Source: Thermodesulfobacteriota bacterium (lineage in GTDB: Bacteria > Desulfobacterota > UBA8473). Taken from it: a DNA stretch of 64,000 nucleotides. Both the position numbers and the translations under genes were made by a program. Below are positions 1 to 64,000 of this stretch, piece after piece; positions within the stretch are counted from its first letter, which is position 1, and every line of letters begins with the position of its first letter. The notes below the pieces were generated by a model. It did not search any database. It saw nothing but the letters and a program-made list of their open reading frames with translations, and was not told the origin of the DNA. The DNA is taken from assembly GCA_040757775.1 (NCBI GenBank), contig JBFLWQ010000006.1, positions 62,001 through 126,000 on the forward strand. The letters are read 5' to 3'.

Positions 1-1
1 T

Positions 2-400
2 GCTACCGTCAGAAATCACCTTGCCACCAAACAGCTTATTGAATATATGGGTTGTGACCTTTTTGTCTATCATGGATTTACAGAATTTTATCTGGAAGGT
101 AAATGGGTAAAGGCAACGCCGGCGTTTAATATTGAGCTTTGCAGGAGACACAAGGTTATCCCCCTTGAATTCAACGGTCGGGAAGATTCAATTTTCCACC
201 CCTATAATATGGAGAAGAAACAGTTCATGGAGTATTTGGAATTCCACGGGGCATATCCGGATATACCTGTGGATATCATTCATGCCGCATGGGAAAAGGC
301 CTATGGCAAAGATCGAGTCATGAAATGGATTGAGGATTTTGAAAAATCAGGGGGCAAGTCGACGCGCAATTTTGACACAGAAGAGATTGTTAAATATTAA
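2..400 (+). CDS. transglutaminase-like protein, C-terminal part
   Basis: The frame is open from base 2, so the gene begins outside the window and only about 132 C-terminal residues are visible. The segment has the look of the end of a transglutaminase-like (papain-fold) domain: a VRNH start, then a YHGFTEFYLEGKWVKATPAFN-type stretch in which a strand carrying H-G is followed by G-K-W-V and a P-A-F-N turn, as around the catalytic His/Asp of that fold. The catalytic Cys would lie upstream and is not seen. Its substrate is unknown. It ends 53 bases before the acyl-CoA ligase, on the same strand, and may share its transcript. Confidence 0.6.
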   Translation, partial: ATVRNHLATKQLIEYMGCDLFVYHGFTEFYLEGKWVKATPAFNIELCRRHKVIPLEFNGREDSIFHPYNMEKKQFMEYLEFHGAYPDIPVDIIHAAWEKAYGKDRVMKWIEDFEKSGGKSTRNFDTEEIVKY

Positions 401-453
401 ATTGGGGAAATAAAGCACCTGATACACATAGCGCAACTACAGGAGGGAAAATC

Positions 454-2007
454 ATGATAGCAGGGATACTCAAGAGCAACGCTAAAAGGCATCCTGATAA
501 GACTGCGGTAATTTTTGGAGACACAAGGTATACCTACAAGGAATTTAATGACCGTGCTAACAGCCTTGCAAACGCCTTGATCAATATGGGGTTAAGGAAG
601 GGGGATTGGGTAGCTATGATTGCTGATGATTGCATTCAGCAGATGGAGATGTTTTGGGCAGGAGCAAAGGCAGGGATAGCCACATCTGCATTAAATACAA
701 CTTTTTCCCAGAGAGATTTTTCTCATCTCATCGGCAATGGCAAGGCAAAAGTCGTACTCTGCAGTCATAAATATCGTAATCTGGTAGAATCACTGCGTCC
801 TGCGCTCAAGAGTGTAAAAGAGTATATTATCCTTGGCCCATCAGACAAGGGTTTCGTGGGTTATGAGGATCTCATATCCACATCTTCCTCTCCTGAGCCA
901 GACATTGAGATTAATGAAAACGATTTGCTCTACTTTGCCAATACGAGTGGGACCACCGGCCTGTCGAAACAGGCGATGCACACGTATAAAAGCCTATTTG
1001 CTACAGCCCTGATGGATTTAGATGTACTGAACTATGATATGAGTGCCGGAGGCGTTTTCCTTGCTGCTACTCCTCTTTTTGTAGCTTACATGATTCCGAG
1101 GGTATCCATTCTCTCCTTCCATATGCGGTGTCCCCTGGTCATACCACCCAATCTCTCTCCACAGACTCTGCTCGAGATCATTGAGAAAGAACGGGTAACT
1201 AACATTTTTGGGGCTACAGCGTTTTTTCAACCGATTATAGATTACCCTGACCTCGGTAAATATAATTACTCAAGCTTGCGCCATATATTTATCTTTGGAT
1301 ATTATCCTCCAGAGGTGTGGCGAAGAGCGGTAGAGCTATTTGGGAATATCTTCATAGTAGGGTATGGTCTCAGTGAAATAGGGTTTATCTCTTTTCTCCC
1401 CCCTGAGGACTTTGTCTTCGAAGGTCCCCCAGAGAAAGTAAACAGGGTAAGGTCTTGTGGTCGTGAACCCTTATGGGTTGAGGCAAGGGTGATAGATGAT
1501 CAGGGAATGGATGTTCAACCAGGTCAGGTTGGGGAGATTATTGTTAAGGGTCATAATATGATGAAAGGTTATTGGAATGCGCCTGAGGCTACAGAACAAA
1601 CTATAAAAGGAGGCTATATTTACACTGGTGATCTGGCCTCGGTAGATGAAGAGGGATATATCTATCTTGCTGGCAGAAAGAAGGATAGCATTACTACGCA
1701 GGGGAAGGTGGTCCTGCCTTTAGAAATAGAAGAAATCATCTTGCAACACCCACAGGTTCTTGAAGTGGCAGTGATCGGTGTACCGGATGAAGAACTGGGA
1801 GAGGCAGTCAAGGCGGTAGTGATAAAAAAGGATGGGGATGTCACTGAAGAAGAGATTATTGCCCTTTGCCGGGAAAACCTTCCCGACCATGCTGTCCCGC
1901 AATCGGTAGATTTTACCGAAAGCTTACCGAAAACTGCAGGAACAGGTAGGATACAAAGATACCAGTTACGTCAAAAGTATCTTCGAACCTCTTCAGGTGG
2001 AGAGTGA
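454..2007 (+). CDS. AMP-forming acyl-CoA/aryl-CoA ligase
   Basis: This is a 517-residue ANL-superfamily adenylating enzyme that would join a carboxylic acid to CoA via an acyl-AMP intermediate. The A3 phosphate loop TSGTTGLSK is at about 164-172, followed by a YGLSEIG motif, a YTGDL hinge motif and a C-terminal lid. The A10 motif reads PKTAGTGRIQR: the usual catalytic lysine (SGK or TGK) is arginine here, which in other family members strongly slows adenylation. The start has a good ribosome site (GGAGG, 6 bases upstream). The next four genes (hydrolase, DUF169, amidohydrolase, exporter) follow on the same strand and suggest catabolism of an organic acid. The substrate cannot be told from sequence. 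Confidence 0.85.
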   Translation: MIAGILKSNAKRHPDKTAVIFGDTRYTYKEFNDRANSLANALINMGLRKGDWVAMIADDCIQQMEMFWAGAKAGIATSALNTTFSQRDFSHLIGNGKAKVVLCSHKYRNLVESLRPALKSVKEYIILGPSDKGFVGYEDLISTSSSPEPDIEINENDLLYFANTSGTTGLSKQAMHTYKSLFATALMDLDVLNYDMSAGGVFLAATPLFVAYMIPRVSILSFHMRCPLVIPPNLSPQTLLEIIEKERVTNIFGATAFFQPIIDYPDLGKYNYSSLRHIFIFGYYPPEVWRRAVELFGNIFIVGYGLSEIGFISFLPPEDFVFEGPPEKVNRVRSCGREPLWVEARVIDDQGMDVQPGQVGEIIVKGHNMMKGYWNAPEATEQTIKGGYIYTGDLASVDEEGYIYLAGRKKDSITTQGKVVLPLEIEEIILQHPQVLEVAVIGVPDEELGEAVKAVVIKKDGDVTEEEIIALCRENLPDHAVPQSVDFTESLPKTAGTGRIQRYQLRQKYLRTSSGGE

Positions 2008-2122
2008 CGAAGGGCTGCTAAATTCTTTGCCTGTATGTCAGGCTTAGATCCTTCATGTGAAGATGCGGCCATAAGATGGTCAGCGGCTGCAGTTCAAGAG
2101 GGGTCAAGAGGGAGGGTGGCTT

Positions 2123-2857
2123 ATGAAAATATTACTCTTACTGGTCACTTTTTTAGTCGCATTTTTTACCCTTACAGCGGATGCCAAAGAATTTGAAACC
2201 GATACCATCAAAACAGCCGCTGACAATCTGAAGATCACCTTCATCGGTCACAGTACGCTCATGTTTACCTTTGGCGGGAAGGTGATCCATGTTGATCCGT
2301 GGAGCAGTCTGGCCGATTACACAAAGCTGCCGAAGGCGGATATTATTCTGTTAACCCACGAGCACCCTGACCACTTTGATCTGAAGGCGATCGAGATTCT
2401 GCAAACCAGGAATACTATGCTGGTATTAACAGAGGCTTGTGCAGGCCGCATAAAAGGTGGCATTGTCATGCATAACGGGGATGCCAAAACCGTTCTGGGA
2501 TTGAAAATAGAGGCTGTGCCTGCTTACAATATCGCTCACATGCGCAGTGATGGGCACCCCTTTCATCCAAAGGGGGTGGGAAACGGATACGTAATCACCT
2601 TTGGTGACAAGAGGGTGTATGTGGCTGGTGATACTGAAAACACTCCAGAAATGAAAACCCTGAAGAATATCGATATAGCATTCTTACCGATGAACCTGCC
2701 CTATACTATGACGCCAGAGATGGTAGCCGATGCAGCAAAGGCTATTAAGCAGAAGGTCCTCTACCCGTATCACTACGGTGAAACTGATACATCAAAAATA
2801 GTGGATTTACTGAATGATATCAAAGAGATCGAGGTACGCATCCGTAAGATGAGGTAG
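2123..2857 (+). CDS. secreted metallo-beta-lactamase-fold hydrolase (UlaG/UPF0173-like)
   Basis: The protein has 244 residues and an N-terminal signal peptide ending near TADA. The metal-binding motif HEHPDH (HxHxDH) sits near residue 94, after a GHSTLMF strand and a VDPW segment typical of the UlaG/YtnP-like branch. Further ligands are an AGDTE motif and a late PYHYGETD motif. This branch includes lactonases and phosphodiesterases, so the exact reaction is open. A signal peptide is unusual for the group and points to the periplasm. The start has GGGAGG ahead of it. Confidence 0.8.
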   Translation: MKILLLLVTFLVAFFTLTADAKEFETDTIKTAADNLKITFIGHSTLMFTFGGKVIHVDPWSSLADYTKLPKADIILLTHEHPDHFDLKAIEILQTRNTMLVLTEACAGRIKGGIVMHNGDAKTVLGLKIEAVPAYNIAHMRSDGHPFHPKGVGNGYVITFGDKRVYVAGDTENTPEMKTLKNIDIAFLPMNLPYTMTPEMVADAAKAIKQKVLYPYHYGETDTSKIVDLLNDIKEIEVRIRKMR

Positions 2858-2894
2858 TGCAAAACAGAGAAATCAAAGATCAGGAGGTATTATA

Positions 2895-3695
2895 ATGGAA
2901 AAATGGCTTCAGATGGGTAAGAAAATAAGAACATTTATCAACCCGGCAACATTCCCCGTAGCAGTAAAATTTTTAAATGAGGAGGCTCAAATTCCTGCCT
3001 CTGCCAGAAGACCTTCCAAAGACCTTAATGTCCGAATGGCTCCATGTCAGGGTACGGCTATTGCCAGACGTTATGGGTGGACAATAGCCTTCGGTAAAGA
3101 TGATGTAGGATGTGCTATAGCTGCTCATACCTACGGCTGGGATAGAGTTGTTGATGATTCCGGAGCAATCAATTTTTTGACATATATGAACTATGCTGCA
3201 GATGAAAGAGCGGCGCGTGAATTGTTGGCCGGGTTTCGGCAGCTTGAAATAGGGGGAAATTTAATAGTAGTATACTCCCCGCTTGAGTGGACAAAAATCG
3301 AGCCTGATGTGGTTCTGATTTATGTGAACCCGGCACAGTTGATGCGTCTAATACATGGGGTCACACACCGAAGTGGGAAGCCAATCGAGAGCAGCTTTTC
3401 AGGCAGGGCCGCTTCCTGTACGGAAGGTGTGCTGGGTTCGTATCTGGACAATGCACCAAAAGTGGTGGTGCCCGGCAATGGTGACCGGGTTTGGGCTGGT
3501 TGTCAGGATCATGAAATGGTTATGGCAACTCCGGGAGCAAAACTACCCGAATTGGTGTATGGACTGGAGAAAACACATCAGCAGGGAATACGCTATCCAA
3601 TTCCTACATACTTACGTTATGAGCCGGAAATAAAGCTTTCCCTTCCCCTCTCTGATGCTTTCAAACCGGACGCTGTTGAAAGGATAAAGAAATGA
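2895..3695 (+). CDS. DUF169 family protein
   Basis: The 266-residue protein matches the DUF169 family, with the typical opening (GKKIRTFINPATFPVAVKF) and two conserved cysteines in APCQGTA and DDVGCAIA. These proteins are common in anaerobes and methanogens and have no settled function; a cofactor or metal role has been guessed from the cysteines. A strong ribosome site (AGGAGG) precedes the start. It lies between a metallo-hydrolase and an amidohydrolase. The 220 bases after it hold no gene. Confidence 0.75.
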   Translation: MEKWLQMGKKIRTFINPATFPVAVKFLNEEAQIPASARRPSKDLNVRMAPCQGTAIARRYGWTIAFGKDDVGCAIAAHTYGWDRVVDDSGAINFLTYMNYAADERAARELLAGFRQLEIGGNLIVVYSPLEWTKIEPDVVLIYVNPAQLMRLIHGVTHRSGKPIESSFSGRAASCTEGVLGSYLDNAPKVVVPGNGDRVWAGCQDHEMVMATPGAKLPELVYGLEKTHQQGIRYPIPTYLRYEPEIKLSLPLSDAFKPDAVERIKK

Positions 3696-3915
3696 GCCAT
3701 TACCTGTTCTCAATATACGATTAGTATCATTGATACATATAGGATTGCAGGTAAGTTAGACACTATAAACCTTTCCGAGAAAAGCATAGAGAATTTAGGG
3801 CAATCTATAATCAAAAGGTTCCTCAAACTGACAGAAAGAGAAGGGGTTCACCCTGTAAGAATGATGGAAAACAGGGCACATGATGTTTATATTTAAAGCT
3901 GTGGAGGTATAGGAC

Positions 3916-4767
3916 ATGTCAAAATTCAGGTTTATCGATTCCCATGTGCATCTTTTTCCTGAACCACTCTTTAATTCTATCTGGAAATGGTTTGATGAGT
4001 GTGCATGGCCAGTCAAATATAAAGTTACTGCAGACGAAGTAATAGAACTCCTCACAGATTTGGGTGCAGAGAGGCTGGTGCTTTACAACTATTCACACAA
4101 AGCAGATATTTCTTCATCTCTCAATAAGTGGAGTTATAACCTTACCCAGAGGTATCCACATCTGATAGGATTCGCAACAGCGCATCCTGAGGACGACAAC
4201 TTGTTGGCCCTCCTCGACACAGCATTTGTAGATTATAACCTTTACGGCGTGAAGATACAGTGTCACGTAAACAAAATCCCCCCTGACGACGAGAGGATGT
4301 TCCCCCTCTACGAAAAGATAATTGAATACGACAAGATATTGAATATCCATGCAGGAACAGGACCTATCCTGCCGCACTCTGACTTCCGTGAGATATCCGG
4401 AGTCAACCGATTTAAGAAAGTAATGAAGAGGTATCCTGATCTACGATGCATCTTTCCACATTTGGGTGCAGACGAATTTGAGAAATTCTTTGACCTCATG
4501 AGAGAATATAAAAATATATGGACTGACACTGCCATGATGCTTACAGGGTTTTTCCCTCACGATATAAACCCCGAACGCCTCGTTGAATTCCAGGATAGGA
4601 TCCTATACGGTAGTGATGCCCCAAATATCCCATACGACCTCCAGACTGAGATAAACTATATCAAAAAATTAGGGTTGGGCAAGGAGATAGAGGACAAGAT
4701 ATTCTATAATAATGCCAAGAGGCTGTTCAATCTCGGCCGGCGAGAAAAGGGGAGTTATGACGCTTGA
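3916..4767 (+). CDS. amidohydrolase-2 family metal-dependent hydrolase/decarboxylase
   Basis: This 283-residue TIM-barrel protein of the amidohydrolase-2 family (Pfam PF04909) has the metal motif DSHVHLFP near the N-terminus, a barrel histidine in NIHAGTG, another in FPHLGADEF and the catalytic aspartate in YGSDAPN. The family holds decarboxylases of aromatic acids and lactone or imide hydrolases. The ribosome site is GGAGG. It overlaps the next gene (exporter) by 11 bases, so the two are almost surely co-translated. Confidence 0.8.
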   Translation: MSKFRFIDSHVHLFPEPLFNSIWKWFDECAWPVKYKVTADEVIELLTDLGAERLVLYNYSHKADISSSLNKWSYNLTQRYPHLIGFATAHPEDDNLLALLDTAFVDYNLYGVKIQCHVNKIPPDDERMFPLYEKIIEYDKILNIHAGTGPILPHSDFREISGVNRFKKVMKRYPDLRCIFPHLGADEFEKFFDLMREYKNIWTDTAMMLTGFFPHDINPERLVEFQDRILYGSDAPNIPYDLQTEINYIKKLGLGKEIEDKIFYNNAKRLFNLGRREKGSYDA

Positions 4768-5407
4768 ACTGGCTATTGTTTTTGGGGGGTCTTTTACCCT
4801 GGCGCTTTCAGGTGCGCTCATGCCAGGCCCTCTTTTAACGGTAACTATAGCCGAGTCTGCGCATCGGGGTTTTGCAGCTGGACCTTTGCTCATGGTTGGA
4901 CATGCTGTTCTCGAACTGGCTCTGGTAGTGGCTATCATTCTGGGGTTGGGGCCATTTCTGAAGATACCTTCGGTTATGGGAATCATCGCCCTGGTTGGCG
5001 GAGCCATCCTCATATGGATGGGTGTACAGATGATCCGAACGGCAGGAAGCCTCTCCTTTAATATGGAGGGGACAGGGCCTGGGGTAACTTCTTATCCTGT
5101 GCTTACCGGCATTCTTGCCAGCCTTTCCAACCCTTACTGGACACTGTGGTGGGCTACCATTGGACTGGGATATCTGGTTGCCGCCATAAAACTGGGGGTT
5201 CTGGGGGTAGGATTTTTCTTTGTGGGTCATATTGCTGCCGATTTTCTCTGGTACAGCATAGTCTCCTATGGCATAAGCCGTGGCAAAAGAATCCTGAAAG
5301 ACAGAGTCTATCAACATATTATACGTTTCTGCGGCATCTTCCTTTTAGGATTCGGGGGGTGGTTTTTGCTTGCCGGAAGGACTTATCTGGGAAAAGGTAC
5401 GTTATAG
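4757..5407 (+). CDS. LysE/RhtB-type transporter
   Basis: I place the start at the ATG at 4757, preceded by GGGGAG and overlapping the amidohydrolase end; a longer frame from 4712 has no ribosome site. The 216-residue product is hydrophobic with about six membrane segments. An early glycine-rich segment ends in ALMPGPLLTVT, the typical LysE/RhtB signature. This family exports amino acids or other small metabolites. Coupling to the amidohydrolase suggests export of its product, which is inference. Confidence 0.75.
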   Translation: MTLELAIVFGGSFTLALSGALMPGPLLTVTIAESAHRGFAAGPLLMVGHAVLELALVVAIILGLGPFLKIPSVMGIIALVGGAILIWMGVQMIRTAGSLSFNMEGTGPGVTSYPVLTGILASLSNPYWTLWWATIGLGYLVAAIKLGVLGVGFFFVGHIAADFLWYSIVSYGISRGKRILKDRVYQHIIRFCGIFLLGFGGWFLLAGRTYLGKGTL

Positions 5408-5453
5408 AAATAAGGGACATTCTATTTGTGGGAAGCAGGAGTAGAAGCTAAAC

Positions 5454-7772
5454 TCACTTTATACAGACAGCCCGTACCTGTTTAACATCGGTAGCGCCCT
5501 TGATCGCCTTCTCGATCCCATCCTGCTTTAATGTCCTCATACTCTCTTTCATGGCTTGCTCCCGTATCTGTTCAACCCGTGCTTTGTTTTGGATTAAGGC
5601 TTTGATTTCGTCAGAGGCTATCAGTAACTCATGTATCCCCATTCTTCCTTTATAGCCTGTATTATTGCAGGCTGGACATCCTACCGGGTTATAAAAGGTC
5701 ATATCCTGGGAATAAGAGATATCTAAATCTTTAAAATATTCCTCTCCATATTCCATTACTAGGTTCTTAAACTCTTCCTCTGATGGGTTATATGGTTTTT
5801 TACAATCTTTACAAAGTGTTCTTAAGAGTCTCTGAGCCAGTACCCCTAATAATGCATCGGCAAAGTTAAAGGGATCCATTCCCATGTCCAAAAGCCTTGT
5901 GATGGTCTCAGGGGCGCTGTTGGTGTGTAACGTACTGAATACAAGGTGTCCTGTCAAAGATGCCTCAATACCCGTAGAAACAGTCTCTTCGTCTCTCATC
6001 TCACCGACCATAATCACATCCGGATCCGCCCTTAAAAAGGCCCTCATTGCGGCAGCAAAGTTTAATCCAATCTTTGGGCGCACCTGAACCTGTCTCAATC
6101 CATGCTGGGTAATCTCAACAGGGTCTTCTGCTGTCCATATCTTTCTCTCCGGCGTGTTGATAAAGCCTAAAGCCGAATGGAGAGTAGTCGTCTTTCCGGA
6201 GCCTGTAGGCCCCACTACCATAACAATTCCATACGGCTTTTGTACGACCTCTTTAAAAAGATTGAGGTTTCTATCAGACATGCCCAACTTATCCAATGGG
6301 ATCGGTTCACTGGCAGCAAGAATTCTCATGACTACATCTTCTGTTCCCCCGCTAGTGGGAAGGGTAGCCACCCTTAACTCTATATCCCTTCCCCCACGCA
6401 CCTTGAATTTGATCTTGCCATCCTGAGGCAATCGCCTTTCAGCTATGTCCAGCTGCGACATGATCTTTATCCTGGAGACAACTGCCATTTTGTGACTGTA
6501 GGGAATAGTCTGGTAAGGAACACACATACCATCTATCCTAAGCCTAATCTCTGTATTGTTCTTGCCCGGGTAGGTCTCAACATGAATATCAGAGGCGTTT
6601 CTATTGTATGCATCGGTTATCACCTTGTTAACCAGTTGGACTATAGCGCTATCATCCTCGCTTACCTGTTGTTCCAGAGTATCAAATTCGCCCCCCTCTT
6701 CTTCGTCATCGAGTTTGCTCAATATGTCAGAGATCGACTCTCTACTCGCCTCTTCACCAAAAAAGAGGGTTAGGTAACTTATTATATCCCCTTTCAAGGC
6801 AACAACGAATTCACAATCTCTCTTTCCAAATTTTGCCTTTATAAAGTCAGTCCTCTGAAGGTCAGCCGGATTGTCGATAACTATAACTATCTTGTCCCCG
6901 TTTTTTTCTAATGGGACCCACAGGGTTTTTTTCAAATAACTAACCTTCAAACCTACCAACAGTTCCCCGGGTATAACAGCCTTGTCATCGAATTGAACAA
7001 ATCTGCACTTATAAAAATCACTCAGTGATTTGCCAATATCTGTCTTTGAAACCTTGAATCTCCTCATCAATATCGTTTCAATCTCTTCCCTTTGCTCCCT
7101 GGCTTCTTTTATAGCCTCCTCCAGTTCCCTGGAAGTAATAATATGGTTGGTTACCAGGTAATCGAATTTTGAAGGCCTCCTTTTGCTCATCTTGATCTGA
7201 TTATAAAAGGCTATTCCCAAAATCTTTGCAATCTCAGTAATGGATTTTTGATCTTCTCCAGTAAAATCAGTGCCATCCTTCTTGTTAATTAACTGTATGA
7301 CCCCTAATAAGTATCTCTCGAATATAATGGGAGACGCTAACACCTGAACAGTTTTATAACCCGTCTTTTGATCCCAGCTCTTATCAAATCTAAGACTGGA
7401 ATTAATACTTTTCAGTTGTTCTGCATCATATGCATCAGGTATATTAACAAGTTCTTTGGAATACGCTGTGTAACCTGCAATGCTTTCAGGACTAACAGGC
7501 ACCCTGATCTCCTTTATTTCACTTCCTACCATAAATCTTGAATAGAGTTCCTTTTTAACCCCATCTACTGCATAGATTGTAATCCTGTCTGCATCAAACA
7601 ATCTGAGCATGTCATCCTTTAAATCAACAAGAATCTCGTTTATATTCTTGGCAGAGTGGATGCGATTGGTAATCTCCCTCAATGCCAATCCATACTCCAC
7701 TTCCTTCTTTAGCTTCTCAACATTGTTTTCAGTGTTGTTTATCTTTCTTGCTATATCCAATCTTCTCTCCAA
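5454..7772 (-). CDS. GAF-domain PilB/GspE-type secretion or pilus ATPase
   Basis: The protein has up to 772 residues. It contains an N-terminal coiled coil, a GAF domain (about 35-195), a GspE/MshE N-terminal domain (about 203-345), and a hexameric ATPase with Walker A GPTGSGKTTT at 521-530, an Asp box near DPVEI and Walker B DPDVIMVGEMRD. A zinc-binding CxxC pair follows (CKDC, CPAC). Type II secretion and type IV pilus assembly ATPases have this layout; the GAF domain is an addition suggesting ligand control. The first in-frame start is TTG at 7772 with no ribosome site; a second TTG at 7760 has GGAGAG at good spacing and is more likely. No other pilus gene is in the window. Confidence 0.88.
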   Translation of the reverse strand: MERRLDIARKINNTENNVEKLKKEVEYGLALREITNRIHSAKNINEILVDLKDDMLRLFDADRITIYAVDGVKKELYSRFMVGSEIKEIRVPVSPESIAGYTAYSKELVNIPDAYDAEQLKSINSSLRFDKSWDQKTGYKTVQVLASPIIFERYLLGVIQLINKKDGTDFTGEDQKSITEIAKILGIAFYNQIKMSKRRPSKFDYLVTNHIITSRELEEAIKEAREQREEIETILMRRFKVSKTDIGKSLSDFYKCRFVQFDDKAVIPGELLVGLKVSYLKKTLWVPLEKNGDKIVIVIDNPADLQRTDFIKAKFGKRDCEFVVALKGDIISYLTLFFGEEASRESISDILSKLDDEEEGGEFDTLEQQVSEDDSAIVQLVNKVITDAYNRNASDIHVETYPGKNNTEIRLRIDGMCVPYQTIPYSHKMAVVSRIKIMSQLDIAERRLPQDGKIKFKVRGGRDIELRVATLPTSGGTEDVVMRILAASEPIPLDKLGMSDRNLNLFKEVVQKPYGIVMVVGPTGSGKTTTLHSALGFINTPERKIWTAEDPVEITQHGLRQVQVRPKIGLNFAAAMRAFLRADPDVIMVGEMRDEETVSTGIEASLTGHLVFSTLHTNSAPETITRLLDMGMDPFNFADALLGVLAQRLLRTLCKDCKKPYNPSEEEFKNLVMEYGEEYFKDLDISYSQDMTFYNPVGCPACNNTGYKGRMGIHELLIASDEIKALIQNKARVEQIREQAMKESMRTLKQDGIEKAIKGATDVKQVRAVCIK

Positions 7773-8003
7773 AACGACCCACTGAGGAGGCTTATTCCTT
7801 CCCGCTTAAAAGTTAAAAAGAATCCTCTGCTAATCTTTGCTTACAGTAGCATACATAGATAAAAAAAATCAACCTAAAAAGAACACTTGGGTTTCTCGGT
7901 AAACACCAGTCACCTTTTTACTTGACAATAAATTACCATATATTGTAATTACCATACATTGCATAACTTGAAAATCGTAAGTTGTAAGTCGTGCGTCATG
8001 AAT

Positions 8004-8056
8004 CGTAAGTCGGGAGTCGTAATAGAATAAAACCCATTTACGATTTACGACTTGCG
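8004..8056. repeat. imperfect inverted repeat (19-base arms)
   Basis: The left arm at 8004-8022 (CGTAAGTCGGGAGTCGTAA) and the reverse complement of 8038-8056 (CGCAAGTCGTAAATCGTAA) agree at 15 of 19 positions. Further degenerate copies of the word GTAAGTCGT lie just left, from 7977. It looks like a REP-type extragenic repeat built from short degenerate words. Confidence 0.65.
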
Positions 8057-8063
8057 GTTTTTG

Positions 8064-8080
8064 ATCCGCCATAGGCGGAT
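8064..8080. repeat. small perfect palindrome ATCCGCC-ATA-GGCGGAT
   Basis: Seven-base arms surround a three-base centre. A near copy (TCCGCCTTAGGCGGA) is embedded in the ligA coding sequence at 19286-19300, which suggests a dispersed mini-palindrome in this genome. Confidence 0.7.
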
Positions 8081-8162
8081 TTGCTCTCAGGGTTTATTTC
8101 TTCAAATCTCTCGATAGATTGTGCAAAGGTCTTGCCATATAGATCAAATTTGGAGGTGAAGA

Positions 8163-9833
8163 GTGTTTAGAAAAGAGACATTGAAAGAGATCGAGCGTTT
8201 GAACAAGGAGTATGAAGCCAATGTTAAAAGAGTATTAAAAAAATTTTCAATAGAAGAGAAAGAAGCGAAAACCCTTTCAGGCCTCCCCTTAAAATCGATT
8301 TACACCCCCCTTGATATTAGAGATAATAACTATGTTGAAGATATCTCTTATCCCGGCTTGTACCCCTTTACCAGGGGGATCACCCCAACAGGGTACAGGA
8401 CAAAAGAATGGACTATACGACAGGTAGTAGGATTGGGAACTGCTGAGGAGACCAACGAGAGGCTGAAGTATCTATTTAAACAAGGGCAGACTGGATTTAG
8501 TGTCTGTGGAATGGGCTACCAGCATTATGAATCCAGTGACGAACGGAGCTTTGGTATCCTGGGAAAGGGCGGTGTATGGATTGATACCCTGGCAGACATT
8601 GAAACCCTTTTTGACGGAATAGATATGTCTAAGATCAGTATCAACCAGATTGGCTTCTCAATGCCTGTCTTTGCCATGATTCTGGCAGAAGCTGTAAGGC
8701 AGGGTGTAGATTTTAAGAGTCTGTCTGGAACTATTCAGAACTGCGTTTTCCCTTTTGGTGAGGGCCCTCAAATGAGGGGGAATGGGTCGGTGGATATCAG
8801 TGAGTATTGCACAAAGAATCTGCCGCGATGGAACCATTCTAGTATCTCTGTGAGGAATATCAGGGATGAAGGTATATCTGCCCCTCAGGAAATTGCTTTT
8901 GGGGTTTACATGGGAAGTTTTACCCTGCAATCTGTAGTCGCAAGGAATATAGATGTTGATGAAATTGCCCCCAGGATTTCCTTCTTTCTCAGCTCTGAGA
9001 ATGACTTTCTTGAGGAAGTAGCCAAATTCCGCGCAATGCGCAGGTTATGGGCAAGAACCCTTAAAGAAAAGTTCAATGCCAAGGATCCCAGATCATGGCT
9101 TATGCGATTTCACACCCAGACCACATCAGTTAACCTGACAGCCCAGCAGCCTCTTAATAACATAATCCGCTCTACCATCCACGCCCTTGCCGCTGTGCTG
9201 GGGGGTGCTCAGTCAATGTCTGTAAACTCCTTTGACGAGGTCTTTGCTACACCCACCACGGCTTCGGCTACCTTATCACTGCGTACCCAACAGATAATTG
9301 CCCATGAAAGCGGTGTGGCAAACGTTATTGATCCTTTAGGCGGGTCATATTGTATAGAATCCCTTACCAATCAACTTGAACAAAAGGCAATTGAGATACT
9401 GAAAGAGTTAGAGGATATGCAGCCTCAGAAGGCATATAAGTATATTGCTGATCAGGGCAAAGAGTCTGGATATCTCAGGCAAAAGGCCATAGATAATAAC
9501 GAAAGGACTATGGTGGGTGTTAATAGATTTGTTTCGAGAGAGGGTGAAGAGGGAATTGATCTCGGGAATATGGACATTCTGGGATACGACCCTAAATGGA
9601 GAGACAAACAGATAAAAAGGCTCAATCGGGTTAAAAAGGAAAGAAACCGTGGAAAAGCAGAGAAAGCCAGGAAGTTGCTGGAAGATGCATACAGGAATAA
9701 AATAAATATAATAGAACCTATGGTAGAGGCTGTTAAGGCATATCTGAGCATTGGGGAGATTGTTAAGATAAGAGAAAAGGTTTATGGCCAAGCAGATCTA
9801 AGCCATGTATGGGGATGTTACTTTGGTATGTAG
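8163..9833 (+). CDS. B12-dependent acyl-CoA mutase large subunit, divergent paralogue
   Basis: This 556-residue protein is the TIM-barrel (substrate) part of a methylmalonyl-CoA-mutase-family enzyme without the fused B12 domain. It keeps the PFTRGITPTGY region with the tyrosine matching Tyr89 of Propionibacterium mutase, WTIRQ, SGTIQN, APRISFF, and the AQQPLNN and DPLGGSYCIE motifs. By hand alignment two substrate residues are gone: the position of His244 (GYH in the standard enzyme) is Asn in SVRN, and the position of Arg207, which holds the succinyl carboxylate, is also Asn. It may be a noncatalytic partner, like MutA of the classical heterodimer, or use another substrate. The start is GTG with GGAGGTG ahead. 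Its B12 subunit follows at once. Confidence 0.88.
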   Translation: MFRKETLKEIERLNKEYEANVKRVLKKFSIEEKEAKTLSGLPLKSIYTPLDIRDNNYVEDISYPGLYPFTRGITPTGYRTKEWTIRQVVGLGTAEETNERLKYLFKQGQTGFSVCGMGYQHYESSDERSFGILGKGGVWIDTLADIETLFDGIDMSKISINQIGFSMPVFAMILAEAVRQGVDFKSLSGTIQNCVFPFGEGPQMRGNGSVDISEYCTKNLPRWNHSSISVRNIRDEGISAPQEIAFGVYMGSFTLQSVVARNIDVDEIAPRISFFLSSENDFLEEVAKFRAMRRLWARTLKEKFNAKDPRSWLMRFHTQTTSVNLTAQQPLNNIIRSTIHALAAVLGGAQSMSVNSFDEVFATPTTASATLSLRTQQIIAHESGVANVIDPLGGSYCIESLTNQLEQKAIEILKELEDMQPQKAYKYIADQGKESGYLRQKAIDNNERTMVGVNRFVSREGEEGIDLGNMDILGYDPKWRDKQIKRLNRVKKERNRGKAEKARKLLEDAYRNKINIIEPMVEAVKAYLSIGEIVKIREKVYGQADLSHVWGCYFGM

Positions 9834-9888
9834 GTAATCTTGGGTTTCCCTCTGTTTAAAAAGCTCAAAATACCTTTGGAGGTGGAGA

Positions 9889-10296
9889 TTGGAGAGTAAT
9901 AAAAAGATCAGAGTGCTACTGGTTTCTGATAGTCCGGGTCATTCTACCGGTTACTATGTAGTGGGAAAGGGATTGAGGGAGGCAGGTATAGAAGTAATAT
10001 TGGGGGGGTTCCAGATTCCCTCTCAGATAGTGGAATCTGCCATTCAGGAGGATGTAGACTTTATAGGTTATCGAATTATGGATGGTGCCCCTGAAATTCT
10101 TGTGCCAAGATTGGTGGAATTGCTTAAGGAGAAATCAATCCGGGATATCCAGGTCATTATTGGCGGGATCATCCCCCCACCAATTGTACCCACATTGAAA
10201 GGAATTGGAATAAAAGGAATATTCACCCCCGGAACAAAGATTTCAGAAATAGTGGACTATGTTAGAAGTCATTTTGATACTGGGACATCAGGGTAA
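9889..10296 (+). CDS. cobalamin-binding small subunit of a mutase, divergent DxHxxG
   Basis: The 135-residue protein has the B12-binding Rossmann-like fold of mutase C-termini, with the late motif IIGGIIPP and a FTPGT turn. The cobalt-binding motif DxHxxG reads PGHSTG: the histidine that ligates cobalt is kept, but the aspartate that hydrogen-bonds to it is proline, and the nearby lysine (Lys604 in the standard enzyme) is also missing. The usual SSLAGGH segment is RIMDGAP. The start is TTG after GGAGGTGGAG. It pairs with the upstream divergent large subunit. Confidence 0.82.
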   Translation: MESNKKIRVLLVSDSPGHSTGYYVVGKGLREAGIEVILGGFQIPSQIVESAIQEDVDFIGYRIMDGAPEILVPRLVELLKEKSIRDIQVIIGGIIPPPIVPTLKGIGIKGIFTPGTKISEIVDYVRSHFDTGTSG

Positions 10297-10349
10297 CTTC
10301 TGAACTGACTAAATATTCAGGCAGGAAATAATGGAGGAAGGAGTTGTAA

Positions 10350-12011
10350 TTGAGCGCTAAACTGGATATAAAACGTATAGAAGAAGAAAGAATCAAATGG
10401 GAGAAAAAATGTGTAAACCCTGTCCTTGAAAAAATGGGGGAACGAGAAAGTAATTTCTCGACTTCATCAATAGACAATGTAAGAAGGGTTTACACCCCGG
10501 AAGACATTAAGAATCTTGACTATCTGGATGCCCTGAATTTCCCCGGCCAATATCCCTTTACAAGAGGGATAAGGCCTACCGGCTATCGCGGACAACTCTG
10601 GACTCATCGTCTTGTTTCAGGAGCAATGGGTGGTAAAGAATCAAACAAGATATTGAAGAACCTTATTGCTCACGGCGAGACTGGGTTAAATCCGGTTTTC
10701 GACCCCCCCACTTTAAATATCAGGGATTCTGATGAAGAAATGTCTCAGGGACAGGTAGGGGTCAACGGGACAGCCATCGATACCTTAAGAGACATGGAGA
10801 ATCTGTTTGATGAAATCGACATAGAGAAGGTTTCTGTCAGTCTTATTACTCCGCATCCCTTTTTATTTCCTATGTACATTGCAATGGCAGAGAATCGTGG
10901 TGTCGAGCTCCACAAACTAAGAGGAACGATCCAAAACGATTGTATCAACAATTCTCACTCGTGTAACTGGTTCAGGATGGCTCCCTTGCCCTTGCGAATG
11001 AAAATACATGGTGACGCTGTAGAGTTCGCTACGAAACATCTACCCTTATGGAATCCATTGAGTATTGTTGGCTATCATATCCGAGAAGGAGGCGCTACAG
11101 CGGCACAAGAAATTGGGTTTACCATTGCCGACGGGATTGCCTATGTGAAAGATTTCATTGAAAGGGGTATGGATGTCGACTTATTTGCCCCAAGGCTAAG
11201 TTTCTTTTTTAGTTGTGAGACAGATTTCCTTGAAGAAGTGGCTAAATTCAGGGCAGCGAGGAGGGTCTGGGCTAAAATAATGAAGAACAGATTTCATGCG
11301 AAAGAAGATACGAGCTTGCTTTTGCGGTATCACGTTCAGACAGCCGGTAGTTCCTTGCTGGCACAGCAACCATTGAACAACATAATAAGAACTACCATAC
11401 AGGCACTTGCCGCAGTGTTAGGAGGTTGCAATTCTCTGCATACGAATTCGTATGATGAAGCGTTTGGTGCCCCAACTCCCGAAGCTGCTTTGATTGCCCT
11501 GCGAACTCAGCAAATTATAGCTCACGAAAGTGGCGTTGCTAATACGGTAGATCCCCTGGGGGGATCTTACTGTATTGAAGCAATTACTGATGAGCTGGAA
11601 AGAAAGTCTTTTGAAATTATAGAGCAGGTAGATCAAAGAGGAGGTGCCGTTAATGCATGGAAATGGATACAAGATACCTATCTCTCGGCGGCATATGAGA
11701 AACAAAAAAGGATAGAAAATAAAAAACAGGTCATTGTCGGGCTTAACGCGTTTACTCTTGACGAACAAAAAGAGCATAAATTAGACCTCTTTGAAATAGA
11801 TCCCGATTTTGAAGAGAAACAGATTGCATTTCTACACGAGATTAAAAGAAAGAGAGACCACAAATCGCTTGAAAGGGCATTGAACGAGATAACTCATGTT
11901 ACCGAAAATGGCCATAACACTATGAGACCGATGGTGGAAGCTTACAAGGCATTAGCAACTCTTGGGGAGGTTCGACTGGCTTGGGAGAGAGGGATCAATA
12001 TAGTAACCTGA
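10350..12011 (+). CDS. B12-dependent acyl-CoA mutase large subunit
   Basis: The 553-residue product is the second mutase large subunit and is closer to standard: it keeps the Tyr89 equivalent (TGY), GTIQND, and the catalytic histidine in VGYHIREGGA. By hand alignment the Arg207 position, which binds the substrate carboxylate in methylmalonyl-CoA mutase, is lysine, so the substrate may differ from methylmalonyl-CoA. The TTG start has GGAGGAAGGAG ahead. No MeaB/ArgK-type chaperone and no epimerase lie nearby. Together with the next gene it should form the working mutase of this four-gene cluster. Confidence 0.88.
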   Translation: MSAKLDIKRIEEERIKWEKKCVNPVLEKMGERESNFSTSSIDNVRRVYTPEDIKNLDYLDALNFPGQYPFTRGIRPTGYRGQLWTHRLVSGAMGGKESNKILKNLIAHGETGLNPVFDPPTLNIRDSDEEMSQGQVGVNGTAIDTLRDMENLFDEIDIEKVSVSLITPHPFLFPMYIAMAENRGVELHKLRGTIQNDCINNSHSCNWFRMAPLPLRMKIHGDAVEFATKHLPLWNPLSIVGYHIREGGATAAQEIGFTIADGIAYVKDFIERGMDVDLFAPRLSFFFSCETDFLEEVAKFRAARRVWAKIMKNRFHAKEDTSLLLRYHVQTAGSSLLAQQPLNNIIRTTIQALAAVLGGCNSLHTNSYDEAFGAPTPEAALIALRTQQIIAHESGVANTVDPLGGSYCIEAITDELERKSFEIIEQVDQRGGAVNAWKWIQDTYLSAAYEKQKRIENKKQVIVGLNAFTLDEQKEHKLDLFEIDPDFEEKQIAFLHEIKRKRDHKSLERALNEITHVTENGHNTMRPMVEAYKALATLGEVRLAWERGINIVT

Positions 12012-12060
12012 ATAAAAATAACTGGAAAAGTTTTGCAGATTATTTGACAAAGGGTGATAT

Positions 12061-12465
12061 ATGAAAAAAAATATCAGGATTCTTTTGGCAAAACCTGGGT
12101 TAGATGGTCACCTAAGAGGCATAAACGTTTTAGCAAAAGCCTTGATGGATGCTGGAATGGAAGTGGTTTATCTGGGAGTCGATTTGACCCCAAATGAAAT
12201 AGGTCAAGCGGCGGTCGAAGAAGGGGTGGATATTGTCGGACTAAGCATTCATGCAGGTGGAGCAGTAACGCTTCTTTCAAAAGTGAAGTCAGCCTTGAGT
12301 AAACAAGGAGTCGATAATATTCCTATTTTGGTGGGAGGGATCATCCCGCCAAAAGAAGAACCTATATTAAGAGAAATGGGGGTTGTGGGAATATTCGGGC
12401 CTGGATCCCACCTTCAAAGTATCATCAAATGTATAAATGAGACCGTACACCACGCAGGTCTGTAA
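12061..12465 (+). CDS. cobalamin-binding small subunit of a mutase, canonical
   Basis: A 134-residue B12-binding subunit with the full motif LAKPGLDGHLRG, containing the lysine, aspartate and cobalt-ligating histidine expected for base-off/His-on binding, then SIHAGGA and VGGIIPP. It ends 9 bases from the end of nusB on the other strand. It is the partner of the mutase large subunit just upstream, as in split mutases of the isobutyryl-CoA mutase type. Confidence 0.9.
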   Translation: MKKNIRILLAKPGLDGHLRGINVLAKALMDAGMEVVYLGVDLTPNEIGQAAVEEGVDIVGLSIHAGGAVTLLSKVKSALSKQGVDNIPILVGGIIPPKEEPILREMGVVGIFGPGSHLQSIIKCINETVHHAGL

Positions 12466-12473
12466 CTCCAAAC

Positions 12474-12911
12474 TTATTCTGTTTCTCTTGAATCGTTTCT
12501 GTCCTTAACAATATCTGCTGATATCCTATCCAATATACCATTTATAAATGAACCTGATTTTTCCGAACCGAACTTTTTCCCCAAATCGATAGCCTCATTC
12601 AGGGTAACCTTGGCAGGGACATCCTTACAGTAGAAGAGTTCAAATATGGCCAGTCTTAATATACTCCTATCTACCCTGGACATCCTCTTTAGCCTCCAAT
12701 TTTCCGAGCATTCCTCAATAAGCCTGTCAATTTCCTCTTTATGATTATAGACACCCTCTACCAATTTTTCAGTGAACTCCCTGGACCTTTCCAACCCCTT
12801 AAAATTCTGCCAGAAAAGGTCTAAGGCATCCCTGGCATTCTCACGGCTTATATCAATCTGATAGAGAATTTGGAGGGCTAATTCCCTGGATTTACGCCTG
12901 TTTCCCATCAA
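12474..12911 (-). CDS. nusB: transcription antitermination factor NusB
   Basis: The 145-residue all-helical protein has the NusB hallmarks: RRKSRELALQILYQ at the N-terminus, LIEECSENWRLKRMSRVDRSI in the middle, NEAIDLGKKFG and a FINGILD near the end. NusB works with NusE (S10) in antitermination complexes. It is the last gene of the riboflavin operon, 10 bases behind ribH, which is the usual neighbour. Confidence 0.93.
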   Translation of the reverse strand: MMGNRRKSRELALQILYQIDISRENARDALDLFWQNFKGLERSREFTEKLVEGVYNHKEEIDRLIEECSENWRLKRMSRVDRSILRLAIFELFYCKDVPAKVTLNEAIDLGKKFGSEKSGSFINGILDRISADIVKDRNDSRETE

Positions 12912-12921
12912 ATCCTTTTTT

Positions 12922-13389
12922 CTATAACTCTTTAAGAATATTTGCCATCTCTATGGCTGAAATAGCTGCATCCCACCCTTTATTACCTGACTTTGAACCT
13001 GCCCGTTCTATTGCCTGTTCTATATTATCTGTAGTAATTACACCCAGAGATATAGGGGTTTCACACTCTAAAGAAACATTGGCAATACCTTTGGTAACTT
13101 CTGCACTGATATATTCAAAGTGAGGGGTAGCACCTCTGATAACTGCACCCAAACATATAACAGCATTGTACTTTTGAGATTTTGCCAACTTTTTTGCAAC
13201 CAGTGGTATCTCAAATGAACCAGGAACCTTCACTATTTCAATGTCATCTTCATCTGCACCAGATCTAATCAATGCGTCCAATGCTCCAGCAAGCAATTTT
13301 TCACTAATAAAATCATTAAACCTGCTCACTACGATTCCAAACTTCAGACCACGAGCATCTATTTTCCCTTCTATTATCTTCTGTGACAT
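12922..13389 (-). CDS. ribH: 6,7-dimethyl-8-ribityllumazine synthase
   Basis: At 155 residues this is the normal size for RibH, which condenses 3,4-dihydroxybutanone phosphate with the ribityl-aminopyrimidine. Motifs seen are [31 protein letters not shown] (with the catalytic histidine) and the late SGNKGWDAA. The start has a GGAAGAG site. It lies between ribBA and nusB. Confidence 0.95.
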
Positions 13390-13459
13390 CTCTTCCTCCT
13401 CTTAACCATTCAGGTTGGCACAAAGCAGAAAATGCAGGGACAAAGTTGCAAAGGCACAT

Positions 13460-13527
13460 AGGCACAAAGGCTTGAACGTTAGAACGTTTACACGTTTGAA
13501 CGTTTGGTACTCTCTGCCTTTGTGCCT
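13460..13527. repeat. perfect 12-base inverted repeat with repeat-rich loop
   Basis: AGGCACAAAGGC (13460-13471) is matched exactly by its reverse complement at 13516-13527. The 44-base loop holds repeated GAACGTT/AACGTTT words, and AAAGGCACA words extend left to about 13440. It sits between ribBA and ribH on the transcribed minus strand, so it could form a stem-loop in the operon mRNA. Confidence 0.75.
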
Positions 13528-13549
13528 CAAGCTTGTGCCTGAGCAGTTA

Positions 13550-14755
13550 CTATTTTATATTCAACATATGCCCCATTTTCTTCTTCTTTGTTTCCAAATA
13601 CTTAATGTTGTTATCATTAGGCTTAATCTCAATAGGCACCCTCTCTGTAACTACCAGCCCATATCCTTCTATCCCCTTAATCTTTTTAGGGTTATTTGTC
13701 ATCTGTTTCATCTTTCTTACCCCCAGATCGCGAAGGATCTGTGCCCCTACACCATAATCCCTAAGATCGGGTTTAAAACCAAGTCGTTCATTAGCCTGAA
13801 CAGTATCCAGACCTTGATCCTGAAGCTCATATGCCCGAAGCTTATTAATCAGCCCAATACCCCTTCCCTCTTGATGCATATAAACAATAACACCCTTGCC
13901 TTCCTCTTCAATCATCCTCATAGCAGTATGGAGTTGCTCCCCGCAGTCACACCTCTGGGAACCAAAGACATCACCTGTTAAACACTCGGAATGAACCCTT
14001 ACCAAAATCTCGTCTTCGGGATTGATATCTCCTTTAACCAGCGCAAGATGCTGGTGACTATCTACGTCATTTTCATATGCAATAGCCTTGAATTCCCCAC
14101 CATACAGGGTAGGTATACGTGTTTCTGCAACCCTTCTAACGAGACTCTCGTTTTGCAGTCGATATTCAATTATATCGGCAATTGTAACAATTTTTAAACC
14201 ATGCTTTTCAGCAAAGATCTCTAAATCTGGCATCCTTGCCATGGTTCCATCGTCTTTCATTATCTCACATATCACACCAGCCGGCATTAAGCCGGCAAGC
14301 CTGGTCAAATCAACTGAACCTTCTGTCTGTCCTGTTCTTACCAGCACCCCACCATTTCTCGCAATTATAGGAAAAATATGACCAGGTCGGGCGAGATCCT
14401 GGGGTTTTGTCCTTTCGTCTATAGCAGTTAAAATTGTCTTAGCCCTATCCGCAGCAGAAATACCAGTAGTAACCCCGCATCTCGCTTCAATAGAAATTGT
14501 AAATGCAGTATTAAAAGTAGAGGTGTTCTCCGTTACCATAGGGGAGAGATGTAATTCATTCGCCCTTTTTTCAGTTAAGGTCATACATATAAGCCCCCTG
14601 CCATATCTTGCCATAAAGTTGACAGCATCAGGGGTAACTTTCTCCGCCGCTATCATCAGGTCTCCTTCATTTTCACGGTCCTCATCATCAACAAGGATTA
14701 TCATCTTCCCCTTTTTTACATCGTCAATAGCTTCTTTGATTGTGCTTAATGCCAT
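13550..14755 (-). CDS. ribBA: bifunctional DHBP synthase / GTP cyclohydrolase II
   Basis: The 401-residue fusion starts with a DHBP synthase domain (about 1-200; [10 protein letters not shown] near 23 and the PGHIFP segment) and continues with a GTP cyclohydrolase II domain with the zinc ligands in [15 protein letters not shown] and the HQEGRGIGL motif. It supplies both precursors for riboflavin. Length is standard. A 131-base gap separates it from ribE upstream. Confidence 0.95.
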
Positions 14756-14886
14756 TTAAGACCCCCTCCCCTACTTTGCAGGAGCAACATTTATGACGCC
14801 CGCTACAATAGCAAGCTTAAGATTGCTGTTAAGCCTGCTGTTGTGATAAATCAAACCCCTACATTTTGTGCCAGATAAACTATTTT

Positions 14887-15540
14887 CTAGGTAAAACCAT
14901 GTTTACTAAGAAACTCCCTGTTAATTTTACTGTCTCCCTCTCTTTTGCCATACCCTTTATCTAAGAACCTTTCTACATACTTCCCGATTATATCATTCTC
15001 AATATTGACACTGTCACCAGCTTTTTTATCACTTAAGGTAGTATGCCCCGCTGTGTGGGGTATTATATTCACACCAAAATTATCATCTGTACACTCATTC
15101 ACAGTTAAACTGATACCATCGATGGCAACAGAACCCTTCTCAATTATATACTTCATTATATCTTTAGAAGCCGAGATTTTCATCCTTGTGGAATTTATAT
15201 CTTTAGAAACCTCCCTAATCTTTCCAATACCATCAACATGACCCAAAACAAGGTGCCCGCCCAATCGATCTGAAATACGCATGGCTCTCTCTAAATTTAC
15301 CTTCTGTTCCTCCTTTATCTCCCTGAGAGTTGTTCTCTGTAAGGTCTCAGGTGAAACCTCCGCTCTGAATTCTTTTGACATCACTTCCACAATAGTCAGA
15401 CAAACGCCATCCACAGAGATACTATCACCGGTCTTTGTTTCAGTCAAATCCAGGTTGCTCTCTATAAAGAGAGTCATAGAGCCGCCCTTTTTGCCGATTT
15501 TCTTTATTGTACCTACACCTTCTATCAATCCGGTAAACAT
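14887..15540 (-). CDS. ribE: riboflavin synthase alpha chain
   Basis: I set the start at MFTGLIEG (15540), preceded by AAGGGG; a frame 18 bases longer lacks support. The 217-residue protein has the two lumazine-binding repeats expected, opening with MFTGLIEGVG and GHLVLGHVDGIG, plus GVCLTIV and GISLTVN. It makes riboflavin by dismutation of two ribityllumazines. A short basic tail (KREGDSKINREF) extends past the usual end. Confidence 0.93.
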   Translation of the reverse strand: MFTGLIEGVGTIKKIGKKGGSMTLFIESNLDLTETKTGDSISVDGVCLTIVEVMSKEFRAEVSPETLQRTTLREIKEEQKVNLERAMRISDRLGGHLVLGHVDGIGKIREVSKDINSTRMKISASKDIMKYIIEKGSVAIDGISLTVNECTDDNFGVNIIPHTAGHTTLSDKKAGDSVNIENDIIGKYVERFLDKGYGKREGDSKINREFLSKHGFT

Positions 15541-15555
15541 ATTACCCCTTATAAG

Positions 15556-15700
15556 CATTCAGCTATCAGCGGTCAGTTTTCAGTTTCAACTCTTAAGAGA
15601 CTTATAATCTAATTTTCTCTGAAAGCTTTAGATTAAGTTTTTTAACTCACCCCACACGTTTGTCTCAGGCTGACAGCTGATCGCTGGTTGCTGAACGCTT
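15556..15700. repeat. degenerate TCAGCTATCAGCGGTCAG word repeats between ribE and ribD
   Basis: Words related to CAGC(T/G)ATCAGC and GGTCAG occur at 15557-15590 and, in inverted sense, at 15669-15697. The right block encodes the last residues of ribD. Related words occur at 35089-35118. These are typical dispersed extragenic repeats of unknown role. Confidence 0.55.
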
Positions 15701-16798
15701 ATCTTTGTTTACGTATCCTTCAACTAAAATATCGTCTCCCAATCTTCTAACTCTGACATTCTTTAGATTAATGGCATCGTTGAGTTTCTCAACGCCTTCG
15801 CCACCCACCATGCCTAATGCATCTGCCCCCCCTATGATCTTAGGAGCATAAAAAAATAAAACTTTATCTACAATGCCGCTACCAAGAGAAGAGGCATTTA
15901 CCTCAGCGCCACCCTCAATAATAAGGCTTGTAATCTCCAGTTTGCCAAGCTCATACATAAGCTCCCTTAAATCAACTCTATTGTCTTTGGAACCGACAAC
16001 AAGTACCCTTACTCCCAGTTCTTCTAATTTTTTTATCTTCTCCCTGGGCGCCAATTCAGTGGTAGCAATAATGGTCCCGGCTTCGGATTCAGGCTTTAAA
16101 ACCTTTGCTCGAAGCTTTATCCTTAACTTGCTGTCAACAACTATCCTTACAGGGTCCTTACCTTTCCTGCCATTTAAACGGGTAGTAAGTTTAGGATCGT
16201 CTGCCATAATCGTACCAATCCCTACCAAAATCCCGTCTGCCTCGTCCCGCAACCTGTGTAAAAAAGCCCTGGACTTTTCATTGCTAATCCATCTGCTATC
16301 TCCAACCCTGGTGGCAATCTTACCATCTAAACTGGCAGCTGACTTGAGAATTACAAATGGCATTTTTTCAGTTATATACTTTATGTATGTCTCGTTTAAC
16401 CTCTGACATTCCTCTCTTAGTATGCCTGTTTGCACATATATTCCATTATCCTTCAGGCATTGAAGACCCCTTCCTGCCACAACTTCGTTTGGGTCTTCTA
16501 TACCTACAAACACCTTTTTAATTCCGCTATTAATAATCGTTTTTGTACATGGAGGAGTTCTTCCATAATGATTACATGGTTCAAGGTTAATATATAGATC
16601 TCCTTCCCTGGCATTTTCACCTGCATCATTCAGAGCATTAATCTCGGCATGGGGCTCTCCTGCTTTCTGGTGGAAACCCTTACCAGCAATCTCACCCCTT
16701 TTAACTACTACAGCCCCTACCAAGGGGTTGGGGCTCGTTTTGCCTCGGGCCCTTTTAGCCAATCTAATGGCTAATCTCATGTACTCTTCTTCTTTCAT
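15665..16798 (-). CDS. ribD: bifunctional pyrimidine deaminase / reductase
   Basis: This 377-residue fusion has an N-terminal zinc deaminase (HAEINAL about 50-56 and PCNHYGRTPPC) and a C-terminal NADPH reductase (LKSAASLDGKIA, WIS, IIEGGAEV). It carries out steps two and three of riboflavin synthesis. The C-terminal tail SATSDQLSA is encoded by a copy of the intergenic CAGC/GATC word repeat, so the repeat appears to have invaded the gene end. It follows nrdR by 23 bases. Confidence 0.95.
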   Translation of the reverse strand: MKEEEYMRLAIRLAKRARGKTSPNPLVGAVVVKRGEIAGKGFHQKAGEPHAEINALNDAGENAREGDLYINLEPCNHYGRTPPCTKTIINSGIKKVFVGIEDPNEVVAGRGLQCLKDNGIYVQTGILREECQRLNETYIKYITEKMPFVILKSAASLDGKIATRVGDSRWISNEKSRAFLHRLRDEADGILVGIGTIMADDPKLTTRLNGRKGKDPVRIVVDSKLRIKLRAKVLKPESEAGTIIATTELAPREKIKKLEELGVRVLVVGSKDNRVDLRELMYELGKLEITSLIIEGGAEVNASSLGSGIVDKVLFFYAPKIIGGADALGMVGGEGVEKLNDAINLKNVRVRRLGDDILVEGYVNKDKRSATSDQLSA

Positions 16799-16821
16799 AT
16801 CCTCTCAAAACTCACCCTTAC

Positions 16822-17286
16822 TTATTCTCCTTTTTGTCCCCCAAGGAGTTCCCGGACTTCTACCATAAAATCGCTTACATCCTTGAATTGACGGTAAACC
16901 GAAGCGAATCTGACATAAGCCACTGCATCTAAGTCATGCAATGCCTTCATTACCCTTTCACCGATATCCGAGCACTTTATCTCTTTTTCACCGCTATCTT
17001 GAAATTCATGTTCTATCTCATTGACTACATTTTCAATCTCATTAATGCTTATTGGACGTTTCTCACATGCCTTTTTAATACCGTTAAATATCTTGGTCCG
17101 ATCAAAAGGTTCTCTTCTGCCATCCTTCTTAACTACTGATGGAAGAACCTCTTCAACCCTTTCATAGGTCGTAAACCTTTCTTTACAATCCAAACATTCT
17201 CTTCTACGCCTTATGATATTACCGTCTTTGCTAAGCCTTGAATCTATAACCCTGTTGTCAAGATTGGAGCAAAAGGGACATTTCAT
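16822..17286 (-). CDS. nrdR: transcriptional repressor NrdR
   Basis: The start is placed at MKCPFC (17286); a longer frame to 17364 adds 26 residues that are not NrdR-like. The 154-residue protein has the zinc ribbon CPFC...CLDC and the ATP-cone domain ([13 protein letters not shown]). NrdR senses (d)ATP and represses ribonucleotide reductase genes. It is the first gene of the rib operon, a common arrangement. Confidence 0.94.
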
Positions 17287-19554
<2,268 letters not shown>

Positions 19555-19762
19555 GTTGTTGTAGTATATGCCTTCCTTTTGCGGTTTTAATCGATAAGTA
19601 AATATAATTATATTAATGGATTATGCCATTTTTATTTTACAAAAAGGCCTGTTTCTGTTACACTTATTTTATCTTTTAATAACATTTTAGCCCTTTTTAA
19701 AAAAGTAATCGCTATTATTATAAACTGGTCTGCAAAAAGGTATTAACCCCAAAGAGATTAAG

Positions 19763-21340
19763 ATGGAAATTTTACTTTCAATAAAAGAAGCAAGTGAATG
19801 GGCTACAGAATATCTTGGCAAAACCGTTACAACATCTAATATTTCCTATCTGATTCAATATGGCAGAATAAGAAAAATAGGCGATAATGGAGCAGCGCAA
19901 GTTTCAAGGCAGGAACTTATTGAGTATTATAAATCATACAACGGTAAACGTGAAATTTCCTGGAGAAATCAACTTGGTGAAGACCTGAATTGGGCTTTAT
20001 CCTTTGACCAGTATAAAGAGGCGGAAACAACAAAACACGTTCACCGCCTACACCCCTACAAAGGGAAATTTATTCCTCAGCTTGTTGAATATTTCCTAGA
20101 TAGTCATACAGATAATTTTAAAAAACAGCGCTATTTTTCGAAAGGTGATATTATTCTTGATCCCTTTTCGGGCAGCGGGACAACATTGGTTCAATCATGC
20201 GAATTGGGAATGCATGCTATAGGTATTGATGTTTCAGCTTTCAATGCTCTGATTGGAAATTGTAAAATATCAAAATACAATTTAACTGATGTTCAAAAGG
20301 AAATTAACCGAATAACGAGGTTACTTAAACAATTTCTTCTAAATTCACACACAATTGAGTTTGAAGATAACTTATTAAAAACACTTTATGAATTTAATAA
20401 TAAATATTTTCCGGTTCCTGAATACAAGTATAAAGTCAGGCAGAAACAAATTGACGAAGACAGCTACGGCAAGGAGAAAGAGAAAGAATTTCTCCCAATC
20501 TTCAACAGGCTCGTTAAGGAATATAATATAGAATTAAGAAGGAGCACATCTGACAATTTTCTGGACAAATGGTATTCTCACCACATTAGAAATGAAATAC
20601 AATTTGTTTTTGATGAAATTAAAAAAATAAAAGATTCTGGTACTAAAAAAATAATAGCAATTATATTAAGCAGAACTATCCGCTCATGTAGGGCTACGAC
20701 TCACGCCGATTTAGCAACACTGAAAGAACCGGTTACCACAACGTATTACTGTGCAAAACACGGAAAAATATGCAAGCCGCTTTTTTCTATCCTTAAATGG
20801 TGGGAAACATACACTAAAGATACGATAAAACGTCTTATTCAGTTTGATAAATTGAGAACACAAACTTTCCAGATATGCCTTAGCGGCGACAGCAGGACTA
20901 TAAATATATTGACTGAACTCCAAAAGAAAAATTCAATATTTGCAGAACTAGCAAAAGAACAGAAAATTAAAGGCATTTTTTCGAGTCCGCCTTATGTTGG
21001 ATTAATTAATTATCACGAACAACATGCTTATGCTTATGACCTTTTCGGTTTTGACAGAAAAGATGATTTGGAAATAGGACCACTTTACAAAGGTAATGGT
21101 AAGGAAGCAAAGCAGAGTTATATCCAGGGCATTACAGATGTTTTAAATAACTGTAAAAAGTTTTTGGTAGAAGACTATGACATTTTCCTCGTGGCAAACG
21201 ACAAATACAATATGTATCCCACTATTGCAGAAAATTCTGGAATGCAAATTGTAAATCAATATAAACGCCCTGTATTGAACCGTACAGAAAAGGATAAAGG
21301 GGCTTATTCGGAAATAATTTTCCACTTAAAGAAAAAGTGA
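19763..21340 (+). CDS. DNA (N4-cytosine/N6-adenine) methyltransferase of a type II restriction-modification system
   Basis: The 525-residue protein opens with a helix-turn-helix-like domain (about 1-58), then motif I DPFSGSGTT at 133-141 (SAM binding) and, far downstream, the catalytic motif SPPY near 408. The order (motif I before IV with a long insert between) is that of alpha or gamma amino-methyltransferases. It sits 13 bases ahead of a TdeIII-like endonuclease, so it probably protects that site. The gene is visibly AT-richer than the housekeeping genes next to it, suggesting transfer. Confidence 0.85.
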   Translation: MEILLSIKEASEWATEYLGKTVTTSNISYLIQYGRIRKIGDNGAAQVSRQELIEYYKSYNGKREISWRNQLGEDLNWALSFDQYKEAETTKHVHRLHPYKGKFIPQLVEYFLDSHTDNFKKQRYFSKGDIILDPFSGSGTTLVQSCELGMHAIGIDVSAFNALIGNCKISKYNLTDVQKEINRITRLLKQFLLNSHTIEFEDNLLKTLYEFNNKYFPVPEYKYKVRQKQIDEDSYGKEKEKEFLPIFNRLVKEYNIELRRSTSDNFLDKWYSHHIRNEIQFVFDEIKKIKDSGTKKIIAIILSRTIRSCRATTHADLATLKEPVTTTYYCAKHGKICKPLFSILKWWETYTKDTIKRLIQFDKLRTQTFQICLSGDSRTINILTELQKKNSIFAELAKEQKIKGIFSSPPYVGLINYHEQHAYAYDLFGFDRKDDLEIGPLYKGNGKEAKQSYIQGITDVLNNCKKFLVEDYDIFLVANDKYNMYPTIAENSGMQIVNQYKRPVLNRTEKDKGAYSEIIFHLKKK

Positions 21341-21353
21341 AAAGGCATTATCA

Positions 21354-22115
21354 ATGAAAAACAAAAAACATATCACAGAAACTATCAAATTCTGTCTTCG
21401 CGAAAAATTTTTAAAATATAAACCTGAAACGGATAATATGCCTTTTCATTACAGGTTACTTGGAAAAGATAGAATGGCTTTATTTTCATTTATCCAATCT
21501 CTCAATACCACTTTTGGAACTTCAATTTACGAACCAGTTGCAAAAGAACTTGCAAAAGGAAACTTCAAAGAGGTTTATACGCAGTATGTACTTGGGAAAA
21601 CCATTACAGAAGGTGCTCAAAATGAAATTCAAAAAATTATGAATGATCTTTCTATCGGAGGTGATGTAAATAAATCAGAAGAAACAGAAAGAATTAGAAA
21701 AGTATCACAGAAAGGAACTGAAAACAAACTCAAGTCTGTGAAGGTAGATTTATTTCTCATCTCAAAATCAGATGAAGTTTTTATGTTTGATTTGAAAACT
21801 GTTAAGCCCAACAAAGGTGACTTTATTTCATATAAGCGAAATATGCTTGAATGGCTGGCTGTTTATTTTTTTCAACATCCAAAAGATAAGGTAAACACTC
21901 TGATTTCTATTCCTTATAATCCTTATGAACCAGAGCCTTACAAACGATGGACGATGAAAGGAATGTTAGATTTAAAAAAAGAGGTCATGGTAGCTGATGA
22001 ATTTTGGAACTTTCTTGCAGGTGAAGGAACATACAATGATTTACTTGATTGCTTTGAGCAAGCAGGCATTGAGCTAAGACCAGAAATTGATAAGTATTTT
22101 AAAAAATTTGAATAA
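21354..22115 (+). CDS. TdeIII-like type II restriction endonuclease
   Basis: The 253-residue protein resembles the TdeIII family (GGNCC-type cutters, from family knowledge). A PD-(D/E)xK-like core is visible: KVDLFLIS (Asp132) and, 14 residues on, FDLKT (Asp146, Lys148). It follows the methyltransferase and shares its low GC. Recognition site is inferred from the family only. Confidence 0.72.
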   Translation: MKNKKHITETIKFCLREKFLKYKPETDNMPFHYRLLGKDRMALFSFIQSLNTTFGTSIYEPVAKELAKGNFKEVYTQYVLGKTITEGAQNEIQKIMNDLSIGGDVNKSEETERIRKVSQKGTENKLKSVKVDLFLISKSDEVFMFDLKTVKPNKGDFISYKRNMLEWLAVYFFQHPKDKVNTLISIPYNPYEPEPYKRWTMKGMLDLKKEVMVADEFWNFLAGEGTYNDLLDCFEQAGIELRPEIDKYFKKFE

Positions 22116-22226
22116 AAGTGCAAGATTTTTTTGCCGAGCAACAACGAACTCCATCCGTATCGCAATGCAATTCAATAGCATAGACAGAATATTTTCCACC
22201 AATAGACATAAACAGGGGAATTACCA

Positions 22227-22415
22227 GTGAAAAATCATGGGAATGACAGAATTGTATACTCGATAAATGTGGGTGATATTCAAGAAGTCGCTCAACAAAT
22301 TCTCGAACGTAACCTCACCAAGGAAGAGATTCTTTTAGTTGAAAATTCGATAGGTAATCACTTAGATTGGTTTCAAGCAATTGAAGATTCAATTTTTGAA
22401 CATATTACAAAATAG
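22227..22415 (+). CDS. small conserved-type hypothetical protein
   Basis: A 62-residue acidic protein with a GTG start behind AGGGGA. The pattern (VYSINVGDIQEVAQQ, LTKEE, GNHLDWFQAIEDSI) looks like a family of small proteins seen in many environmental bacteria, but I cannot name it or its role. It stands alone after the TdeIII-like pair. Confidence 0.5.
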   Translation: MKNHGNDRIVYSINVGDIQEVAQQILERNLTKEEILLVENSIGNHLDWFQAIEDSIFEHITK

Positions 22416-22500
22416 ATCACTACATTACATTAATTCAGGAAAATCATCCAATAAATCAATCTAATAGACAACTCATCACAACCAAAGTGACATAGGGGTC

Positions 22501-22524
22501 AGGTCTTGGAAAGTAAGTTTTCAG
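22501..22524. repeat. left copy of a degenerate direct repeat flanking the YgiT gene
   Basis: AGGTCTTGGAAAGTAAGTTT at 22501-22520, preceded by GGGGTC, resembles AGGTCCTGAAAAGTAGGTTT at 23053-23072. The GGGGTCAGGTC word is typical of scars near REP-associated transposase genes; no such gene is here. Confidence 0.5.
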
Positions 22525-22565
22525 ATACTTGGGGACGTTGTTTCTATTTGTGATATTTATAGCCA

Positions 22566-22965
22566 TAACGTTGAGCCAATGGGCAGTTTTGATAACGGTG
22601 TATCGGCCAGATCCAGATATTTGGGTCAATTGCCGAATAAGGAGGGGAAAATGATGTTACCCTTTGAAAAATGTCCTGTTTGTGGGGGTGAATTAAAGGA
22701 GAAGGTAGTCGAAAAGATTTTACAAGGAGGAAATCATACTGCTGTTTTACAAATCCATGCTGAAGTGTGTCTCCATTGTGGTGAACGATTATATGCTGAG
22801 GAAACCGTAAGATTATTTGAAAAAATTAGGAACAAATTAAAAAGGCAAGATCTTTCCGGCTTTGATCCTTTAGGACAGGCATTTGCAGTAGATAAGGAAT
22901 GGCTTAACAAGCAAATTCAGCCGACCGCTAAAAGCGCCGACTGATTTGCAGCGCGTTAGCCGGTT
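22566..22965 (+). mobile_element. possible gene-cassette-like unit around the YgiT gene
   Basis: The left edge has AACGTTGAGCC (22567-22577), which fits the integron core consensus GTTRRRY. The right edge, overlapping the end of the YgiT gene, has an imperfect palindrome from about 22919 to 22964 (CGCTAAAAGCGC facing GCGCGTTAGCCG) resembling an attC hairpin, but its right core GTTAGCC misses one purine. No integrase is present. This is a weak reading. Confidence 0.3.
22651..22944 (+). CDS. YgiT-type zinc-finger protein (MqsA N-terminal-like)
   Basis: Start at the ATG at 22651 behind GGAGGGG; a frame from 22579 has no ribosome site. The 97-residue protein has paired CxxC motifs (CPVCGGELKEK and CLHCGERLY), as in YgiT/MqsA antitoxin N-termini. 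No MqsR-like toxin and no helix-turn-helix domain were seen. The last residues (QIQPTAKSAD) are encoded by the attC-like palindrome and are probably not part of the ancestral protein. Confidence 0.7.
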   Translation: MMLPFEKCPVCGGELKEKVVEKILQGGNHTAVLQIHAEVCLHCGERLYAEETVRLFEKIRNKLKRQDLSGFDPLGQAFAVDKEWLNKQIQPTAKSAD

Positions 22966-23052
22966 TTATTTTTTAGAGAAATATTTCACACCAGGTTTAT
23001 TCTTGAAGTCTGAGTCCTGCGTCCAGATGGTAGCATCGAGGGCAGAAGGGAC

Positions 23053-23155
23053 AGGTCCTGAAAAGTAGGTTTTATCAGCAAAAGAAATTTCTCAAAACTT
23101 GACCCTACTGACCCCTAACCATCGTAGTACACCTGACCCCAGTCGGTAGCTACCG
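23053..23155. repeat. right copy of the direct repeat plus palindrome
   Basis: AGGTCCTGAAAAGTAGGTTT at 23053-23072 matches 22501-22520. It is followed by inverted GACCC words (23101-23117, 23134-23140) and a perfect 12-base palindrome CGGTAGCTACCG at 23144-23155, 18 bases ahead of the methyltransferase start. Confidence 0.5.
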
Positions 23156-23173
23156 CAACAAAGAAAGAAGTCT

Positions 23174-23809
23174 ATGTTAAAAGACCAAATGGAAAATATA
23201 TACAAGAATGTAAAACTTGAAAAAATTCCTTGGAATATAGAAACTCCTCCAAGAATTCTACAGAATCTTGTGGAAAATGGAAAAGTAAAACCATGCAAAA
23301 CGGTAGAGCTGGGGTGCGGGGCGGGGAATTATGTCATTTATTTATCACGTATGGGGTTTAAAGCTACTGGTGTAGATTTTTCAGACACTGCAATTGAAAT
23401 TGCAAAAAACTCTTCAAAAGCAAAAGGAGTAGACTGTAATTTTATCAAGGCAGATGTTCTTGGTGATTTAGATGAAATTCAAGGTACATTCGATTTTGTA
23501 TTTGATTGGGAGTTGTTGCATCATATTTTTCCGGAATCAAGAAAGAAGTATTTAGACAATGTATACAAATTGCTTAATCAGGAAGGGCGCTATTTATCAG
23601 TTTTCTTCAGTGAGGACAGCCCTCAATTCGGCGGTGAAGGTAAATACAGAAAGACCCCTCTTGATACTGTGTTATATTTCTCGTCCGAAGGCGAGATGGA
23701 AGTGCTATTTGACCCTATTTTTAAAATTGAGGAACTGAAAACAGTTGAAATCGAGGGTAAGTTCGGAGTTCATAAAGCCATCCATGCATTTCTAACAAAA
23801 AGGCCATAA
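23174..23809 (+). CDS. class I SAM-dependent methyltransferase
   Basis: The 211-residue protein opens with IPWNIETPP, followed by the SAM motif VELGCGAGNY, the acidic GVDFS turn and the KADVL segment: a class I methyltransferase of the thiopurine/tellurite-resistance-like small-molecule branch. Substrate unknown. It lies at the end of the accessory block and has low GC like its upstream neighbours. Confidence 0.78.
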   Translation: MLKDQMENIYKNVKLEKIPWNIETPPRILQNLVENGKVKPCKTVELGCGAGNYVIYLSRMGFKATGVDFSDTAIEIAKNSSKAKGVDCNFIKADVLGDLDEIQGTFDFVFDWELLHHIFPESRKKYLDNVYKLLNQEGRYLSVFFSEDSPQFGGEGKYRKTPLDTVLYFSSEGEMEVLFDPIFKIEELKTVEIEGKFGVHKAIHAFLTKRP

Positions 23810-23882
23810 TCAGCTAATAAACTGATTGAAAGATATGCCTCTCAAAACCCAACCTAAAGAGCCCACCAGTTTTAATCGAATC

Positions 23883-23925
23883 TTAACACTATTGTAACAC
23901 AACTGTAACATCTCTCTGATATAAG
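23883..23925 (+). promoter_or_regulatory. Pho box and -10 element ahead of pstS
   Basis: Three heptamers TTAACAC (23883), GTAACAC (23894) and GTAACAT (23905) repeat at exactly 11-base spacing, the layout of PhoB-family sites. A TATAAG-like -10 lies about 9 bases further. The box would replace the -35 element, as in other Pho promoters. The regulator is most likely the PhoB encoded at 28540. Confidence 0.75.
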
Positions 23926-23974
23926 GAAGAAAATAAAAAACAGAGTAAAACAAACAATAAGGAGAGATTAAAGA

Positions 23975-24991
23975 ATGAATAAAATACTATCTGTTTTTAC
24001 TGTATTGGCAGTCAGTCTTCTGTCCTTTGGCAACTCATTTGCTGATGATACCAAGCTAAATGGTGCAGGGGCATCATTTCCCTATCCTGTTTATTCTGCA
24101 TGGGCATATGACTATAGCAAGATTAGCGGGGTAAAACTCAACTATCAGTCTATAGGTTCAGGCGGAGGAATAAGACAGATTATAAACAGAACCGTTGATT
24201 TTGGAGCCTCTGATGCGCCTCTCAAACCGGATGAACTAGAGAAAGACAACCTACTCCAATTCCCTGCTGTCATTGGAGGGGTTGTCATCGTGGTTAATAT
24301 ACCTGGTATAAAGGCAGGCGAACTGAGGCTCGATTCGAATGTGCTCTCCAAGGTCTATCTTGGAGAGATAAGTTACTGGGATGATGGGAAGATAAAGCAA
24401 CTAAATCCGGGTAAAGCGCTCCTTCATAAAAAGATCACCGTTGTCCATAGATCCGATGGATCAGGTACAACCGCTATATTCACCGATTACCTGAGCGCTG
24501 TGTCTTCCGACTGGAAAGAAAAGGTTGGTGCAGGAACATCTGTAAAATGGACTGTTGGTATCGGCGGCAAGGGTAACGAAGGTGTAGCAAACTATGTAAA
24601 GAGGGTTGGGCATTCTATAGGATATGTTGAATTTGCTTATGCAAAGGAGAATAATCTTAGCTATACACTCCTGAAAAACTCTTCAGGCAATTTTGTTGAG
24701 CCTGGTTTTGAGAGTTTTGAGGATGCAGCACGTTCGGCTAACTTTGACCCGAAAAAAGACTTCTATCTATGGCTGAACAATGCCCCTGGTAAGAATGCAT
24801 GGCCTATAGCAGGTGCAACATTTATACTCCTTGCAAAGGAGAAAAAAGAGTCGAATATCAATGTGGTTAAGTTCTATGACTGGGCATTTAAAAAAGGGGA
24901 TCAGACAGCTAAAAGACTTATATACATTCCTTTGCCATTGTCGTTGAAGAATAAGATTCGAGGATACTGGAAAACCAATCGCGTTTATTGA
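23975..24991 (+). CDS. pstS: phosphate ABC transporter, substrate-binding protein
   Basis: 338 residues with a signal peptide cleaved near NSFA, then GAGASFPYP, the typical PstS start, and phosphate-binding segments GSGGGI, DFGASDAPL and RSDGSGTT. It binds phosphate in the periplasm and delivers it to PstCA. First gene of the operon behind the Pho box. Confidence 0.96.
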   Translation: MNKILSVFTVLAVSLLSFGNSFADDTKLNGAGASFPYPVYSAWAYDYSKISGVKLNYQSIGSGGGIRQIINRTVDFGASDAPLKPDELEKDNLLQFPAVIGGVVIVVNIPGIKAGELRLDSNVLSKVYLGEISYWDDGKIKQLNPGKALLHKKITVVHRSDGSGTTAIFTDYLSAVSSDWKEKVGAGTSVKWTVGIGGKGNEGVANYVKRVGHSIGYVEFAYAKENNLSYTLLKNSSGNFVEPGFESFEDAARSANFDPKKDFYLWLNNAPGKNAWPIAGATFILLAKEKKESNINVVKFYDWAFKKGDQTAKRLIYIPLPLSLKNKIRGYWKTNRVY

Positions 24992-25006
24992 AATGAGGAT
25001 GGATAT

Positions 25007-25945
25007 TTGATAACACGTTCAAAGAAAAATTTTGTTGACATATTCTTCCTGTCCATTAGTGCCATTGCGTCCTTGTCGGTTCTCCTGTTGATTATAGGAA
25101 TCCTGTATGTGTTAATCTCGGAATCATCTCCTGCAATAGAGAAATTTGGTGTATGGCGATTCATCTCTTCAACAGACTGGAACCCGGTAAAAGGGTCATT
25201 TGGAGCAGCTACAACTCTCTTTGGAACAGCGATAACAACTGTATTATCCATACTAATAGCTGTACCTGTAGCAATTGGCATTGCCATATTTGTAACCGAG
25301 ATAGCACCAAGCTTCCTTAAAGGACCAATTGGCGCTGCCATAGAACTACTGGCAGCTATACCAAGCATAATATACGGAATGTGGGGACTCTTTACCCTCG
25401 CACCTATAATGTCCAACTATATAGAGCCGGCCCTCCAGAAGAGCTTTGGCAGGCTTCCCTTTGTTGGGATGCTCTTCGAAGGCACACCCATGGGTATAGA
25501 CCTCTTGACAGCGAGTGTTATTTTAAGTATCATGATTATTCCCTTTACTGCCAGTATCTCAAGAGACGCATTTAACCTTACACCTACTGTAACAAAAGAA
25601 TCTGCCTATGCACTTGGTGCAACAAAATGGGAAGTCGTTAAGAATGTAGTGATCCCCTATTCTAAGCTTGGTGTATTTGGTGGTATTGTCCTTTCTCTTG
25701 GAAGGGCACTTGGTGAAACCATGGCAGTTGCTTTTGTCCTGGGTAATAATCATCAGATAACTGCGTCTCTTTTCGATGCTGCAGCAACTATAACCGTAAC
25801 GCTGGCAAATGAGTTTACCGAAGCAGATTCAGATATATATCTTTCATCTTTATTTTACCTTGCCCTAATCCTTTTTGTAATGAGTTTTGTAGTCCTTGCA
25901 ATAGCAAAGTTTTTTATTCTAAAGACTGAAAAGGGGATTAAATAA
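25007..25945 (+). CDS. pstC: phosphate ABC transporter permease PstC
   Basis: The 312-residue protein has six predicted membrane segments and the permease EAA-like loop (KESAYALGATKWEVV). The TTG start follows GAGGATGG by 4 bases. It overlaps pstA by one base (TAATG). Confidence 0.93.
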   Translation: MITRSKKNFVDIFFLSISAIASLSVLLLIIGILYVLISESSPAIEKFGVWRFISSTDWNPVKGSFGAATTLFGTAITTVLSILIAVPVAIGIAIFVTEIAPSFLKGPIGAAIELLAAIPSIIYGMWGLFTLAPIMSNYIEPALQKSFGRLPFVGMLFEGTPMGIDLLTASVILSIMIIPFTASISRDAFNLTPTVTKESAYALGATKWEVVKNVVIPYSKLGVFGGIVLSLGRALGETMAVAFVLGNNHQITASLFDAAATITVTLANEFTEADSDIYLSSLFYLALILFVMSFVVLAIAKFFILKTEKGIK

Positions 25946-26799
25946 TGAACACGGCTCAGGTCAGAAAATTGAAGAATGGTATTGCCCTCACGGTCTGTAC
26001 CCTTGCCGCCTTTCTTGGTCTCTTCTGGCTTTTTTTTATAATCTGGGATGTCTTTTTTAATGGGATAGGCGGTCTGAATCTCGCTCTTTTTATGAACGAC
26101 CCTGTCCCTCCCGGTTTAGAAGGTGGTGGTTTGAGAAATGCCTTTGTGGGCCACCTGATGATAACTTTCTTTGCCACCCTGATAGGTGTCCCAATAGGGA
26201 TTTTGGGGGGAACATTCCTTGCAGAATATGCCCGGGGAAGAAAGATTGCGAGGTTGATAAGTGTGTTATCCGACATAATGGTGAGCGTCCCTTCCATAGT
26301 GATAGGAACGTTTATCTATGCGGTAATTGTTAAGCCTGTGGGTCATTTTAGCGGGTGGGCAGGTGCAGTGGCGCTTGCAATCATAATGATTCCAGTTGTC
26401 TTAAGGACAACAGAAGACATGCTCTCTCTTGTACCATGGACACTGAGAGAGGCTGCATTTGCTCTCGGCGCACCATACTACAAGGTAATTATTCATGTAA
26501 TTTATAGAGCGGCGGCGGCAGGGATTCTTACAGGAATACTCCTGTCAATAGCCCGTGTGGTGGGGGAAACTGCACCGTTACTCTTTACATCCTTTAACAA
26601 CTCATTTTTCTCGGCAAATATGAATGAGCCTGTCTCATCCCTTACAGTAAGTATATTTCAGTATGCTATGGGGCCTTACGATAGCTGGCATAGCCAGGCA
26701 TGGGCATCATCACTTATGATAACTGTATTTATACTGGTGCTCGCAGTTTTGGGCAGGCTATTACTTGCATGGAGATACGGTAAGAGACCAACAATATGA
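25945..26799 (+). CDS. pstA: phosphate ABC transporter permease PstA
   Basis: The 284-residue partner permease carries the coupling loop [14 protein letters not shown] and six membrane segments. It is linked to pstC by a one-base and to pstB by a four-base overlap. Confidence 0.93.
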
Positions 26800-27563
26800 A
26801 TGATAATAATGTCAAGATAGAGGTAAAGAGACTCCATTTCTGCTACTCAGGTTGTAAGCACACCTTGGAGGACATCTCGCTTTCTGTGTACAAAAACACG
26901 GTTACAGCCCTTATCGGGCCTTCTGGTTGTGGAAAGACCACATTCCTCCGATGTCTTAACAGGATGCATGACCTTTATCCAGGTAATCGCTATGAAGGTG
27001 AGATATGGATAGATAACAAGAATATCCTTGAAAAAGATATAGATCACATAGGATTAAGGAGCAAGATTGGCATGGTCTTCCAAAAACCTACACCATTTCC
27101 CATGTCAATCTTTGAGAACATCGCGTTCGGTCTTAAGCTTATGGGTATAAGAAAAAAAACTGAAATTGCCGATAGGGTTGAAAAGGCTCTAAAGGATGCC
27201 GCCCTGTGGGAAGAGATAGGGGACAAACTGAATAACTTTGCCCTCTCCCTTTCAGGTGGTCAGCAGCAAAGGTTATGTATTGCAAGAGCAATAGCCGTAG
27301 AACCCGAGGTCATTCTGATGGATGAGCCCTGTTCAGCCCTCGACCCCATTGCTACCGCAAAGATAGAGGACCTGATCGCAGAATTAACGAAGAGATATAC
27401 TGTTGTTATAGTAACCCACAATATGCAGCAGGCAGCCAGAGTATCGGAATATGCAGGATTTTTCATGATGGGGAAGTTGATTGAGTTTGATACAACCCAA
27501 AAGATATTCACAGCCCCGTCAAACAAAATGACAGAGGACTATATCACAGGAAGGTTTGGATAA
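26796..27563 (+). CDS. pstB: phosphate ABC transporter ATPase PstB
   Basis: 255 residues with Walker [10 protein letters not shown], signature LSGGQQQRL, Walker B VILMDEP and the switch His in VTHNMQQA. Standard length. It powers PstSCA uptake. Confidence 0.96.
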
Positions 27564-27623
27564 GATTATTTCCCCCTCTGCCTTGATGGGAGAGGGTGAA
27601 TACGAAAAAGAGGATGAAAGACC

Positions 27624-28301
27624 ATGGAAAGACAATTTGAGAAAGAATTGCAGGATTTAAGGGAAAATTTATTGAAGATGGGTACTCTGGTTGAAGAAGC
27701 CATTGCCAATGCAGTGAAATCTCTGGTTGAGCGGGATTCTGATTTGGCAAGGAGAACTATCGAGTGTGACTGTCAGATAGACCAACTGGAGGTGAAACTG
27801 GAGGAAAAGGCTGTTAGACTTTTAGCCCTGAGACAACCCATGGCACGAGACTTAAGGTTTATTATAAAGAGTGTAAAAATAATTGCATCCCTTGAGAGGA
27901 TTGGAGACCACGCTGTTAATATCTCTGAAAGGGCACTGGAGCTGAATAAAGAACCCCCATTAAAACCGTATATCGATATTCCAATAATGGCAAGGGCAGC
28001 TCAAATGATGCTAAAAGAAGCGCTGGATGCATTTATCAACGAGGATACAGCCCTAGCATTCAAGGTATGCCACGACGACCAGCTAATAGATGATTTGGAT
28101 GACCAGATACTACGAGAACTGTTGACGTTTATGATGGAAGACCCGCACACCATAACAAGGGCTGTCAGGATAATCCAGATATCCAAATATTTAGAAAGGA
28201 TCGGCGATCTTGCCACCAATATCGCAGAAAGTATTATCTACATGGTTGAAGCCAGGGATATAAGACACGGGGGTTACATAAAGGAGGATACAACAAAATA
28301 A
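27624..28301 (+). CDS. phoU: phosphate-signalling protein PhoU
   Basis: 225-residue helical protein with two PhoU repeats and the metal-site segments (ERIGDHAVNISE and ERIGDLATNIAE). It links PstSCAB to the PhoR kinase and restrains the Pho response. It follows pstB by 60 bases. Confidence 0.95.
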   Translation: MERQFEKELQDLRENLLKMGTLVEEAIANAVKSLVERDSDLARRTIECDCQIDQLEVKLEEKAVRLLALRQPMARDLRFIIKSVKIIASLERIGDHAVNISERALELNKEPPLKPYIDIPIMARAAQMMLKEALDAFINEDTALAFKVCHDDQLIDDLDDQILRELLTFMMEDPHTITRAVRIIQISKYLERIGDLATNIAESIIYMVEARDIRHGGYIKEDTTK

Positions 28302-28360
28302 AGATTTGGATTTGTCAGTCAAAAGTGCTATTATTGTCCCTCCATCATTCCTTTTGCGCT

Positions 28361-28519
28361 GCAAGGGTTCGAGGGGTCGAGGATTCCAGGATTCGAGAGC
28401 CTACAACAGCATGCTTTAGCTTGCTGCAGCGGCCTAAAGCCCGCTGTTGTAGCCTGCTGTTGATTCCCTTGATCACTTGACCCCTTGAACCCTCAAGCCA
28501 TCCCGACAAGTCGGGATGG
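28361..28519. repeat. composite nested inverted repeat between phoU and phoB
   Basis: Outer arms AGGGTTCGAGGGGTCGAG (28364-28381) and the reverse complement of 28477-28494 agree at most positions. Inside sits a near-perfect cruciform: CTACAACAGC (28401-28410) pairs with 28443-28452, and GCTTTAG (28413-28419) with 28434-28440. To the right lies a perfect hairpin, CCATCCCGAC (28498-28507) with 28510-28519 and a two-base loop, ending at the phoB start region. Confidence 0.8.
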
Positions 28520-28539
28520 TAGTTGATATAAATAAAGCT

Positions 28540-29244
28540 ATGGCCAAAGAGAAAATCCTCGTAGTGGATGACGAGCGAGACATCATAGAGCTGATAAAAT
28601 ATAATCTGGAGATGGAAGGTTTCCGGATAAGTTATGCATACAATGGAGAAGATGCCTTAAGACTGGCTAAAAGAGAACCTCCTGATTTATTTATCCTGGA
28701 TTTAATGCTTCCAGAAATGGACGGTCTTGAGGTCTGCCGAGTCCTTAAAAAGGAGACTAAGACAAATCATATCCCCGTTATTATGCTAACAGCAAAAACA
28801 GGGGAACCGGATATTGTTGTTGGATTGGAGCTGGGTGCAGATGACTATATTACAAAACCCTTCAGCACAAGGGAGTTGGTAGCAAGAGTAAAAGCGGTCC
28901 TAAGGAGGGGTTCCAGGCACAGAGACCTCAAGGAAAAACTCGTATTTGGCAACCTGGAAGTAGATTCGACTAACTATAGGGTTACCTGGAGGGGTAACTT
29001 CCTTGACCTCACGCCGACCGAATTTAAATTATTCTTTTTCTTGGTTCAAAGGCAAGGACTGGTTATGACACGACAACAAATCCTGGATGGAGTTTTAGGA
29101 GACGAAGCCTTTGTAACCGACAGGGCAGTTGACGTTCATATCAGAAGGCTTCGGATGAAATTGAAGGGAGCTTCTCCCTGTATTATCACCAGAAGAGGTA
29201 TAGGCTATATGTTCCAGGCTGATATCGCTGAAGAAGAAGCCTGA
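28540..29244 (+). CDS. phoB: phosphate-response regulator PhoB
   Basis: An OmpR-type regulator: receiver domain (MAKEKILVVDDE; phosphorylated Asp in FILDLMLPEMDG; Lys in YITKPF) and a winged-helix DNA-binding domain ending in RGIGYMF. I prefer the start at 28540 (MAKEKIL, 234 residues); an in-frame ATG at 28516 lies in a hairpin. Neither has a clear ribosome site. It should bind the Pho box at 23883. Confidence 0.92.
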   Translation: MAKEKILVVDDERDIIELIKYNLEMEGFRISYAYNGEDALRLAKREPPDLFILDLMLPEMDGLEVCRVLKKETKTNHIPVIMLTAKTGEPDIVVGLELGADDYITKPFSTRELVARVKAVLRRGSRHRDLKEKLVFGNLEVDSTNYRVTWRGNFLDLTPTEFKLFFFLVQRQGLVMTRQQILDGVLGDEAFVTDRAVDVHIRRLRMKLKGASPCIITRRGIGYMFQADIAEEEA

Positions 29245-29262
29245 ATCAATAAAAACAGGAAT

Positions 29263-31041
29263 ATGTCAAATCTCAAAATAGTATGGAAACTCTTTTTAAC
29301 ACAAACCTCCCTTATAATCATCTCTTTATTAACTATAGGCATGTACGCCGGCATATCCCTTAAAGAGCATTATCTCGAACAATTAGTCCCCCAACTTACT
29401 ACCAACGCTACTCTGATCAGAGATATAGTGGCTAAAGAACTTATTGATGGAAGAAGGGATACTATTGATTTTCTTACCAAGAAACTGGGCAGCGAAATCC
29501 ATATGAGGGCTACAATTGTTGACACTGCAGGGATTGTGCTGGGAGATTCTGAAAAAAACCCTCTAAAAATGGAAACCCATCTGGATAGGCCCGAAATAAG
29601 AGAGGCATTAAGGGGAAAGGTTGGTAAAAGAATCCGGTATAGTGAAACCTTGAAAACGGAGATGATGTATCTTGCCCTGCCTGTTGAGATTAAAGATCGA
29701 ACTATCGGAGTAGTCAGGGTCTCCCTTTCTCTGAGCGAGGTGGAAAAAATGGGGAAACATATCTATGGAGTGATTGTTTGGGGAGCTATCATTGCTGCCC
29801 TGATCTCTCTCGGCATAGGATTTATGTTAGCCAGAAGGATGGGCAAACCTCTCACCCAGATGACCTTGGCGGCCCGAAAAATGGCCAGGGGAGATTTTTC
29901 AGAACTGATAAGAACAGACTCAAAGGATGAGATAGGGGATCTTGCCCGTTCTTTCAACACAATGAGCATTGAGCTTCAAAACAAGATTGAGACCCTAACC
30001 AAACAGATAGGTGAAAAACAGGCAATACTGAGCGGGATGGTTGAAGGGGTGGTAGCCATTGACCGGGATAGACGGGTCATGCTTTTCAATTCAGCAGCCG
30101 AGGAGATTTTTGACATCCCTTCCAGTAAAGCATTGGGCAGATTTCACTGGGAGGTAATCCGCCATAGTAGCTTGAATCCCCTCTTTCAGGAGGTTTTGGA
30201 GACTGGGGCTCCAAAAATGGAAGAAATTATCCTCCAATATGGAGGGGAAAGGATATTACGTGTTCAGGCGGCGGCTATCCCGGACGAGGAAGGTAACCCC
30301 TGGGCAATGGTAGCGGTTTTCCATGATATTACTCAGATCAGGGACCTTGAGAGGGTAAGGAAGGAATTTGTGGCAAATGTATCCCATGAACTACGTACCC
30401 CCCTTACCTCTATCAAAGGCTTTGTAGAAACCTTGAGAAACGGGACAGTCAGCGATCCAGAAAAAAGTCTCAGGTTTCTTGAAATAATTGAGAAACATAC
30501 TGAAAGGCTCAATCGACTCATTACCGACCTCCTGAATCTCTCTCAAATTGAAAGTGGAAAGATAGGGATGAACCTCAAGCCTGTATATTTGGTGGACGTA
30601 GTATCCAGGGTAATTTCTAACTTCAAGGAGATAGCAGAACAGAAAGGTCAAAATATCAAGATGAATATACCTTCTGCTTTACCACATGTTTTGGCTGATG
30701 AAGGAAGAATAGAAACAGTTATGGAAAACCTCATTGACAATGCGGTAAAATACACCCCTGACCACGGAGAGATTACTATTTCCGCGTTCGATAAAGATGA
30801 TGGCATCCAGATAGAAATAGCCGATACTGGAATGGGGATTCCCCCTAAGGACCTTCCACGGATCTTTGAACGTTTTTACAGGGTAGATAAAGCCAGGTCC
30901 AGGGAGTTAGGAGGAACTGGGTTGGGTTTATCCATCGCAAAACACATCATAGAGGCCCATGGTGGCAATGTAGGAGCCGAGAGTGAAGTTGGAAAAGGGT
31001 CAAGATTTATCTTTAACCTGTCAAAAAGTCCCTTAACATAA
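29263..31041 (+). CDS. phoR: phosphate-sensor histidine kinase PhoR-type
   Basis: 592 residues: two membrane segments flanking a periplasmic sensor (about 35-165), HAMP domain, PAS domain (about 255-360), HisKA with the phosphorylated His in NVSHELRTP (about 375) and an HATPase with the N box ENLIDNAVKY and DTGMGIP. It follows phoB by 18 bases and should phosphorylate it. Confidence 0.92.
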   Translation: MSNLKIVWKLFLTQTSLIIISLLTIGMYAGISLKEHYLEQLVPQLTTNATLIRDIVAKELIDGRRDTIDFLTKKLGSEIHMRATIVDTAGIVLGDSEKNPLKMETHLDRPEIREALRGKVGKRIRYSETLKTEMMYLALPVEIKDRTIGVVRVSLSLSEVEKMGKHIYGVIVWGAIIAALISLGIGFMLARRMGKPLTQMTLAARKMARGDFSELIRTDSKDEIGDLARSFNTMSIELQNKIETLTKQIGEKQAILSGMVEGVVAIDRDRRVMLFNSAAEEIFDIPSSKALGRFHWEVIRHSSLNPLFQEVLETGAPKMEEIILQYGGERILRVQAAAIPDEEGNPWAMVAVFHDITQIRDLERVRKEFVANVSHELRTPLTSIKGFVETLRNGTVSDPEKSLRFLEIIEKHTERLNRLITDLLNLSQIESGKIGMNLKPVYLVDVVSRVISNFKEIAEQKGQNIKMNIPSALPHVLADEGRIETVMENLIDNAVKYTPDHGEITISAFDKDDGIQIEIADTGMGIPPKDLPRIFERFYRVDKARSRELGGTGLGLSIAKHIIEAHGGNVGAESEVGKGSRFIFNLSKSPLT

Positions 31042-31127
31042 AAAATGTTAGATTTTTCACTCTGAATAGGGTATTAATAGTTTTAGTATTCTTTTTTCGA
31101 CACATATACTTGAAAAAGTAGAGTACC

Positions 31128-31147
31128 GTAATTATAGTTATAATTAC
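31128..31147. promoter_or_regulatory. AT-rich palindrome ahead of nfu, possible operator
   Basis: GTAATTAT-AGTT-ATAATTAC has perfect 8-base arms and ends 30 bases ahead of the Nfu start. It looks like a Fur/PerR-type AT-rich operator, but no such regulator is in the window. Confidence 0.35.
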
Positions 31148-31177
31148 ATACACAAAAAACAGAAAGGAGAGTTTAAG

Positions 31178-31396
31178 GTGAAGGAAAAAGTTGAAGAAGT
31201 ATTGAACCAGATAAGACCTTCCTTGCAGGCAGACGGAGGAGATATTCAGTTAGTAGACGTTACTGATGGGGTAGTAAAGGTAGTTTTAACAGGAGCCTGT
31301 GGTTCATGTCCAATGTCTCAAATGACATTGAAAATGGGGGTAGAAAAGGCATTAAAAGAGAAAATTCCAGGAATCAAACAGGTTATTGCAATGTAA
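31178..31396 (+). CDS. Nfu-type iron-sulfur carrier
   Basis: A 72-residue stand-alone NifU C-terminal domain (Nfu) with the cluster motif GACGSCPMSQ (CxxC). Such proteins carry [4Fe-4S] clusters to apoproteins. GTG start with AAAGGAGAG ahead. A scaffold and a cysteine-desulfurase homologue lie elsewhere in the window (54560, 55095). Confidence 0.92.
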   Translation: MKEKVEEVLNQIRPSLQADGGDIQLVDVTDGVVKVVLTGACGSCPMSQMTLKMGVEKALKEKIPGIKQVIAM

Positions 31397-31487
31397 ATAA
31401 GAAAGAAGATGCAAGGATTATGGGAGAGGTAACCGCAAGAATTGGATACATAGGTTCTTCTTACTTACGAATATTTCAGGAGATAGT

Positions 31488-33581
31488 ATGGATAGAACAG
31501 AAAGAAATATGGGCTTGGGGTTTAACCTTTTAGCTCACGAAAAGAGTCCATACCTTCTCCAACATGCCAAAAATCCTGTGAACTGGTACCCCTGGAGTGC
31601 TGAGGCTTTCCAAAAGGCGAAACAGGAAGATAAGCCTATCTTTCTCTCCATAGGGTATGCCACCTGCCACTGGTGCCACGTTATGGCACATGAATCCTTT
31701 GAGGATAATGAAGTCGCTAGGGTGCTGAACCAATGGTACATCGCCATCAAAGTAGATCGGGAAGAACGTCCTGATATTGACCAAATATACATGTCAGCGT
31801 GCCAGTCTTTAACCGGTAAGGGTGGGTGGCCGCTATCCATCTTTATGACACCTGAATGTAAACCTTTTTTTGCAGGTACCTATTTTCCCAAATCAAGACG
31901 CCTAGGAATGCCTGGTTTTACAGATGTTCTGACTCAGATAGCAGCCTTGTGGGAGAAGGATCGGGAACGCATTCTCAAGGTTAGTGAAGAGATTACCAAT
32001 GCCATTCAGCCAAGGAAAGACCTGGTTTCCAAATGCCATGCCCTGGGCATTGATACCCTTCAGAAGGGTTATGAGCAACTTGCAGGGAGTTTTGATTCAA
32101 GCTGGGGAGGTTTCGGGGAGGCACCCAAATTTCCCAGTCCCCACCAACTGACTTTCCTTTTGAGATGGCATAAACGCAGCAGTGATTCAGAGGCTCTTAC
32201 TATGGTGGAAAAGACCCTTGATGCCATGCGTCATGGGGGCATATTCGATCAGATTGGCTATGGTTTCCACCGCTATTCTGTTGATGAAAAGTGGTTGGTC
32301 CCTCACTTTGAAAAGATGCTTTACGATCAGGCCCTTCTGGCTATGGCTTATATTGAAGCATATCAGGTAACAAAAGATTATCACTATTCAGCAGTAGCCA
32401 GTGAGATACTCACATATGTGTTGCGTGATATGACAGCCCCTGAAGGCGGATTTTACTCGGCAGAAGATGCCGACAGTGAAGGCAAGGAGGGGTTATTCTA
32501 TCTCTGGACACCCCAGGAGGTCAAGGATCATTTGAGGAATGAGCTGGGCGACCTTTTCTGCCGCTTCTACGATATCAACCCGGCAGGCAACTTTGAGGAT
32601 GGCTTAAACATCCCCCACATCCCTATAACTCCTGAGATATTTGCAGAGCAAAATGGCATGGATTTAGCAGAGCTTGAAACCCTTCTGGAGGAAGCCAGGC
32701 AATGCCTCTTTCTAGTCAGAAAGAAACGGGCTCACCCTTTGAAAGATGATAAGATTCTCACATCCTGGAACGGACTCATGATTGCTACTCTTGCCAGAGG
32801 ATACAGGATACTAGGGAACGAATTGCATATAAATGCCGCAAAGCACGCTGCATCCTTCATTCTGGAAAAACTCAGGAGACCCGACGGTCAACTCTTCCGA
32901 CGATACAGGCAGGGTGATGTGGCGTATCCTGGATACCTGGACGACTATGCAGCTATGGTCTGGGGGCTTATCGAGTTGTATGAAGCGATCTTCGATGCCT
33001 CCTATCTGGAAGAAGCCATTTCTATAAATCAGGCGATGATTGACCTTTTCTGGGATAAAAAGACAGGGGGCTTTTACTTTACGGGAAAAAAGAACGAAGC
33101 ACTGATTGTTCAGAGTAAAGAGATCTATGACGGAGCACTGCCCTCAGGAAATTCAGTAGCAGCATTAAATCTTATGCGTCTGGCCCGAATGACTGGGAAT
33201 GCTGATCTGGAGAAAAAAGCCGATGAATTGACTCGGGCATTTTCCAGAAGTATTGCAACCTATCCCGTGGGCTATTCTCAGTTTTTGAACGCCCTTGACT
33301 TTATGGTTGGTCCAAGCCTTGAGGTCGTCATTGCCGGAGACCCTGCCCTTGAAGCCACAAGGGCTATGCTTGAACTACTCAACAAAACCTTTCTGCCCAA
33401 CAAGGTTCTATTGCTTCAGCCTGGTGGGGAGGGGGATAGGGTACTCTCCACACTAGCTCCTTTTGTAGAGGAACTTCATCCGATAAACCATCTGCCAACG
33501 GCATACCTGTGTGAACAGTATATTTGTAAAACTCCTATAACGGACATTGAAAATCTAAAATTGGCCATTAAATTGGATTAG
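31488..33581 (+). CDS. DUF255 thioredoxin-like/six-hairpin protein (YyaL/SPATA20 family)
   Basis: 697 residues with the N-terminal thioredoxin-like DUF255 domain (NSL-type opening [17 protein letters not shown], then [10 protein letters not shown] with a CxxC) and a C-terminal (alpha/alpha) barrel like N-acylglucosamine epimerases. The function of this widespread family is not settled. The ribosome site is AGGAGATAGT. Confidence 0.88.
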
Positions 33582-33597
33582 CGAAAAAGGAGGCGTT

Positions 33598-33828
33598 ATG
33601 GAACGGTTTGAATATAAAATCACTAAACATCCCGCAGGAACCTTCAGGGAACTGGTTTACTTTTGTTCAGAGTCTGGCAAATGCACCCTGGAACAGGTTC
33701 CCTCCGATCAAACCGAAATACTCAATAACATCTTAAACGAACAGGGCAGGCAAGGCTGGGAGCTGATACAGTTATCTTTTGGCAAAGATGGTATAATGGC
33801 ATTCTGGAAACAGAAATTAAAGGAATAA
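33598..33828 (+). CDS. DUF4177-like small protein
   Basis: 76 residues behind AAGGAGGCG, with the pattern FEYKITKH...LNEQGRQGWELIQL...IMAFWKQK typical of DUF4177-like proteins. No function known. It follows the DUF255 gene by 16 bases and probably shares its mRNA. Confidence 0.65.
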   Translation: MERFEYKITKHPAGTFRELVYFCSESGKCTLEQVPSDQTEILNNILNEQGRQGWELIQLSFGKDGIMAFWKQKLKE

Positions 33829-33908
33829 TATCTCAAAATGCCTTGGTGTGGCTAACCTTATATAACAAACAATGCCATAACTACTAAGAGAGAAATGGAG
33901 ATGAAACC

Positions 33909-34106
33909 ATGGTAACTGTTAAGGTAAAAGGGATGTCCTGCAATCACTGTGTTATGTCAGTAACTAAAGCCCTTAATGAAATCGAAGGTATTAAAAATGT
34001 AAAGGTCGATCTCAACAAAGGCGAGGCGAGTTTTGACGAGACAAAACCTGTTAGCATGGATACTGTCAGGGAACACATCGAAAAAGCAGGGTATGAGGTT
34101 GGATAA
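33909..34106 (+). CDS. heavy-metal-associated (CopZ-like) chaperone
   Basis: A 65-residue HMA domain with the metal-binding motif GMSCNHC and the usual beta-alpha-beta-beta-alpha-beta length. These proteins carry Cu(I) or other soft metals. No copper ATPase is nearby; it lies 6 bases ahead of a reductase with an arsenate-reductase domain, hinting at a metal/metalloid role. Confidence 0.88.
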   Translation: MVTVKVKGMSCNHCVMSVTKALNEIEGIKNVKVDLNKGEASFDETKPVSMDTVREHIEKAGYEVG

Positions 34107-34112
34107 GGAATT

Positions 34113-35096
34113 ATGTTTGTTCTGGGATTACAGGGAAGCCCACGTAAGAATGGAAACACGAGTATTTTACTTGCATCATTCCTGGCCGAGGCTGAAAGGC
34201 TTGGGGCACGAACATATAATCTGGAAGTAACCAGCAAAAGGATAACCCCTTGTCAGGAATGTGGCACCTGTGAAAGGGAGGGGTTTTGTTCTATAATCAA
34301 TGATATGGAGGAAATATATCCCTTACTTTGGAAGGCAGATATAATAGTAATGGCTACCCCTGTATTCTTCTATGGGGCTCCGGCCCAATTGAAGGCACTT
34401 ATTGATCGTAGCCAAACCCTGTGGTCAAGGCGATACATACATAAACTCACAGACCCAGGTCGGAAGTGGAGACATGGCTTTTTACTTGCCCTCGGTGCCA
34501 CAAGAGGTAAAAACCTCTTTGAAGGCATTACCCTTACAACCAAATATTTTTTTGATGCCGTTGGCGCCACTTTTGACGGAAGTCTTACCTACAGGCAAAT
34601 AGAGGGACCAGGAGATATTGCAAAGCACCCGACAGCCCTGACAGAGGTGAAGGAAAAGACCAGAACGCTCATTGAGCCTCTTCTCAATAAGAAAAAAATC
34701 CTCTTTGTTTGCAGAGAAAATGCCTGCCGCAGCCAGATGGCAAGTGCATTTGCACAGTACTGGGCTGGAGACAGAATTGAAGCGGAAAGTGCCGGGAGTC
34801 AGCCGGCAAGCGAGATAAATATGCTGATGGTCGAGGTAATGAAAGGAAAAGGGATAGACATGGCATTTCGCAGGACAAAATCCATTGAAGAGGTTTTAGG
34901 CTATATGAAACCAGACTCAATAATATCAATGGGCTGCGGGGAAGAATGTCCCTACATTCCTGGTGTACCCATCCATGACTGGAATTTACCTGATCCCTCT
35001 GATAAGCCAATAAACTTTATGCGAGAGGTAAGGGACGAGATTGAAGAAAGGGTAAAAACACTTGTCAGTTCCAAAAATCAAGAAACTGAGAGCTGA
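34113..35096 (+). CDS. NADPH-dependent FMN reductase fused to LMW-phosphatase-type arsenate reductase
   Basis: The 327-residue protein has two parts. Residues 1-190 are a flavodoxin-fold FMN reductase (GSPRKNGNTS flavin loop; cysteine group CQECGTC). From about 195 comes a low-molecular-weight phosphatase/ArsC domain with the P-loop CRENACRS (Cx5R) and the IISMGCGEECP motif of thioredoxin-type arsenate reductases. The fusion suggests that flavin-borne electrons feed the reductase half directly; this is inference. Its neighbours are an HMA chaperone and rubredoxin. Confidence 0.85.
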   Translation: MFVLGLQGSPRKNGNTSILLASFLAEAERLGARTYNLEVTSKRITPCQECGTCEREGFCSIINDMEEIYPLLWKADIIVMATPVFFYGAPAQLKALIDRSQTLWSRRYIHKLTDPGRKWRHGFLLALGATRGKNLFEGITLTTKYFFDAVGATFDGSLTYRQIEGPGDIAKHPTALTEVKEKTRTLIEPLLNKKKILFVCRENACRSQMASAFAQYWAGDRIEAESAGSQPASEINMLMVEVMKGKGIDMAFRRTKSIEEVLGYMKPDSIISMGCGEECPYIPGVPIHDWNLPDPSDKPINFMREVRDEIEERVKTLVSSKNQETES

Positions 35097-35137
35097 CAGC
35101 CTATAGCTGAACGCTGATTAAAACAGGGAGGAATTTT

Positions 35138-35296
35138 ATGGATAAGTATGTATGCTCAGTCTGTGGTTATATTTACAACCCTGCCCAGGGGGACCCGGAT
35201 AATAGTGTAAAGCCTGGCACCAGATTCGAAGACCTGCCCGATGACTGGTCATGTCCTGTTTGCGGGGCATCGAAGGACCAGTTTGAAAAGGAATAG
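35138..35296 (+). CDS. rubredoxin
   Basis: A 52-residue rubredoxin behind GGGAGGAATTTT, with both iron-binding pairs (CSVCGY and CPVCGA), the standard spacing and the [10 protein letters not shown] and LPDDWSCP segments. It carries single electrons, probably to the flavodiiron protein and rubrerythrins encoded from 36990 on. Confidence 0.97.
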
Positions 35297-35318
35297 ATGG
35301 GTAAAGGATGATACTCCA

Positions 35319-35858
35319 TTGAATAGATATCTGCGTGTATTTATCTTGATGGTTCCTTTGCTTTTTTCATGTGCAACGACCAGGAATCTTCCAGAACCTG
35401 TTACCGCTTACATTATAGAAAATGTTCCAATTTTCCCCCAAGAAAAATACCAGTGTGGTCCTGCCTCCCTGGCGGGGGTCTTGAGCTATTGGGGTGTAAA
35501 GGTTTCCCCTGAAATAATCGCTACAGAGATATACAGTAAGTCCGCAAAAGGGACACTCAACCTCGATATGGTATTATATGTCCAGAAAAGGGGCTTGGAT
35601 GTTGTCCAGGCTAGTAGCAGTTTCAAATCTCTTAAAGAGAATATTGATCTGGGGTATCCAGTCATTGTCTTGGTAGATTACGGATTTTGGGTTTACCAAC
35701 AGAACCATTTTATGGTAATAGTAGGCTATAACGAAAATGGTGTGATCGCCAATTCAGGAAGGAACCGGTATAAGTTTATCCGTGAAGAAGATTTTCTGAA
35801 ATCATGGGAGAAAACAGATTGTTGGACATTACTAATAAAACCAAGTCAAGTACCATAG
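35319..35858 (+). CDS. PA2778-type C39-like cysteine peptidase lipoprotein
   Basis: I choose the TTG at 35319, giving MNRYLRVFILMVPLLFSC, a clear lipoprotein signal with lipobox LFSC; longer frames overlap the rubredoxin gene. The 179-residue product has the peptidase-C39-like core: Cys in QCGPASLAGV, His in HFMVIVGY and a following Asn in NSG. This family is usually next to PA2779-type proteins, as here. Target unknown. Confidence 0.75.
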   Translation: MNRYLRVFILMVPLLFSCATTRNLPEPVTAYIIENVPIFPQEKYQCGPASLAGVLSYWGVKVSPEIIATEIYSKSAKGTLNLDMVLYVQKRGLDVVQASSSFKSLKENIDLGYPVIVLVDYGFWVYQQNHFMVIVGYNENGVIANSGRNRYKFIREEDFLKSWEKTDCWTLLIKPSQVP

Positions 35859-36325
35859 GGCACAGAAATTATGTATTTATCTCCCTGTTATTTGCTATCT
35901 GCTGTTTTGGGGTTTTTGCCAATTGTAGCCTGCCGAGGATTATCGTTCTTAAAGACCCGCTTGTGCCGGAGGAGCACCTAACTCTCGGAGTTGCCTATGA
36001 GAAAAGAGGCGAAGTTGATCCCGCGATAAAGGAATACAAGCTGGCATCAAAAAAACTGCCTATGGCATATCTTTATCTCGGGAATGTCTATTTTCAGAAG
36101 GGAGAATTTGGTGAGGCAGAAAAAAATTACAGAGAGGCGATCAGAAAAGACCCCCAAAACGCCGATGTCCATAACAATCTTGCATGGCTTTATTACACAA
36201 AGAGGGAAAACCTCGATGAGGCAGAAAGTCTTGCTCTGAAAGCACTGGAACTCAATCCTTCGAAAGGGAATATTTACAGGGATACGCTGGAAAAGATAGA
36301 GGAATTAAAAAAGTCTAACAGATGA
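35804..36325 (+). CDS. TPR lipoprotein
   Basis: The frame from ATG 35804 overlaps the peptidase gene by 55 bases; a TTG at 35819 preceded by GGGAG is an alternative start. A hydrophobic segment ending in ANC could be a lipobox. About three tetratricopeptide repeats follow (HLTLGVAYEKRGEVDPAIKE, YLYLGNVYFQKGEFGEAEK, HNNLAWLYYTK). It is paired with the C39-like peptidase. Confidence 0.75.
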   Translation: MGENRLLDITNKTKSSTIGHRNYVFISLLFAICCFGVFANCSLPRIIVLKDPLVPEEHLTLGVAYEKRGEVDPAIKEYKLASKKLPMAYLYLGNVYFQKGEFGEAEKNYREAIRKDPQNADVHNNLAWLYYTKRENLDEAESLALKALELNPSKGNIYRDTLEKIEELKKSNR

Positions 36326-36408
36326 AAGGATAAGGGTTATGCGTATATATAATTAAAACTTTTTTAAATCATAAAATGTATAGAACTTGAATAAAGGAGA
36401 ATAGAAAA

Positions 36409-36798
36409 ATGAGAACGCCATTTATGAAGCAGGTAACGTGGTATCTTGTTGTTGCCATGTTTATTATCGGTATTGTCCCCAGGGTTGAGGCTGGTTTTGC
36501 TCCCTCAGAGGCAGTCGCCCTTACAAAGATTGACAGAGCTGCGGATCTGGAGAAGGTACAGAAGGTTTTGGAGACAAAGATAATTAAAAAAAGACTCGAA
36601 AAATTGGGCTTTACACAGGATGAAATTAGCAACAGATTCTCACAGCTCAGTGACTCTCAGATACATCAGCTTGCCCTTAAGCTTGATGATCTGAAGGTCG
36701 GTGGGGATGGTCTCGGTGTGGTGATTGCAATCCTTGTGATAGCTATACTGGTTGTCATATTATTGCACCTGACAGGACACAAGGTTATAGTGAAATAA
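36409..36798 (+). CDS. PA2779 family protein
   Basis: 129 residues: signal peptide, the FAPSEA segment, a central helical part and one C-terminal membrane helix (VVIAILVIAILVVILLHL). It matches the PA2779 family, whose gene normally neighbours the PA2778-type peptidase. Function unknown. The ribosome site is AAAGGAGAA. Confidence 0.75.
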   Translation: MRTPFMKQVTWYLVVAMFIIGIVPRVEAGFAPSEAVALTKIDRAADLEKVQKVLETKIIKKRLEKLGFTQDEISNRFSQLSDSQIHQLALKLDDLKVGGDGLGVVIAILVIAILVVILLHLTGHKVIVK

Positions 36799-36813
36799 TG
36801 TAAAGAAGTTCTG

Positions 36814-36882
36814 GCAAAGCTTTCAGCTTTGCAGACAGTTAGATGTGGTTTTAGTCAAACTTAGCCTTATTCAAATAAGGCT
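36814..36882. repeat. two hairpins ahead of the flavodiiron gene
   Basis: GCAAAGC-TTTCA-GCTTTGC (36814-36832) and AGCCTTAT-TCAA-ATAAGGCT (36863-36882) are both perfect stems. Neither is followed by a T-run on plus, so a classical terminator is unlikely; they may mark the PA2779 mRNA end or a leader of the flavodiiron gene. Confidence 0.5.
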
Positions 36883-36989
36883 TTAGAGGAGAGCGGGAGG
36901 AATATTAGGTTCGGGGAAAAGCTATACAACCTCACGGACAATAGCAAAAAGTGCAGAAGTCCAACGACACGCCAACACAGGAGTAACAC

Positions 36990-38183
36990 ATGAAACCGAT
37001 AGAGATAATTGATGGGATCTATTGGGTTGGTACCATTGACTGGAATATCAGGGACTTTCACGGATATTCTACATATCAGGGAACAACCTATAATGCCTAT
37101 CTTATTGTTGATGAAAAGATTACACTTGTTGATACTGTAAAAAGGGAGTTCGCCGATGAATTGCTGGAAAACATCAACCAGATTGTCGACCCCAAAAAGA
37201 TCGATTGTGTTATCAGCAATCACACAGAGATGGACCATTCAGGTGGTCTCCCAAGGGTGATGCACAAAATCGGGGAAGATAAGCCCCTGCTCTGCTCAAA
37301 GATGGGCCATAAAAATCTTTCCCATCATTTTCAGGAGAAATGGAATTATAAGCCAGTGGAAGACGGCGGGGAAATGAAACTAGGTAGAAAGAGTCTGGTT
37401 TTTTTAGAAACCAGGATGCTCCATTGGCCAGACAGTATGTTTACCTATGTCAAAGAGGATAAGCTCCTCTTTTCCAGTGATGCCTTCGGACAGCATTACG
37501 CAGGACTGGAAAGGTTTGATGATCAGATGGGCGAGGCTATCATGCCCCATGCCCTGAAGTATTTCGCCAACATCCTGTTGCTCTATTCCCCACTTATCCT
37601 CAAACTTGTTGACAAAGTGACAGAGATGGGATTGTCTTTTAATACAATCTGCCCTGATCACGGTATCATCTGGCGTAAAGACCCTGGCAAGATAATCAGG
37701 GCTTATGTGGAGTGGAGTAATCAGAAACCGAAGAAAAAGGCAGTGGTTATTTACGACACCATGTGGCAGAGTACAGAAAAGATGGCAGAGGCCATCGTAG
37801 CCGCTATTGGGGAGGAAGGAGTAGATGTCAAACCAATGCATTTGCGGTCATGTCACAGGAGTGACATAATGACCGAGATTATTGATGCAGGTGCAGTCAT
37901 CGTCGGTTCCCCGACTCTGAATAACGGGCTCTTTCCAACAGTCAGTGATTTTCTGACCTATATGAAGGGGTTAAGACCGAAGAATAAGATTGGCGCTGCC
38001 TTTTGTTCCTATGGCTGGAGCGGTGAGGCCATGAATCTTATTAATAAAGAATTAGAGGCGATGAAATTCGAAATCATTGACCCAGGTTTGAAGATACAGT
38101 ATGTGCCTGATAAAGAGGGGTTTCATGCCTGCTATCAGCTTGGCAGGAAGATAGCGCAGCACCTGTCCGGTCTGGAAGATTGA
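36990..38183 (+). CDS. fprA: flavodiiron protein (rubredoxin:oxygen/NO oxidoreductase)
   Basis: 397 residues: a metallo-beta-lactamase-like diiron domain with HTEMDH, later ligands in MLHWPD, SSDAFGQH and CPDHG, and a C-terminal flavodoxin domain (IYDTMWQSTEKMA). It reduces O2 to water or NO to N2O with electrons from rubredoxin. All diiron ligands seem present. First gene of the oxidative-stress cluster, with AGGAGTAAC ahead. Confidence 0.94.
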   Translation: MKPIEIIDGIYWVGTIDWNIRDFHGYSTYQGTTYNAYLIVDEKITLVDTVKREFADELLENINQIVDPKKIDCVISNHTEMDHSGGLPRVMHKIGEDKPLLCSKMGHKNLSHHFQEKWNYKPVEDGGEMKLGRKSLVFLETRMLHWPDSMFTYVKEDKLLFSSDAFGQHYAGLERFDDQMGEAIMPHALKYFANILLLYSPLILKLVDKVTEMGLSFNTICPDHGIIWRKDPGKIIRAYVEWSNQKPKKKAVVIYDTMWQSTEKMAEAIVAAIGEEGVDVKPMHLRSCHRSDIMTEIIDAGAVIVGSPTLNNGLFPTVSDFLTYMKGLRPKNKIGAAFCSYGWSGEAMNLINKELEAMKFEIIDPGLKIQYVPDKEGFHACYQLGRKIAQHLSGLED

Positions 38184-38207
38184 TTGTCCATTAAGCCAGT
38201 TGACCGG

Positions 38208-38232
38208 TTAACAGTTAACCGTTAACTGTTAA
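38208..38232. repeat. 25-base perfect palindrome
   Basis: TTAACAGTTAAC-C-GTTAACTGTTAA: 12-base perfect arms with a single centre base, 25 bases ahead of the rubrerythrin start. It could be an operator for a redox regulator or an extragenic repeat; the sequence alone does not decide. Confidence 0.75.
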
Positions 38233-38257
38233 TTGTATTTATCTGAAGGAGGTACTG

Positions 38258-38872
38258 ATGAGCAAAAAATGGAAATGTACAGTCTGTGGTTATATTCATG
38301 AAGGCGAAGACCCTCCTGATAAATGCCCGGTGTGTGGGGCATCGAAGTACCAGTTTATCCTCTATGAGAAATTGCCGGATACCCTTGAAAAAAGCCTGAA
38401 AGGGGCATTTGCCGGAGAATCGAAGGCGCACGTGAGGAATCTTGCCTTTGCCAAAAAGGCAGAGCAGGAAGGATTACCCCAGATTGCCAGTCTTTTCAGG
38501 GCAGTAGCCGAGGCAGAAAGGGTCCACGCCTCCGAGTATCTGAAGTACATGGAGGGAATAATCGGCAGCACAGAAGATAACCTGAAGGCTGCCTTTGAGA
38601 ACGAAATCAATGCTAATACCCAAATCTATCCTCCTCTAATCAAGGATGCTATGGAACTCGACAGGGAGGATGTTGCCGGAAGTTTTTCCCGTTCCAGGGA
38701 TGTGGAAGAAAGACACAGCAAACTCTACAAGGATGCCTTATCTGCCATGGTAACGGATCAGGTGGTTAATTACCATGTATGTCAGGTCTGTGGATACGTC
38801 TTTGATGGAGATTTGCCAGAGGAGTGTCCTGTCTGCAAAGCAACAAAGGAAAATTTCAAGAGGGTTGTTTGA
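38258..38872 (+). CDS. rubrerythrin with rubredoxin domains at both ends
   Basis: 204 residues: an N-terminal rubredoxin-like Cys4 site (CTVCGY...CPVCGA), a ferritin-like diiron domain (GAFAGESKAH, EAERVHASEY, EERHSKLY) and a second C-terminal Cys4 site (CQVCGY...CPVCKA). Rubrerythrins reduce hydrogen peroxide; classical ones have one rubredoxin domain at the C-terminus. GGAGG site ahead. Confidence 0.9.
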   Translation: MSKKWKCTVCGYIHEGEDPPDKCPVCGASKYQFILYEKLPDTLEKSLKGAFAGESKAHVRNLAFAKKAEQEGLPQIASLFRAVAEAERVHASEYLKYMEGIIGSTEDNLKAAFENEINANTQIYPPLIKDAMELDREDVAGSFSRSRDVEERHSKLYKDALSAMVTDQVVNYHVCQVCGYVFDGDLPEECPVCKATKENFKRVV

Positions 38873-38935
38873 GACGCTGGGCAAGGCTTTAAACCTTATG
38901 GTATTGATGAATAAAAAGAATGAAAGGAGAGTGAT

Positions 38936-39412
38936 ATGTTATTCTTTTCTGGAGGTGAGATAATCGAGGTGGCGGTGCAGATCGAAAGAAACGGGCTTGC
39001 CTTCTATCGATCTCTGGCAAGCTCTACGGAACATGAAGATGTTAAAAACCTATTTAACCATCTGGCTGATGAAGAAGAAAAACACATAACGAAATTTCAG
39101 TCTCTTTATAAATCCTTCAAGGACTACAAGCCTACTATCAGGGATGAGGAAGAATATTATGACTACATTCGTATGCTGGCAGAAATGAACGTGTTTACAA
39201 AAAAAGAGGGCATAGATGAGGTGTTAAATAAGGTAAAGGACAAGAAGGATGCCCTGGATATGGCTATAGGGTTCGAAAAGGAATCTATAATCTTCTTTGT
39301 GGAAATAAAGGGTCTGGTCAGAGAACCACAAAGGGATGCAGTTGAAGAACTTGTTCATCAGGAACAGGAACATTTGAGAAAGCTTCTCCTCTTTACCAGA
39401 GACAATAGGTAG
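38936..39412 (+). CDS. ferritin-like diiron protein (rubrerythrin-type, no rubredoxin)
   Basis: 158 residues forming a four-helix bundle with ExxH-type ligands (IERNGLAFY, ADEEEKHI, FEKESIIFF, VHQEQEHL). It resembles the rubrerythrin diiron domain alone. Likely peroxide or iron handling. AAAGGAG ahead. Confidence 0.78.
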   Translation: MLFFSGGEIIEVAVQIERNGLAFYRSLASSTEHEDVKNLFNHLADEEEKHITKFQSLYKSFKDYKPTIRDEEEYYDYIRMLAEMNVFTKKEGIDEVLNKVKDKKDALDMAIGFEKESIIFFVEIKGLVREPQRDAVEELVHQEQEHLRKLLLFTRDNR

Positions 39413-39492
39413 TGTCGGCTGTCCGTTGTCAGTGGTTAGTCGTCCACGAGGAAGGTTAAAATTGAATAAAACGTGAAAAAAAGGAGGATTTT

Positions 39493-40065
39493 ATGGAATT
39501 AAAGGGAAGTAAAACAGAGCGAAATGTCCTGACTGCCTTCGCTGGCGAGTCGCAGGCACGCAATCGTTACACCTACTTTGCCAGCCAGGCAAAGAAGGAA
39601 GGGTATGAGCAGATAATGTTTATCTTCGAGGAGACCGCCAATCAGGAGAAGGAACATGCCAAACGGCTCTTCAAACTTCTCAAAGGAGGGGATGTGGAGA
39701 TACAGGCTGCCTTTCCTGCCGGGATCGTAGGAAAAACAGCGGAAAACCTCAAGGATGCCGCAGCAGGGGAAAACCATGAATGGACAGACATGTACCCTTC
39801 ATTTGCCAAAGTTGCAAGGGACGAGGGATTTGTGGATATAGCCAGTATATTCGAATCAATAGCCGTTGCTGAAAAGCAACACGAGAAACGCTATCTTGGA
39901 CTCCTTGGCAACATCAAAGCAGGTACAGTCTTTAAGAAAGACAATGCCGTGGTTTGGCGCTGCCGTAATTGCGGTTATCTCCATGAGGGAACCGAGGCAC
40001 CGGATAAATGTCCTGCCTGTGACCACCCTCAGGCCTACTTCGAGCTCCTGGCAGAGAACTGGTAG
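39493..40065 (+). CDS. rbr: rubrerythrin
   Basis: 190 residues with the classical layout: ferritin-like domain ([32 protein letters not shown]) and a C-terminal rubredoxin site ([16 protein letters not shown]). Peroxide reductase. It has an AAAGGAGG site. Confidence 0.94.
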
Positions 40066-40101
40066 AAACCCTAAACATCACCCTTTTTTAAGGAGAGTAG
40101 A

Positions 40102-40617
40102 ATGAAAGAGAGAAAGGGAATTGTAACAATGAGGGGAAACCAGCTGACGCTGGTAGGAAACGAAGTCAGGGTTGGAGATAAGGCGCCGGACTTCGAAGTG
40201 TCGGATAATGAGCTTTCTCCTGTCAGGTTTTCAAAATTCCTCGGCAAGGTATGCATTATCTCCTCAGTGCCATCTCTGGATACCTCAGTGTGCGATATGG
40301 AGACGAGGCGATTTAACAAGGAGGCCGGCCAACTTGGTTCTGATGTTGTTGTGCTTACGATAAGCATGGATCTGCCCTTTGCACAGAAGCGCTGGTGTGG
40401 TGCTGCCGGTATCACCCGAGTTCAGACACTTTCCGACCATCGAGATGCTTCCTTTGGCACTTTATACGGTGTTCTGATAAAGGAACTAAGGCTGTTGGCA
40501 AGAGCGGTTTTCGTGGTCGATCGCAACGGAATTATACAGTATATCTCTTTAGTCAAAGAGATCGTTGAAGAACCGGATTACGATGCGATACTGGCAGCAG
40601 TGAAAAAGTTAACCTAG
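40102..40617 (+). CDS. tpx: thiol peroxidase
   Basis: 171 residues of the peroxiredoxin Tpx group: peroxidatic Cys in SLDTSVCDMETR and resolving Cys in RWCGAAG. It removes peroxides with thioredoxin-type donors. AAGGAGAG precedes the start. Confidence 0.94.
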   Translation: MKERKGIVTMRGNQLTLVGNEVRVGDKAPDFEVSDNELSPVRFSKFLGKVCIISSVPSLDTSVCDMETRRFNKEAGQLGSDVVVLTISMDLPFAQKRWCGAAGITRVQTLSDHRDASFGTLYGVLIKELRLLARAVFVVDRNGIIQYISLVKEIVEEPDYDAILAAVKKLT

Positions 40618-40695
40618 CGCAAGATGCCCAATGGAAAACCTTTAAGTAACAGATGGCTTGACTGCAAAAAAGGATTTCAGAAAAGGGAGGTAGGT

Positions 40696-41148
40696 ATGAA
40701 AATAGATGAACTTCGGGACATTATAGACTTTGCTATAGAAAAGGAGCAGGAGGCTGTTGACTTTTACAATCTCCTCTCGGGCAGAGTGAAAGTAAAGCCT
40801 ATAACAGAGGAACTGCGTAAAATAGCGGTGGTAGAAGAGAGCCACAGGGACCGGCTCAAGAAGATGGATGTTTCCAGTTATTTCCAAAAAGTGGTGAAAC
40901 CTATACAGAATCTCAAGATAGCAGATTACCTGGTGGATAAGGAGCCTTCGCCAGATATGAAATGGCAGGACCTCCTGCAGATAGCTATGCGTCGAGAATT
41001 AGCATCCATGCATCTTTACACGGATTTAGCAAAGCTCATCACGGATTCACCTTCAAGGCAACTCTTTGAAAATCTTGCTGCCGAAGAAGGAGCCCATAAA
41101 CTCTTCTTTGAAAAGTTATGGGACGAGGAGGTTCTGACGGATAACTGA
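40696..41148 (+). CDS. ferritin-like diiron protein
   Basis: Start at the ATG at 40696 behind GGGAGGTAGG. 150 residues with diiron-type helices (IEKEQEAVDFY, VEESHRDRL, MRRELASMHLY, AAEEGAHKLF). It is the second rubredoxin-free ferritin-like protein of the cluster. Confidence 0.8.
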   Translation: MKIDELRDIIDFAIEKEQEAVDFYNLLSGRVKVKPITEELRKIAVVEESHRDRLKKMDVSSYFQKVVKPIQNLKIADYLVDKEPSPDMKWQDLLQIAMRRELASMHLYTDLAKLITDSPSRQLFENLAAEEGAHKLFFEKLWDEEVLTDN

Positions 41149-41162
41149 ACTTTTATTAAGAT

Positions 41163-41236
41163 GTCGTCTCGACCGAAGAGAGATGATCTTTTTAACTCGC
41201 CTTATAAATAAGATTTCTCGTTTCACTCGAAATGAC
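41163..41236. mobile_element. MITE-like imperfect inverted-repeat element
   Basis: Arms of about 27 bases (from GTCGTCTCGACCGAAGAGAG at 41163, and the inverse ending at 41236) match at about two thirds of positions around an 18-base centre. The TCGACCGAA / TTTCGAGTGAAA words are a known type of dispersed element in environmental bacterial genomes. It carries no ORF. Confidence 0.6.
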
Positions 41237-41291
41237 AGTATTGGGATGTTTATTTACAAAACGCTTTACCAATTCAGAAAGGAGAACAGAC

Positions 41292-41666
41292 ATGACAAAG
41301 AGATTAGAGATTTACAAATGTGAAATCTGCGGGAACATCGTAGAGATGATCCACGAAGGCAAGGGAGAGCTGGTGTGCTGCGGGCAGCCCATGAAGCTTT
41401 ATGTAGAGAACACAACCGATGCGGCCAAGGAAAAGCATGTCCCTGTGGTTGAAAAGGCACAGAGTGGCTTCAAGGTGAAAATCGGAAGCGTTCCCCATCC
41501 TATGGAGGAAAAACACTTCATCGAATGGATAGAAGTAATTGCAGACGGTAAGGCATATCGCCAATTCCTGAAGGCAGGGGAAACGCCCGAAGCTGTCTTT
41601 TGCATTGATGCAGAAAAGATAACGGCCCGGGAGTACTGCAATCTGCATGGCCTGTGGAAGGCATAA
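41292..41666 (+). CDS. dfx: desulfoferrodoxin (superoxide reductase)
   Basis: Start at 41292 behind GAAAGGAGAA. 124 residues with the desulforedoxin-type Cys4 iron site (CEICG...VCCGQPM) and the superoxide-reducing centre ([18 protein letters not shown] and the late CNLHGLW). It reduces superoxide to peroxide, which the rubrerythrins and Tpx nearby can remove. Confidence 0.95.
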
Positions 41667-41703
41667 AGAACGGCACATTAAATATAGGAAAGAGAGCCTC
41701 ATA

Positions 41704-42240
41704 ATGAACAGCAAGATAGACAAAAAAGCCATTTGGGACCTCAGCTATGGAATGTATATTGTCTCGTCAGGGTTTAACGGCAAGCTGAATGGCCAGGTGG
41801 CAAACACAGTTTTTCAGATAACAGCAGAGCCACCCCGCATTGCGGTCTGTATCAATAAAAACAATCTCACTCATGACTACATCTCAAAGAGTGGTTTATT
41901 TGCAGTCTCCGTTCTTGACGAGTCCACTCCGATGACGTTCATCGGCTTATTTGGCTTCAGATCCGGCAGGGACATAGATAAACTCTCACAGTGTGCCCAA
42001 ATGAAAATCGGGGAGAGTGGTTCCCCAGTTGTTATGGATTATGCCCTTTCAGTAATAGAGGCCAAGGTGTTTGACCAGATTGATGCAGGGACACATACAT
42101 TGTTCCTTGCAGATGTGGTCAGTGCTGAAGTCCTCCGTGAAGACAGACCCCTTACATATGCTTATTACCAGGAAGTCAAAAAGGGTAAATCTCCAAAGAA
42201 TGCACCAACTTACAGGTCTGATATCGGGGGGGAAAATTAA
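41704..42240 (+). CDS. flavin reductase-like FMN-binding protein
   Basis: Start at 41704. 178 residues of the flavin-reductase-like fold (ALWDLSYGMYIVSSG-type opening, NTVFQITAEPPRIAVCINK). In other anaerobes this domain is fused to rubredoxin (Hrb) and feeds flavodiiron proteins; here no rubredoxin domain is attached, but rubredoxin and the diiron proteins are encoded nearby. Confidence 0.85.
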   Translation: MNSKIDKKAIWDLSYGMYIVSSGFNGKLNGQVANTVFQITAEPPRIAVCINKNNLTHDYISKSGLFAVSVLDESTPMTFIGLFGFRSGRDIDKLSQCAQMKIGESGSPVVMDYALSVIEAKVFDQIDAGTHTLFLADVVSAEVLREDRPLTYAYYQEVKKGKSPKNAPTYRSDIGGEN

Positions 42241-42275
42241 GTCATCAGAGGGTCTGATTATACTAGGAGGATATT

Positions 42276-42461
42276 ATGACAACACCAAGACATTGCCCGG
42301 GTTTTGAAGAACTCAAGCATCTCGCAGTATTCACATGCAAGTGTCCGAATTGCGGGAAGGAAAAGGAAATCTTTTCGGATGAATTCGACAGAAAGCACGT
42401 ATGCAAAGGATGTGGCAAAGAGATTGACTTTACCCGCTGTACTCTCGAAAAGTCAGCTTAA
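42276..42461 (+). CDS. small Cys4 zinc- or iron-binding protein
   Basis: 61 residues behind AGGAGGATATT. Two CxxC pairs (CPNCGKEKE and CKGCGKEID) would bind zinc or iron in a ribbon. Not a standard rubredoxin. Its place after the flavin reductase suggests a redox-related partner. Confidence 0.65.
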   Translation: MTTPRHCPGFEELKHLAVFTCKCPNCGKEKEIFSDEFDRKHVCKGCGKEIDFTRCTLEKSA

Positions 42462-42550
42462 CTTCCTGCTACTAAAATCTACCCATACTTTCGGGCCATG
42501 AACCGGAAAGAGTAATATGGCAATAACACAAAGTCATACAGGAGGGACCG

Positions 42551-42859
42551 ATGCGGAAAATTTTAATAGGATTGATCGCTTTAATGTTTATACCCGCTTT
42601 TTTGATTGCACAAACGGACACCCCTCAGTCAGACAAGCAGCAGAGGCTCGTCAAGGTAAAAGAGTTTTTCGAGACTAAATGCTCGATGTGCCACCCGATA
42701 CAAAAGTCATTAAATAAAAATTACGACCAACAGAAGTGGAACGAAGTCGTCAGCAAGATGGGTCAGAAGATGAAAAATAAACGGCTAGGCGAGTTGACGG
42801 ACGAAGAAAAAGGGCTGATTGTCAATTATCTCGTTAACGCGATACCGCCCCAAAAGTAG
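42551..42859 (+). CDS. small monoheme c-type cytochrome
   Basis: 102 residues: signal peptide ending near LIAQ, one CSMCH heme site and an IPPQK end. A late methionine (VSKMGQKM) could be the second axial ligand, as in class I cytochromes. Exported. Followed within 15 bases by a membrane protein. Confidence 0.82.
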   Translation: MRKILIGLIALMFIPAFLIAQTDTPQSDKQQRLVKVKEFFETKCSMCHPIQKSLNKNYDQQKWNEVVSKMGQKMKNKRLGELTDEEKGLIVNYLVNAIPPQK

Positions 42860-42871
42860 CTTTTGATTTCC

Positions 42872-43273
42872 ATGGAATTGACCCTTATAAAAGACATCTT
42901 AGCCAGCACCCTATTATTGGTTGCTATCTGGATGGCTATCTTGATATGGGCGATAGCCTTCGGTAAAAACCCGCCCAAAGATGCAGCGCAGCGCAGAAAA
43001 TCGCACTCTCTAGCTAGCCGCATAGCGCTCGTAATTTTGATATTACTCTCGGTGCTGGGCATCATCGTGTCCGATTTCTTCCGAGATATTTATGGGGCAA
43101 AAACGGTCGCGCACATAATAATTGGTAACTCGATCACCGCCGTCATCATAGCAAAAATAGCTGTTAGGCGAAGGTTTAAAAATTATTATAAATACTTAAA
43201 GTGGCTCGGATTATACGGGCTTACCGCAACGCTAGTGGTGTGGATGCTGATGTCCGGAATAAAGGTTTTTTAG
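42872..43273 (+). CDS. integral membrane protein, unknown
   Basis: Start at the ATG at 42872 (a TTG lies 9 bases upstream). 133 residues with four predicted membrane helices and two histidines near them (KSHSLASR, AHIIIGNS). I do not recognise the family. Its partner is the c-type cytochrome upstream; a membrane electron-transfer role is possible. Confidence 0.5.
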   Translation: MELTLIKDILASTLLLVAIWMAILIWAIAFGKNPPKDAAQRRKSHSLASRIALVILILLSVLGIIVSDFFRDIYGAKTVAHIIIGNSITAVIIAKIAVRRRFKNYYKYLKWLGLYGLTATLVVWMLMSGIKVF

Positions 43274-43351
43274 CGTTGCCCGCCAATAAACTGTTTGTAT
43301 CGGAACTTTGAACCTAATAAGTTAAGTGTTTGAGAAGCTTATTGATATAGC

Positions 43352-44044
43352 ATGTTGAAAAAGAGCACAGGGAGAGCAACTCTAAAGCACAGGGTTTTGA
43401 GCCTGCTAAAATTACCGGATTTTGATAAGGCACTGGATAAATTATCGAAGTTACCACCTCGAAAGGTTATCAATACTCTTATCGCCTCCCTTTGCACCGA
43501 TGATGAAGAGATGAAGTGGAAGGCTGTCAGTGCTATAGGCTTTATCGTCTCTAATGTCGCTGCAAATGATATGGAGGCGGCCCGTACAGTAATGCGCCGT
43601 CTGATGTGGAATCTAAACGACGAATCCGGAGGAATAGGGTGGGGAGCACCTGAGGCAATGGGCGAGATCATGGCATGCCACGAAGGTCTGGCAGAGGAAT
43701 TCGCTCATATACTGATCTCTTACATTCGAGAAGATGGGAATTACATAGAGTATCAACCATTACAGCGTGGTGTAGTATGGGGGCTTGCAAGGCTTGCACA
43801 GGTAAGACCAAGGATATTGCGAGATAAAGATACTGCCCGTTTCCTTCACACCTACCTTGGCTCATCAGACCCCACGATAAGGGCACTGGCTGCATGGGCC
43901 ATAGGGTTGCTTGGTGTCGGAGGAAGCCGCTCACGGCTCGAAGCTCTTTTAACTGATGACACAGAAGTTCAACTTTACATGGATCGCAAGCTGGTAGTTC
44001 GTCGTGTAAGCGAGATCGACACAGAGGCGCTGGCGAGCATTTGA
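43352..44044 (+). CDS. DVU0298 family HEAT-repeat protein
   Basis: 230 residues with helical HEAT-like repeats and the strongly conserved centre RRLMWNLNDESGGIGWG and HEGLAEE. The family is typical of Desulfovibrio relatives; function unknown. Confidence 0.82.
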   Translation: MLKKSTGRATLKHRVLSLLKLPDFDKALDKLSKLPPRKVINTLIASLCTDDEEMKWKAVSAIGFIVSNVAANDMEAARTVMRRLMWNLNDESGGIGWGAPEAMGEIMACHEGLAEEFAHILISYIREDGNYIEYQPLQRGVVWGLARLAQVRPRILRDKDTARFLHTYLGSSDPTIRALAAWAIGLLGVGGSRSRLEALLTDDTEVQLYMDRKLVVRRVSEIDTEALASI

Positions 44045-44068
44045 TTGTAAATAGAATCTTGATATAAT
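44041..44068 (+). promoter_or_regulatory. sigma-70-type promoter
   Basis: TTGATT (44041-44046), 16 bases, TATAAT (44063-44068). It overlaps the DVU0298 stop codon and points at a small ORF at 44100. Confidence 0.5.
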
Positions 44069-44099
44069 ATAAAGATTAGTGTGTCAGGAGATGAGGCTT

Positions 44100-44207
44100 A
44101 TGAGCGTAAGGACATCAGCGAAAGTAGAAAGGAATTTAAGGAAGGGAAAACCGTTAAATGGACGCCCCTCTTTTCCCTCTTTTAATAGGGCTCTTTTCTC
44201 ACTCTAG
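44100..44207 (+). CDS. possible small basic peptide gene
   Basis: A 35-residue ORF (MSVRTSAKVERNLRKGKPLN...) behind AGGAGATGAGG and a fair promoter. Very basic. A hairpin (AGGGAAAA at 44143-44150 with TTTTCCCT at 44171-44178) lies inside it and may act as terminator, which argues against coding. It may instead be a short RNA. Confidence 0.3.
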   Translation: MSVRTSAKVERNLRKGKPLNGRPSFPSFNRALFSL

Positions 44208-44220
44208 CATTGAAAGTCCT

Positions 44221-45111
44221 TCAACTCCCCACGATCGTGATTTTATCAACAAATTCAAAGGCTGGTGATTCACCATAATCTTTCCAGCGCTGTTGATAGA
44301 GAGGCAAGTCAAGAAGGCTGATATCAGTTGTCTCGCCCTCTTCTCCCTCATCGAGGCCGACATCAATCCTTATCCCACCCAAGTCGGTTAATACATAGCG
44401 TGGGTGTAGCTGATCTCCAGGATTATCTTCGTGCTGTTTCCATCGCACAAAGGTTATTGCCCTATTCCTTGGAAGAAGTAGTGGAATATGCCTCATGCAT
44501 TCTGTCTTGAAATAAGTCTCTCCTAAATCGTCGCCGACGTGATATTCTATGCGGTTAACTTTTTCGTTCCCGTCTAATGCCATCAGAAAATGAAATAGCG
44601 TTCTGCGAAATCGCTTTTTTGTTGGGTCAAAATGAGGATCGACAAAGAGTACCTCTGAAGACATTTGCAAAAGGGGCTGGACCAATTTTGCCAATACCTC
44701 TGCACTTCTCGGAACACAGTCCTCTCTCTTTACTCTTAGTAGTGGCGTATTTTCTTCGCTGACAGCATCTGCTATGAGCACCTCGGGAATACCTCTCGGA
44801 TTGGCGTTTGAAATAATCGCATGAAAGGGTTTAATGTTGTGCTGTTCTTCTGCATTAATAATCCATGCTAAAAAATAATCGTACGATCTACTTGTCTTCA
44901 TAAGCTTAAGATCAGCATTGATAAGGCTCTCTTCAATACGCTTACGCTCGTAATCGCTACATGCAGCACAGGCATCATAGACCATTTTTTTCCATTTTTT
45001 CGGGAAGCGTGAAATGAGCCGGCCACGGTGAACGCCGAATTTCTCAAGGAAATAGCGCACTTTATCAAAGTTGTACAAAACGCAGGGATCTAAGGCATAC
45101 TCATACAGCAT
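44221..45111 (-). CDS. PLD-like phosphodiesterase with HxR-x4-D motif
   Basis: 296 residues. From about 151 the sequence looks PLD-like: a strand EVLFVDPHFDP, typical of the first strand of this fold, then HPRYVLTD at 236-243, matching HxK-x4-D with arginine for lysine. Such domains act as nucleases in restriction and defence. The N-terminal half (about 1-140) is helical and unfamiliar. It is the last gene of the R-M operon, 2 bases behind the ATPase, so the two should be translated together. The nuclease reading is inference. Confidence 0.55.
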   Translation of the reverse strand: MLYEYALDPCVLYNFDKVRYFLEKFGVHRGRLISRFPKKWKKMVYDACAACSDYERKRIEESLINADLKLMKTSRSYDYFLAWIINAEEQHNIKPFHAIISNANPRGIPEVLIADAVSEENTPLLRVKREDCVPRSAEVLAKLVQPLLQMSSEVLFVDPHFDPTKKRFRRTLFHFLMALDGNEKVNRIEYHVGDDLGETYFKTECMRHIPLLLPRNRAITFVRWKQHEDNPGDQLHPRYVLTDLGGIRIDVGLDEGEEGETTDISLLDLPLYQQRWKDYGESPAFEFVDKITIVGS

Positions 45112-45113
45112 AT

Positions 45114-46694
45114 TTAGAAGAGCTCCTTAGTGCGCTCACCGAAGAAACCCCTTGGCCATTTTGTTGTGAATTCCCCTGTTTTGTCCAAATTTAATTTTGT
45201 AATACGCATTCCCTGATCTGTCTGCTCAACAAAATGGATAGAGAGCAAATCCGGAGAACACGCTGGGGCATCAACTGGCAAGCCGTCTTCACTGGTCTCT
45301 CTTATTCGTCGAAGCATCCGCAAAAGTAAATGCTCGCTATGTGTTTCTAGCAGAAAGCAGACATCCTGCTCCTTTACTTGAGAAATAAAGAGGTCACCTA
45401 ATGCAACCTGAAATGCTGGATGAATATGTAGTTCCGGCTGCTCGATAGCAACGATGCCACTGTTTGAGTGAAGGGCAACAACAATAACAGGAAGCACCTG
45501 TGAGATGCCGATCCCGACATCCTGAGGAAGCACTTCTATGCCATTTGTCTCATCTCGAAGAAACAATTTTTTCTTTTCAGGCAGCCGTTTAATTTGTTCA
45601 ATAGCTTCTTCATCATCAAACAGAAGCTCCGTACTGGTAAGAGATAACCAGAGTGAACTCGCTGTGTCGAGCTCTTTGTATTTCCTGATATCTATTCGAT
45701 AACCTGAGTTTAGTTTGTTCTCGCTTGATAACCAGGTATTTGTCTTTTGGATAAACTCGTCATCTGCCCTGTTAAGTACATCCCAGGCAGCCAAGCCGCT
45801 CGTCCATCTTGCTTCCTCTTCAGTCCGCAACGGAGTAAAAAACCTGGGCGGCGTTTTGCGAATTGGACCGATATAACGAAATTTCCTCAGTTCATCTCTC
45901 AGTACATTGGCCAACCCTCCGAAATAGGTATGGAAAAAGTCGTTAAGCGTTTCCCATGTTGATGGTGCAAGATATTCATCAAGTTCGGGTGGTTCTAATC
46001 GGTCTTTCGATTCCTCAGCCAATGCTTCTTTATCCATAAGTTCACTATTCAGGTTAATATATCGGGGGAGGGCTGTTTGCTGATCAATAAATAATTCTAT
46101 CTCGTTGCTTGAGAAGATGAAATCCTTCTTGATTGCTATCATTATGGCAGATAGCAGGTTAGGAAAATTTACGTTCTCGTCTTCAAGCTCAATCTCTGAT
46201 GTGCTGAGTAAGTGATGCTTAAAATTTATATCAACGATCCTGGCTTTTTTACCAGCCTCGTCGCAGATGATTTTGCCAAAATGCTCATCATCTAACCCTA
46301 CAGTACTTGAAAAGACGAGAGGTGCATTCAGAAAGTTGCTCCATTTGATCTCGAACTCGATCCATGCATTATCGACTTCCCCCGCCAAGAAATCTGAATA
46401 GTCGGCCAAAGGAGAATAAGCAATCTCAAACTTGAATCTCATGGGTAGGTTCAAGTCATGTTTATGTAACAGATTCCTAAATCCGCCTAAGTCGAATGAT
46501 TCATCAGCCCCTGCCGTGCGGTCTGCATCTACATTATTCCTTTCAAGAATTTCACGAACATAATGCAAAGTCTGGACAATTGTGCTCTTACCGGCGCTGT
46601 TAGGACCGAAGAGGAACGTAATTGGTTTAAACTCCACACGCACCGGCTCGTGTATGCCTTTGAAATTCTCGATGGTAAGGGCTTTAATCATCAT
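45114..46694 (-). CDS. AAA ATPase with DUF3696 domain
   Basis: 526 residues of the SMC/OLD-like ATPase type: Walker A GPNSAGKS at 30-37, signature-like GIGISQVLP near 395, Walker B VAIEQPELHIHP near 415-425, a later ETHSEHLL H-loop and the C-terminal DUF3696 pattern (TKWPRGFFGERTKEL). No TOPRIM nuclease domain, unlike OLD. Such ATPases often pair with a separate nuclease, here perhaps the PLD-like gene. ATG with GGAGAAC ahead. Confidence 0.85.
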   Translation of the reverse strand: MMIKALTIENFKGIHEPVRVEFKPITFLFGPNSAGKSTIVQTLHYVREILERNNVDADRTAGADESFDLGGFRNLLHKHDLNLPMRFKFEIAYSPLADYSDFLAGEVDNAWIEFEIKWSNFLNAPLVFSSTVGLDDEHFGKIICDEAGKKARIVDINFKHHLLSTSEIELEDENVNFPNLLSAIMIAIKKDFIFSSNEIELFIDQQTALPRYINLNSELMDKEALAEESKDRLEPPELDEYLAPSTWETLNDFFHTYFGGLANVLRDELRKFRYIGPIRKTPPRFFTPLRTEEEARWTSGLAAWDVLNRADDEFIQKTNTWLSSENKLNSGYRIDIRKYKELDTASSLWLSLTSTELLFDDEEAIEQIKRLPEKKKLFLRDETNGIEVLPQDVGIGISQVLPVIVVALHSNSGIVAIEQPELHIHPAFQVALGDLFISQVKEQDVCFLLETHSEHLLLRMLRRIRETSEDGLPVDAPACSPDLLSIHFVEQTDQGMRITKLNLDKTGEFTTKWPRGFFGERTKELF

Positions 46695-46695
46695 A

Positions 46696-47826
46696 TTACA
46701 GTTCTCCTCGGAAAGCGCGAGTGCTAAGGGAATTGAATAGTTGATCTGTTAGCTTCCCAAAAGCATCTTTGCGGTTCTGTTTTTCTGTCAACTTCAAAAC
46801 GCATGCTGCAAATTTCTCTTGTAATGCTATCGGCGGCAAATAATGCTTTATATCTCGAACTTGATCTTGTCCAATGGTGCTCATCGTTACTGTGTTGGAC
46901 TGCTTTATGATTCTTTCTCTCATGCCCGGCTGCCGCAGAAGAAAGTTATAAAAGACCCCATTCATTATGTTCGGCTTTGGACGCACACGTATCAAATGAC
47001 ACTCAAAGAGAGCCTTGCCGTTATCGCCCCAATAAACATTTGTATATCCGATGCCCCCGAGCTTGAGTGAAGATCTGCAGAAAAGAATATCACCACGTCG
47101 TAGTGAATATTTCTCGACTTCTTTTGCTGTTGGACTCAATCCTACTGAGCTTGAAGTATCAATTACATATCCAGCAAAAAGCTCCTTGACCCAAACAACT
47201 GGTACATCACCTCCATATTCCTCATTCTTTCTGAAAATGCCATTGTTGGGATTCCCTTCAATAACATCCCCTAAGCGGACTTCTGGCCACCTCTTTGGAT
47301 TGGTTATCGGGTCGCCAAACATGTCGAGGAAGACCGAGCGAAGAAATTCGTCGGTCAAGCAAATGGATTCCTGCCGCCTCTGACGGATGGAGTCAGCCTT
47401 GTCGAGGATAGCGGCTATGCGTTGCTGTTCGTCGAGAGGGGGGAGAGGGATTTCTGCATCAGTAAGATAGTTGAGTTTTATATATTTGATTACTCCACCA
47501 ATACTCATTTCTCTGAGCTTCTGGACATAAATAGATAAGAAATGAAACAAATATCTTGGAGAGAGTCTGGCTTTGTCTAAGGATTCTATAACATAGGTTC
47601 GTTGATATGCATCGAATTTACCATCGTAATATTTCACATTAAGGTCACCATTCCCAGCAACAAGAACACATTCACAATCGAAACTATAAGAATTTATTCT
47701 TAGTGGCGCTACGGCGCAGCTAAAAAAAGGATAAATTCCTTTTGGATCATTAGCGTTAGCATCGAGATTGCCTGTACGAATCTTTACATAATTTCCAAGG
47801 CTATCCGTATCATATCGCGATTTCAT
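46696..47826 (-). CDS. hsdS: type I restriction-modification specificity subunit HsdS
   Basis: 376 residues from the ATG at 47826, which overlaps the hsdM stop (TGATG) and has AGGAG upstream. Two target-recognition domains: the first ends in LPPLDEQQRIAAILDKAD and the second ends near LPPIALQEKFA, each followed by a helical spacer. It selects the DNA target of the complex. Confidence 0.93.
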   Translation of the reverse strand: MKSRYDTDSLGNYVKIRTGNLDANANDPKGIYPFFSCAVAPLRINSYSFDCECVLVAGNGDLNVKYYDGKFDAYQRTYVIESLDKARLSPRYLFHFLSIYVQKLREMSIGGVIKYIKLNYLTDAEIPLPPLDEQQRIAAILDKADSIRQRRQESICLTDEFLRSVFLDMFGDPITNPKRWPEVRLGDVIEGNPNNGIFRKNEEYGGDVPVVWVKELFAGYVIDTSSSVGLSPTAKEVEKYSLRRGDILFCRSSLKLGGIGYTNVYWGDNGKALFECHLIRVRPKPNIMNGVFYNFLLRQPGMRERIIKQSNTVTMSTIGQDQVRDIKHYLPPIALQEKFAACVLKLTEKQNRKDAFGKLTDQLFNSLSTRAFRGEL

Positions 47827-49352
47827 CACAGCATCTCCTCAAGTTCCGACATGTCCTTCATAATCTCATTCTCCAATCCCTTTAGCTTCTTCAAAATATC
47901 TTTGGGATGCTCATACTTCATCTCTTCATAGACTGTCTCTTTGTAGCGATTAAGGGAGAGGTCATAGTTCTTGTCTCTTATATCGGTCACTGGCACGAAG
48001 AAAGCCTTAGTAGTTCGAGCGATATCCTTCAGTGGATCGCGGGCTTTCCAGCTGGCCAGGCACTCAGGCAAGTCACCGGCAAAGGTGCTATCGTAAAGCT
48101 GAGTGCGTTTATCGTCGAGGGAAAATCCGTCATCCTGCATATCATAGAAGAAGACATTCTCGGTCTTGCCCCCTTTCGTGAAGATCAATATGCCAGTCGA
48201 TACCCCGGCATAGGGCTTGAAGACGCCGGACGGCAAGGAAATAACCGCCTCAAGCTGATTATTGTCCACCAGCTTTTGCCGCAGCGCAACATGGGCATTG
48301 GATGATCCAAAAAGAACACCATCGGGAACAATCGTTGCAGAGCGGCCGCCATTCTTAAGCATCCGCAGAATGAGAGCTACGAATAGGAGCTCCGTCTTCT
48401 TGGTTTTGACTTGAGCCAGAAGTGACGAGTGGACATCCTCGAAATCGAGGCTTCCCTTAAACGGCGGATTCGCCAGAATAATGTCAAAAAAATTCTGCGA
48501 TTGTTTCGGAAATTTGTCGGAAAAGCTGCCGCTCAGGGTATCCTGGTAATGAATGTCGGGGGCATCAAGGCCATGGAGCAGAAGGTTCATGGCAGCGATG
48601 CGAAGCATGGTAACGTCGAAGTCGAAACCATGGATGAGGCTTGTCTGAATGTGCTCCCGATACGGCTCCAGGAGATCGCCGCTGTAAACCTTCTCGCCCT
48701 CGTGGTCAATAACTCCCTCAGGCGAAGTGTATTTCCTCTGTAGATAGTGCATGACTTCAACGAGAAATCCGCCGGTTCCGCAGGCAGGGTCGCCAATCAC
48801 TTCATTATGCTCAAGATGGGGATCGAGTAACTCGACCATTAGGCGGATAATGTGGCGCGGTGTGCGAAACTGGCCGTTGATACCTGCAGTAGTTAGCTTG
48901 CTCAAAAGATACTCATAAAGATCGCCCTTCGTGTCTCCCTCGGTCAGAGGTAACTCGTTGATCATGTTCAAGGCAGAGACAAGCAGGGTCGGTTTGTTTA
49001 TCATTAATTGAGCATCTTTCATATATTCGCCGAACTTGGCCTCTTCTACTGCAACGTTTTTGAAGTGCGGGAAGACCTTGTCGCGCACATGTGGCAGCAT
49101 CTTGTCGGCCCCATAGTTCTTGAATTCCTTCCAGCGAAGCGCCTGGCCTCCTTCAGTGTCCGGAAAGATACGGCGGAACGGTTTGTTGGTTCTCTGGGCT
49201 TTTTTCTCATTGCGGGTTTCTGCAATGTCCAGAAGCTTCGCGAACATAAGAAACGATATCTGTTCTATAACCGTAAGTGGGTTCGTAATCCCACCAGTCC
49301 AGAATTCTTCCCACAGTTTATCGATGCGACTTTTAAGCTCTCCAGTTATCAT
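47826..49352 (-). CDS. hsdM: type I restriction-modification methyltransferase HsdM
   Basis: 508 residues: HsdM N-terminal helical domain, SAM motif [10 protein letters not shown] at 188-196 and catalytic motif NPPF at 295-298. It methylates adenine at sites chosen by HsdS. It overlaps hsdR by four bases (ATGA). Confidence 0.95.
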
Positions 49353-52300
49353 GCTGATGCTGTCTCCTTATGCTCTGGTAGTTGAAAGGGTTTAATGATC
49401 TTCAACAGTTCAACAATCTGCTCTTCATCTGTGAACACACCATCAAGACCATCACTATTAATAGAGGTGAAAGGCGGCTCATAAAGCCGATCCATCTGTA
49501 TCGCCCTGTGTTTTGAAATATGATTTTGCAACAGTCTCATGAAGAGAACCTGATTGGCAGTTACTTGTGGATATTTTTGCACAAACTGTTCGAAACGATG
49601 TTTTATGGCATTAGCGTCAACACCAATGATAGTGCGGATAATGTAATCCAGCGGGACTGCTATGTCATAAAATTCTCGAAGAATATTGAGATCAACGCTG
49701 GGATTCTGTGTTAGAACCATGGAGATAAGTGCATTCAGGTCTGTATCGTTGACTGGTTCGCCTGCTCGTATTTTTTGAAGAGTCGGGTTGGTGTCAAACA
49801 TGCTACAGAGAGTTTCCTCCACCTGCTTCTTGTATACCGATGCATCTATTTCGCGGATGTTAGACTTTCTATGAACGAGTTCTATGCCACCATCGGCAAC
49901 GTCGATAATCTTAGGCGGCATTGATGTAGTTGCATCCTTTTGACGGTGATGCATAATACCACGCAAGTCTTTTCGGACATCTTCAAGTATAGCTACACTG
50001 ACAGTATCCCAAAAGTCGGAAGTCTTGACCTTTTTAAGTGTTGCCGCCCGCTCCCTGACCGGATTGAGATGGAGTATAAGCTCGCTTATCCATCCAAGGA
50101 ACTTGTCTTTCAAATCAGCAAAACGTCCACTTCCGCGTAGAATCTCTGTCTGCATACGGGTAACCAAGAGATCAAAGGCATAGGCATCTGCAGGACCCGA
50201 AAGCTTGATCCACTGCATGAGTGGTGCCATATCGTTACGTAGGGCAGCGATAGTTGCCGGTGAAAATTGCCTAAGCACTTCAGGCCGGGACACGCTCCGT
50301 TTTTCTTTCCAATGCTTACGAACGGCGATAGTCTTTTCAGGCAAGCTGTTAAGATCCTGTCCTATTAACAGAACTGTCTGTTTGTGAACATCGATCTCAT
50401 GCTTTGTTAACGCCAGTTCCGCTAGGTCAATTCGGGCTTCAAAGAGCTTCTGCATGAGCGATTTGGTGATCGTCGGCTCAGCTTCAGGTATGTTCTCCTC
50501 AAAGTATTCGAAATTCCCCCAGTGGTCGAAGATACGGAACTTCGTCTTATCTTTTCCGGGACCGAACAGATTCTTGCTTAGACGGGTACCTCGACCAATC
50601 ATCTGCCAGAATTTGACGCGGGACTTTACTGGCTTGGCAAATACGAGATTCACGATTTCAGGAATGTCGATTCCTGTATCAAGCATGTCCACAGAAATAG
50701 CTATAGTTAAATCCTTATTGTTTCCCTCTCCCTTGAAATCATCTATAAGCTGTTCTGCCCGAGGATCATAGTTATCAATCACCTGGCAGAAAGAACCGCC
50801 ATACTGTGGATACATCTCGTCAAAGAGCTCAGAGATCAATATGGCATGTTCATGATTCCGAGCAAAGATGATAGTTCTGCCGGGATGTTGGCCAGTCGCT
50901 TCACGAAGACCATTTTCCATGAGATTACAGAGAATGGCTCGGTTTGTATCTTTGTTGAATATCTGTCTGTCGACCTCTGTTGCCTCGTAATCAAAGGTCT
51001 CAGGGTCTTCACCGTCCTCCTCCAGTTGTTGCCTCTGCTCATCGGTAAGCTGAGAGTACTTTATCCCACTGCGGAGGAAGTTAGTTGTATGAGTATAGAC
51101 CTCATAAGGCACAAGATATTCTTCTTCTACCGCGCGTTCGAGGGGATAATATGAAGACGGGTGTTTATCTTCACAATCGAAAAGCCGGTATGTGTTTCTC
51201 GCAACATATTGAACTGGTGTAGCGGTCAGCCCAATCTGGAGACAGTCAAAATAGACGAAGGGGTCACGGTACCGATTATAGATGCTGCGGTGAGACTCGT
51301 CGGCAATGATAAGATCGAAAAAGCCCACATCAAAGGTCTCGAATATCTTCATCATTGCAGGATATGTCGATAAATATATTCGCTTGCTGCGGTCCTTTGC
51401 AGTATCGGCTCGTACAATAGTAAGAGGCTCATTAATAAATTCTTTAAAAACATTTTTTGCCTGCTTTCGAAGTTCCCTACGGTCGCAAAGGAAAAGGACT
51501 CTCTTTACCCACCCGGCACGAATAAGAAGGTCGGTGAGCGCTATTGCAACACGGGTCTTTCCGGTGCCGGTTGCCTGAACAAGAAGGGCCTTGCGGTAGC
51601 CGTTGCCGAATCTCTCGCAGACACGTTTGATAGCCTCAAGTTGATAGAGGCGGTCAACAATCTCTGTCCTTGGTGAGATAGAATCAAGAGGCACTTTAGT
51701 TCTTCTTTGCTGGACAAGATACTGAAGACTGTCCTTCGAATAGAAACCTTGTATCTGCCGCGGAGGGTAATTCTGCGAATCATCCCACATCCAGAGTTCA
51801 AATCCATTTGTGTAAAAGATAACCGGTCGTTGGCCATATTTTTTTTCAAGACCTTCGGCATATAGCTGTGCCTGCTTGCGGCCGATGTTAGGATCAACAG
51901 CAGTCCTTTTCGCCTCAATCACTGCCAGAGGTTTGCCGTCATCATCCTTTAATTCGTAGTCGGCATAGCCGATTCCTGTTTGAGTAGGCTGATAGGGAAC
52001 AGTCTCTTCCTTGACCATCATGCCATCCCATTCAGCCTTGAAATCCCAGCCAACCTCCGTGAGCATACTGTCGATAAGTCGCTTCCTCGTAGCTTCCTCA
52101 TTAAAGCCCAGGACATCAACAGCCTGTTTGCCGGCATTAGTAAGAGCCTGCAAGTATTCAGTCTTCTGTGCTACAAGCTGAATTGCCGCCTGTTTGGTTT
52201 CCAGTTGCTGTAGAAGTTCTTGCAGCCTGGCTTCCTGAGCAGCCAGCTTTTCAAAGAGAGCCTTGTGCGGTACAGCTGCTGCTTTTTCTGTCACTTCTTC

Positions 52301-52726
52301 AGTAACAGGACGAGGGACTTCCTGATATGAAGGGCACTCATTTTTGCTCCCATTTTCAACAACTATATAAAACCAGCAAGCAAGATCAAAGGCTTCCTTT
52401 AGAAGCCAAAGGGACTTTTCTTTTGTCTGGGGATCACCATGGGCTGCCTTGTTGCCATGGATACGGATACTATGGAATTTGTCGAGGACAACAAACGGTA
52501 CAGTTGAACGGAAGGCGTCATTATTCAAGAGGTCCAGAAGATTTGGCTGATAGGGCCTTGGCAGGCCTAATTTTGCATAGATACGCGTGACCATCCTTTC
52601 GATAAACGAACGAAGCTTGACCAGACAACTCGACGGGTCATGATAGACGTACTGTTCAGCAAAGCCCGCGAGGTCTGCCAGCTCTGGGGAGTTTTTTCGG
52701 AGGATCTCAAAATTAGTGGATTCCAT
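49349..52726 (-). CDS. hsdR: type I restriction endonuclease HsdR with DUF4145 domain
   Basis: I place the start at the ATG at 52726 (MESTNFEIL), which has GGAAGCG upstream and lies just downstream of the transcription start expected from the sigma-54 promoter at 52755-52770. About 1125 residues: DUF4145 (about 10-110), coiled coil, HsdR nuclease domain with IEAKRT near 271 (PD-ExK type), helicase with QATGTGKT near 385 and DESH, then a C-terminal EcoEI-R-type domain. The enzyme translocates and cuts unmethylated DNA. Confidence 0.93.
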
Positions 52727-52754
52727 ATTTATCGCTTCCATGGAAAAGATAATT

Positions 52755-52770
52755 CGCAAACATTATGCCA
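52755..52770 (-). promoter_or_regulatory. sigma-54 promoter (-24/-12) of the hsdRMS operon
   Basis: On the minus strand TGGCATAATGTTTGCG fits the sigma-54 consensus (TGGCAC-N5-TTGC): GG at 52769-52768 and GC at 52757-52756 are separated by exactly 10 bases. It begins right after the TGA of the sigma-54 activator gene. The expected start of transcription is near 52744, 18 bases ahead of the preferred hsdR ATG. Confidence 0.75.
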
Positions 52771-54288
52771 TCATTTCTCGATACCATATTTTTTCATCCA
52801 GTTGCTAACAGTCTGGTAGTTTGATAACCCTACCAATTTGGCGATCTTTGTCTTGTTCCCCTTGCTCTCAGTAACCGCTCTTTTCAGATAATGACGCGCC
52901 ACATCTGAAAGCACGTCAGGCAAGCTGAAACCATTGCCCATACTGCGATTGAGGGTCTTCTCTTGGTCTTTCTGGGAAGTGCTCACGGGGAACAACGCCT
53001 CCCTAATATCGCCAATTTCTATCGTCTCATCCGCGATCAGGATAGCAGCCCGCGAAAGCGTATTGTAGAGCTCCCGAACATTACCAGGCCAAGGGTGCTG
53101 GTGCATAAGATTTCTTGCGCCGGCAGAAAGTTTCTTATGCTTCCAACCGGATACGTCCTCGAACTTCTTATTTATGCTGTCAAGGATATGATCGATCACC
53201 GGGTTAATATCTCCGTGACGGTCTCTGAGCGATGGCAGGTTCAACATACCAACGGCTATACGATGAAACAGGTCATCCCTGAATCTCCCCGCTGCGACAT
53301 CCTCGATAAGATTGCGATTGGTTGCAGCGATGATCCTAACATTAATTGATTCTGCCTTGCTGGAGCCGACCTTAGTGATCATGCCCCCCTGAATGGCGCG
53401 CAGAAGCTTTACCTGTGCAGGAAGGGGCAGCTCTCCGATTTCATCAAGGAAAAGGGTCCCGCCATCAGCACTTGAGAAATATCCCTCCTTGTCGGCTATA
53501 GCACCCGTGAATGCTCCTTTCTTGTACCCGAAGAACTCTGACTCCACCAGATCGGGCGGTATCGAGCCGCAGTTGACTGCGACAAAGGGCTTATCTTTTC
53601 TTGGGCTTGTTGTATGAATAGCACGAGCGAAAAGCTCCTTGCCAGTGCCGGTCTCTCCCTGTATAAGGACAGGAACATCATGAACTGCGAGCCTTCGCGC
53701 CTGCGCAATGACTCTCTTCATCTCCTTACAACGGTGAATGATAGCACCGAACTCAGGAGACTCAGGAGGTAGCCCCTGGGTGAGCCTCAGTATTTCATCG
53801 TCAGCAGGTTTCAGGATGTCGGGTATATAATCAGCCGATATTTCAAAAGGAAAAGATACGGTCTTTAATCCTTTATCCTGAGACGACTCGATTAGTTCAG
53901 CGGGATGCGAGGTCTTTGATAGAAGTATCCAGACAGCAGCCATAGCCGGAGTGCCAGGGCTTAGGTGATAGGTTGAGTGTAGTTCCTTCAACCCAAGCTT
54001 TTTTATTACATCATTTATAGCGTTGGTCGCTGCCCCATAAATCTCTTTGAAGTCTGTCGGGCTGGTTAATTCAACATGATATTTAAGAATCATGGCCGCC
54101 GTGTTTCCCTTGAGCCAGTCGATGAAATGCTTTTCTTCCTCTTCCTTGTAGTTTGAAATTAGGATGACATGAGAAAAAGTGCGTTTGCTAACGGCCTGAC
54201 CAATTGGCCCAACGCCATTTTCCAGTTCCCCCTGTGAGGCTCTCAGGTCGGTTTTTCCTATCCAGGCAAACAGGACTTTATTAACCAT
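52771..54288 (-). CDS. RtcR-like CARF-domain sigma-54-dependent activator
   Basis: 505 residues from the ATG at 54288 (an ATG three codons upstream is less likely; see promoter). Residues 1-160 resemble the CARF domain of RtcR: VELTSPTDFKEIYGA, then LSPGTPAMAAVWILLSKT (ligand-loop GT motif) and AELIESSQ. The AAA+ domain has Walker A GETGTGKE (about 211-218), the sigma-54-contacting GAFTGA (about 258-263), Walker B TLFLDE and a C-terminal Fis-type helix-turn-helix. No rtcA/rtcB genes are here; instead hsdR follows behind a sigma-54 promoter. CARF domains bind nucleotide or RNA-end ligands; which one is unknown here. Confidence 0.88.
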   Translation of the reverse strand: MVNKVLFAWIGKTDLRASQGELENGVGPIGQAVSKRTFSHVILISNYKEEEEKHFIDWLKGNTAAMILKYHVELTSPTDFKEIYGAATNAINDVIKKLGLKELHSTYHLSPGTPAMAAVWILLSKTSHPAELIESSQDKGLKTVSFPFEISADYIPDILKPADDEILRLTQGLPPESPEFGAIIHRCKEMKRVIAQARRLAVHDVPVLIQGETGTGKELFARAIHTTSPRKDKPFVAVNCGSIPPDLVESEFFGYKKGAFTGAIADKEGYFSSADGGTLFLDEIGELPLPAQVKLLRAIQGGMITKVGSSKAESINVRIIAATNRNLIEDVAAGRFRDDLFHRIAVGMLNLPSLRDRHGDINPVIDHILDSINKKFEDVSGWKHKKLSAGARNLMHQHPWPGNVRELYNTLSRAAILIADETIEIGDIREALFPVSTSQKDQEKTLNRSMGNGFSLPDVLSDVARHYLKRAVTESKGNKTKIAKLVGLSNYQTVSNWMKKYGIEK

Positions 54289-54323
54289 AGTAAACATTAT
54301 ACAAAATATTTCATAAGTCGCAA
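54289..54323 (-). promoter_or_regulatory. sigma-70 promoter giving a leaderless activator mRNA
   Basis: On minus: TTGCGA (54323-54318), 16-base spacer, TATAAT (54301-54296). The ATG of the activator begins 7 bases after the -10, where transcription should start, and no ribosome site exists. The mRNA would thus be leaderless. Confidence 0.6.
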
Positions 54324-54559
54324 GATATTTTATTTCTTATTACTTTAGAAGGTGATATAGTATAAAGAATATATACTGTGAGACCTTTGGAAAACTATTT
54401 TTCTTTTGAATTGCCCACCCCCTACATAAAAAGGATTTACAAAAAGAAAAAAGGGATTATATTAAAAAGAAAGACTAAAAGACGATAGTCTTATAGAGAA
54501 AACAATTAACCGAATTAGCTAAGGTGGTTAATGGGGTTAAACATAGGGAGGTACTAAGG
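54324..54559. other. AT-rich intergenic region ahead of the IscU-like gene
   Basis: It holds a 19-base dyad (AGTATA-7-TATACT, 54359-54377) and A-rich tracts. The promoter of the iron-sulfur genes should be here, perhaps with a -10 near TATATT (54459). No gene seen. Confidence 0.4.
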
Positions 54560-55072
54560 ATGTATTCAGAGGTAGTAATGGACCATTTTAAGAACCCCCG
54601 CAATGTCGGGGAGATGAAAGATGCGGATGGGGTAGGAGAGGTTGGCAATCCTGTATGTGGTGACATGATGAACATATACATCAAGGTTAAGGATGACCGC
54701 ATTGAAGACATAAAGTTTTTGACATTTGGTTGTGGGGCAGCCATTGCTGTTTCCAGCATGCTCACAGAAATGGCAAAGGGTAAAACCATAGAAGATGCCA
54801 AGAAGATCACCAATAAATCGGTAGCTGAGGCACTTGAAGGTTTACCCAAGAACAAGCTTCATTGTTCCAACCTGGGAGCAGATGCCCTTCAGCTGGCAAT
54901 AAAGGACTATGAAGACAGAAAGGCAGGCAGGGTTAGGACTCCTTCAAAGGCAGAAGACAAACATGAACATACCAAAGGAGACACCTGTAGGTGTCCTTAC
55001 TGTGATACCGACTTAGATGCCGGGATAGAGTTCTGTTCAAACTGTGGCAAGGCAATAAACAACAGTCACTGA
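54560..55072 (+). CDS. IscU/NifU-type iron-sulfur scaffold with C-terminal zinc ribbon
   Basis: Start at MYSEVV (54560) behind GGGAGGTACTAAGG. 170 residues: IscU-like scaffold with the three cluster cysteines in NPVCGDMM, FGCGAAIA and KLHCSNLG, then from about 145 an added Cys4 ribbon (CPYCDTDLD and CSNCGKAI). The ribbon is not part of ordinary IscU. It precedes the desulfurase-like gene by 22 bases. Confidence 0.9.
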   Translation: MYSEVVMDHFKNPRNVGEMKDADGVGEVGNPVCGDMMNIYIKVKDDRIEDIKFLTFGCGAAIAVSSMLTEMAKGKTIEDAKKITNKSVAEALEGLPKNKLHCSNLGADALQLAIKDYEDRKAGRVRTPSKAEDKHEHTKGDTCRCPYCDTDLDAGIEFCSNCGKAINNSH

Positions 55073-55094
55073 ATCCTGGCAAGGAGACTTTAAA

Positions 55095-56270
55095 ATGAAT
55101 ACGATAAATTTAGATTACATATCGGCAAATCCCCTCTTACCCGAGGTTCAGGATGCCATGATTGACGCCATCAAGAAAAACTATGGTAATCCTTCAAGCT
55201 CACACCAACTGGGTGACCAGGCAGCAGCGGTATTGGAGCAGGCAAGGGAAAAAGTAGCGCGATTGATAAACTGTGCCTCACCCCAGGAGTTGGTATTCAC
55301 CTCATCTGGCACTGAATCTATCAATCATGCTATAAAGGGGATAGCCTTAGCAAAAGCAGACAAGGGCAAACACATTATAACCTCTAACATTGAACACAAT
55401 GCCGTCCTGAAGTCCATCAAGAGGCTGTTAAAAATGGATTACAGGGTAACCTCAGTCTCTGTGGACGAATACGGATTGGTGAACCCTGATGATATTGCCA
55501 ATGCCATAACAGATAAAACCATCCTTGTCACGATCATGCATGGCAACAACGAGATAGGAACCATTCAGCCCATAAAGGAAATTGCCAGGATTACCCGTGG
55601 AAAGGACATCATTTTTCATAGTGATGCTGTTGCATCAGTGGGTGTCATGCCTGTTGATGTCCAGGATCTGGACGTGGATTTACTGAGCCTCTCCTCTAAT
55701 CAGTTTAATGGCCCATCAGGTGTGGGGGGTCTTTACATCCGTCGAGGAGTATCACCGTTGCCATTAGTTGATGGTGGAGCTCAGGAGGACGGAAGGCGGG
55801 CAGGCACAGAAAATCTCACCGGTATAATCGGAATGGGTGTAGCCGCTGATATTGCCTTTCGGGAGATGGAATCCAGGGTAGAACATACAAGGAAGTTGAA
55901 GGAAAGGCTAATAAGGGGGCTGAAGGAAAGCATTGAGGATATTATTATAAATGGGCATCCTGAATTTTCTCTGCCCAATCTGGTCTCTGTATCCATAAGG
56001 TATATTGAAGGGGAGAGCATAGTTCTCATGCTGGATGAGAAGAACATAGCTGTTTCTACCAGGTCGGCTTGTGCTTCCGGGGCACTTCGGGCTTCCCATG
56101 TACTTCTCTCCATTGGCAGAGAGTATGCCGATGCCCAGGGAACGCTGGTGATTAGTTTTGGCAGGAACACAAAAGAATCTGATATTGACCGATTCCTGGA
56201 GGTATTGAGAAAAGCCGTTGAGTTTCTGAGAAACATGTCTCCTCTCTATAAAAAGGCAAAGGTTATATAA
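55095..56270 (+). CDS. cysteine-desulfurase homologue lacking the PLP lysine
   Basis: 391 residues of the NifS/IscS fold, with the active-site cysteine in RSACASGALRASHVL and the His in SNIEHNAVL. In the cofactor segment, where IscS has SSHK-YGPKG, this protein reads SSNQFNGPSG: the PLP-binding lysine is Gln and the preceding His is Asn. The Gln in the usual HxDAAQ motif is Ala (HSDAVAS). It therefore probably cannot form the PLP aldimine. A. fulgidus IscS is reported to lack this lysine as well. It may act as a structural partner that supplies only the cysteine ligand to the IscU-like scaffold. Confidence 0.88.
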   Translation: MNTINLDYISANPLLPEVQDAMIDAIKKNYGNPSSSHQLGDQAAAVLEQAREKVARLINCASPQELVFTSSGTESINHAIKGIALAKADKGKHIITSNIEHNAVLKSIKRLLKMDYRVTSVSVDEYGLVNPDDIANAITDKTILVTIMHGNNEIGTIQPIKEIARITRGKDIIFHSDAVASVGVMPVDVQDLDVDLLSLSSNQFNGPSGVGGLYIRRGVSPLPLVDGGAQEDGRRAGTENLTGIIGMGVAADIAFREMESRVEHTRKLKERLIRGLKESIEDIIINGHPEFSLPNLVSVSIRYIEGESIVLMLDEKNIAVSTRSACASGALRASHVLLSIGREYADAQGTLVISFGRNTKESDIDRFLEVLRKAVEFLRNMSPLYKKAKVI

Positions 56271-56276
56271 AGCTCC

Positions 56277-56484
56277 GTGTCATTGGTAAAAGTAAAGAAC
56301 AAGTATCAGATAGTGACCCCCGAGGATGTAAGAAAAAAGATTATAAGATTATAAGAAGTTGCCTGAGTCTGAGGCCAAAGAGGTTAAAATTGAAATGACC
56401 AGATATGAGTCTCAGTGGAAGCAGGCAGTTTATTTTATCGATCCAGGCAAAAACAAAGACAAAAGATTATTTACCATTATTTGA
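56277..56484 (+). pseudogene. remnant of an AbrB/MazE-type antitoxin gene
   Basis: GTG at 56277 opens MSLVKVKNKYQIVTPEDVRKK, the typical start of SpoVT-AbrB-like antitoxins, but the frame stops at 56352 after 25 residues. A second short open stretch in another frame (56356-56484) may be the broken rest. No matching toxin follows; the next genes are a different toxin-antitoxin pair. Confidence 0.45.
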
Positions 56485-56546
56485 AAAAGCTTACCGGAAG
56501 TTGACGGCAGGTGATTAAAAAAACCATATAATGAGAGGTTAATATC

Positions 56547-56753
56547 ATGGGCAGCAAAGAAATACTTGAACAAGCAATGAAATTAAAGCCAGACGAAAGG
56601 TTTATGGTGGTCGAAGGGCTTATAAAGAGCCTCGATGAGCCGGATGCTTCACTAGACGCTATATGGGCTGAAGAAGCAGAAAAGAGGCTTAAAGCCTATC
56701 GTGCAGGTGCGCTGGAAGGAATTCCTATGGATGAAATATTCAAGGAAGAATAA
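56547..56753 (+). CDS. addiction-module antitoxin (RelB/StbD-like component)
   Basis: 68 residues with the pattern of the putative addiction module component family: EILEQAMKLKPDERFMVVEGL, LDAIWAEEAEKRL, GIPMDEIF. It overlaps the toxin by one base (TAATG). It should neutralise the RelE-like toxin and repress the pair. Confidence 0.88.
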   Translation: MGSKEILEQAMKLKPDERFMVVEGLIKSLDEPDASLDAIWAEEAEKRLKAYRAGALEGIPMDEIFKEE

Positions 56754-57049
56754 TGAAGGTCATTTTCTCGAAATACGCTAAGCAAGAACTTGATGATGCA
56801 ACTCACTATTATGAAGTTGAACAACCGGGGCTTGGTCGACGTTTCCGTGAAGAAATTGGAAAAGCTGCAAGGAGAATTTCAGAATATCCTGAAGCATGGT
56901 CAGTTGAAAGGAGCGATGTAAGGAAATGCATTCTCCATAAGTTTCCGTACAAGCTGCTCTATTCAATAGAGGAGGATCATATTTTCATAATTGCTGTAGC
57001 GCATCAGCATAGAAAGCCAGATTACTGGATTAGAAGAAAAGAAGCATAA
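56753..57049 (+). CDS. RelE/ParE-family toxin
   Basis: 98 residues with the RelE/ParE fold pattern: FSKYAKQELDDATHYYE, GLGRRFREEI, RKCILHKFPYKLLYSIE, AVAHQHRKPDYW. Whether it cuts mRNA or acts on gyrase is not clear from sequence. Confidence 0.9.
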   Translation: MKVIFSKYAKQELDDATHYYEVEQPGLGRRFREEIGKAARRISEYPEAWSVERSDVRKCILHKFPYKLLYSIEEDHIFIIAVAHQHRKPDYWIRRKEA

Positions 57050-57117
57050 CCTGCCATTTTACCGAATCGCTAACACGCCCGGTGAATTATGTATTCCAAC
57101 GATAACGATATATAGAG

Positions 57118-57972
57118 GTGAATACTTACATCTTGACAATGCTTAAAAAAAATGTCCTTGACGACCTTTATGCCAGATACAACCGGCGAGAGTTTGTCCA
57201 TCCGGACCCCCTGGAATTCTTATACCATTACGAAGATATTAGAGACCGTGAGATAGTTGGTCTCGTTGCCTCTGCTCTTGCCTATGGAAGGGTTCAACAG
57301 ATACTGAAAAGTGTTTCTTTCGTGCTTCAACGGATGCAGCCATCTCCTTCCCTTTTCCTAAGTCATGCTTCCAGGGAGGCGCTTCTTCTTGACTTTGCAG
57401 GGTTCAAACATCGGTTTACCACCAGGGAGGATATTGTATCGATGCTTCTGGGAATCAAAGGTATTATTGAACGGTATGGTTCTCTTCAGGCATGTTTTGT
57501 CGCCGGCATAAATGATTGTGACAGTACAATTCTACCAGCGATTTCAGCCTTTGCTAAGGAATTGAACACTGAACAAAACGGCAGTCCCAACAGTCTCTTG
57601 CCTTCTCCAACGAAAGGCAGTGCATGCAAACGGCTCAACCTCTTTCTGCGCTGGATGGTAAGAAAGGATGAAGTCGACCCGGGAGGGTGGGATACAGTAA
57701 AGGCTTCTAAACTCATTGTTCCCCTTGATACCCACATGCACAGGATATGTCTTTCCCTCAAGATAACAGGGCGAAAACAGGCAGATATACGCACAGCCAC
57801 TGAGATAACCGCCGCCTTCAGGACAATTTCTCCTGATGATCCAGTCAGGTATGACTTCGCCCTCACCCGTTTAGGAATACGAAATGAAGGAGATATGGAC
57901 GATTTTCTGAAACAGTGCGGCATGCTGGAAGAACCGAGTCATCTTTCAGATGCCTTTAACTTGATTGTATAA
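57118..57972 (+). CDS. TIGR02757 (DUF2400) family protein
   Basis: 284 residues matching TIGR02757: DPLEFLYHYEDIRDREIVGLVAS, ALAYGRV, LFLRWMVRKDEVDPGGW and PLDTHMHRI. The fold resembles helix-hairpin-helix DNA glycosylases in the late part; function unproven. The start is GTG at 57118; an ATG at 57139 is an alternative. It ends 26 bases from the end of the NO reductase on the other strand. Confidence 0.88.
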   Translation: MNTYILTMLKKNVLDDLYARYNRREFVHPDPLEFLYHYEDIRDREIVGLVASALAYGRVQQILKSVSFVLQRMQPSPSLFLSHASREALLLDFAGFKHRFTTREDIVSMLLGIKGIIERYGSLQACFVAGINDCDSTILPAISAFAKELNTEQNGSPNSLLPSPTKGSACKRLNLFLRWMVRKDEVDPGGWDTVKASKLIVPLDTHMHRICLSLKITGRKQADIRTATEITAAFRTISPDDPVRYDFALTRLGIRNEGDMDDFLKQCGMLEEPSHLSDAFNLIV

Positions 57973-57998
57973 AAATTTTTCTATATTTTCCCTGCCCG

Positions 57999-60251
57999 CT
58001 AATCAAATCTTTCACCAGATTTCACCTCAACCGGTTTCAGTCTGGTTATAGCTTTAAGCATAAACAGGAGAAGTGCACCGGCACCAAGGATAATCAGCAG
58101 GTCTGGCAGTATCCTGATTTGTCCTAATAATTGAATGGTGTCCTGGAACCAAAATTCATCCGAACGGGCGTGCCAAAAACCGTATTTAATATTATCCAGA
58201 ACCTGAAGGATACCGATAGGCAATAAAGTTCCAATGAACATGATAAAAAGCCCGATATTCGTTCCCCAGAAAGATACCTTGAGTAACCGGTCATTCCACC
58301 CATTCTCTCTGACTAATCCTCGCATGGAAAATAACAGCAGACCTATTGCCAGAAGACCGTAAGTCCCGAACAACGCTGTGTGTCCATGATTAACGGTAAG
58401 ATAGGTGGCGTGTTCATAGTAATTCACTACAGGTGTAGTAATCGATAACCCCATGACTCCTGCCCCTATAAATTCCCAAACAACAGAGGACATCAGAAAC
58501 ATCAGTGGATACCGGTAAGGAAACCCGCTGCCTGCTTTGACAAGCGCTTTTTGTCCGTGCCATACCTCGGCAAGGAGGAGCAAAATCGGTACAGGTTCGA
58601 GCGCTGAGATGGTAGACCCCAAAGCCAACCAGAAGGAAGGCTCACCAAACCAGTAGTAATGATGCCCCACACCGATGATACCTGAGCCCAGGGCAAGGGA
58701 AACAGTAAAATAAACAGTGCGAAGTCCAGCCTTCAGATCGACCAGCCCCAGATTTACCATCACAAAAACGATTGCAGCAGCAGCAAAGAACTCAAAAGCC
58801 CCTTCAACCCACGTATGCACCACCCACCATCGCCAGAAATCCGCAATAGTCAGGTGGGACTGAGGGTTATAGAGGAGACCGAAAGAGAAAAAACCAACAA
58901 CCGCTATTCCGGAATATGCCAGGAAGTGGGGTAACCCCCATTTGTCCTGTCCGGAAGCAAAATGATCCTTCAATGCACGAACCACCAAAAAAAGCCATAA
59001 TATGAGCCCGACGAGCAGCAGAATCTGCCACAGACGACCCAGTTCCAGGTACTCCCAACCCTGATGCCCCAACCAGAACCACAACTTACCGATCAACCCT
59101 TTCAGACCCAGGACTTCACCGGTAAGGCTTCCCAGTGCAACAATTATCACTGCCACGAAGAGAATATCTACTAAAAAACCCTGTCCTGCTGGTTCCTCCC
59201 CTCCTACCCCTGGGGAAACAAACAGGGTCATGCCGATCCAGGAGGTGGCTATCCAGAACACGGCTAATTGAAGGTGCCATGTCTTGACCCAATTGTAAGA
59301 TATGAATTTTGCTACAAAATCAATCCCGAAAAAGGAATCAGGGTTCACCGTATAGTGGGCCATCAGTCCGCCTATGATAACCTGCAAGAAAAACAGTACA
59401 GCCACAACCAGGAAAAATTTGCCTGTTTTCTTCTGGCTGGAGGATATTTTCGCTGTAGCCAGTGCCAGGGCAGGTTCAGGTTTATACGGCAATGACCCTC
59501 GGTTGAACTCGTATTTATGAAAGAGAAAGACTATCAACCCAAGTATAATACCGAAGGACACCAGGGATATTGCAGACCATATCAGAGATTTTCCGGAGAC
59601 CAAATTTCCCACCTCCGGGTCGTGGGGCCAATTATTTGTATAGGTATGGCTGTCCCCGGGCCGAATGGTTCCGGCACACCATGCCGTCCAGAAAAAGAAG
59701 TCAGCAAGATTCTGGCGTTCCTGAGGGTCCTTGATAGTCCCGGCACGGATTGGCCCTCTTTTATTCCCTTCTGCGAAAAGGTTGTCGTAGAATTTACGGT
59801 TTTCACGGAGAGACGCCGTCTGGAGAGGCGTCAGGGTCAGGGTATCATTGGCTGAATCGTATCGGTTGGTCTTGATTTGACTGATAACAACCGCATCCAC
59901 TGCCCCTTTTGACTCTGTATTAAGGGACTTGTAAGAAATGCCATGTCTTTCCTGTGCCAGCTTTTCCCGCATATTCTGTCCCATATTATGCAGGGCTTGT
60001 GCAGTAAAATCTGGTCCCCTGTAAGTGCCGTGTCCCCATACACTCCCAATATCCATCAGGCCATATTTCTGCCAGACCTGTTGACCAGCCATGATTTGAG
60101 CTTTTTCGGTCAACAGTTCACCACTTTCCATGATAACCTTTTGCGGATATGGTGGCAGGTCTCTTTTGGTATAACAATATCCGATGAGGGCAACGACGAT
60201 AGTCCCAAAAATGGCTAGTAAAAAATAGGCTTTAAGTCTTGAACTGATCAT
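57999..60251 (-). CDS. norZ: quinol-dependent nitric oxide reductase (qNOR)
   Basis: 750 residues: a fused NorC-like N-terminal region without a heme c site plus a 12-14 helix NorB core. FeB ligands are present: His and Glu in VVHTWVEG, and His-His in GVGHHYYWFG; heme ligands lie in TVNHGHTALFG. The quinol-site region WHLQLAVFWIATSW is normal. It reduces NO to N2O in the inner membrane. It ends the run hcp-HD-ferredoxin-norZ. The intact ligands argue against a NO dismutase. Confidence 0.95.
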   Translation of the reverse strand: MISSRLKAYFLLAIFGTIVVALIGYCYTKRDLPPYPQKVIMESGELLTEKAQIMAGQQVWQKYGLMDIGSVWGHGTYRGPDFTAQALHNMGQNMREKLAQERHGISYKSLNTESKGAVDAVVISQIKTNRYDSANDTLTLTPLQTASLRENRKFYDNLFAEGNKRGPIRAGTIKDPQERQNLADFFFWTAWCAGTIRPGDSHTYTNNWPHDPEVGNLVSGKSLIWSAISLVSFGIILGLIVFLFHKYEFNRGSLPYKPEPALALATAKISSSQKKTGKFFLVVAVLFFLQVIIGGLMAHYTVNPDSFFGIDFVAKFISYNWVKTWHLQLAVFWIATSWIGMTLFVSPGVGGEEPAGQGFLVDILFVAVIIVALGSLTGEVLGLKGLIGKLWFWLGHQGWEYLELGRLWQILLLVGLILWLFLVVRALKDHFASGQDKWGLPHFLAYSGIAVVGFFSFGLLYNPQSHLTIADFWRWWVVHTWVEGAFEFFAAAAIVFVMVNLGLVDLKAGLRTVYFTVSLALGSGIIGVGHHYYWFGEPSFWLALGSTISALEPVPILLLLAEVWHGQKALVKAGSGFPYRYPLMFLMSSVVWEFIGAGVMGLSITTPVVNYYEHATYLTVNHGHTALFGTYGLLAIGLLLFSMRGLVRENGWNDRLLKVSFWGTNIGLFIMFIGTLLPIGILQVLDNIKYGFWHARSDEFWFQDTIQLLGQIRILPDLLIILGAGALLLFMLKAITRLKPVEVKSGERFD

Positions 60252-60278
60252 AGGATACCCCCTTTCATAACGAGTGGC

Positions 60279-61034
60279 TTATCCCACCAATTTCTCCCTA
60301 TTGAGGATTTCACCTCTGGCACTTATTACTACCTGCTCTATGGGGATGTCTTTGCCTGCCAGCTCCATTCCTCTTTTGATGATTAAAGGCAGCCCCTGGC
60401 AACAGGGAACCTCCATTACGACCACTGTGATGCTTTTTATTTCTGCTATCTTGAATATATCTGCAAACCTCTCAATATACTCCTGTACATCATCGAACTT
60501 TGGACACCCTACCATGACAACCTTGCCCTGAATAAAATCCTGGTGAAAGTCGGGATAGGCAAATGGTGTACAATCGGCTGCTACCAGAATATTCGCTCCC
60601 TTCAAAAATGGAGCCGTTGGTGGTACCAGTTTAATCTGAACCGGCCAATGGGACAGGGCAGATACGCTGTTACTATGAGAAACCGGGGTATTTGCATCCT
60701 GACATGATTTTCCCGGGGTAAAACTCTGAATCAGCGCTGATGGACATCCACAAGCCATTGTTTCCTCTCCGGAGACATGCGCCGCTTCCTTCGACTTCAG
60801 GTGCATTTCCACAGCCTCTTCGTCAAAGTCCTCTGCATCACGTTCCACAATCCTGAGGGCATCGTTGGGGCATTCCCCCAGACAGGCACCCAGCCCATCA
60901 CAGTATTTCTCAGCAGACAGCCTGGCTTTTCCGTCCACGATCTGTATCGCTCCCTCTGCACAGGAAGGTACACACAGTCCACAGCCATCACACTTTTCTT
61001 CATCTATTTCTATGATTTTACGTCTTACTTTCAT
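60279..61034 (-). CDS. ferredoxin-domain protein with one incomplete cluster motif
   Basis: Start at 61034 behind AAGGAGAGG. 251 residues. The first 4Fe-4S motif is complete (CDGCGLCVPSC); the second (CDGLGACLGECP) lacks its second cysteine and would bind a [3Fe-4S] cluster or none. A central unfamiliar part has several Cys (MACGCP) and the later CCQGLP. It probably feeds electrons to the neighbouring NO-stress enzymes. Confidence 0.75.
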   Translation of the reverse strand: MKVRRKIIEIDEEKCDGCGLCVPSCAEGAIQIVDGKARLSAEKYCDGLGACLGECPNDALRIVERDAEDFDEEAVEMHLKSKEAAHVSGEETMACGCPSALIQSFTPGKSCQDANTPVSHSNSVSALSHWPVQIKLVPPTAPFLKGANILVAADCTPFAYPDFHQDFIQGKVVMVGCPKFDDVQEYIERFADIFKIAEIKSITVVVMEVPCCQGLPLIIKRGMELAGKDIPIEQVVISARGEILNREKLVG

Positions 61035-61047
61035 ATGCCTCTCCTTT

Positions 61048-61779
61048 TTACTCGTCCAAAAGGACTCTCTTCGCCACTTTTTCACCGCTTTTTGTGAGAA
61101 AGACATCCTTTATGGGTTTGTCCAACCTCTCCTCCTTTACAGGAGACTCTTTCTTTTTTTCCTCCATGTTCACAATCAGGTCAGCATCGTAAACAACCTT
61201 GAAGTTGACCGTCTCCCCAGGTCTAGGATGATGGTGGTGTCCAACTATGTCACATACTTCATCTATCAGGTCCTGGTTTGCACCCAGTTTTGAAAGAATA
61301 TCACGGGCTATGGGCGGACCTTCTTCTTCCTGATACCGGGCGGCTGTGCTCTGGTATTTACGTTCAGCCTCCTTGATTCCGATGTCATGTAGATAAGCGG
61401 CAGACAAAATTACCGCAAGGTCCCCACCCTCTTCCCGAAATATCTCTTCTGCATATCTGGCTACCCTGGTAGCGTGACCAATACGCTTGAAGTCATCTTT
61501 GAAATAGCGTTTCATCTCCACAGCAACGCGGTCCTTTAACAGATCATTTCTTTGAGCTATAAGTTCCGGGGGCAAGTCTCCAAGACATTGCTCGGCAAAC
61601 TTGCAGTGTGCAGCACAGCCAAAGTCCATTTTTGGATTTACGAGCTTTGACCCGCATTTCCCGCAACGGCCGGTAGCTTCATCCTTAAAGAACTCCACCG
61701 TATTACCACACTTGGGACATTCAATCTCAAAGACAGTATCTCCCTTCCAAAAACGGGTGTCTTGCCCCGGGCATTTCAT
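61048..61779 (-). CDS. zinc-ribbon HD-domain phosphohydrolase
   Basis: 243 residues: a small Cys4 ribbon (CPKCGN and CGKCGS), then CAAHCKFAEQC, and an HD domain (HATRVARYAEEI, YLHDIGI, HHHHPRPGE). HD proteins hydrolyse phosphates. It lies between hcp and the ferredoxin gene, 13 bases ahead of the latter. Confidence 0.82.
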   Translation of the reverse strand: MKCPGQDTRFWKGDTVFEIECPKCGNTVEFFKDEATGRCGKCGSKLVNPKMDFGCAAHCKFAEQCLGDLPPELIAQRNDLLKDRVAVEMKRYFKDDFKRIGHATRVARYAEEIFREEGGDLAVILSAAYLHDIGIKEAERKYQSTAARYQEEEGPPIARDILSKLGANQDLIDEVCDIVGHHHHPRPGETVNFKVVYDADLIVNMEEKKKESPVKEERLDKPIKDVFLTKSGEKVAKRVLLDE

Positions 61780-61890
61780 AGTATTCCTCCATGGCTTGAA
61801 AATTGGTAGTGTCAGTGGTCCGTTATCAGTGATCAGTTGTGTCTGTATTTTTCCTGAACACTGACAACTGAACCCTCTGACATTTTACCT
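61780..61890. repeat. intergenic TCAGTGGTC/GTTATCAGTGATC word repeats
   Basis: From 61811 to 61877 degenerate words GTGTCAGTGGTC and TTATCAGTGATCAG face CACTGACAACTGAAC in inverted sense. Related words occur at 39415-39443. They break the run between hcp and the HD gene. Confidence 0.5.
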
Positions 61891-63519
61891 TTATCCCAGT
61901 ATCGCCTTCAAATCTTCATCAGGCGTGGTTATAGGTTTAATATCAAAGTTTTTTACCAGCACATCCAGTACGTTTGGAGAAACAAATGCCGGAAGACTGG
62001 GCCCCAGACGAATGCCCTTAATCCCAAGGTGTAAAAGCGTCAGTAAAATGGATACAGCCTTCTGTTCATACCATGAGAGAATCATGGATAAAGGCAGCTC
62101 ATTTACCTCTACATTGAACGCGTTTGCCAGAGCCACAGCAATCTGTATTGCCGAGTAGGCATCATTGCACTGACCAATATCCAGGAGTCTGGGGATACCT
62201 CCAATGTCACCCAGGTCTTTATCAAAGAAGCGGAACTTACCGCAGGCAAGGGTCAGGATAACAGAATCCTTCGGCGCTTTTTCCACGAACTCGGTATAGT
62301 AGTTTCGGCCAGGTTTTGCCCCGTCACATCCGGCTACCAGGAAGAAACGGCTGATGGCCTTGGTTTTGACCGCTTCAATTACTTTATCTGCCACACCCAA
62401 TACTGCGTTCCTCCCAAAGCCCACCATGACTGAACGTCCGTTGGTATCTTCTGAAAAACCAGGCATGCTCATAGCCTTTTCAATCACAGGCGAAAAATTG
62501 TAATCCGAGATGTGGATTACCCCAGGCCATGCTACCTGACCGCTGGTAAAAATATTATCCATGTATGATTCCCTGGGTTTCTGGATACAGTTGGTAGTCA
62601 TTAAGATAGCCCCCGGAAAGCCTTCAAATTCCCTTATCTGATTCTGCCATGCTGTCCCGTAATGACCGTAAAGGTGAGAATACTTTTTAAGACCCGGGTA
62701 CCCGTGGGCAGGGAGCATCTCACCGTGGGTATATATGGATATGCCCTTGCCTTCTGTCTGTTTCAGAAGCTCTTCCAGATCTTTTAGGTCGTGCCCTGAG
62801 ACAAGAATGGCATTCCCTTTTTTCGCTCCCAGGGGCACCTTCGTGGGCACGGGATGCCCATAGGCACCGGTATTCGCTGCATCAAGGAGTTCCATGGCAA
62901 CAAGGTTTATTTCACCACATTTCAGCACCAACCCCAAGCAGTCGTTAACGCTCAGGTCTTTTCTTAATGTGGCAGCGAGCCCCTCATGGATAAAGGCATA
63001 GACCTTGTCATTCTCCTTCCCAAGTATCTGTGCGTGGTCTGCATAGGCGGCAATGCCCTTAATTCCAAAGAGCAAAGTATGCTGGAGAGAGAGAATGTCA
63101 GGATCGATGGAAGAATCAGACTTCAACCCAACAGCTTCGCCCTGCTTGATCAGCCCATCGATGGTTGCCTCCGGTTTAAAGCTGGCTGGTCCTTCCGGAA
63201 AGTCGACATTTCCTCCCGAACTTTTAACATTTTTCTTAAGGTTTTCTCTCAGTTCCACACAACGATGGATAAGTTGAACAAGACGATTGGGGTCAAAATT
63301 TACGTTGGTCAAAGTGGCAAATAGAGCCTCGCATGTGAAGACGTTAACTTCCTTCTCAATAACCCCCACCTTTCGACCCTCCACAGCATAGAGGGCAAGC
63401 CCCTTGAGACAATGAATCAGAAGGTCCTGAAGGGCAGCGACCTCTGGTTGTTTTCCGCATACCCCAATTTTAGCACATCCTTCACCTTTTGCCGTTTGTT
63501 CACACTGGTAACAAAACAT
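61891..63519 (-). CDS. hcp: hybrid cluster protein (hydroxylamine / NO reductase)
   Basis: 542 residues with the N-terminal cluster cysteines Cys3, Cys6, Cys15 and Cys21 (MFCYQCEQTAKGEGCAK) and the C-terminal ligands of the hybrid cluster (AGCDGAKPGRNYYTEF, ACGKFRF, IGQCNDAYSA). Protects against NO and hydroxylamine. GGAGG site ahead. First gene of the minus-strand NO-stress run. Confidence 0.96.
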   Translation of the reverse strand: MFCYQCEQTAKGEGCAKIGVCGKQPEVAALQDLLIHCLKGLALYAVEGRKVGVIEKEVNVFTCEALFATLTNVNFDPNRLVQLIHRCVELRENLKKNVKSSGGNVDFPEGPASFKPEATIDGLIKQGEAVGLKSDSSIDPDILSLQHTLLFGIKGIAAYADHAQILGKENDKVYAFIHEGLAATLRKDLSVNDCLGLVLKCGEINLVAMELLDAANTGAYGHPVPTKVPLGAKKGNAILVSGHDLKDLEELLKQTEGKGISIYTHGEMLPAHGYPGLKKYSHLYGHYGTAWQNQIREFEGFPGAILMTTNCIQKPRESYMDNIFTSGQVAWPGVIHISDYNFSPVIEKAMSMPGFSEDTNGRSVMVGFGRNAVLGVADKVIEAVKTKAISRFFLVAGCDGAKPGRNYYTEFVEKAPKDSVILTLACGKFRFFDKDLGDIGGIPRLLDIGQCNDAYSAIQIAVALANAFNVEVNELPLSMILSWYEQKAVSILLTLLHLGIKGIRLGPSLPAFVSPNVLDVLVKNFDIKPITTPDEDLKAILG

Positions 63520-63624
63520 AGCTAAACCTCCTTTTGAATGATTGTTAGCTGCTTTAGCCTTTCAGGTATTCCTACCCTATCTCATTATGTCAAGAATAAT
63601 GTAACCAATAGAATCATTACCGTC

Positions 63625-63640
63625 TTTGACCTAAGTCAAA
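63625..63640. promoter_or_regulatory. CRP/FNR-family operator 1
   Basis: TTTGAC-CTAA-GTCAAA, perfect 6-base arms, 105 bases ahead of hcp. It has the shape of FNR/HcpR/DNR sites. The reverse complement of site 2 matches 13 of its central 14 bases. Confidence 0.65.
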
Positions 63641-63711
63641 AAAGGAGATTTTTTTATTCCCTTTTTTCCCTTTTCTGTTATTCTTTATAATCGTTATTGG
63701 AAGGATACACC

Positions 63712-63725
63712 TTAACTTAGGTCAA
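63712..63725. promoter_or_regulatory. CRP/FNR-family operator 2
   Basis: TTAACTTAGGTCAA, the inverted near copy of operator 1, 43 bases ahead of the regulator gene. It suggests autoregulation. Confidence 0.6.
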
Positions 63726-63768
63726 AGAATAGATATTTTTAAAAAAAATTCAAGAAAAAAATAAAACC

Positions 63769-64000
63769 ATGCAAATAATCGATCAGATAGCCACTATCCC
63801 GCTGTTTCATGGTCTTCCCAAAGAATACCAGGAAGGACTGGCTACCATAGTGGCAGATAAGATTTTCAGACGGGGTCAAATCATATTTTCAGAGGGTGAT
63901 GAAGGAAATGGCTTTTACGTTGTCATTTCAGGACGGGTCAAGATATTCAAAGTCTCCCCAGAGGGTAAGGAACAGATTCTGCATCTTTTTGGTCCCGGAG
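63769..64000 (+). CDS. CRP/FNR-family transcriptional regulator, N-terminal part
   Basis: The first 77 residues of a gene that runs off the window: cyclic-nucleotide-binding-type beta roll (GQIIFSEGDEGNGFYVVISG, VKIFKVSPEGKEQIL). The DNA-binding part lies outside. Its position opposite hcp suggests an HcpR/DNR-like NO regulator. Confidence 0.82.
   Translation, partial: MQIIDQIATIPLFHGLPKEYQEGLATIVADKIFRRGQIIFSEGDEGNGFYVVISGRVKIFKVSPEGKEQILHLFGPG

Follow-up and report, generated by a model that had tools for sequence, protein, structure and literature searches.

A DUF3696-type ABC ATPase paired with a predicted PLD-fold protein behind a type I restriction-modification operon and an RtcR-like activator

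Organization of the locus and its upstream activator

The window analysed here (the whole stretch of 64,000 nt from contig JBFLWQ010000006.1 of a Thermodesulfobacteriota bacterium) contains an operon on its minus strand, in which an RtcR-like activator is followed, in reading order, by a candidate sigma54 promoter, hsdR, hsdM, hsdS, an ABC ATPase gene and a gene for a PLD-like protein. The type I restriction-modification (R-M) set is complete, with HsdR (49349–52726; Pfam HSDR_N, ResIII, EcoEI_R_C), HsdM (47826–49352; N6_Mtase, HsdM_N) and HsdS (46696–47829; Methylase_S) all present. Behind hsdS lie the ATPase gene (45114–46694, encoding 526 aa) and, after 2 nt, the gene of the proposed effector, a 296-aa protein (44221–45111), so that the preliminary description of this DNA, which had an ATPase with an adjoining gene 2 bases downstream, had the coordinates right, although it gave no strand. 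The GC content of the operon (0.46) is close to that of the remaining window (0.43) and is thus no help on the question of transfer.

The activator (52771–54297, minus strand, 508 aa) carries a sigma54 AAA+ domain (Pfam Sigma54_activat), and its CARF region, which has no direct Pfam match, was assigned through alignment to two homologues with CARF matches (L021 and L012). Its best NCBIfam match is RtcR (NF038308; 1.1e-102), but the 344.6 bits fall below the equivalog cutoff of 650, and we therefore call the protein RtcR-like rather than RtcR. The CARF domain of RtcR binds tRNA fragments bearing a cyclic phosphate (PMC7790460), a 2014 paper noted RtcR-like activators near R-M systems (PMC4012209), and CoCoNuT superoperons contain them too (PMC11090510); given the latter two precedents, the regulator is of a known kind in a new setting. 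The genome encodes RpoN and RtcB.

Abutting the activator stop codon, a weighted −24/−12 scan placed a candidate sigma54 promoter, TGGCATAATGTTTGCG (52755–52770, minus strand), with a score of 19 and a shuffle p of 0.026, a value that makes the case for a promoter rest more on the set of loci than on this single site. Sites scoring at least 19 within 220 nt behind the activator were found at 12 of 16 loci; 0 of 25 control gene ends taken at these loci had one, as did 7% of random stretches. In four loci without R-M genes (L021, L027, L048 and L068) a sigma54 site stands directly ahead of the ATPase gene. Two loci, L033 (best score 17.5) and L026 (best 14.5), had no convincing sigma54 promoters. 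The hsdR reading frame opens at TTG 52759, and the position of the promoter implies a start at ATG 52741 or 52726 instead. Two repeats lie nearby: a perfect 8-nt dyad inside the activator gene, TTTCAGAT-N13-ATCTGAAA (52882–52910), which lies about 115 nt ahead of the candidate promoter and is a candidate binding site for the activator, and, upstream of the activator gene, an inverted repeat with 16-nt arms that are 75% complementary (54349–54387).

The ATPase and its PLD-like partner

The ATPase was matched by Pfam AAA_15 and AAA_21 and, at its C terminus (45120–45260), by DUF3696. Among 80 aligned ATPases the Walker A motif, a signature-like GxGxSQ, the Walker B EQPE, an H-loop ETHSEH and the terminal WPxGFFxERxxELF are nearly invariant, and with both the ABC motifs and the DUF3696 tail present, the protein is an OLD-like ABC ATPase of the DUF3696 branch. 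No TOPRIM profile in Pfam matched either the ATPase, which had already been described as free of TOPRIM, or its partner. Among PADLOC profiles, NsnB (Menshen) matches the ATPase most strongly, at 1.8e-45, and the AriA profile of PARIS matches at 6e-25; genuine NsnB proteins of the same phylum score 1e-106 to 1e-108 and stand beside NsnC (plus NsnA in L098). Small proteins follow other DUF3696 ATPases in the phylum; one of these partners has a weak PIN match and another a HEC-03A match. Sister branches of the DUF3696 ATPase thus have different partners (NsnC, or small PIN/HEC-03A-like proteins), which implies that this ATPase branch works with several, the PLD-like protein being a further kind.

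Structurally, the 296-aa protein consists of an N-terminal alpha/beta region (residues 1–126; 44734–45111), in which E4, A6, P9, R31, P37, W83 and F96 are invariant in alignment A3, and a PLD-like, MIT_C-like domain (residues 127–294; 44230–44733). The AlphaFold2 (AF2) model, built from 64 homologues, has a mean pLDDT of 96.2, and in this model VIA-align places residues 127–294 in the PLD superfamily, with matches to PS synthase (Z 11.6), MITD1 (Z 11.2, rmsd 3.1, 17% identity), SauUSI (Z 10.5), NucT (Z 10.3) and BfiI (Z 8.8), in agreement with the PLD-like class first proposed for the protein from its motifs. Foldseek alone was weak, and because its top rows (TrmBL2) had low TM-scores, VIA-align was given more weight; both were run on the whole 296-aa model and barely probe residues 1–126. 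By profile comparison, the nearest sequence family of the PLD-like domain is MIT_C, which is present in the BrxL C terminus and in MITD1: hhalign aligned the domain with the MIT_C domain at the C terminus of bacterial BrxL (prob 96.5, E 7.5e-10), with the HxR and DP motifs in register. Direct searches for known families were negative, with the window protein giving no match to Pfam MIT_C (PF16565), which 2 of its 64 homologues matched at E 0.093 at best, below the cutoff for membership, no Pfam, NCBIfam or PADLOC family covering the protein, and chance matches alone (E 0.06 or worse) when it was compared with PDB sequences by phmmer and profile search. The ATPase/PLD module is likewise named by none of the profile libraries used. 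A more distant set of PLD-like proteins (L006, L007 and L093–L095) matches over the full length in hhalign (prob 99.6) and also adjoins DUF3696-type ATPases. At one of these loci (L093, genome G075, same genus), the distant-type gene adjoins a relative of window gene 57118–57972 and the ATPase frame is just 145 aa long, perhaps a decayed pair.

The sequence features singled out in the preliminary description, a VDPHFDP strand (residues 157–163; 44623–44643) and HPRYVLTD (residues 236–243; 44383–44406), are present. Across 83 homologues, down to about 20% identity, H236, R238 and G252 occur in every sequence, and D158 of the strand is kept in 81, the other 2 having E. Conservation of both H236 and D243 had been anticipated; the histidine bears this out, but position 243 varies (D 43, E 29, N 9, K 1, A 1). 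The canonical PLD motif HxK-x4-D is therefore replaced by HxR in 83 of 83 sequences with mostly D, E or N at the last position, and every homologue has Arg where canonical PLDs have their catalytic Lys. Canonical PLDs carry GSxN, a position that reads GLD here. The GLD and the variable position 243 suggest that the active site may be altered; the occurrence of H236, R238 and G252 without exception would suit catalysis.

Pairing, genomic context and exchange of genes

A single-protein scan of genome contigs gave no relatives, and the pattern search was made with the closer alignment set A2, A1 being too divergent for it. In 79 of 79 loci outside the window the ATPase gene directly precedes the PLD-like gene, 77 of them counted by script and two by inspection (L020, where the end of the ATPase is present, and L038, where the PLD frame is broken in two behind the ATPase). 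The genes overlap by 1 nt in 51 loci and by 4 nt in 10, and are 2 nt apart in 11. Since they abut at every one of these loci, the pairing is not due to chance.

Context was counted at the 59 full-flank loci, those whose upstream sequence extends for 8.6 kb or more. An hsdM or hsdS gene was found in 50 of these, and all of hsdRMS in 39, and a sigma54 activator was in view in 14 and a WYL regulator in 10. This survey upholds the earlier view of a two-gene unit on a type I R-M system; it also yielded nine loci lacking both hsdM and hsdS, with a sigma54 activator directly ahead of the pair in four, which implies that the pair is a unit of its own. Some pairs are on plasmids. No near match of the operon was found in the plasmids searched. 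One relative was found in viral contigs, tblastn against phage records gave no match, and the Pectobacterium homologue had no near match in E. coli genomes.

Several loci show variations on this arrangement. In Candidatus Nitrotoga and relatives (L046, L047, L049, L050, L053–L057, L059 and L080) an RmuC-family gene directly precedes hsdM, hsdS, the ATPase and the PLD-like gene, and no HsdR was seen in these loci, perhaps indicating an R-M-like operon without a restriction helicase. In Rhodopirellula hsdS is separated from the ATPase/PLD pair by a Shedu-type (SduA_C) protein (L023:5856–7052), and on a Methylocella tundrae plasmid SIR2 and DUF87 proteins, a further likely defence pair, come after the ATPase and PLD-like genes (L009:13041–16334). 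A 1272-aa protein without a Pfam match stands ahead of the pair in one locus (L029:3557–7375), and a frame of the same length lies near it in another (L028:1201–5019).

Evolutionarily, the window PLD-like gene and ATPase belong to different lineages. Compared with L043, from a Nitrospirae MAG, HsdR, HsdM and the ATPase are 81, 88 and 81% identical, versus 34% for HsdS and 31% for the PLD-like protein; the window PLD-like protein instead shares 63% identity with its counterpart in L017, where the identity between ATPases is 31%. Over 44 loci, distances between PLD-like proteins correlate with those between ATPases (Mantel r 0.75) and less closely with those between HsdM proteins (r 0.39). Taken with the L043 and L017 mismatches, these figures indicate that the ATPase and PLD-like genes usually stay together, although the latter can be exchanged. 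Such differing lineages fit a tightly co-adapted pair poorly, unless the interface is conserved. Here the operon is flanked by a HEAT-repeat gene and a nifU-like gene. In the sister genome G039 no more than about 0.2 kb separates these two genes and the operon is absent, and G108 and G137 likewise have no operon between them. Either this species acquired the operon or the others lost it.

Proposed function and relation to known systems

With slightly better than even confidence, we propose that the pair serves as an effector module linked to a type I R-M system, inducible and gated by the ATPase, that would back up restriction; its nuclease activity and its role in phage defence are predicted. 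The RtcR-like CARF activator would sense a ligand, probably 2′,3′-cyclic phosphate RNA ends arising from infection or stress, and would then fire the sigma54 promoter behind its own gene, known here as a sequence, so that hsdRMS, the ATPase and the PLD-like protein were raised together. A dimer of the ABC ATPase may bind the PLD-like protein and keep it inactive until a second cue, for example inhibition of the R-M complex. Once released, the PLD-like domain would use H236, and R238 instead of Lys, to hydrolyse nucleic-acid phosphodiester bonds and, since it has a single HxR motif, it would need to dimerise; the infected cell would be stopped or the invader degraded. That a sigma54 activator is in view at only 14 of the 59 full-flank loci, with a WYL regulator at 10, weighs against this reading. 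More tentatively, and on balance doubtfully, the whole may be read as a layered immune operon: RNA damage, sensed by the CARF-sigma54 activator, would switch on restriction together with an MIT_C-type effector gated by the ABC ATPase, and the effector gene would be swapped among ATPase lineages in much the way of HsdS. The RtcR-like activator, the sigma54 promoter and the independent exchange of the PLD-like gene are additions to the preliminary description, and the first two form a testable link from RNA damage to inducible restriction.

A rather unlikely alternative is that the PLD-like protein is no enzyme and its HxR pocket binds a membrane or a phosphorylated ligand, as in MITD1, making it an adaptor, a sensor or a membrane-disturbing subunit of the ATPase. 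Its nearest relatives are MITD1 and the MIT_C domain of BrxL, and MITD1, a eukaryotic abscission protein, is described as a membrane-binding PLD fold in the title of reference 205 of PMC9776629. The Arg in place of Lys and the drift of Asp to Glu or Asn would also fit, and swapping of the gene would suit a sensor, but the unbroken H236, R238 and G252 speak for an active site, and a BREX study judged, without assay, that the same HRD form of BrxL is likely active (PMC12839542). The context survey bears on a different and decidedly unlikely idea, namely that the pair operates within the restriction machinery itself, modulating or processing HsdR-cut DNA for example, instead of being a separate effector. 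Its usual place downstream of hsdS, within a mostly R-M-associated set of loci, and the fact that it follows two unlike HsdM types agree with this; the loci without hsdM or hsdS, including those directly under a sigma54 activator, and the more distant relatives, likewise paired with DUF3696 ATPases, argue against it. It seems very improbable that the two coupled genes, sometimes on plasmids, are a toxin-antitoxin pair that scarcely acts on phage directly and mainly stabilises the R-M operon or the plasmid carrying it: toxin-antitoxin pairs usually have another gene order and other sizes, ATP use is implied by the conserved ABC site, and the similarly designed WonAB proved to be no simple toxin-antitoxin system (PMC12137116).

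As a class, the pair is a variant of the OLD-ABC/effector dyad, and not PARIS, Gabija, Menshen, HEC-03 or WonAB. It is real, conserved and widespread, each of its components is of a kind already known, and we found no description of this exact pair in the open-licence literature; a PLD-type, MIT_C-related effector thereby joins the known partners of OLD-like ABC ATPases, and the stand-alone pairs let the module be studied without R-M genes. WonAB of Vibrio cholerae is likewise a two-gene system of an OLD-ABC ATPase and a small effector, predicted to form a complex, which aborts infection and needs both genes and ATPase activity; its effector, however, is a PD-(D/E)xK protein, whereas the window effector has a PLD fold and sits on a type I R-M operon (PMC12137116). 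The earlier comparison with OLD and PARIS is apt as to logic, PARIS (AriA/AriB) being an ABC ATPase with a separate effector and linked to anti-restriction sensing (PMC12839542), but AriB is a TOPRIM protein. Membership among OLD nucleases, Gabija or PARIS was rejected, with TOPRIM matched in neither gene and a PLD fold in the partner. Menshen (NsnABC), the source of the strongest PADLOC match, was rejected because the window ATPase has HsdS and the PLD-like protein as neighbours, neither of them NsnA (DUF262) or NsnC, and genuine NsnB scores far higher. The PADLOC candidates HEC-03 and PDC-M55 also combine a DUF3696-type ATPase with a small partner, but the HEC-03A-like partner is small and probably PIN-like, whereas no PADLOC model matches the PLD-like protein. 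In PrrC a single protein carries a HEPN-type RNase, in contrast to the two genes and PLD fold of the window. PrrC resembles the pair as an ABC-type ATPase/RNase linked to type I R-M, being silenced by the linked type I enzyme EcoprrI and freed by a phage anti-restriction factor (PMC2610378). BrxL and MITD1 share by profile comparison the same PLD-like HxR...GLD domain, fused there to a Lon-like ATPase or to MIT and present here as a separate protein with an N-terminal region of its own. Lastly, RtcR-led superoperons likewise place an RtcR-like CARF-sigma54 activator ahead of R-M genes (PMC11090510, PMC4012209), but the window operon differs from CoCoNuTs in having no McrB-like genes and in carrying the ATPase/PLD pair as its downstream effector.

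Follow-up and report, generated by a model that had tools for sequence, protein, structure and literature searches.

Putative sigma-54 control of a type I restriction-modification operon by an adjacent CARF activator with a candidate enhancer inside its own gene

Introduction

In the 64,000-nucleotide stretch of DNA analysed here (the window), the sequence TGGCATAATGTTTGC (minus strand, 52756..52770) is predicted to be the core promoter of an hsdR-hsdM-hsdS-ATPase-orf296 operon, read by sigma-54 RNA polymerase and opened by the adjacent CARF-AAA+-HTH activator. This protein would be made from its own sigma-70-type promoter and would stay inactive until its CARF domain senses a ligand derived from infection or damage, which, by analogy to Escherichia coli RtcR, may be RNA ends carrying a 2',3'-cyclic phosphate. 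The ligand-bound activator would then bind a 32-bp dyad within its own gene, approximately 377 bp upstream of the start site, and loop from there to the promoter to drive the operon. The activator promoter is itself overlain by another copy of the dyad, which suggests autoregulation. For this explanation as a whole, comprising the sigma-54 operon promoter, the adjacent sensor-activator, the in-gene dyad enhancer and its second copy, we estimate a probability of about 0.85.

Activators of this type are often linked to restriction-modification (R-M) genes, and sigma-54 activation was predicted from gene content (PMC4012209). The R-M link was extended to CoCoNuT superoperons, with RNA ends proposed as the ligand (PMC11090510). 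The general idea is already predicted, and the promoter conservation, the candidate in-gene enhancer and the start-codon geometry described here are new detail; no description of the cis-elements was found in the literature searched, with subscription papers and supplements lying outside the search. An earlier note on this DNA had considered sigma-54 control of a restriction system unusual: such control is supported by the present comparison, and its unusualness is tempered by the prediction in PMC4012209.

Results

The operon lies on the minus strand and comprises hsdR (49349..52741), hsdM (47826..49352, overlapping hsdR by 4 nt) and hsdS (46696..47829), all recognized by Pfam and PADLOC, followed by a gene for an AAA_15/DUF3696 ATPase in the last-but-one position (45114..46694) and orf296 (44221..45111), which encodes a 296-aa orphan protein that accompanies the ATPase in the window as well as in several relatives. 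The genes overlap or sit 1-2 nt apart, and the joint occurrence of hsdR, hsdM and hsdS assigns the system, as predicted from sequence, to type I R-M. The activator is encoded upstream on the same strand (52771..54288). Its product matches the PADLOC model RtcR_PspF2--CARF_AAA_HTH (PDLC01995) with 638 bits over residues 7-507 of 508, and this full-length match with CARF, AAA+ and HTH parts places it in the RtcR_PspF2 family. The Pfam sigma-54 interaction domain Sigma54_activat (227 bits) and a GAFTGA motif are also present. The protein is not RtcR itself, the rtcBA regulator: it scores 344.6 bits against the RNA_repair_RtcR equivalog, below the curated cut-off of 650, and rtcBA is absent next to the gene, whose downstream neighbours are hsdR, hsdM and hsdS.

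The activator stop codon TGA occupies 52773-52771 and TGGCATAATGTTTGC begins at the very next base, 52770. It contains an exact GG-N10-GC (GG at 52769-52768, GC at 52757-52756) and agrees with TGGCAYRN4TTGCW at 11 of the 12 specified positions, the sole mismatch being the final base (G). The earlier note had described a textbook sigma-54 element directly after the stop codon, which holds, and its transcript start near 52744 is reproduced when C(52756) is set at -12. The bare GG-N10-GC is uninformative (323 occurrences in the window versus 340 expected by chance). The longer pattern TGGCAYRN4TTGC is found 18 times in the 3.1-Mb genome versus 3 times for a reversed control pattern, so that the majority of its matches are probably real. 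The genome carries one rpoN gene.

Conservation of the element was assessed in relatives retrieved with a CARF-only profile (A1) from the same phylum and from viral contigs, and from plasmids via a CARF query. This profile was adopted because a scan of genome contigs with the full-length activator, and likewise a family scan, returned mostly generic sigma-54 activators matching the AAA+ part alone. In the phages collection, no relatives were found. The census covered 49 full-length activators of the family with sufficient downstream sequence; a promoter was counted if a sigma-54 site of at least 10/12 lay 0-21 nt past the activator stop, and a neighbour was termed hsd-like if its sequence matched the window's Hsd proteins. 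All 27 loci with an adjacent hsd-like gene possess such a site, with one of them (L174) matching via a DUF4145 protein only and another (L248) via a very long methylase-like protein. Five further loci carry the site ahead of non-hsd genes, and the 17 loci without it include none with an adjacent hsd gene (Fisher P=4e-9, which overstates independence because the sequences are related). This distribution argues against chance, and the possible refutation named in the earlier note, a lack of GG/GC conservation in orthologous loci, did not materialize, as every hsd-adjacent locus has the element in the same place. The promoter-positive loci represent 13 families of the window's phylum, together with Pseudomonas luteola, Azotobacter, Vitreoscilla and Vibrio plasmids. 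Among the carriers of the cassette, Azotobacter chroococcum can be cultivated.

A -24/-12 match that arose by chance or has decayed, with hsdR transcribed solely by read-through from the sigma-70-type promoter of the activator, is very improbable: the two genes do share a strand, are separated by only 29-44 nt and show no terminator-like site between them on the minus strand, but the site recurs at a fixed position in every one of the 27 loci with hsd-like genes, is lacking where adjacent defence genes are lacking, and has a background of only 4 matches of 11/12 or 12/12 elsewhere on the same strand in 529 kb of homologous loci. By this comparison the element is real and not a chance match; promoter activity and sigma-54 dependence are predicted for it, and read-through from the activator promoter could feed hsdR as well.

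Two variations on this arrangement were observed. In a distant subgroup with low CARF scores (L153, L154, L156, L157, L259-L261, L263), a 12/12 sigma-54 site lies approximately 100-116 nt past the stop, and in the loci that were read further it is followed by a small nuclease-like gene and then hsdR. The activators of L168, L170, L174, L245 and L246 present GAFSGA in place of GAFTGA, with promoter and dyad still kept.

The position of the promoter bears on the start codon of hsdR. The earlier note had favoured the ATG at 52726, with an intergenic space of 44 bases; comparison instead favours 52741, which reduces this space to 29 nt and makes 52726 the second in-frame ATG. If +1 is placed 12 nt past the C of the -12 GC, the ATG at 52741 lies at +4, and the first in-frame ATG falls at +1 to +4 in 14 of the 16 loci with the window's hsdR type. 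The hsdR mRNA is therefore probably nearly leaderless, starting translation at 52741 instead of 52726. In these loci the second in-frame ATG follows exactly 12, 15 or 18 nt after the first, and the maintenance of frame over three spacer lengths suggests that the first ATG is translated. A GGAG-type ribosome-binding site precedes each of hsdM, hsdS, the ATPase gene and orf296, and none is seen ahead of hsdR at 52741. Where hsdR is of the other, EcoAI-like type, several loci show a start further downstream, preceded by an ordinary ribosome-binding site; near-leaderlessness would thus be common but not universal. A competing interpretation, which we consider unlikely though deserving of attention, treats the first ATG as incidental and places the start of HsdR translation at 52726, after a short leader carrying a ribosome-binding site. 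Here, GGAAG is located 8-9 nt ahead of 52726 and similar purine stretches occur at that place in several relatives. However, 14 of 16 loci of this type keep the upstream ATG in frame, all spacers being multiples of three, and in two relatives (L236 and L241) the stretch separating the ATGs lacks a ribosome-binding site.

A scan of activator genes for synonymous-codon conservation revealed a sharp peak at 53137-53106, which coincides with a 32-bp imperfect dyad, TAAGAAACTTTCTGCCGGCGCAAGAAATCTTA (53106..53137, minus strand), with the consensus TAAGAAAATTTCTGC-NNNN-GCAAGAAATCTTA. It is situated inside the activator gene, approximately 377 bp upstream of the predicted transcript start and approximately 335-367 nt before the stop codon. 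Within the dyad, NTT is retained even where the encoded residue shifts between L, I, V and F. In promoter-bearing loci, TCT, GCA, AGA and AAT occur there much more often than the codon usage of the respective gene would predict (P 3e-9 to 1e-26, values that are too small because the rows are related). The constraint therefore acts on the DNA. The window's dyad has a matrix score of 48.6 bits and is the unique best match in its genome for a model trained on such sites; no second convincing site was found in this genome as a further target. We infer that the dyad is the binding site and candidate enhancer (upstream activating sequence, UAS) of the activator. A distance of 377 bp exceeds that of most described enhancers.

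The earlier note had directed the search for inverted repeats to the last 200 bases of the activator gene, where none was found. A CCAG-N11-CTGG element near the HTH codons was rejected as an enhancer, since it is explained by YQT..NW codons and its third bases vary; this coding artefact was the only signal from the final 330 bp of the activator genes.

A second dyad copy (54301..54332, plus strand) overlies the putative sigma-70-type promoter of the activator, TTGCGA-N16-TATAAT (54296..54323, minus strand), which was obtained by a consensus scan (10/12) and assigned by position. The -10 element of this promoter (54301-54296) ends 7 nt ahead of the preferred start codon at 54288, so that the activator message may be nearly leaderless too; no ribosome-binding site is seen ahead of 54288, and the alternative start at 54297 overlaps the -10. 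For the second copy, a matrix trained on in-gene sites only was applied to the 75 bp before the activator start. Copies with P<0.05, mostly at -44 or -45, were found in 25 of 45 loci; a control region gave none in the 45 loci (combined P 5e-27 for the upstream copies, calculated on related sequences). The copy in the window reaches 6.3 bits (P=0.007 versus shuffles) at the same distance to the activator start as in relatives, which suggests an autoregulatory site.

The fate of the in-gene dyad in loci without the promoter is mixed. Five promoterless loci (L172, L238, L244, L249, L250) have also lost the dyad. Orphan activators with neither a sigma-54 site nor adjacent R-M genes (L251, L252, L253, L255, L232, L239) have kept it, and in these the dyad may serve autoregulation alone; the combined pattern fits a second, autoregulatory role. 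A reading in which the promoter is real and the in-gene dyad is an RNA hairpin, the site of another protein or an element of autoregulation only is unlikely. It would accommodate retention of the dyad in several promoterless orphan loci and the ability of the window's dyad to fold as RNA (-14.1 kcal/mol, z -4.1). Yet the corresponding sequence of a relative does not preserve this fold (-2.7 kcal/mol, z 0.3), and the hairpin is rejected for this reason; dyad copies also lie over the activator promoter, mostly upstream of its predicted transcript, and the five loci named above, which have no promoter, have lost the dyad too. An enhancer bound by the activator remains the preferred reading of the dyad.

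Many CARF domains bind cyclic oligoadenylate ligands. The genome of the window contains a full-length Cas10/Csm1 gene of a type III CRISPR system (G000:C29:180-2573, L284). Taken together, these two points could mean that the switch is correctly described and that its ligand is a cyclic oligoadenylate made by this CRISPR system rather than damaged RNA ends. We regard this as improbable, since Cas10 does not co-occur with the activator, exceeding the cut-off in 4 of 28 activator genomes and in 4 of 28 sampled relatives without it, and E. coli RtcR likely does not use such ligands (PMC9650030). As Cas10 is no commoner with the activator, the preferred guess follows the RtcR analogy, namely RNA ends with a 2',3'-cyclic phosphate (PMC9650030; PMC11090510).

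The same arrangement is found ahead of other operons. A -24/-12 site lies upstream of a VWA-PP2C-kinase operon (L130), of a MoxR-type operon (L136) and of operons that contain the ATPase-orf296 pair (L170, L174), and the control cassette looks portable among defence systems. In a deltaproteobacterial MAG (L050:390-1465), an activator of the same family with the dyad has a -24/-12 site, TGGCACGTTTGCTGCT, past its stop and is followed by BrxA, another gene and BrxC, which constitute a BREX system. The ATPase-orf296 pair (44221-46694 in the window) recurs beside RtcR-like CARF activators without a full hsdR (L170, L171, L174, L238, L193, L195), as would be expected of an independent defence module that has come under this control. 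Members of the activator family also occur in contigs classed as viral (L191, L193, L195), one of which (L191) has the dyad and a 12/12 promoter; the cassette may thus travel on prophages or other mobile elements.

Discussion

Several known systems resemble the arrangement described here. The PspF-psp phage-shock switch likewise employs an AAA+-HTH sigma-54 activator for a stress operon; the binding sites of PspF lie outside the pspF gene, whereas the candidate dyad lies inside the activator gene. PspF is named a close homologue in PMC4012209 and has AAA+ and HTH domains only, with no CARF domain. E. coli RtcR-rtcBA (PMC9650030) shares a CARF-AAA+-HTH activator, a sigma-54 promoter and an upstream activating sequence; RtcR is constitutive there once its CARF domain is deleted. 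In contrast to that system, the target here is an R-M operon, the activator is located co-directionally upstream of it and the candidate enhancer resides within the activator's own gene. In the CoCoNuT and R-M superoperons, co-directional defence genes are likewise headed at their 5' end by an RtcR-like gene, and these homologues were proposed to act via an upstream activating sequence (PMC11090510); unlike in those superoperons, the set of genes examined here yielded no CoCoNuT. The closest counterparts are the R-M-linked RtcR relatives of the RtcR_PspF2--CARF_AAA_HTH type (PDLC01995; PMC4012209), with a whole-length match, an R-M neighbour and predicted sigma-54 activation. The published accounts found for them describe gene association only, to which the promoter, the in-gene dyad and the start geometry are added here.

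A bolder and quite speculative extension is that the ligand-sensing activator, the in-gene enhancer and the sigma-54 promoter abutting the next start codon form a self-contained portable cassette placed before unrelated defence operons (type I R-M, BREX, kinase/phosphatase and MoxR). Its nearly leaderless transcripts would be translatable despite damage to the Shine-Dalgarno interaction of the ribosomes, a form of RNA damage of the kind expected to trigger the sensor.

The type I R-M system of the window appears to belong to an inducible family for which a sensor, a promoter and a candidate enhancer are now defined. The ligand of R-M-linked CARF activators becomes addressable by a simple reporter experiment, and the 32-bp element combined with the -24/-12 site provides a signature with which further operons controlled by this switch could be sought. 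In addition, the geometry of the start codons prompts the question whether defence messages can be nearly leaderless.

Follow-up and report, generated by a model that had tools for sequence, protein, structure and literature searches.

A lysine-less IscS homologue encoded beside IscU in a Thermodesulfobacteriota bacterium and its relatives in other bacteria

The window analysed here, a stretch of 64,000 nucleotides from the genome of a Thermodesulfobacteriota bacterium, encodes an IscS homologue in which the PLP lysine and three further active-site residues are replaced. The sulfur-accepting cysteine is retained, the gene adjoins that of an IscU-type scaffold, and its codons bear the mark of strong purifying selection. 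In textbook Fe-S assembly, sulfur is obtained from cysteine through a PLP-dependent desulfurase. The protein in the window very likely has no such activity, and we consider it fairly probable that this dead IscS docks IscU and presents its Cys326 to the cluster under assembly, the sulfur being supplied as sulfide. Lysine-less IscS as a kind is already known, from Archaeoglobus fulgidus. A broad bacterial clade of such proteins, the loss of a fourth residue, the altered IscU partners, and the division of tasks with an intact IscS linked to mnmA appear to be new in the searchable literature; no description of the bacterial clade was found in a search of a collection with few subscription journals.

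Active-site residues of the IscS homologue

By fold and overall homology, the product of the open reading frame (Table 1) is an IscS/NifS homologue. Its AlphaFold2 model (pLDDT 89.3) matches E. coli IscS (1p3w, TM 0.91), human NFS1, and the A. fulgidus structure 4EB5 (TM 0.92, rmsd 2.1 Å). Its scores against the NCBIfam models for NifS (450) and IscS (370) lie below the respective cut-offs of 530.75 and 643.2. In the alignment with E. coli IscS, Lys206 is replaced by Q203 (codon CAG at 55701-55703) and His205 by N202, both within the motif SSNQFNGPSG; Gln183 is replaced by A180 within HSDAVAS, which stands in place of HxDAAQ; and Arg354 is replaced by V352. The residues T73, H101, N152, D177, S200, and C326 are kept and correspond to T76, H104, N155, D180, S203, and C328 of the E. 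coli enzyme. The first-pass annotation had pointed to the missing lysine, to the altered HxDAAQ motif, and to an intact sulfur-accepting cysteine loop, and the alignment agrees on all three. Its statement that three cofactor contacts are gone is right for K206, H205, and Q183, but the PLP-ring contacts His101 and Asp177 remain, and its list of losses omitted the fourth replacement, R354 to V352. Compared with E. coli IscS and NifS-type enzymes, the window protein thus shares the fold, the IscU partner, and the mobile Cys loop, but is devoid of the catalytic lysine, Gln183, His205, and Arg354.

Table 1. Features of the iscU-iscS locus, with positions in the window
Feature	Position	Strand	Basis or remark
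Lysine-less IscS homologue (putative pseudo-desulfurase)	55095..56270	+	391 aa, ATG start
N202 and Q203, replacing His205 and the PLP lysine Lys206	55698..55703	+	alignment
A180, replacing Gln183 (hydrogen bond to the PLP phenolate oxygen)	55632..55634	+	alignment
C326, equivalent of the sulfur-accepting Cys328	56070..56072	+	retained in 47/47 lysine-less sequences compared
V352, replacing the substrate-pocket Arg354	56148..56150	+	alignment
AAGGAG, ribosome-binding-like site of iscS	55081..55086	+	sequence; 8 nt upstream of ATG
iscU/nifU-type scaffold	54560..55072	+	NifU_clost TIGR03419, PF01592
Zinc-ribbon-like C-terminal tail of IscU (CRCPYC...CSNCG)	54986..55069	+	weak Zn_Ribbon_1 match

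Mutants of E. coli IscS help to interpret these replacements. The K206A and Q183E variants are each inactive, and R354K stays active (PMC9978102). Given these mutants, the combined exchange of Lys for Gln and of Gln for Ala, together with a non-basic residue at the position of R354, makes the loss of desulfurase activity very likely. The K206A variant still holds some PLP (PMC9978102). Because lysine-less variants can hold the cofactor, bound PLP would not be decisive against a dead enzyme. Moreover, nearly all lysine-less relatives keep H104 and D180, so the PLP pocket has not been erased, and this conservation suggests that PLP or a similar molecule may still occupy it.

The closest precedent is the IscS-IscU system of A. 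fulgidus, known from PDB entries 4EB5, 4EB7, and 4HVK and from a D199K mutant (4R5F). In its IscS the lysine is replaced by Asp, and the protein is reported to be without desulfurase activity (cited in PMC7585200). Its cysteine is reported to ligate a [2Fe-2S] cluster on IscU (cited in PMC7585200 and PMC9769115), and PLP is drawn in the 4EB5 complex (PMC9769115). The three corresponding regions of the PDB chain read HIDATAS, SSNDIYGPKG, and AHGTLLLTLGR; hence the same four residues, Lys206, His205, Gln183, and Arg354, are replaced in both proteins, which share about 45% identity and the retained cysteine. The first-pass annotation had named this archaeal precedent for the missing lysine, and the match is stronger than it stated. 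The likeness extends to the locus, as the window iscS also adjoins iscU and the IscU has all cluster ligands. The two proteins differ in the substituting residues, which are Asp for Lys and Leu for Arg in the archaeon, but Gln and Val in the window protein. Another lysine-less homologue, IscS1 of Methanosarcina acetivorans, is encoded in an iscSU cluster, and a mode of action like that of the A. fulgidus protein has been proposed for it (PMC7585200). A Methanosarcina sequence found in our scans (locus L161, 1336-2550), which we infer to be the IscS1 counterpart, has Asp at H104 and His at Q183; with H104 lost and R354 kept, its pattern of losses differs from that of the window protein.

Could the gene simply be decaying or misread? 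The loss of catalytic residues, and nothing more, speaks for a pseudogene or a sequencing error. Against this stand the open frame, the invariant acceptor cysteine, and the NQF motif, which recurs in six other assemblies, three from the genus and three from the family, and thus is not a base-call error in the QF codon region, as the first-pass annotation had allowed for. In addition, dN/dS of the lysine-less iscS within the genus is 0.11-0.12, and that of the intact paralogue is higher, at 0.15-0.17 (both Nei-Gojobori), as is typical of strong purifying selection on the former. The shared motif and the dN/dS values led us to reject this explanation, whose probability is negligible.

The IscU partner and the genomic setting

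The start codon assigned to iscU is the ATG at 54560, in a reading frame that is open from a GTG at 54524. The product scores 200.3 bits against NifU_clost TIGR03419 (cut-off 187.9) and 174 bits against PF01592, and the cluster ligands C37, D39, C63, H105, and C106 are all kept. It carries LPKNK where LPPVK is expected. The C-terminal tail matches Zn_Ribbon_1 weakly (23.4 bits, below the cut-off of 25), and its two CxxC pairs are conserved in the IscU of close relatives. The iscS gene starts 22 nt after the iscU stop codon, and the two genes look like one operon. This pairing is common: 40 of the 47 lysine-less genes with enough flanking sequence adjoin iscU on the same strand. An LPKNK-like motif was found in 28 of these 40 partners of lysine-less IscS versus 1 of the 51 that accompany an intact IscS, and at least two CxxC in the IscU tail in 21/40 versus 6/51, both comparisons being uncorrected for kinship.

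Just downstream of iscS lies a toxin-antitoxin pair (56547-57049) with an Unstab_antitox antitoxin (PF09720, 58.2 bits) and a ParE-type toxin (PF05016, 48.2 bits). Upstream of iscU, a divergent sigma-54 activator gene (52771-54297, minus strand) is nearest to RtcR, with 344.6 bits below the cut-off of 650. Farther downstream, the minus strand encodes a membrane protein of 750 aa (57999-60251) that by eye resembles a quinol-type nitric oxide reductase.

In the host, whose genome measures 3.1 Mb and is rated 100% complete, there is also an intact IscS. This second copy, for which the first-pass annotation had proposed to look, is the only one of its kind in the genome, and its gene neighbours mnmA on contig C16. 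Contig C2 encodes a third desulfurase-like protein, which is more distant and has the lysine. In the host and in the six genus and family relatives examined, the intact gene adjoins mnmA and not iscU, an arrangement that fits a division of labour between the two IscS forms. Searches yielded no match to SufB (PF01458) in the host genome or in seven other genomes of its family, and none to HscB (PF07743) or the A-type carrier (PF01521) in the complete-rated host genome. The host also has dsrAB followed by dsrD, with dsrC nearby. The dsrD gene is a marker of the reductive Dsr pathway, and this gene set fits reductive sulfide production, in line with the sulfidogenic lifestyle on which the first-pass annotation had built its proposal. 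A second IscU-like NifU_N scaffold with all ligands kept (locus L041, 1465-3298) is encoded on contig C15 in a separate operon, which also holds an FeS_assembly_P protein and a ferredoxin-fused P-loop ATPase.

In its gene content, the host resembles the minimal ISC system (MIS) named in PMC12192291, as it has IscS and IscU, and HscB, the A-type carrier, and SUF were not found in its genome. The MIS is described with a cysteine desulfurase, however, whereas the IscS component encoded in the window, to judge from the alignment, lacks the catalytic residues. Fe-S assembly fed by sulfide has been described for the SMS system (SmsCB) of Methanocaldococcus jannaschii, which has no dedicated desulfurase (PMC12192291). 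Its scaffold is of the SufBC type and unrelated to the IscU of the window, and the host genome has no SufB match. In E. coli without iscS, H2S rescues growth, but an iscU mutant is not rescued (PMC13015791), so that sulfide is able to supply IscU in living cells.

Conservation, distribution, and phylogeny of lysine-less IscS

Lysine-less and intact proteins were compared column by column in a redundancy-reduced alignment (404 columns) of 47 and 72 sequences, respectively, which came from scans of related genomes and of named genome contigs. In only seven columns does conservation reach 85% or more among the intact sequences without exceeding 35% among the lysine-less ones. Four of these seven are Q183, H205, K206, and R354, each more than 98% conserved among the 72 intact sequences. 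C328 and D180 are retained in all 47 lysine-less sequences and H104 in 46. According to this pattern, the losses concentrate in the cofactor and substrate chemistry and leave the acceptor cysteine untouched.

Lysine-less IscS was detected in 34 of 99 genomes of the same phylum, with ten unclassifiable genomes counted as being without it, and, outside this phylum, in no fewer than six bacterial groups. Within the Thermodesulfobacteriota the carriers include Deltaproteobacteria, Syntrophobacterales, and Smithella; beyond them are Dehalococcoidia, Nitrospirae/Thermodesulfovibrionia, Planctomycetota, Omnitrophota, Aminicenantes, Saganbacteria, and one bathyarchaeote. Nearly all classified genomes with the lysine-less form also hold an intact IscS. 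In one draft genome (G016, 85% complete, 40 contigs), the lysine-less protein is the only IscS-type match and SufB was not found, although a draft of this completeness could miss a gene. SufB is rarer in genomes with lysine-less IscS (7/34 versus 32/65, Fisher p 0.009), and dsrA is somewhat commoner (23/34 versus 28/65, Fisher p 0.033), again without correction for kinship. An above-cutoff dsrA was not found in 11 of the 34, several of them near-complete; sulfidogenesis therefore is no requirement for carrying the gene. A strict tie between the two was rejected for this reason and because the association is weak.

Several variants were seen in passing. Asp-type lysine-less IscS proteins like that of A. 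fulgidus occur in bacterial genomes at L232 (2324-4350) and L233 (3486-5494), with Glu in place of R354 and an IscU open frame of 266-271 aa, the extra part of which has no Pfam match in L232. In L234 (4719-5225) and L236 (3228-3632), a gene for an IscR-like regulator lies between the lysine-less iscS and iscU. In two more genomes of the same phylum (L312 and L267), Asn takes the place of the lysine and Thr that of R354.

In a phylogenetic tree built with the trait columns removed, 43 bacterial lysine-less sequences and one intact sequence group together (SH-aLRT 99 for the 44), and the bacterial lysine-less clade has weak support when this lone intact sequence (L102) is left out of account. 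A. fulgidus IscS clusters in the free tree apart from this clade, with archaeal sequences and two bacterial Asp-type sequences. A single clade that includes A. fulgidus but not the Methanosarcina sequence was not rejected by the AU test (p-AU 0.62), and the free tree, a quick one, requires three changes for the loss of the lysine. Tests of co-loss by independent pairs had no power, with only two to three pairs.

Possible function and source of sulfur

The interpretation that we favour is that a catalytically dead IscS has been retained as a component of the machinery that assembles clusters on IscU. With the Schiff-base lysine, Gln183, His205, and the substrate arginine replaced, it would no longer desulfurate cysteine, but it probably keeps the IscS dimer fold and docks IscU. 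As the A. fulgidus complex 4EB5 suggests, the protein may also bring its Cys326 loop to the IscU site, where the cysteine would ligate the cluster or act as a gate. Sulfur would most likely enter as inorganic sulfide from the cell's Dsr pathway, and iron and sulfide would assemble on IscU, from which the cluster is then released. The intact IscS encoded elsewhere probably serves MnmA in tRNA thiolation. That sulfide is the actual sulfur donor to this IscU, as the first-pass annotation had suggested and as has been proposed for one archaeon, is plausible. Several observations weigh against this interpretation: the conserved H104 and D180 are not obviously needed by a purely structural platform, some carriers of lysine-less IscS have no above-cutoff dsrA, and with the scaffold on contig C15 the iscU-iscS pair is not the sole one of the host.

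The main rival to sulfide is persulfide supplied in trans: it would be made by the intact IscS of contig C16 and passed on, directly or via a small carrier, to Cys326, or else straight to IscU. The presence of an intact copy in nearly all classified genomes with the lysine-less form would allow such a relay, and an invariant Cys326 is what one expects of a persulfide acceptor. However, in the host and its six close relatives the intact gene lies next to mnmA instead of iscU, and the draft genome G016 yielded the lysine-less form as its only IscS-type match and no SufB; on balance a relay seems unlikely, though it is the strongest of the competitors. An association of the two IscS forms has also to be considered. 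Type I desulfurases are dimers, and with both forms in one genome the dead subunit might pair with the intact IscS and modulate it rather than serve IscU alone. The separate loci with different neighbours, and the fact that the lysine-less gene travels with iscU and not with the intact iscS, render this highly improbable.

Finally, PLP might be held non-covalently at His101 and Asp177 and support a slow desulfuration or another reaction of cysteine. The near-universal retention of H104 and D180, the residual PLP of E. coli K206A (PMC9978102), and the PLP drawn in 4EB5 (PMC9769115) would be in line with such chemistry. It is nevertheless improbable, considering that the E. coli enzyme is inactivated by K206A as well as by Q183E (PMC9978102), that A. 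fulgidus IscS is reported as inactive (cited in PMC7585200), and that the substrate arginine has been lost as well.

If the favoured interpretation of a dead, IscU-docking IscS is correct, automated pipelines that label lysine-less genes as cysteine desulfurases are likely wrong. As the substrate arginine and Gln183 have gone too, restoring the lysine alone is predicted not to revive the protein. It is quite possible, although we hold this wider claim only tentatively, that a sizeable set of anaerobic bacteria runs the ISC scaffold with a dead desulfurase on free sulfide and keeps the intact IscS for tRNA thiolation. A clade of this kind, often found in sulfide makers, would mean that ISC can do without the persulfide step and that IscS also fills a second role, a structural one. 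The old question of the sulfur donor of anaerobes becomes testable in bacteria, and ISC fed by sulfide, if true, would be a way of assembling Fe-S clusters that is widespread among bacteria and not the oddity of one archaeon.
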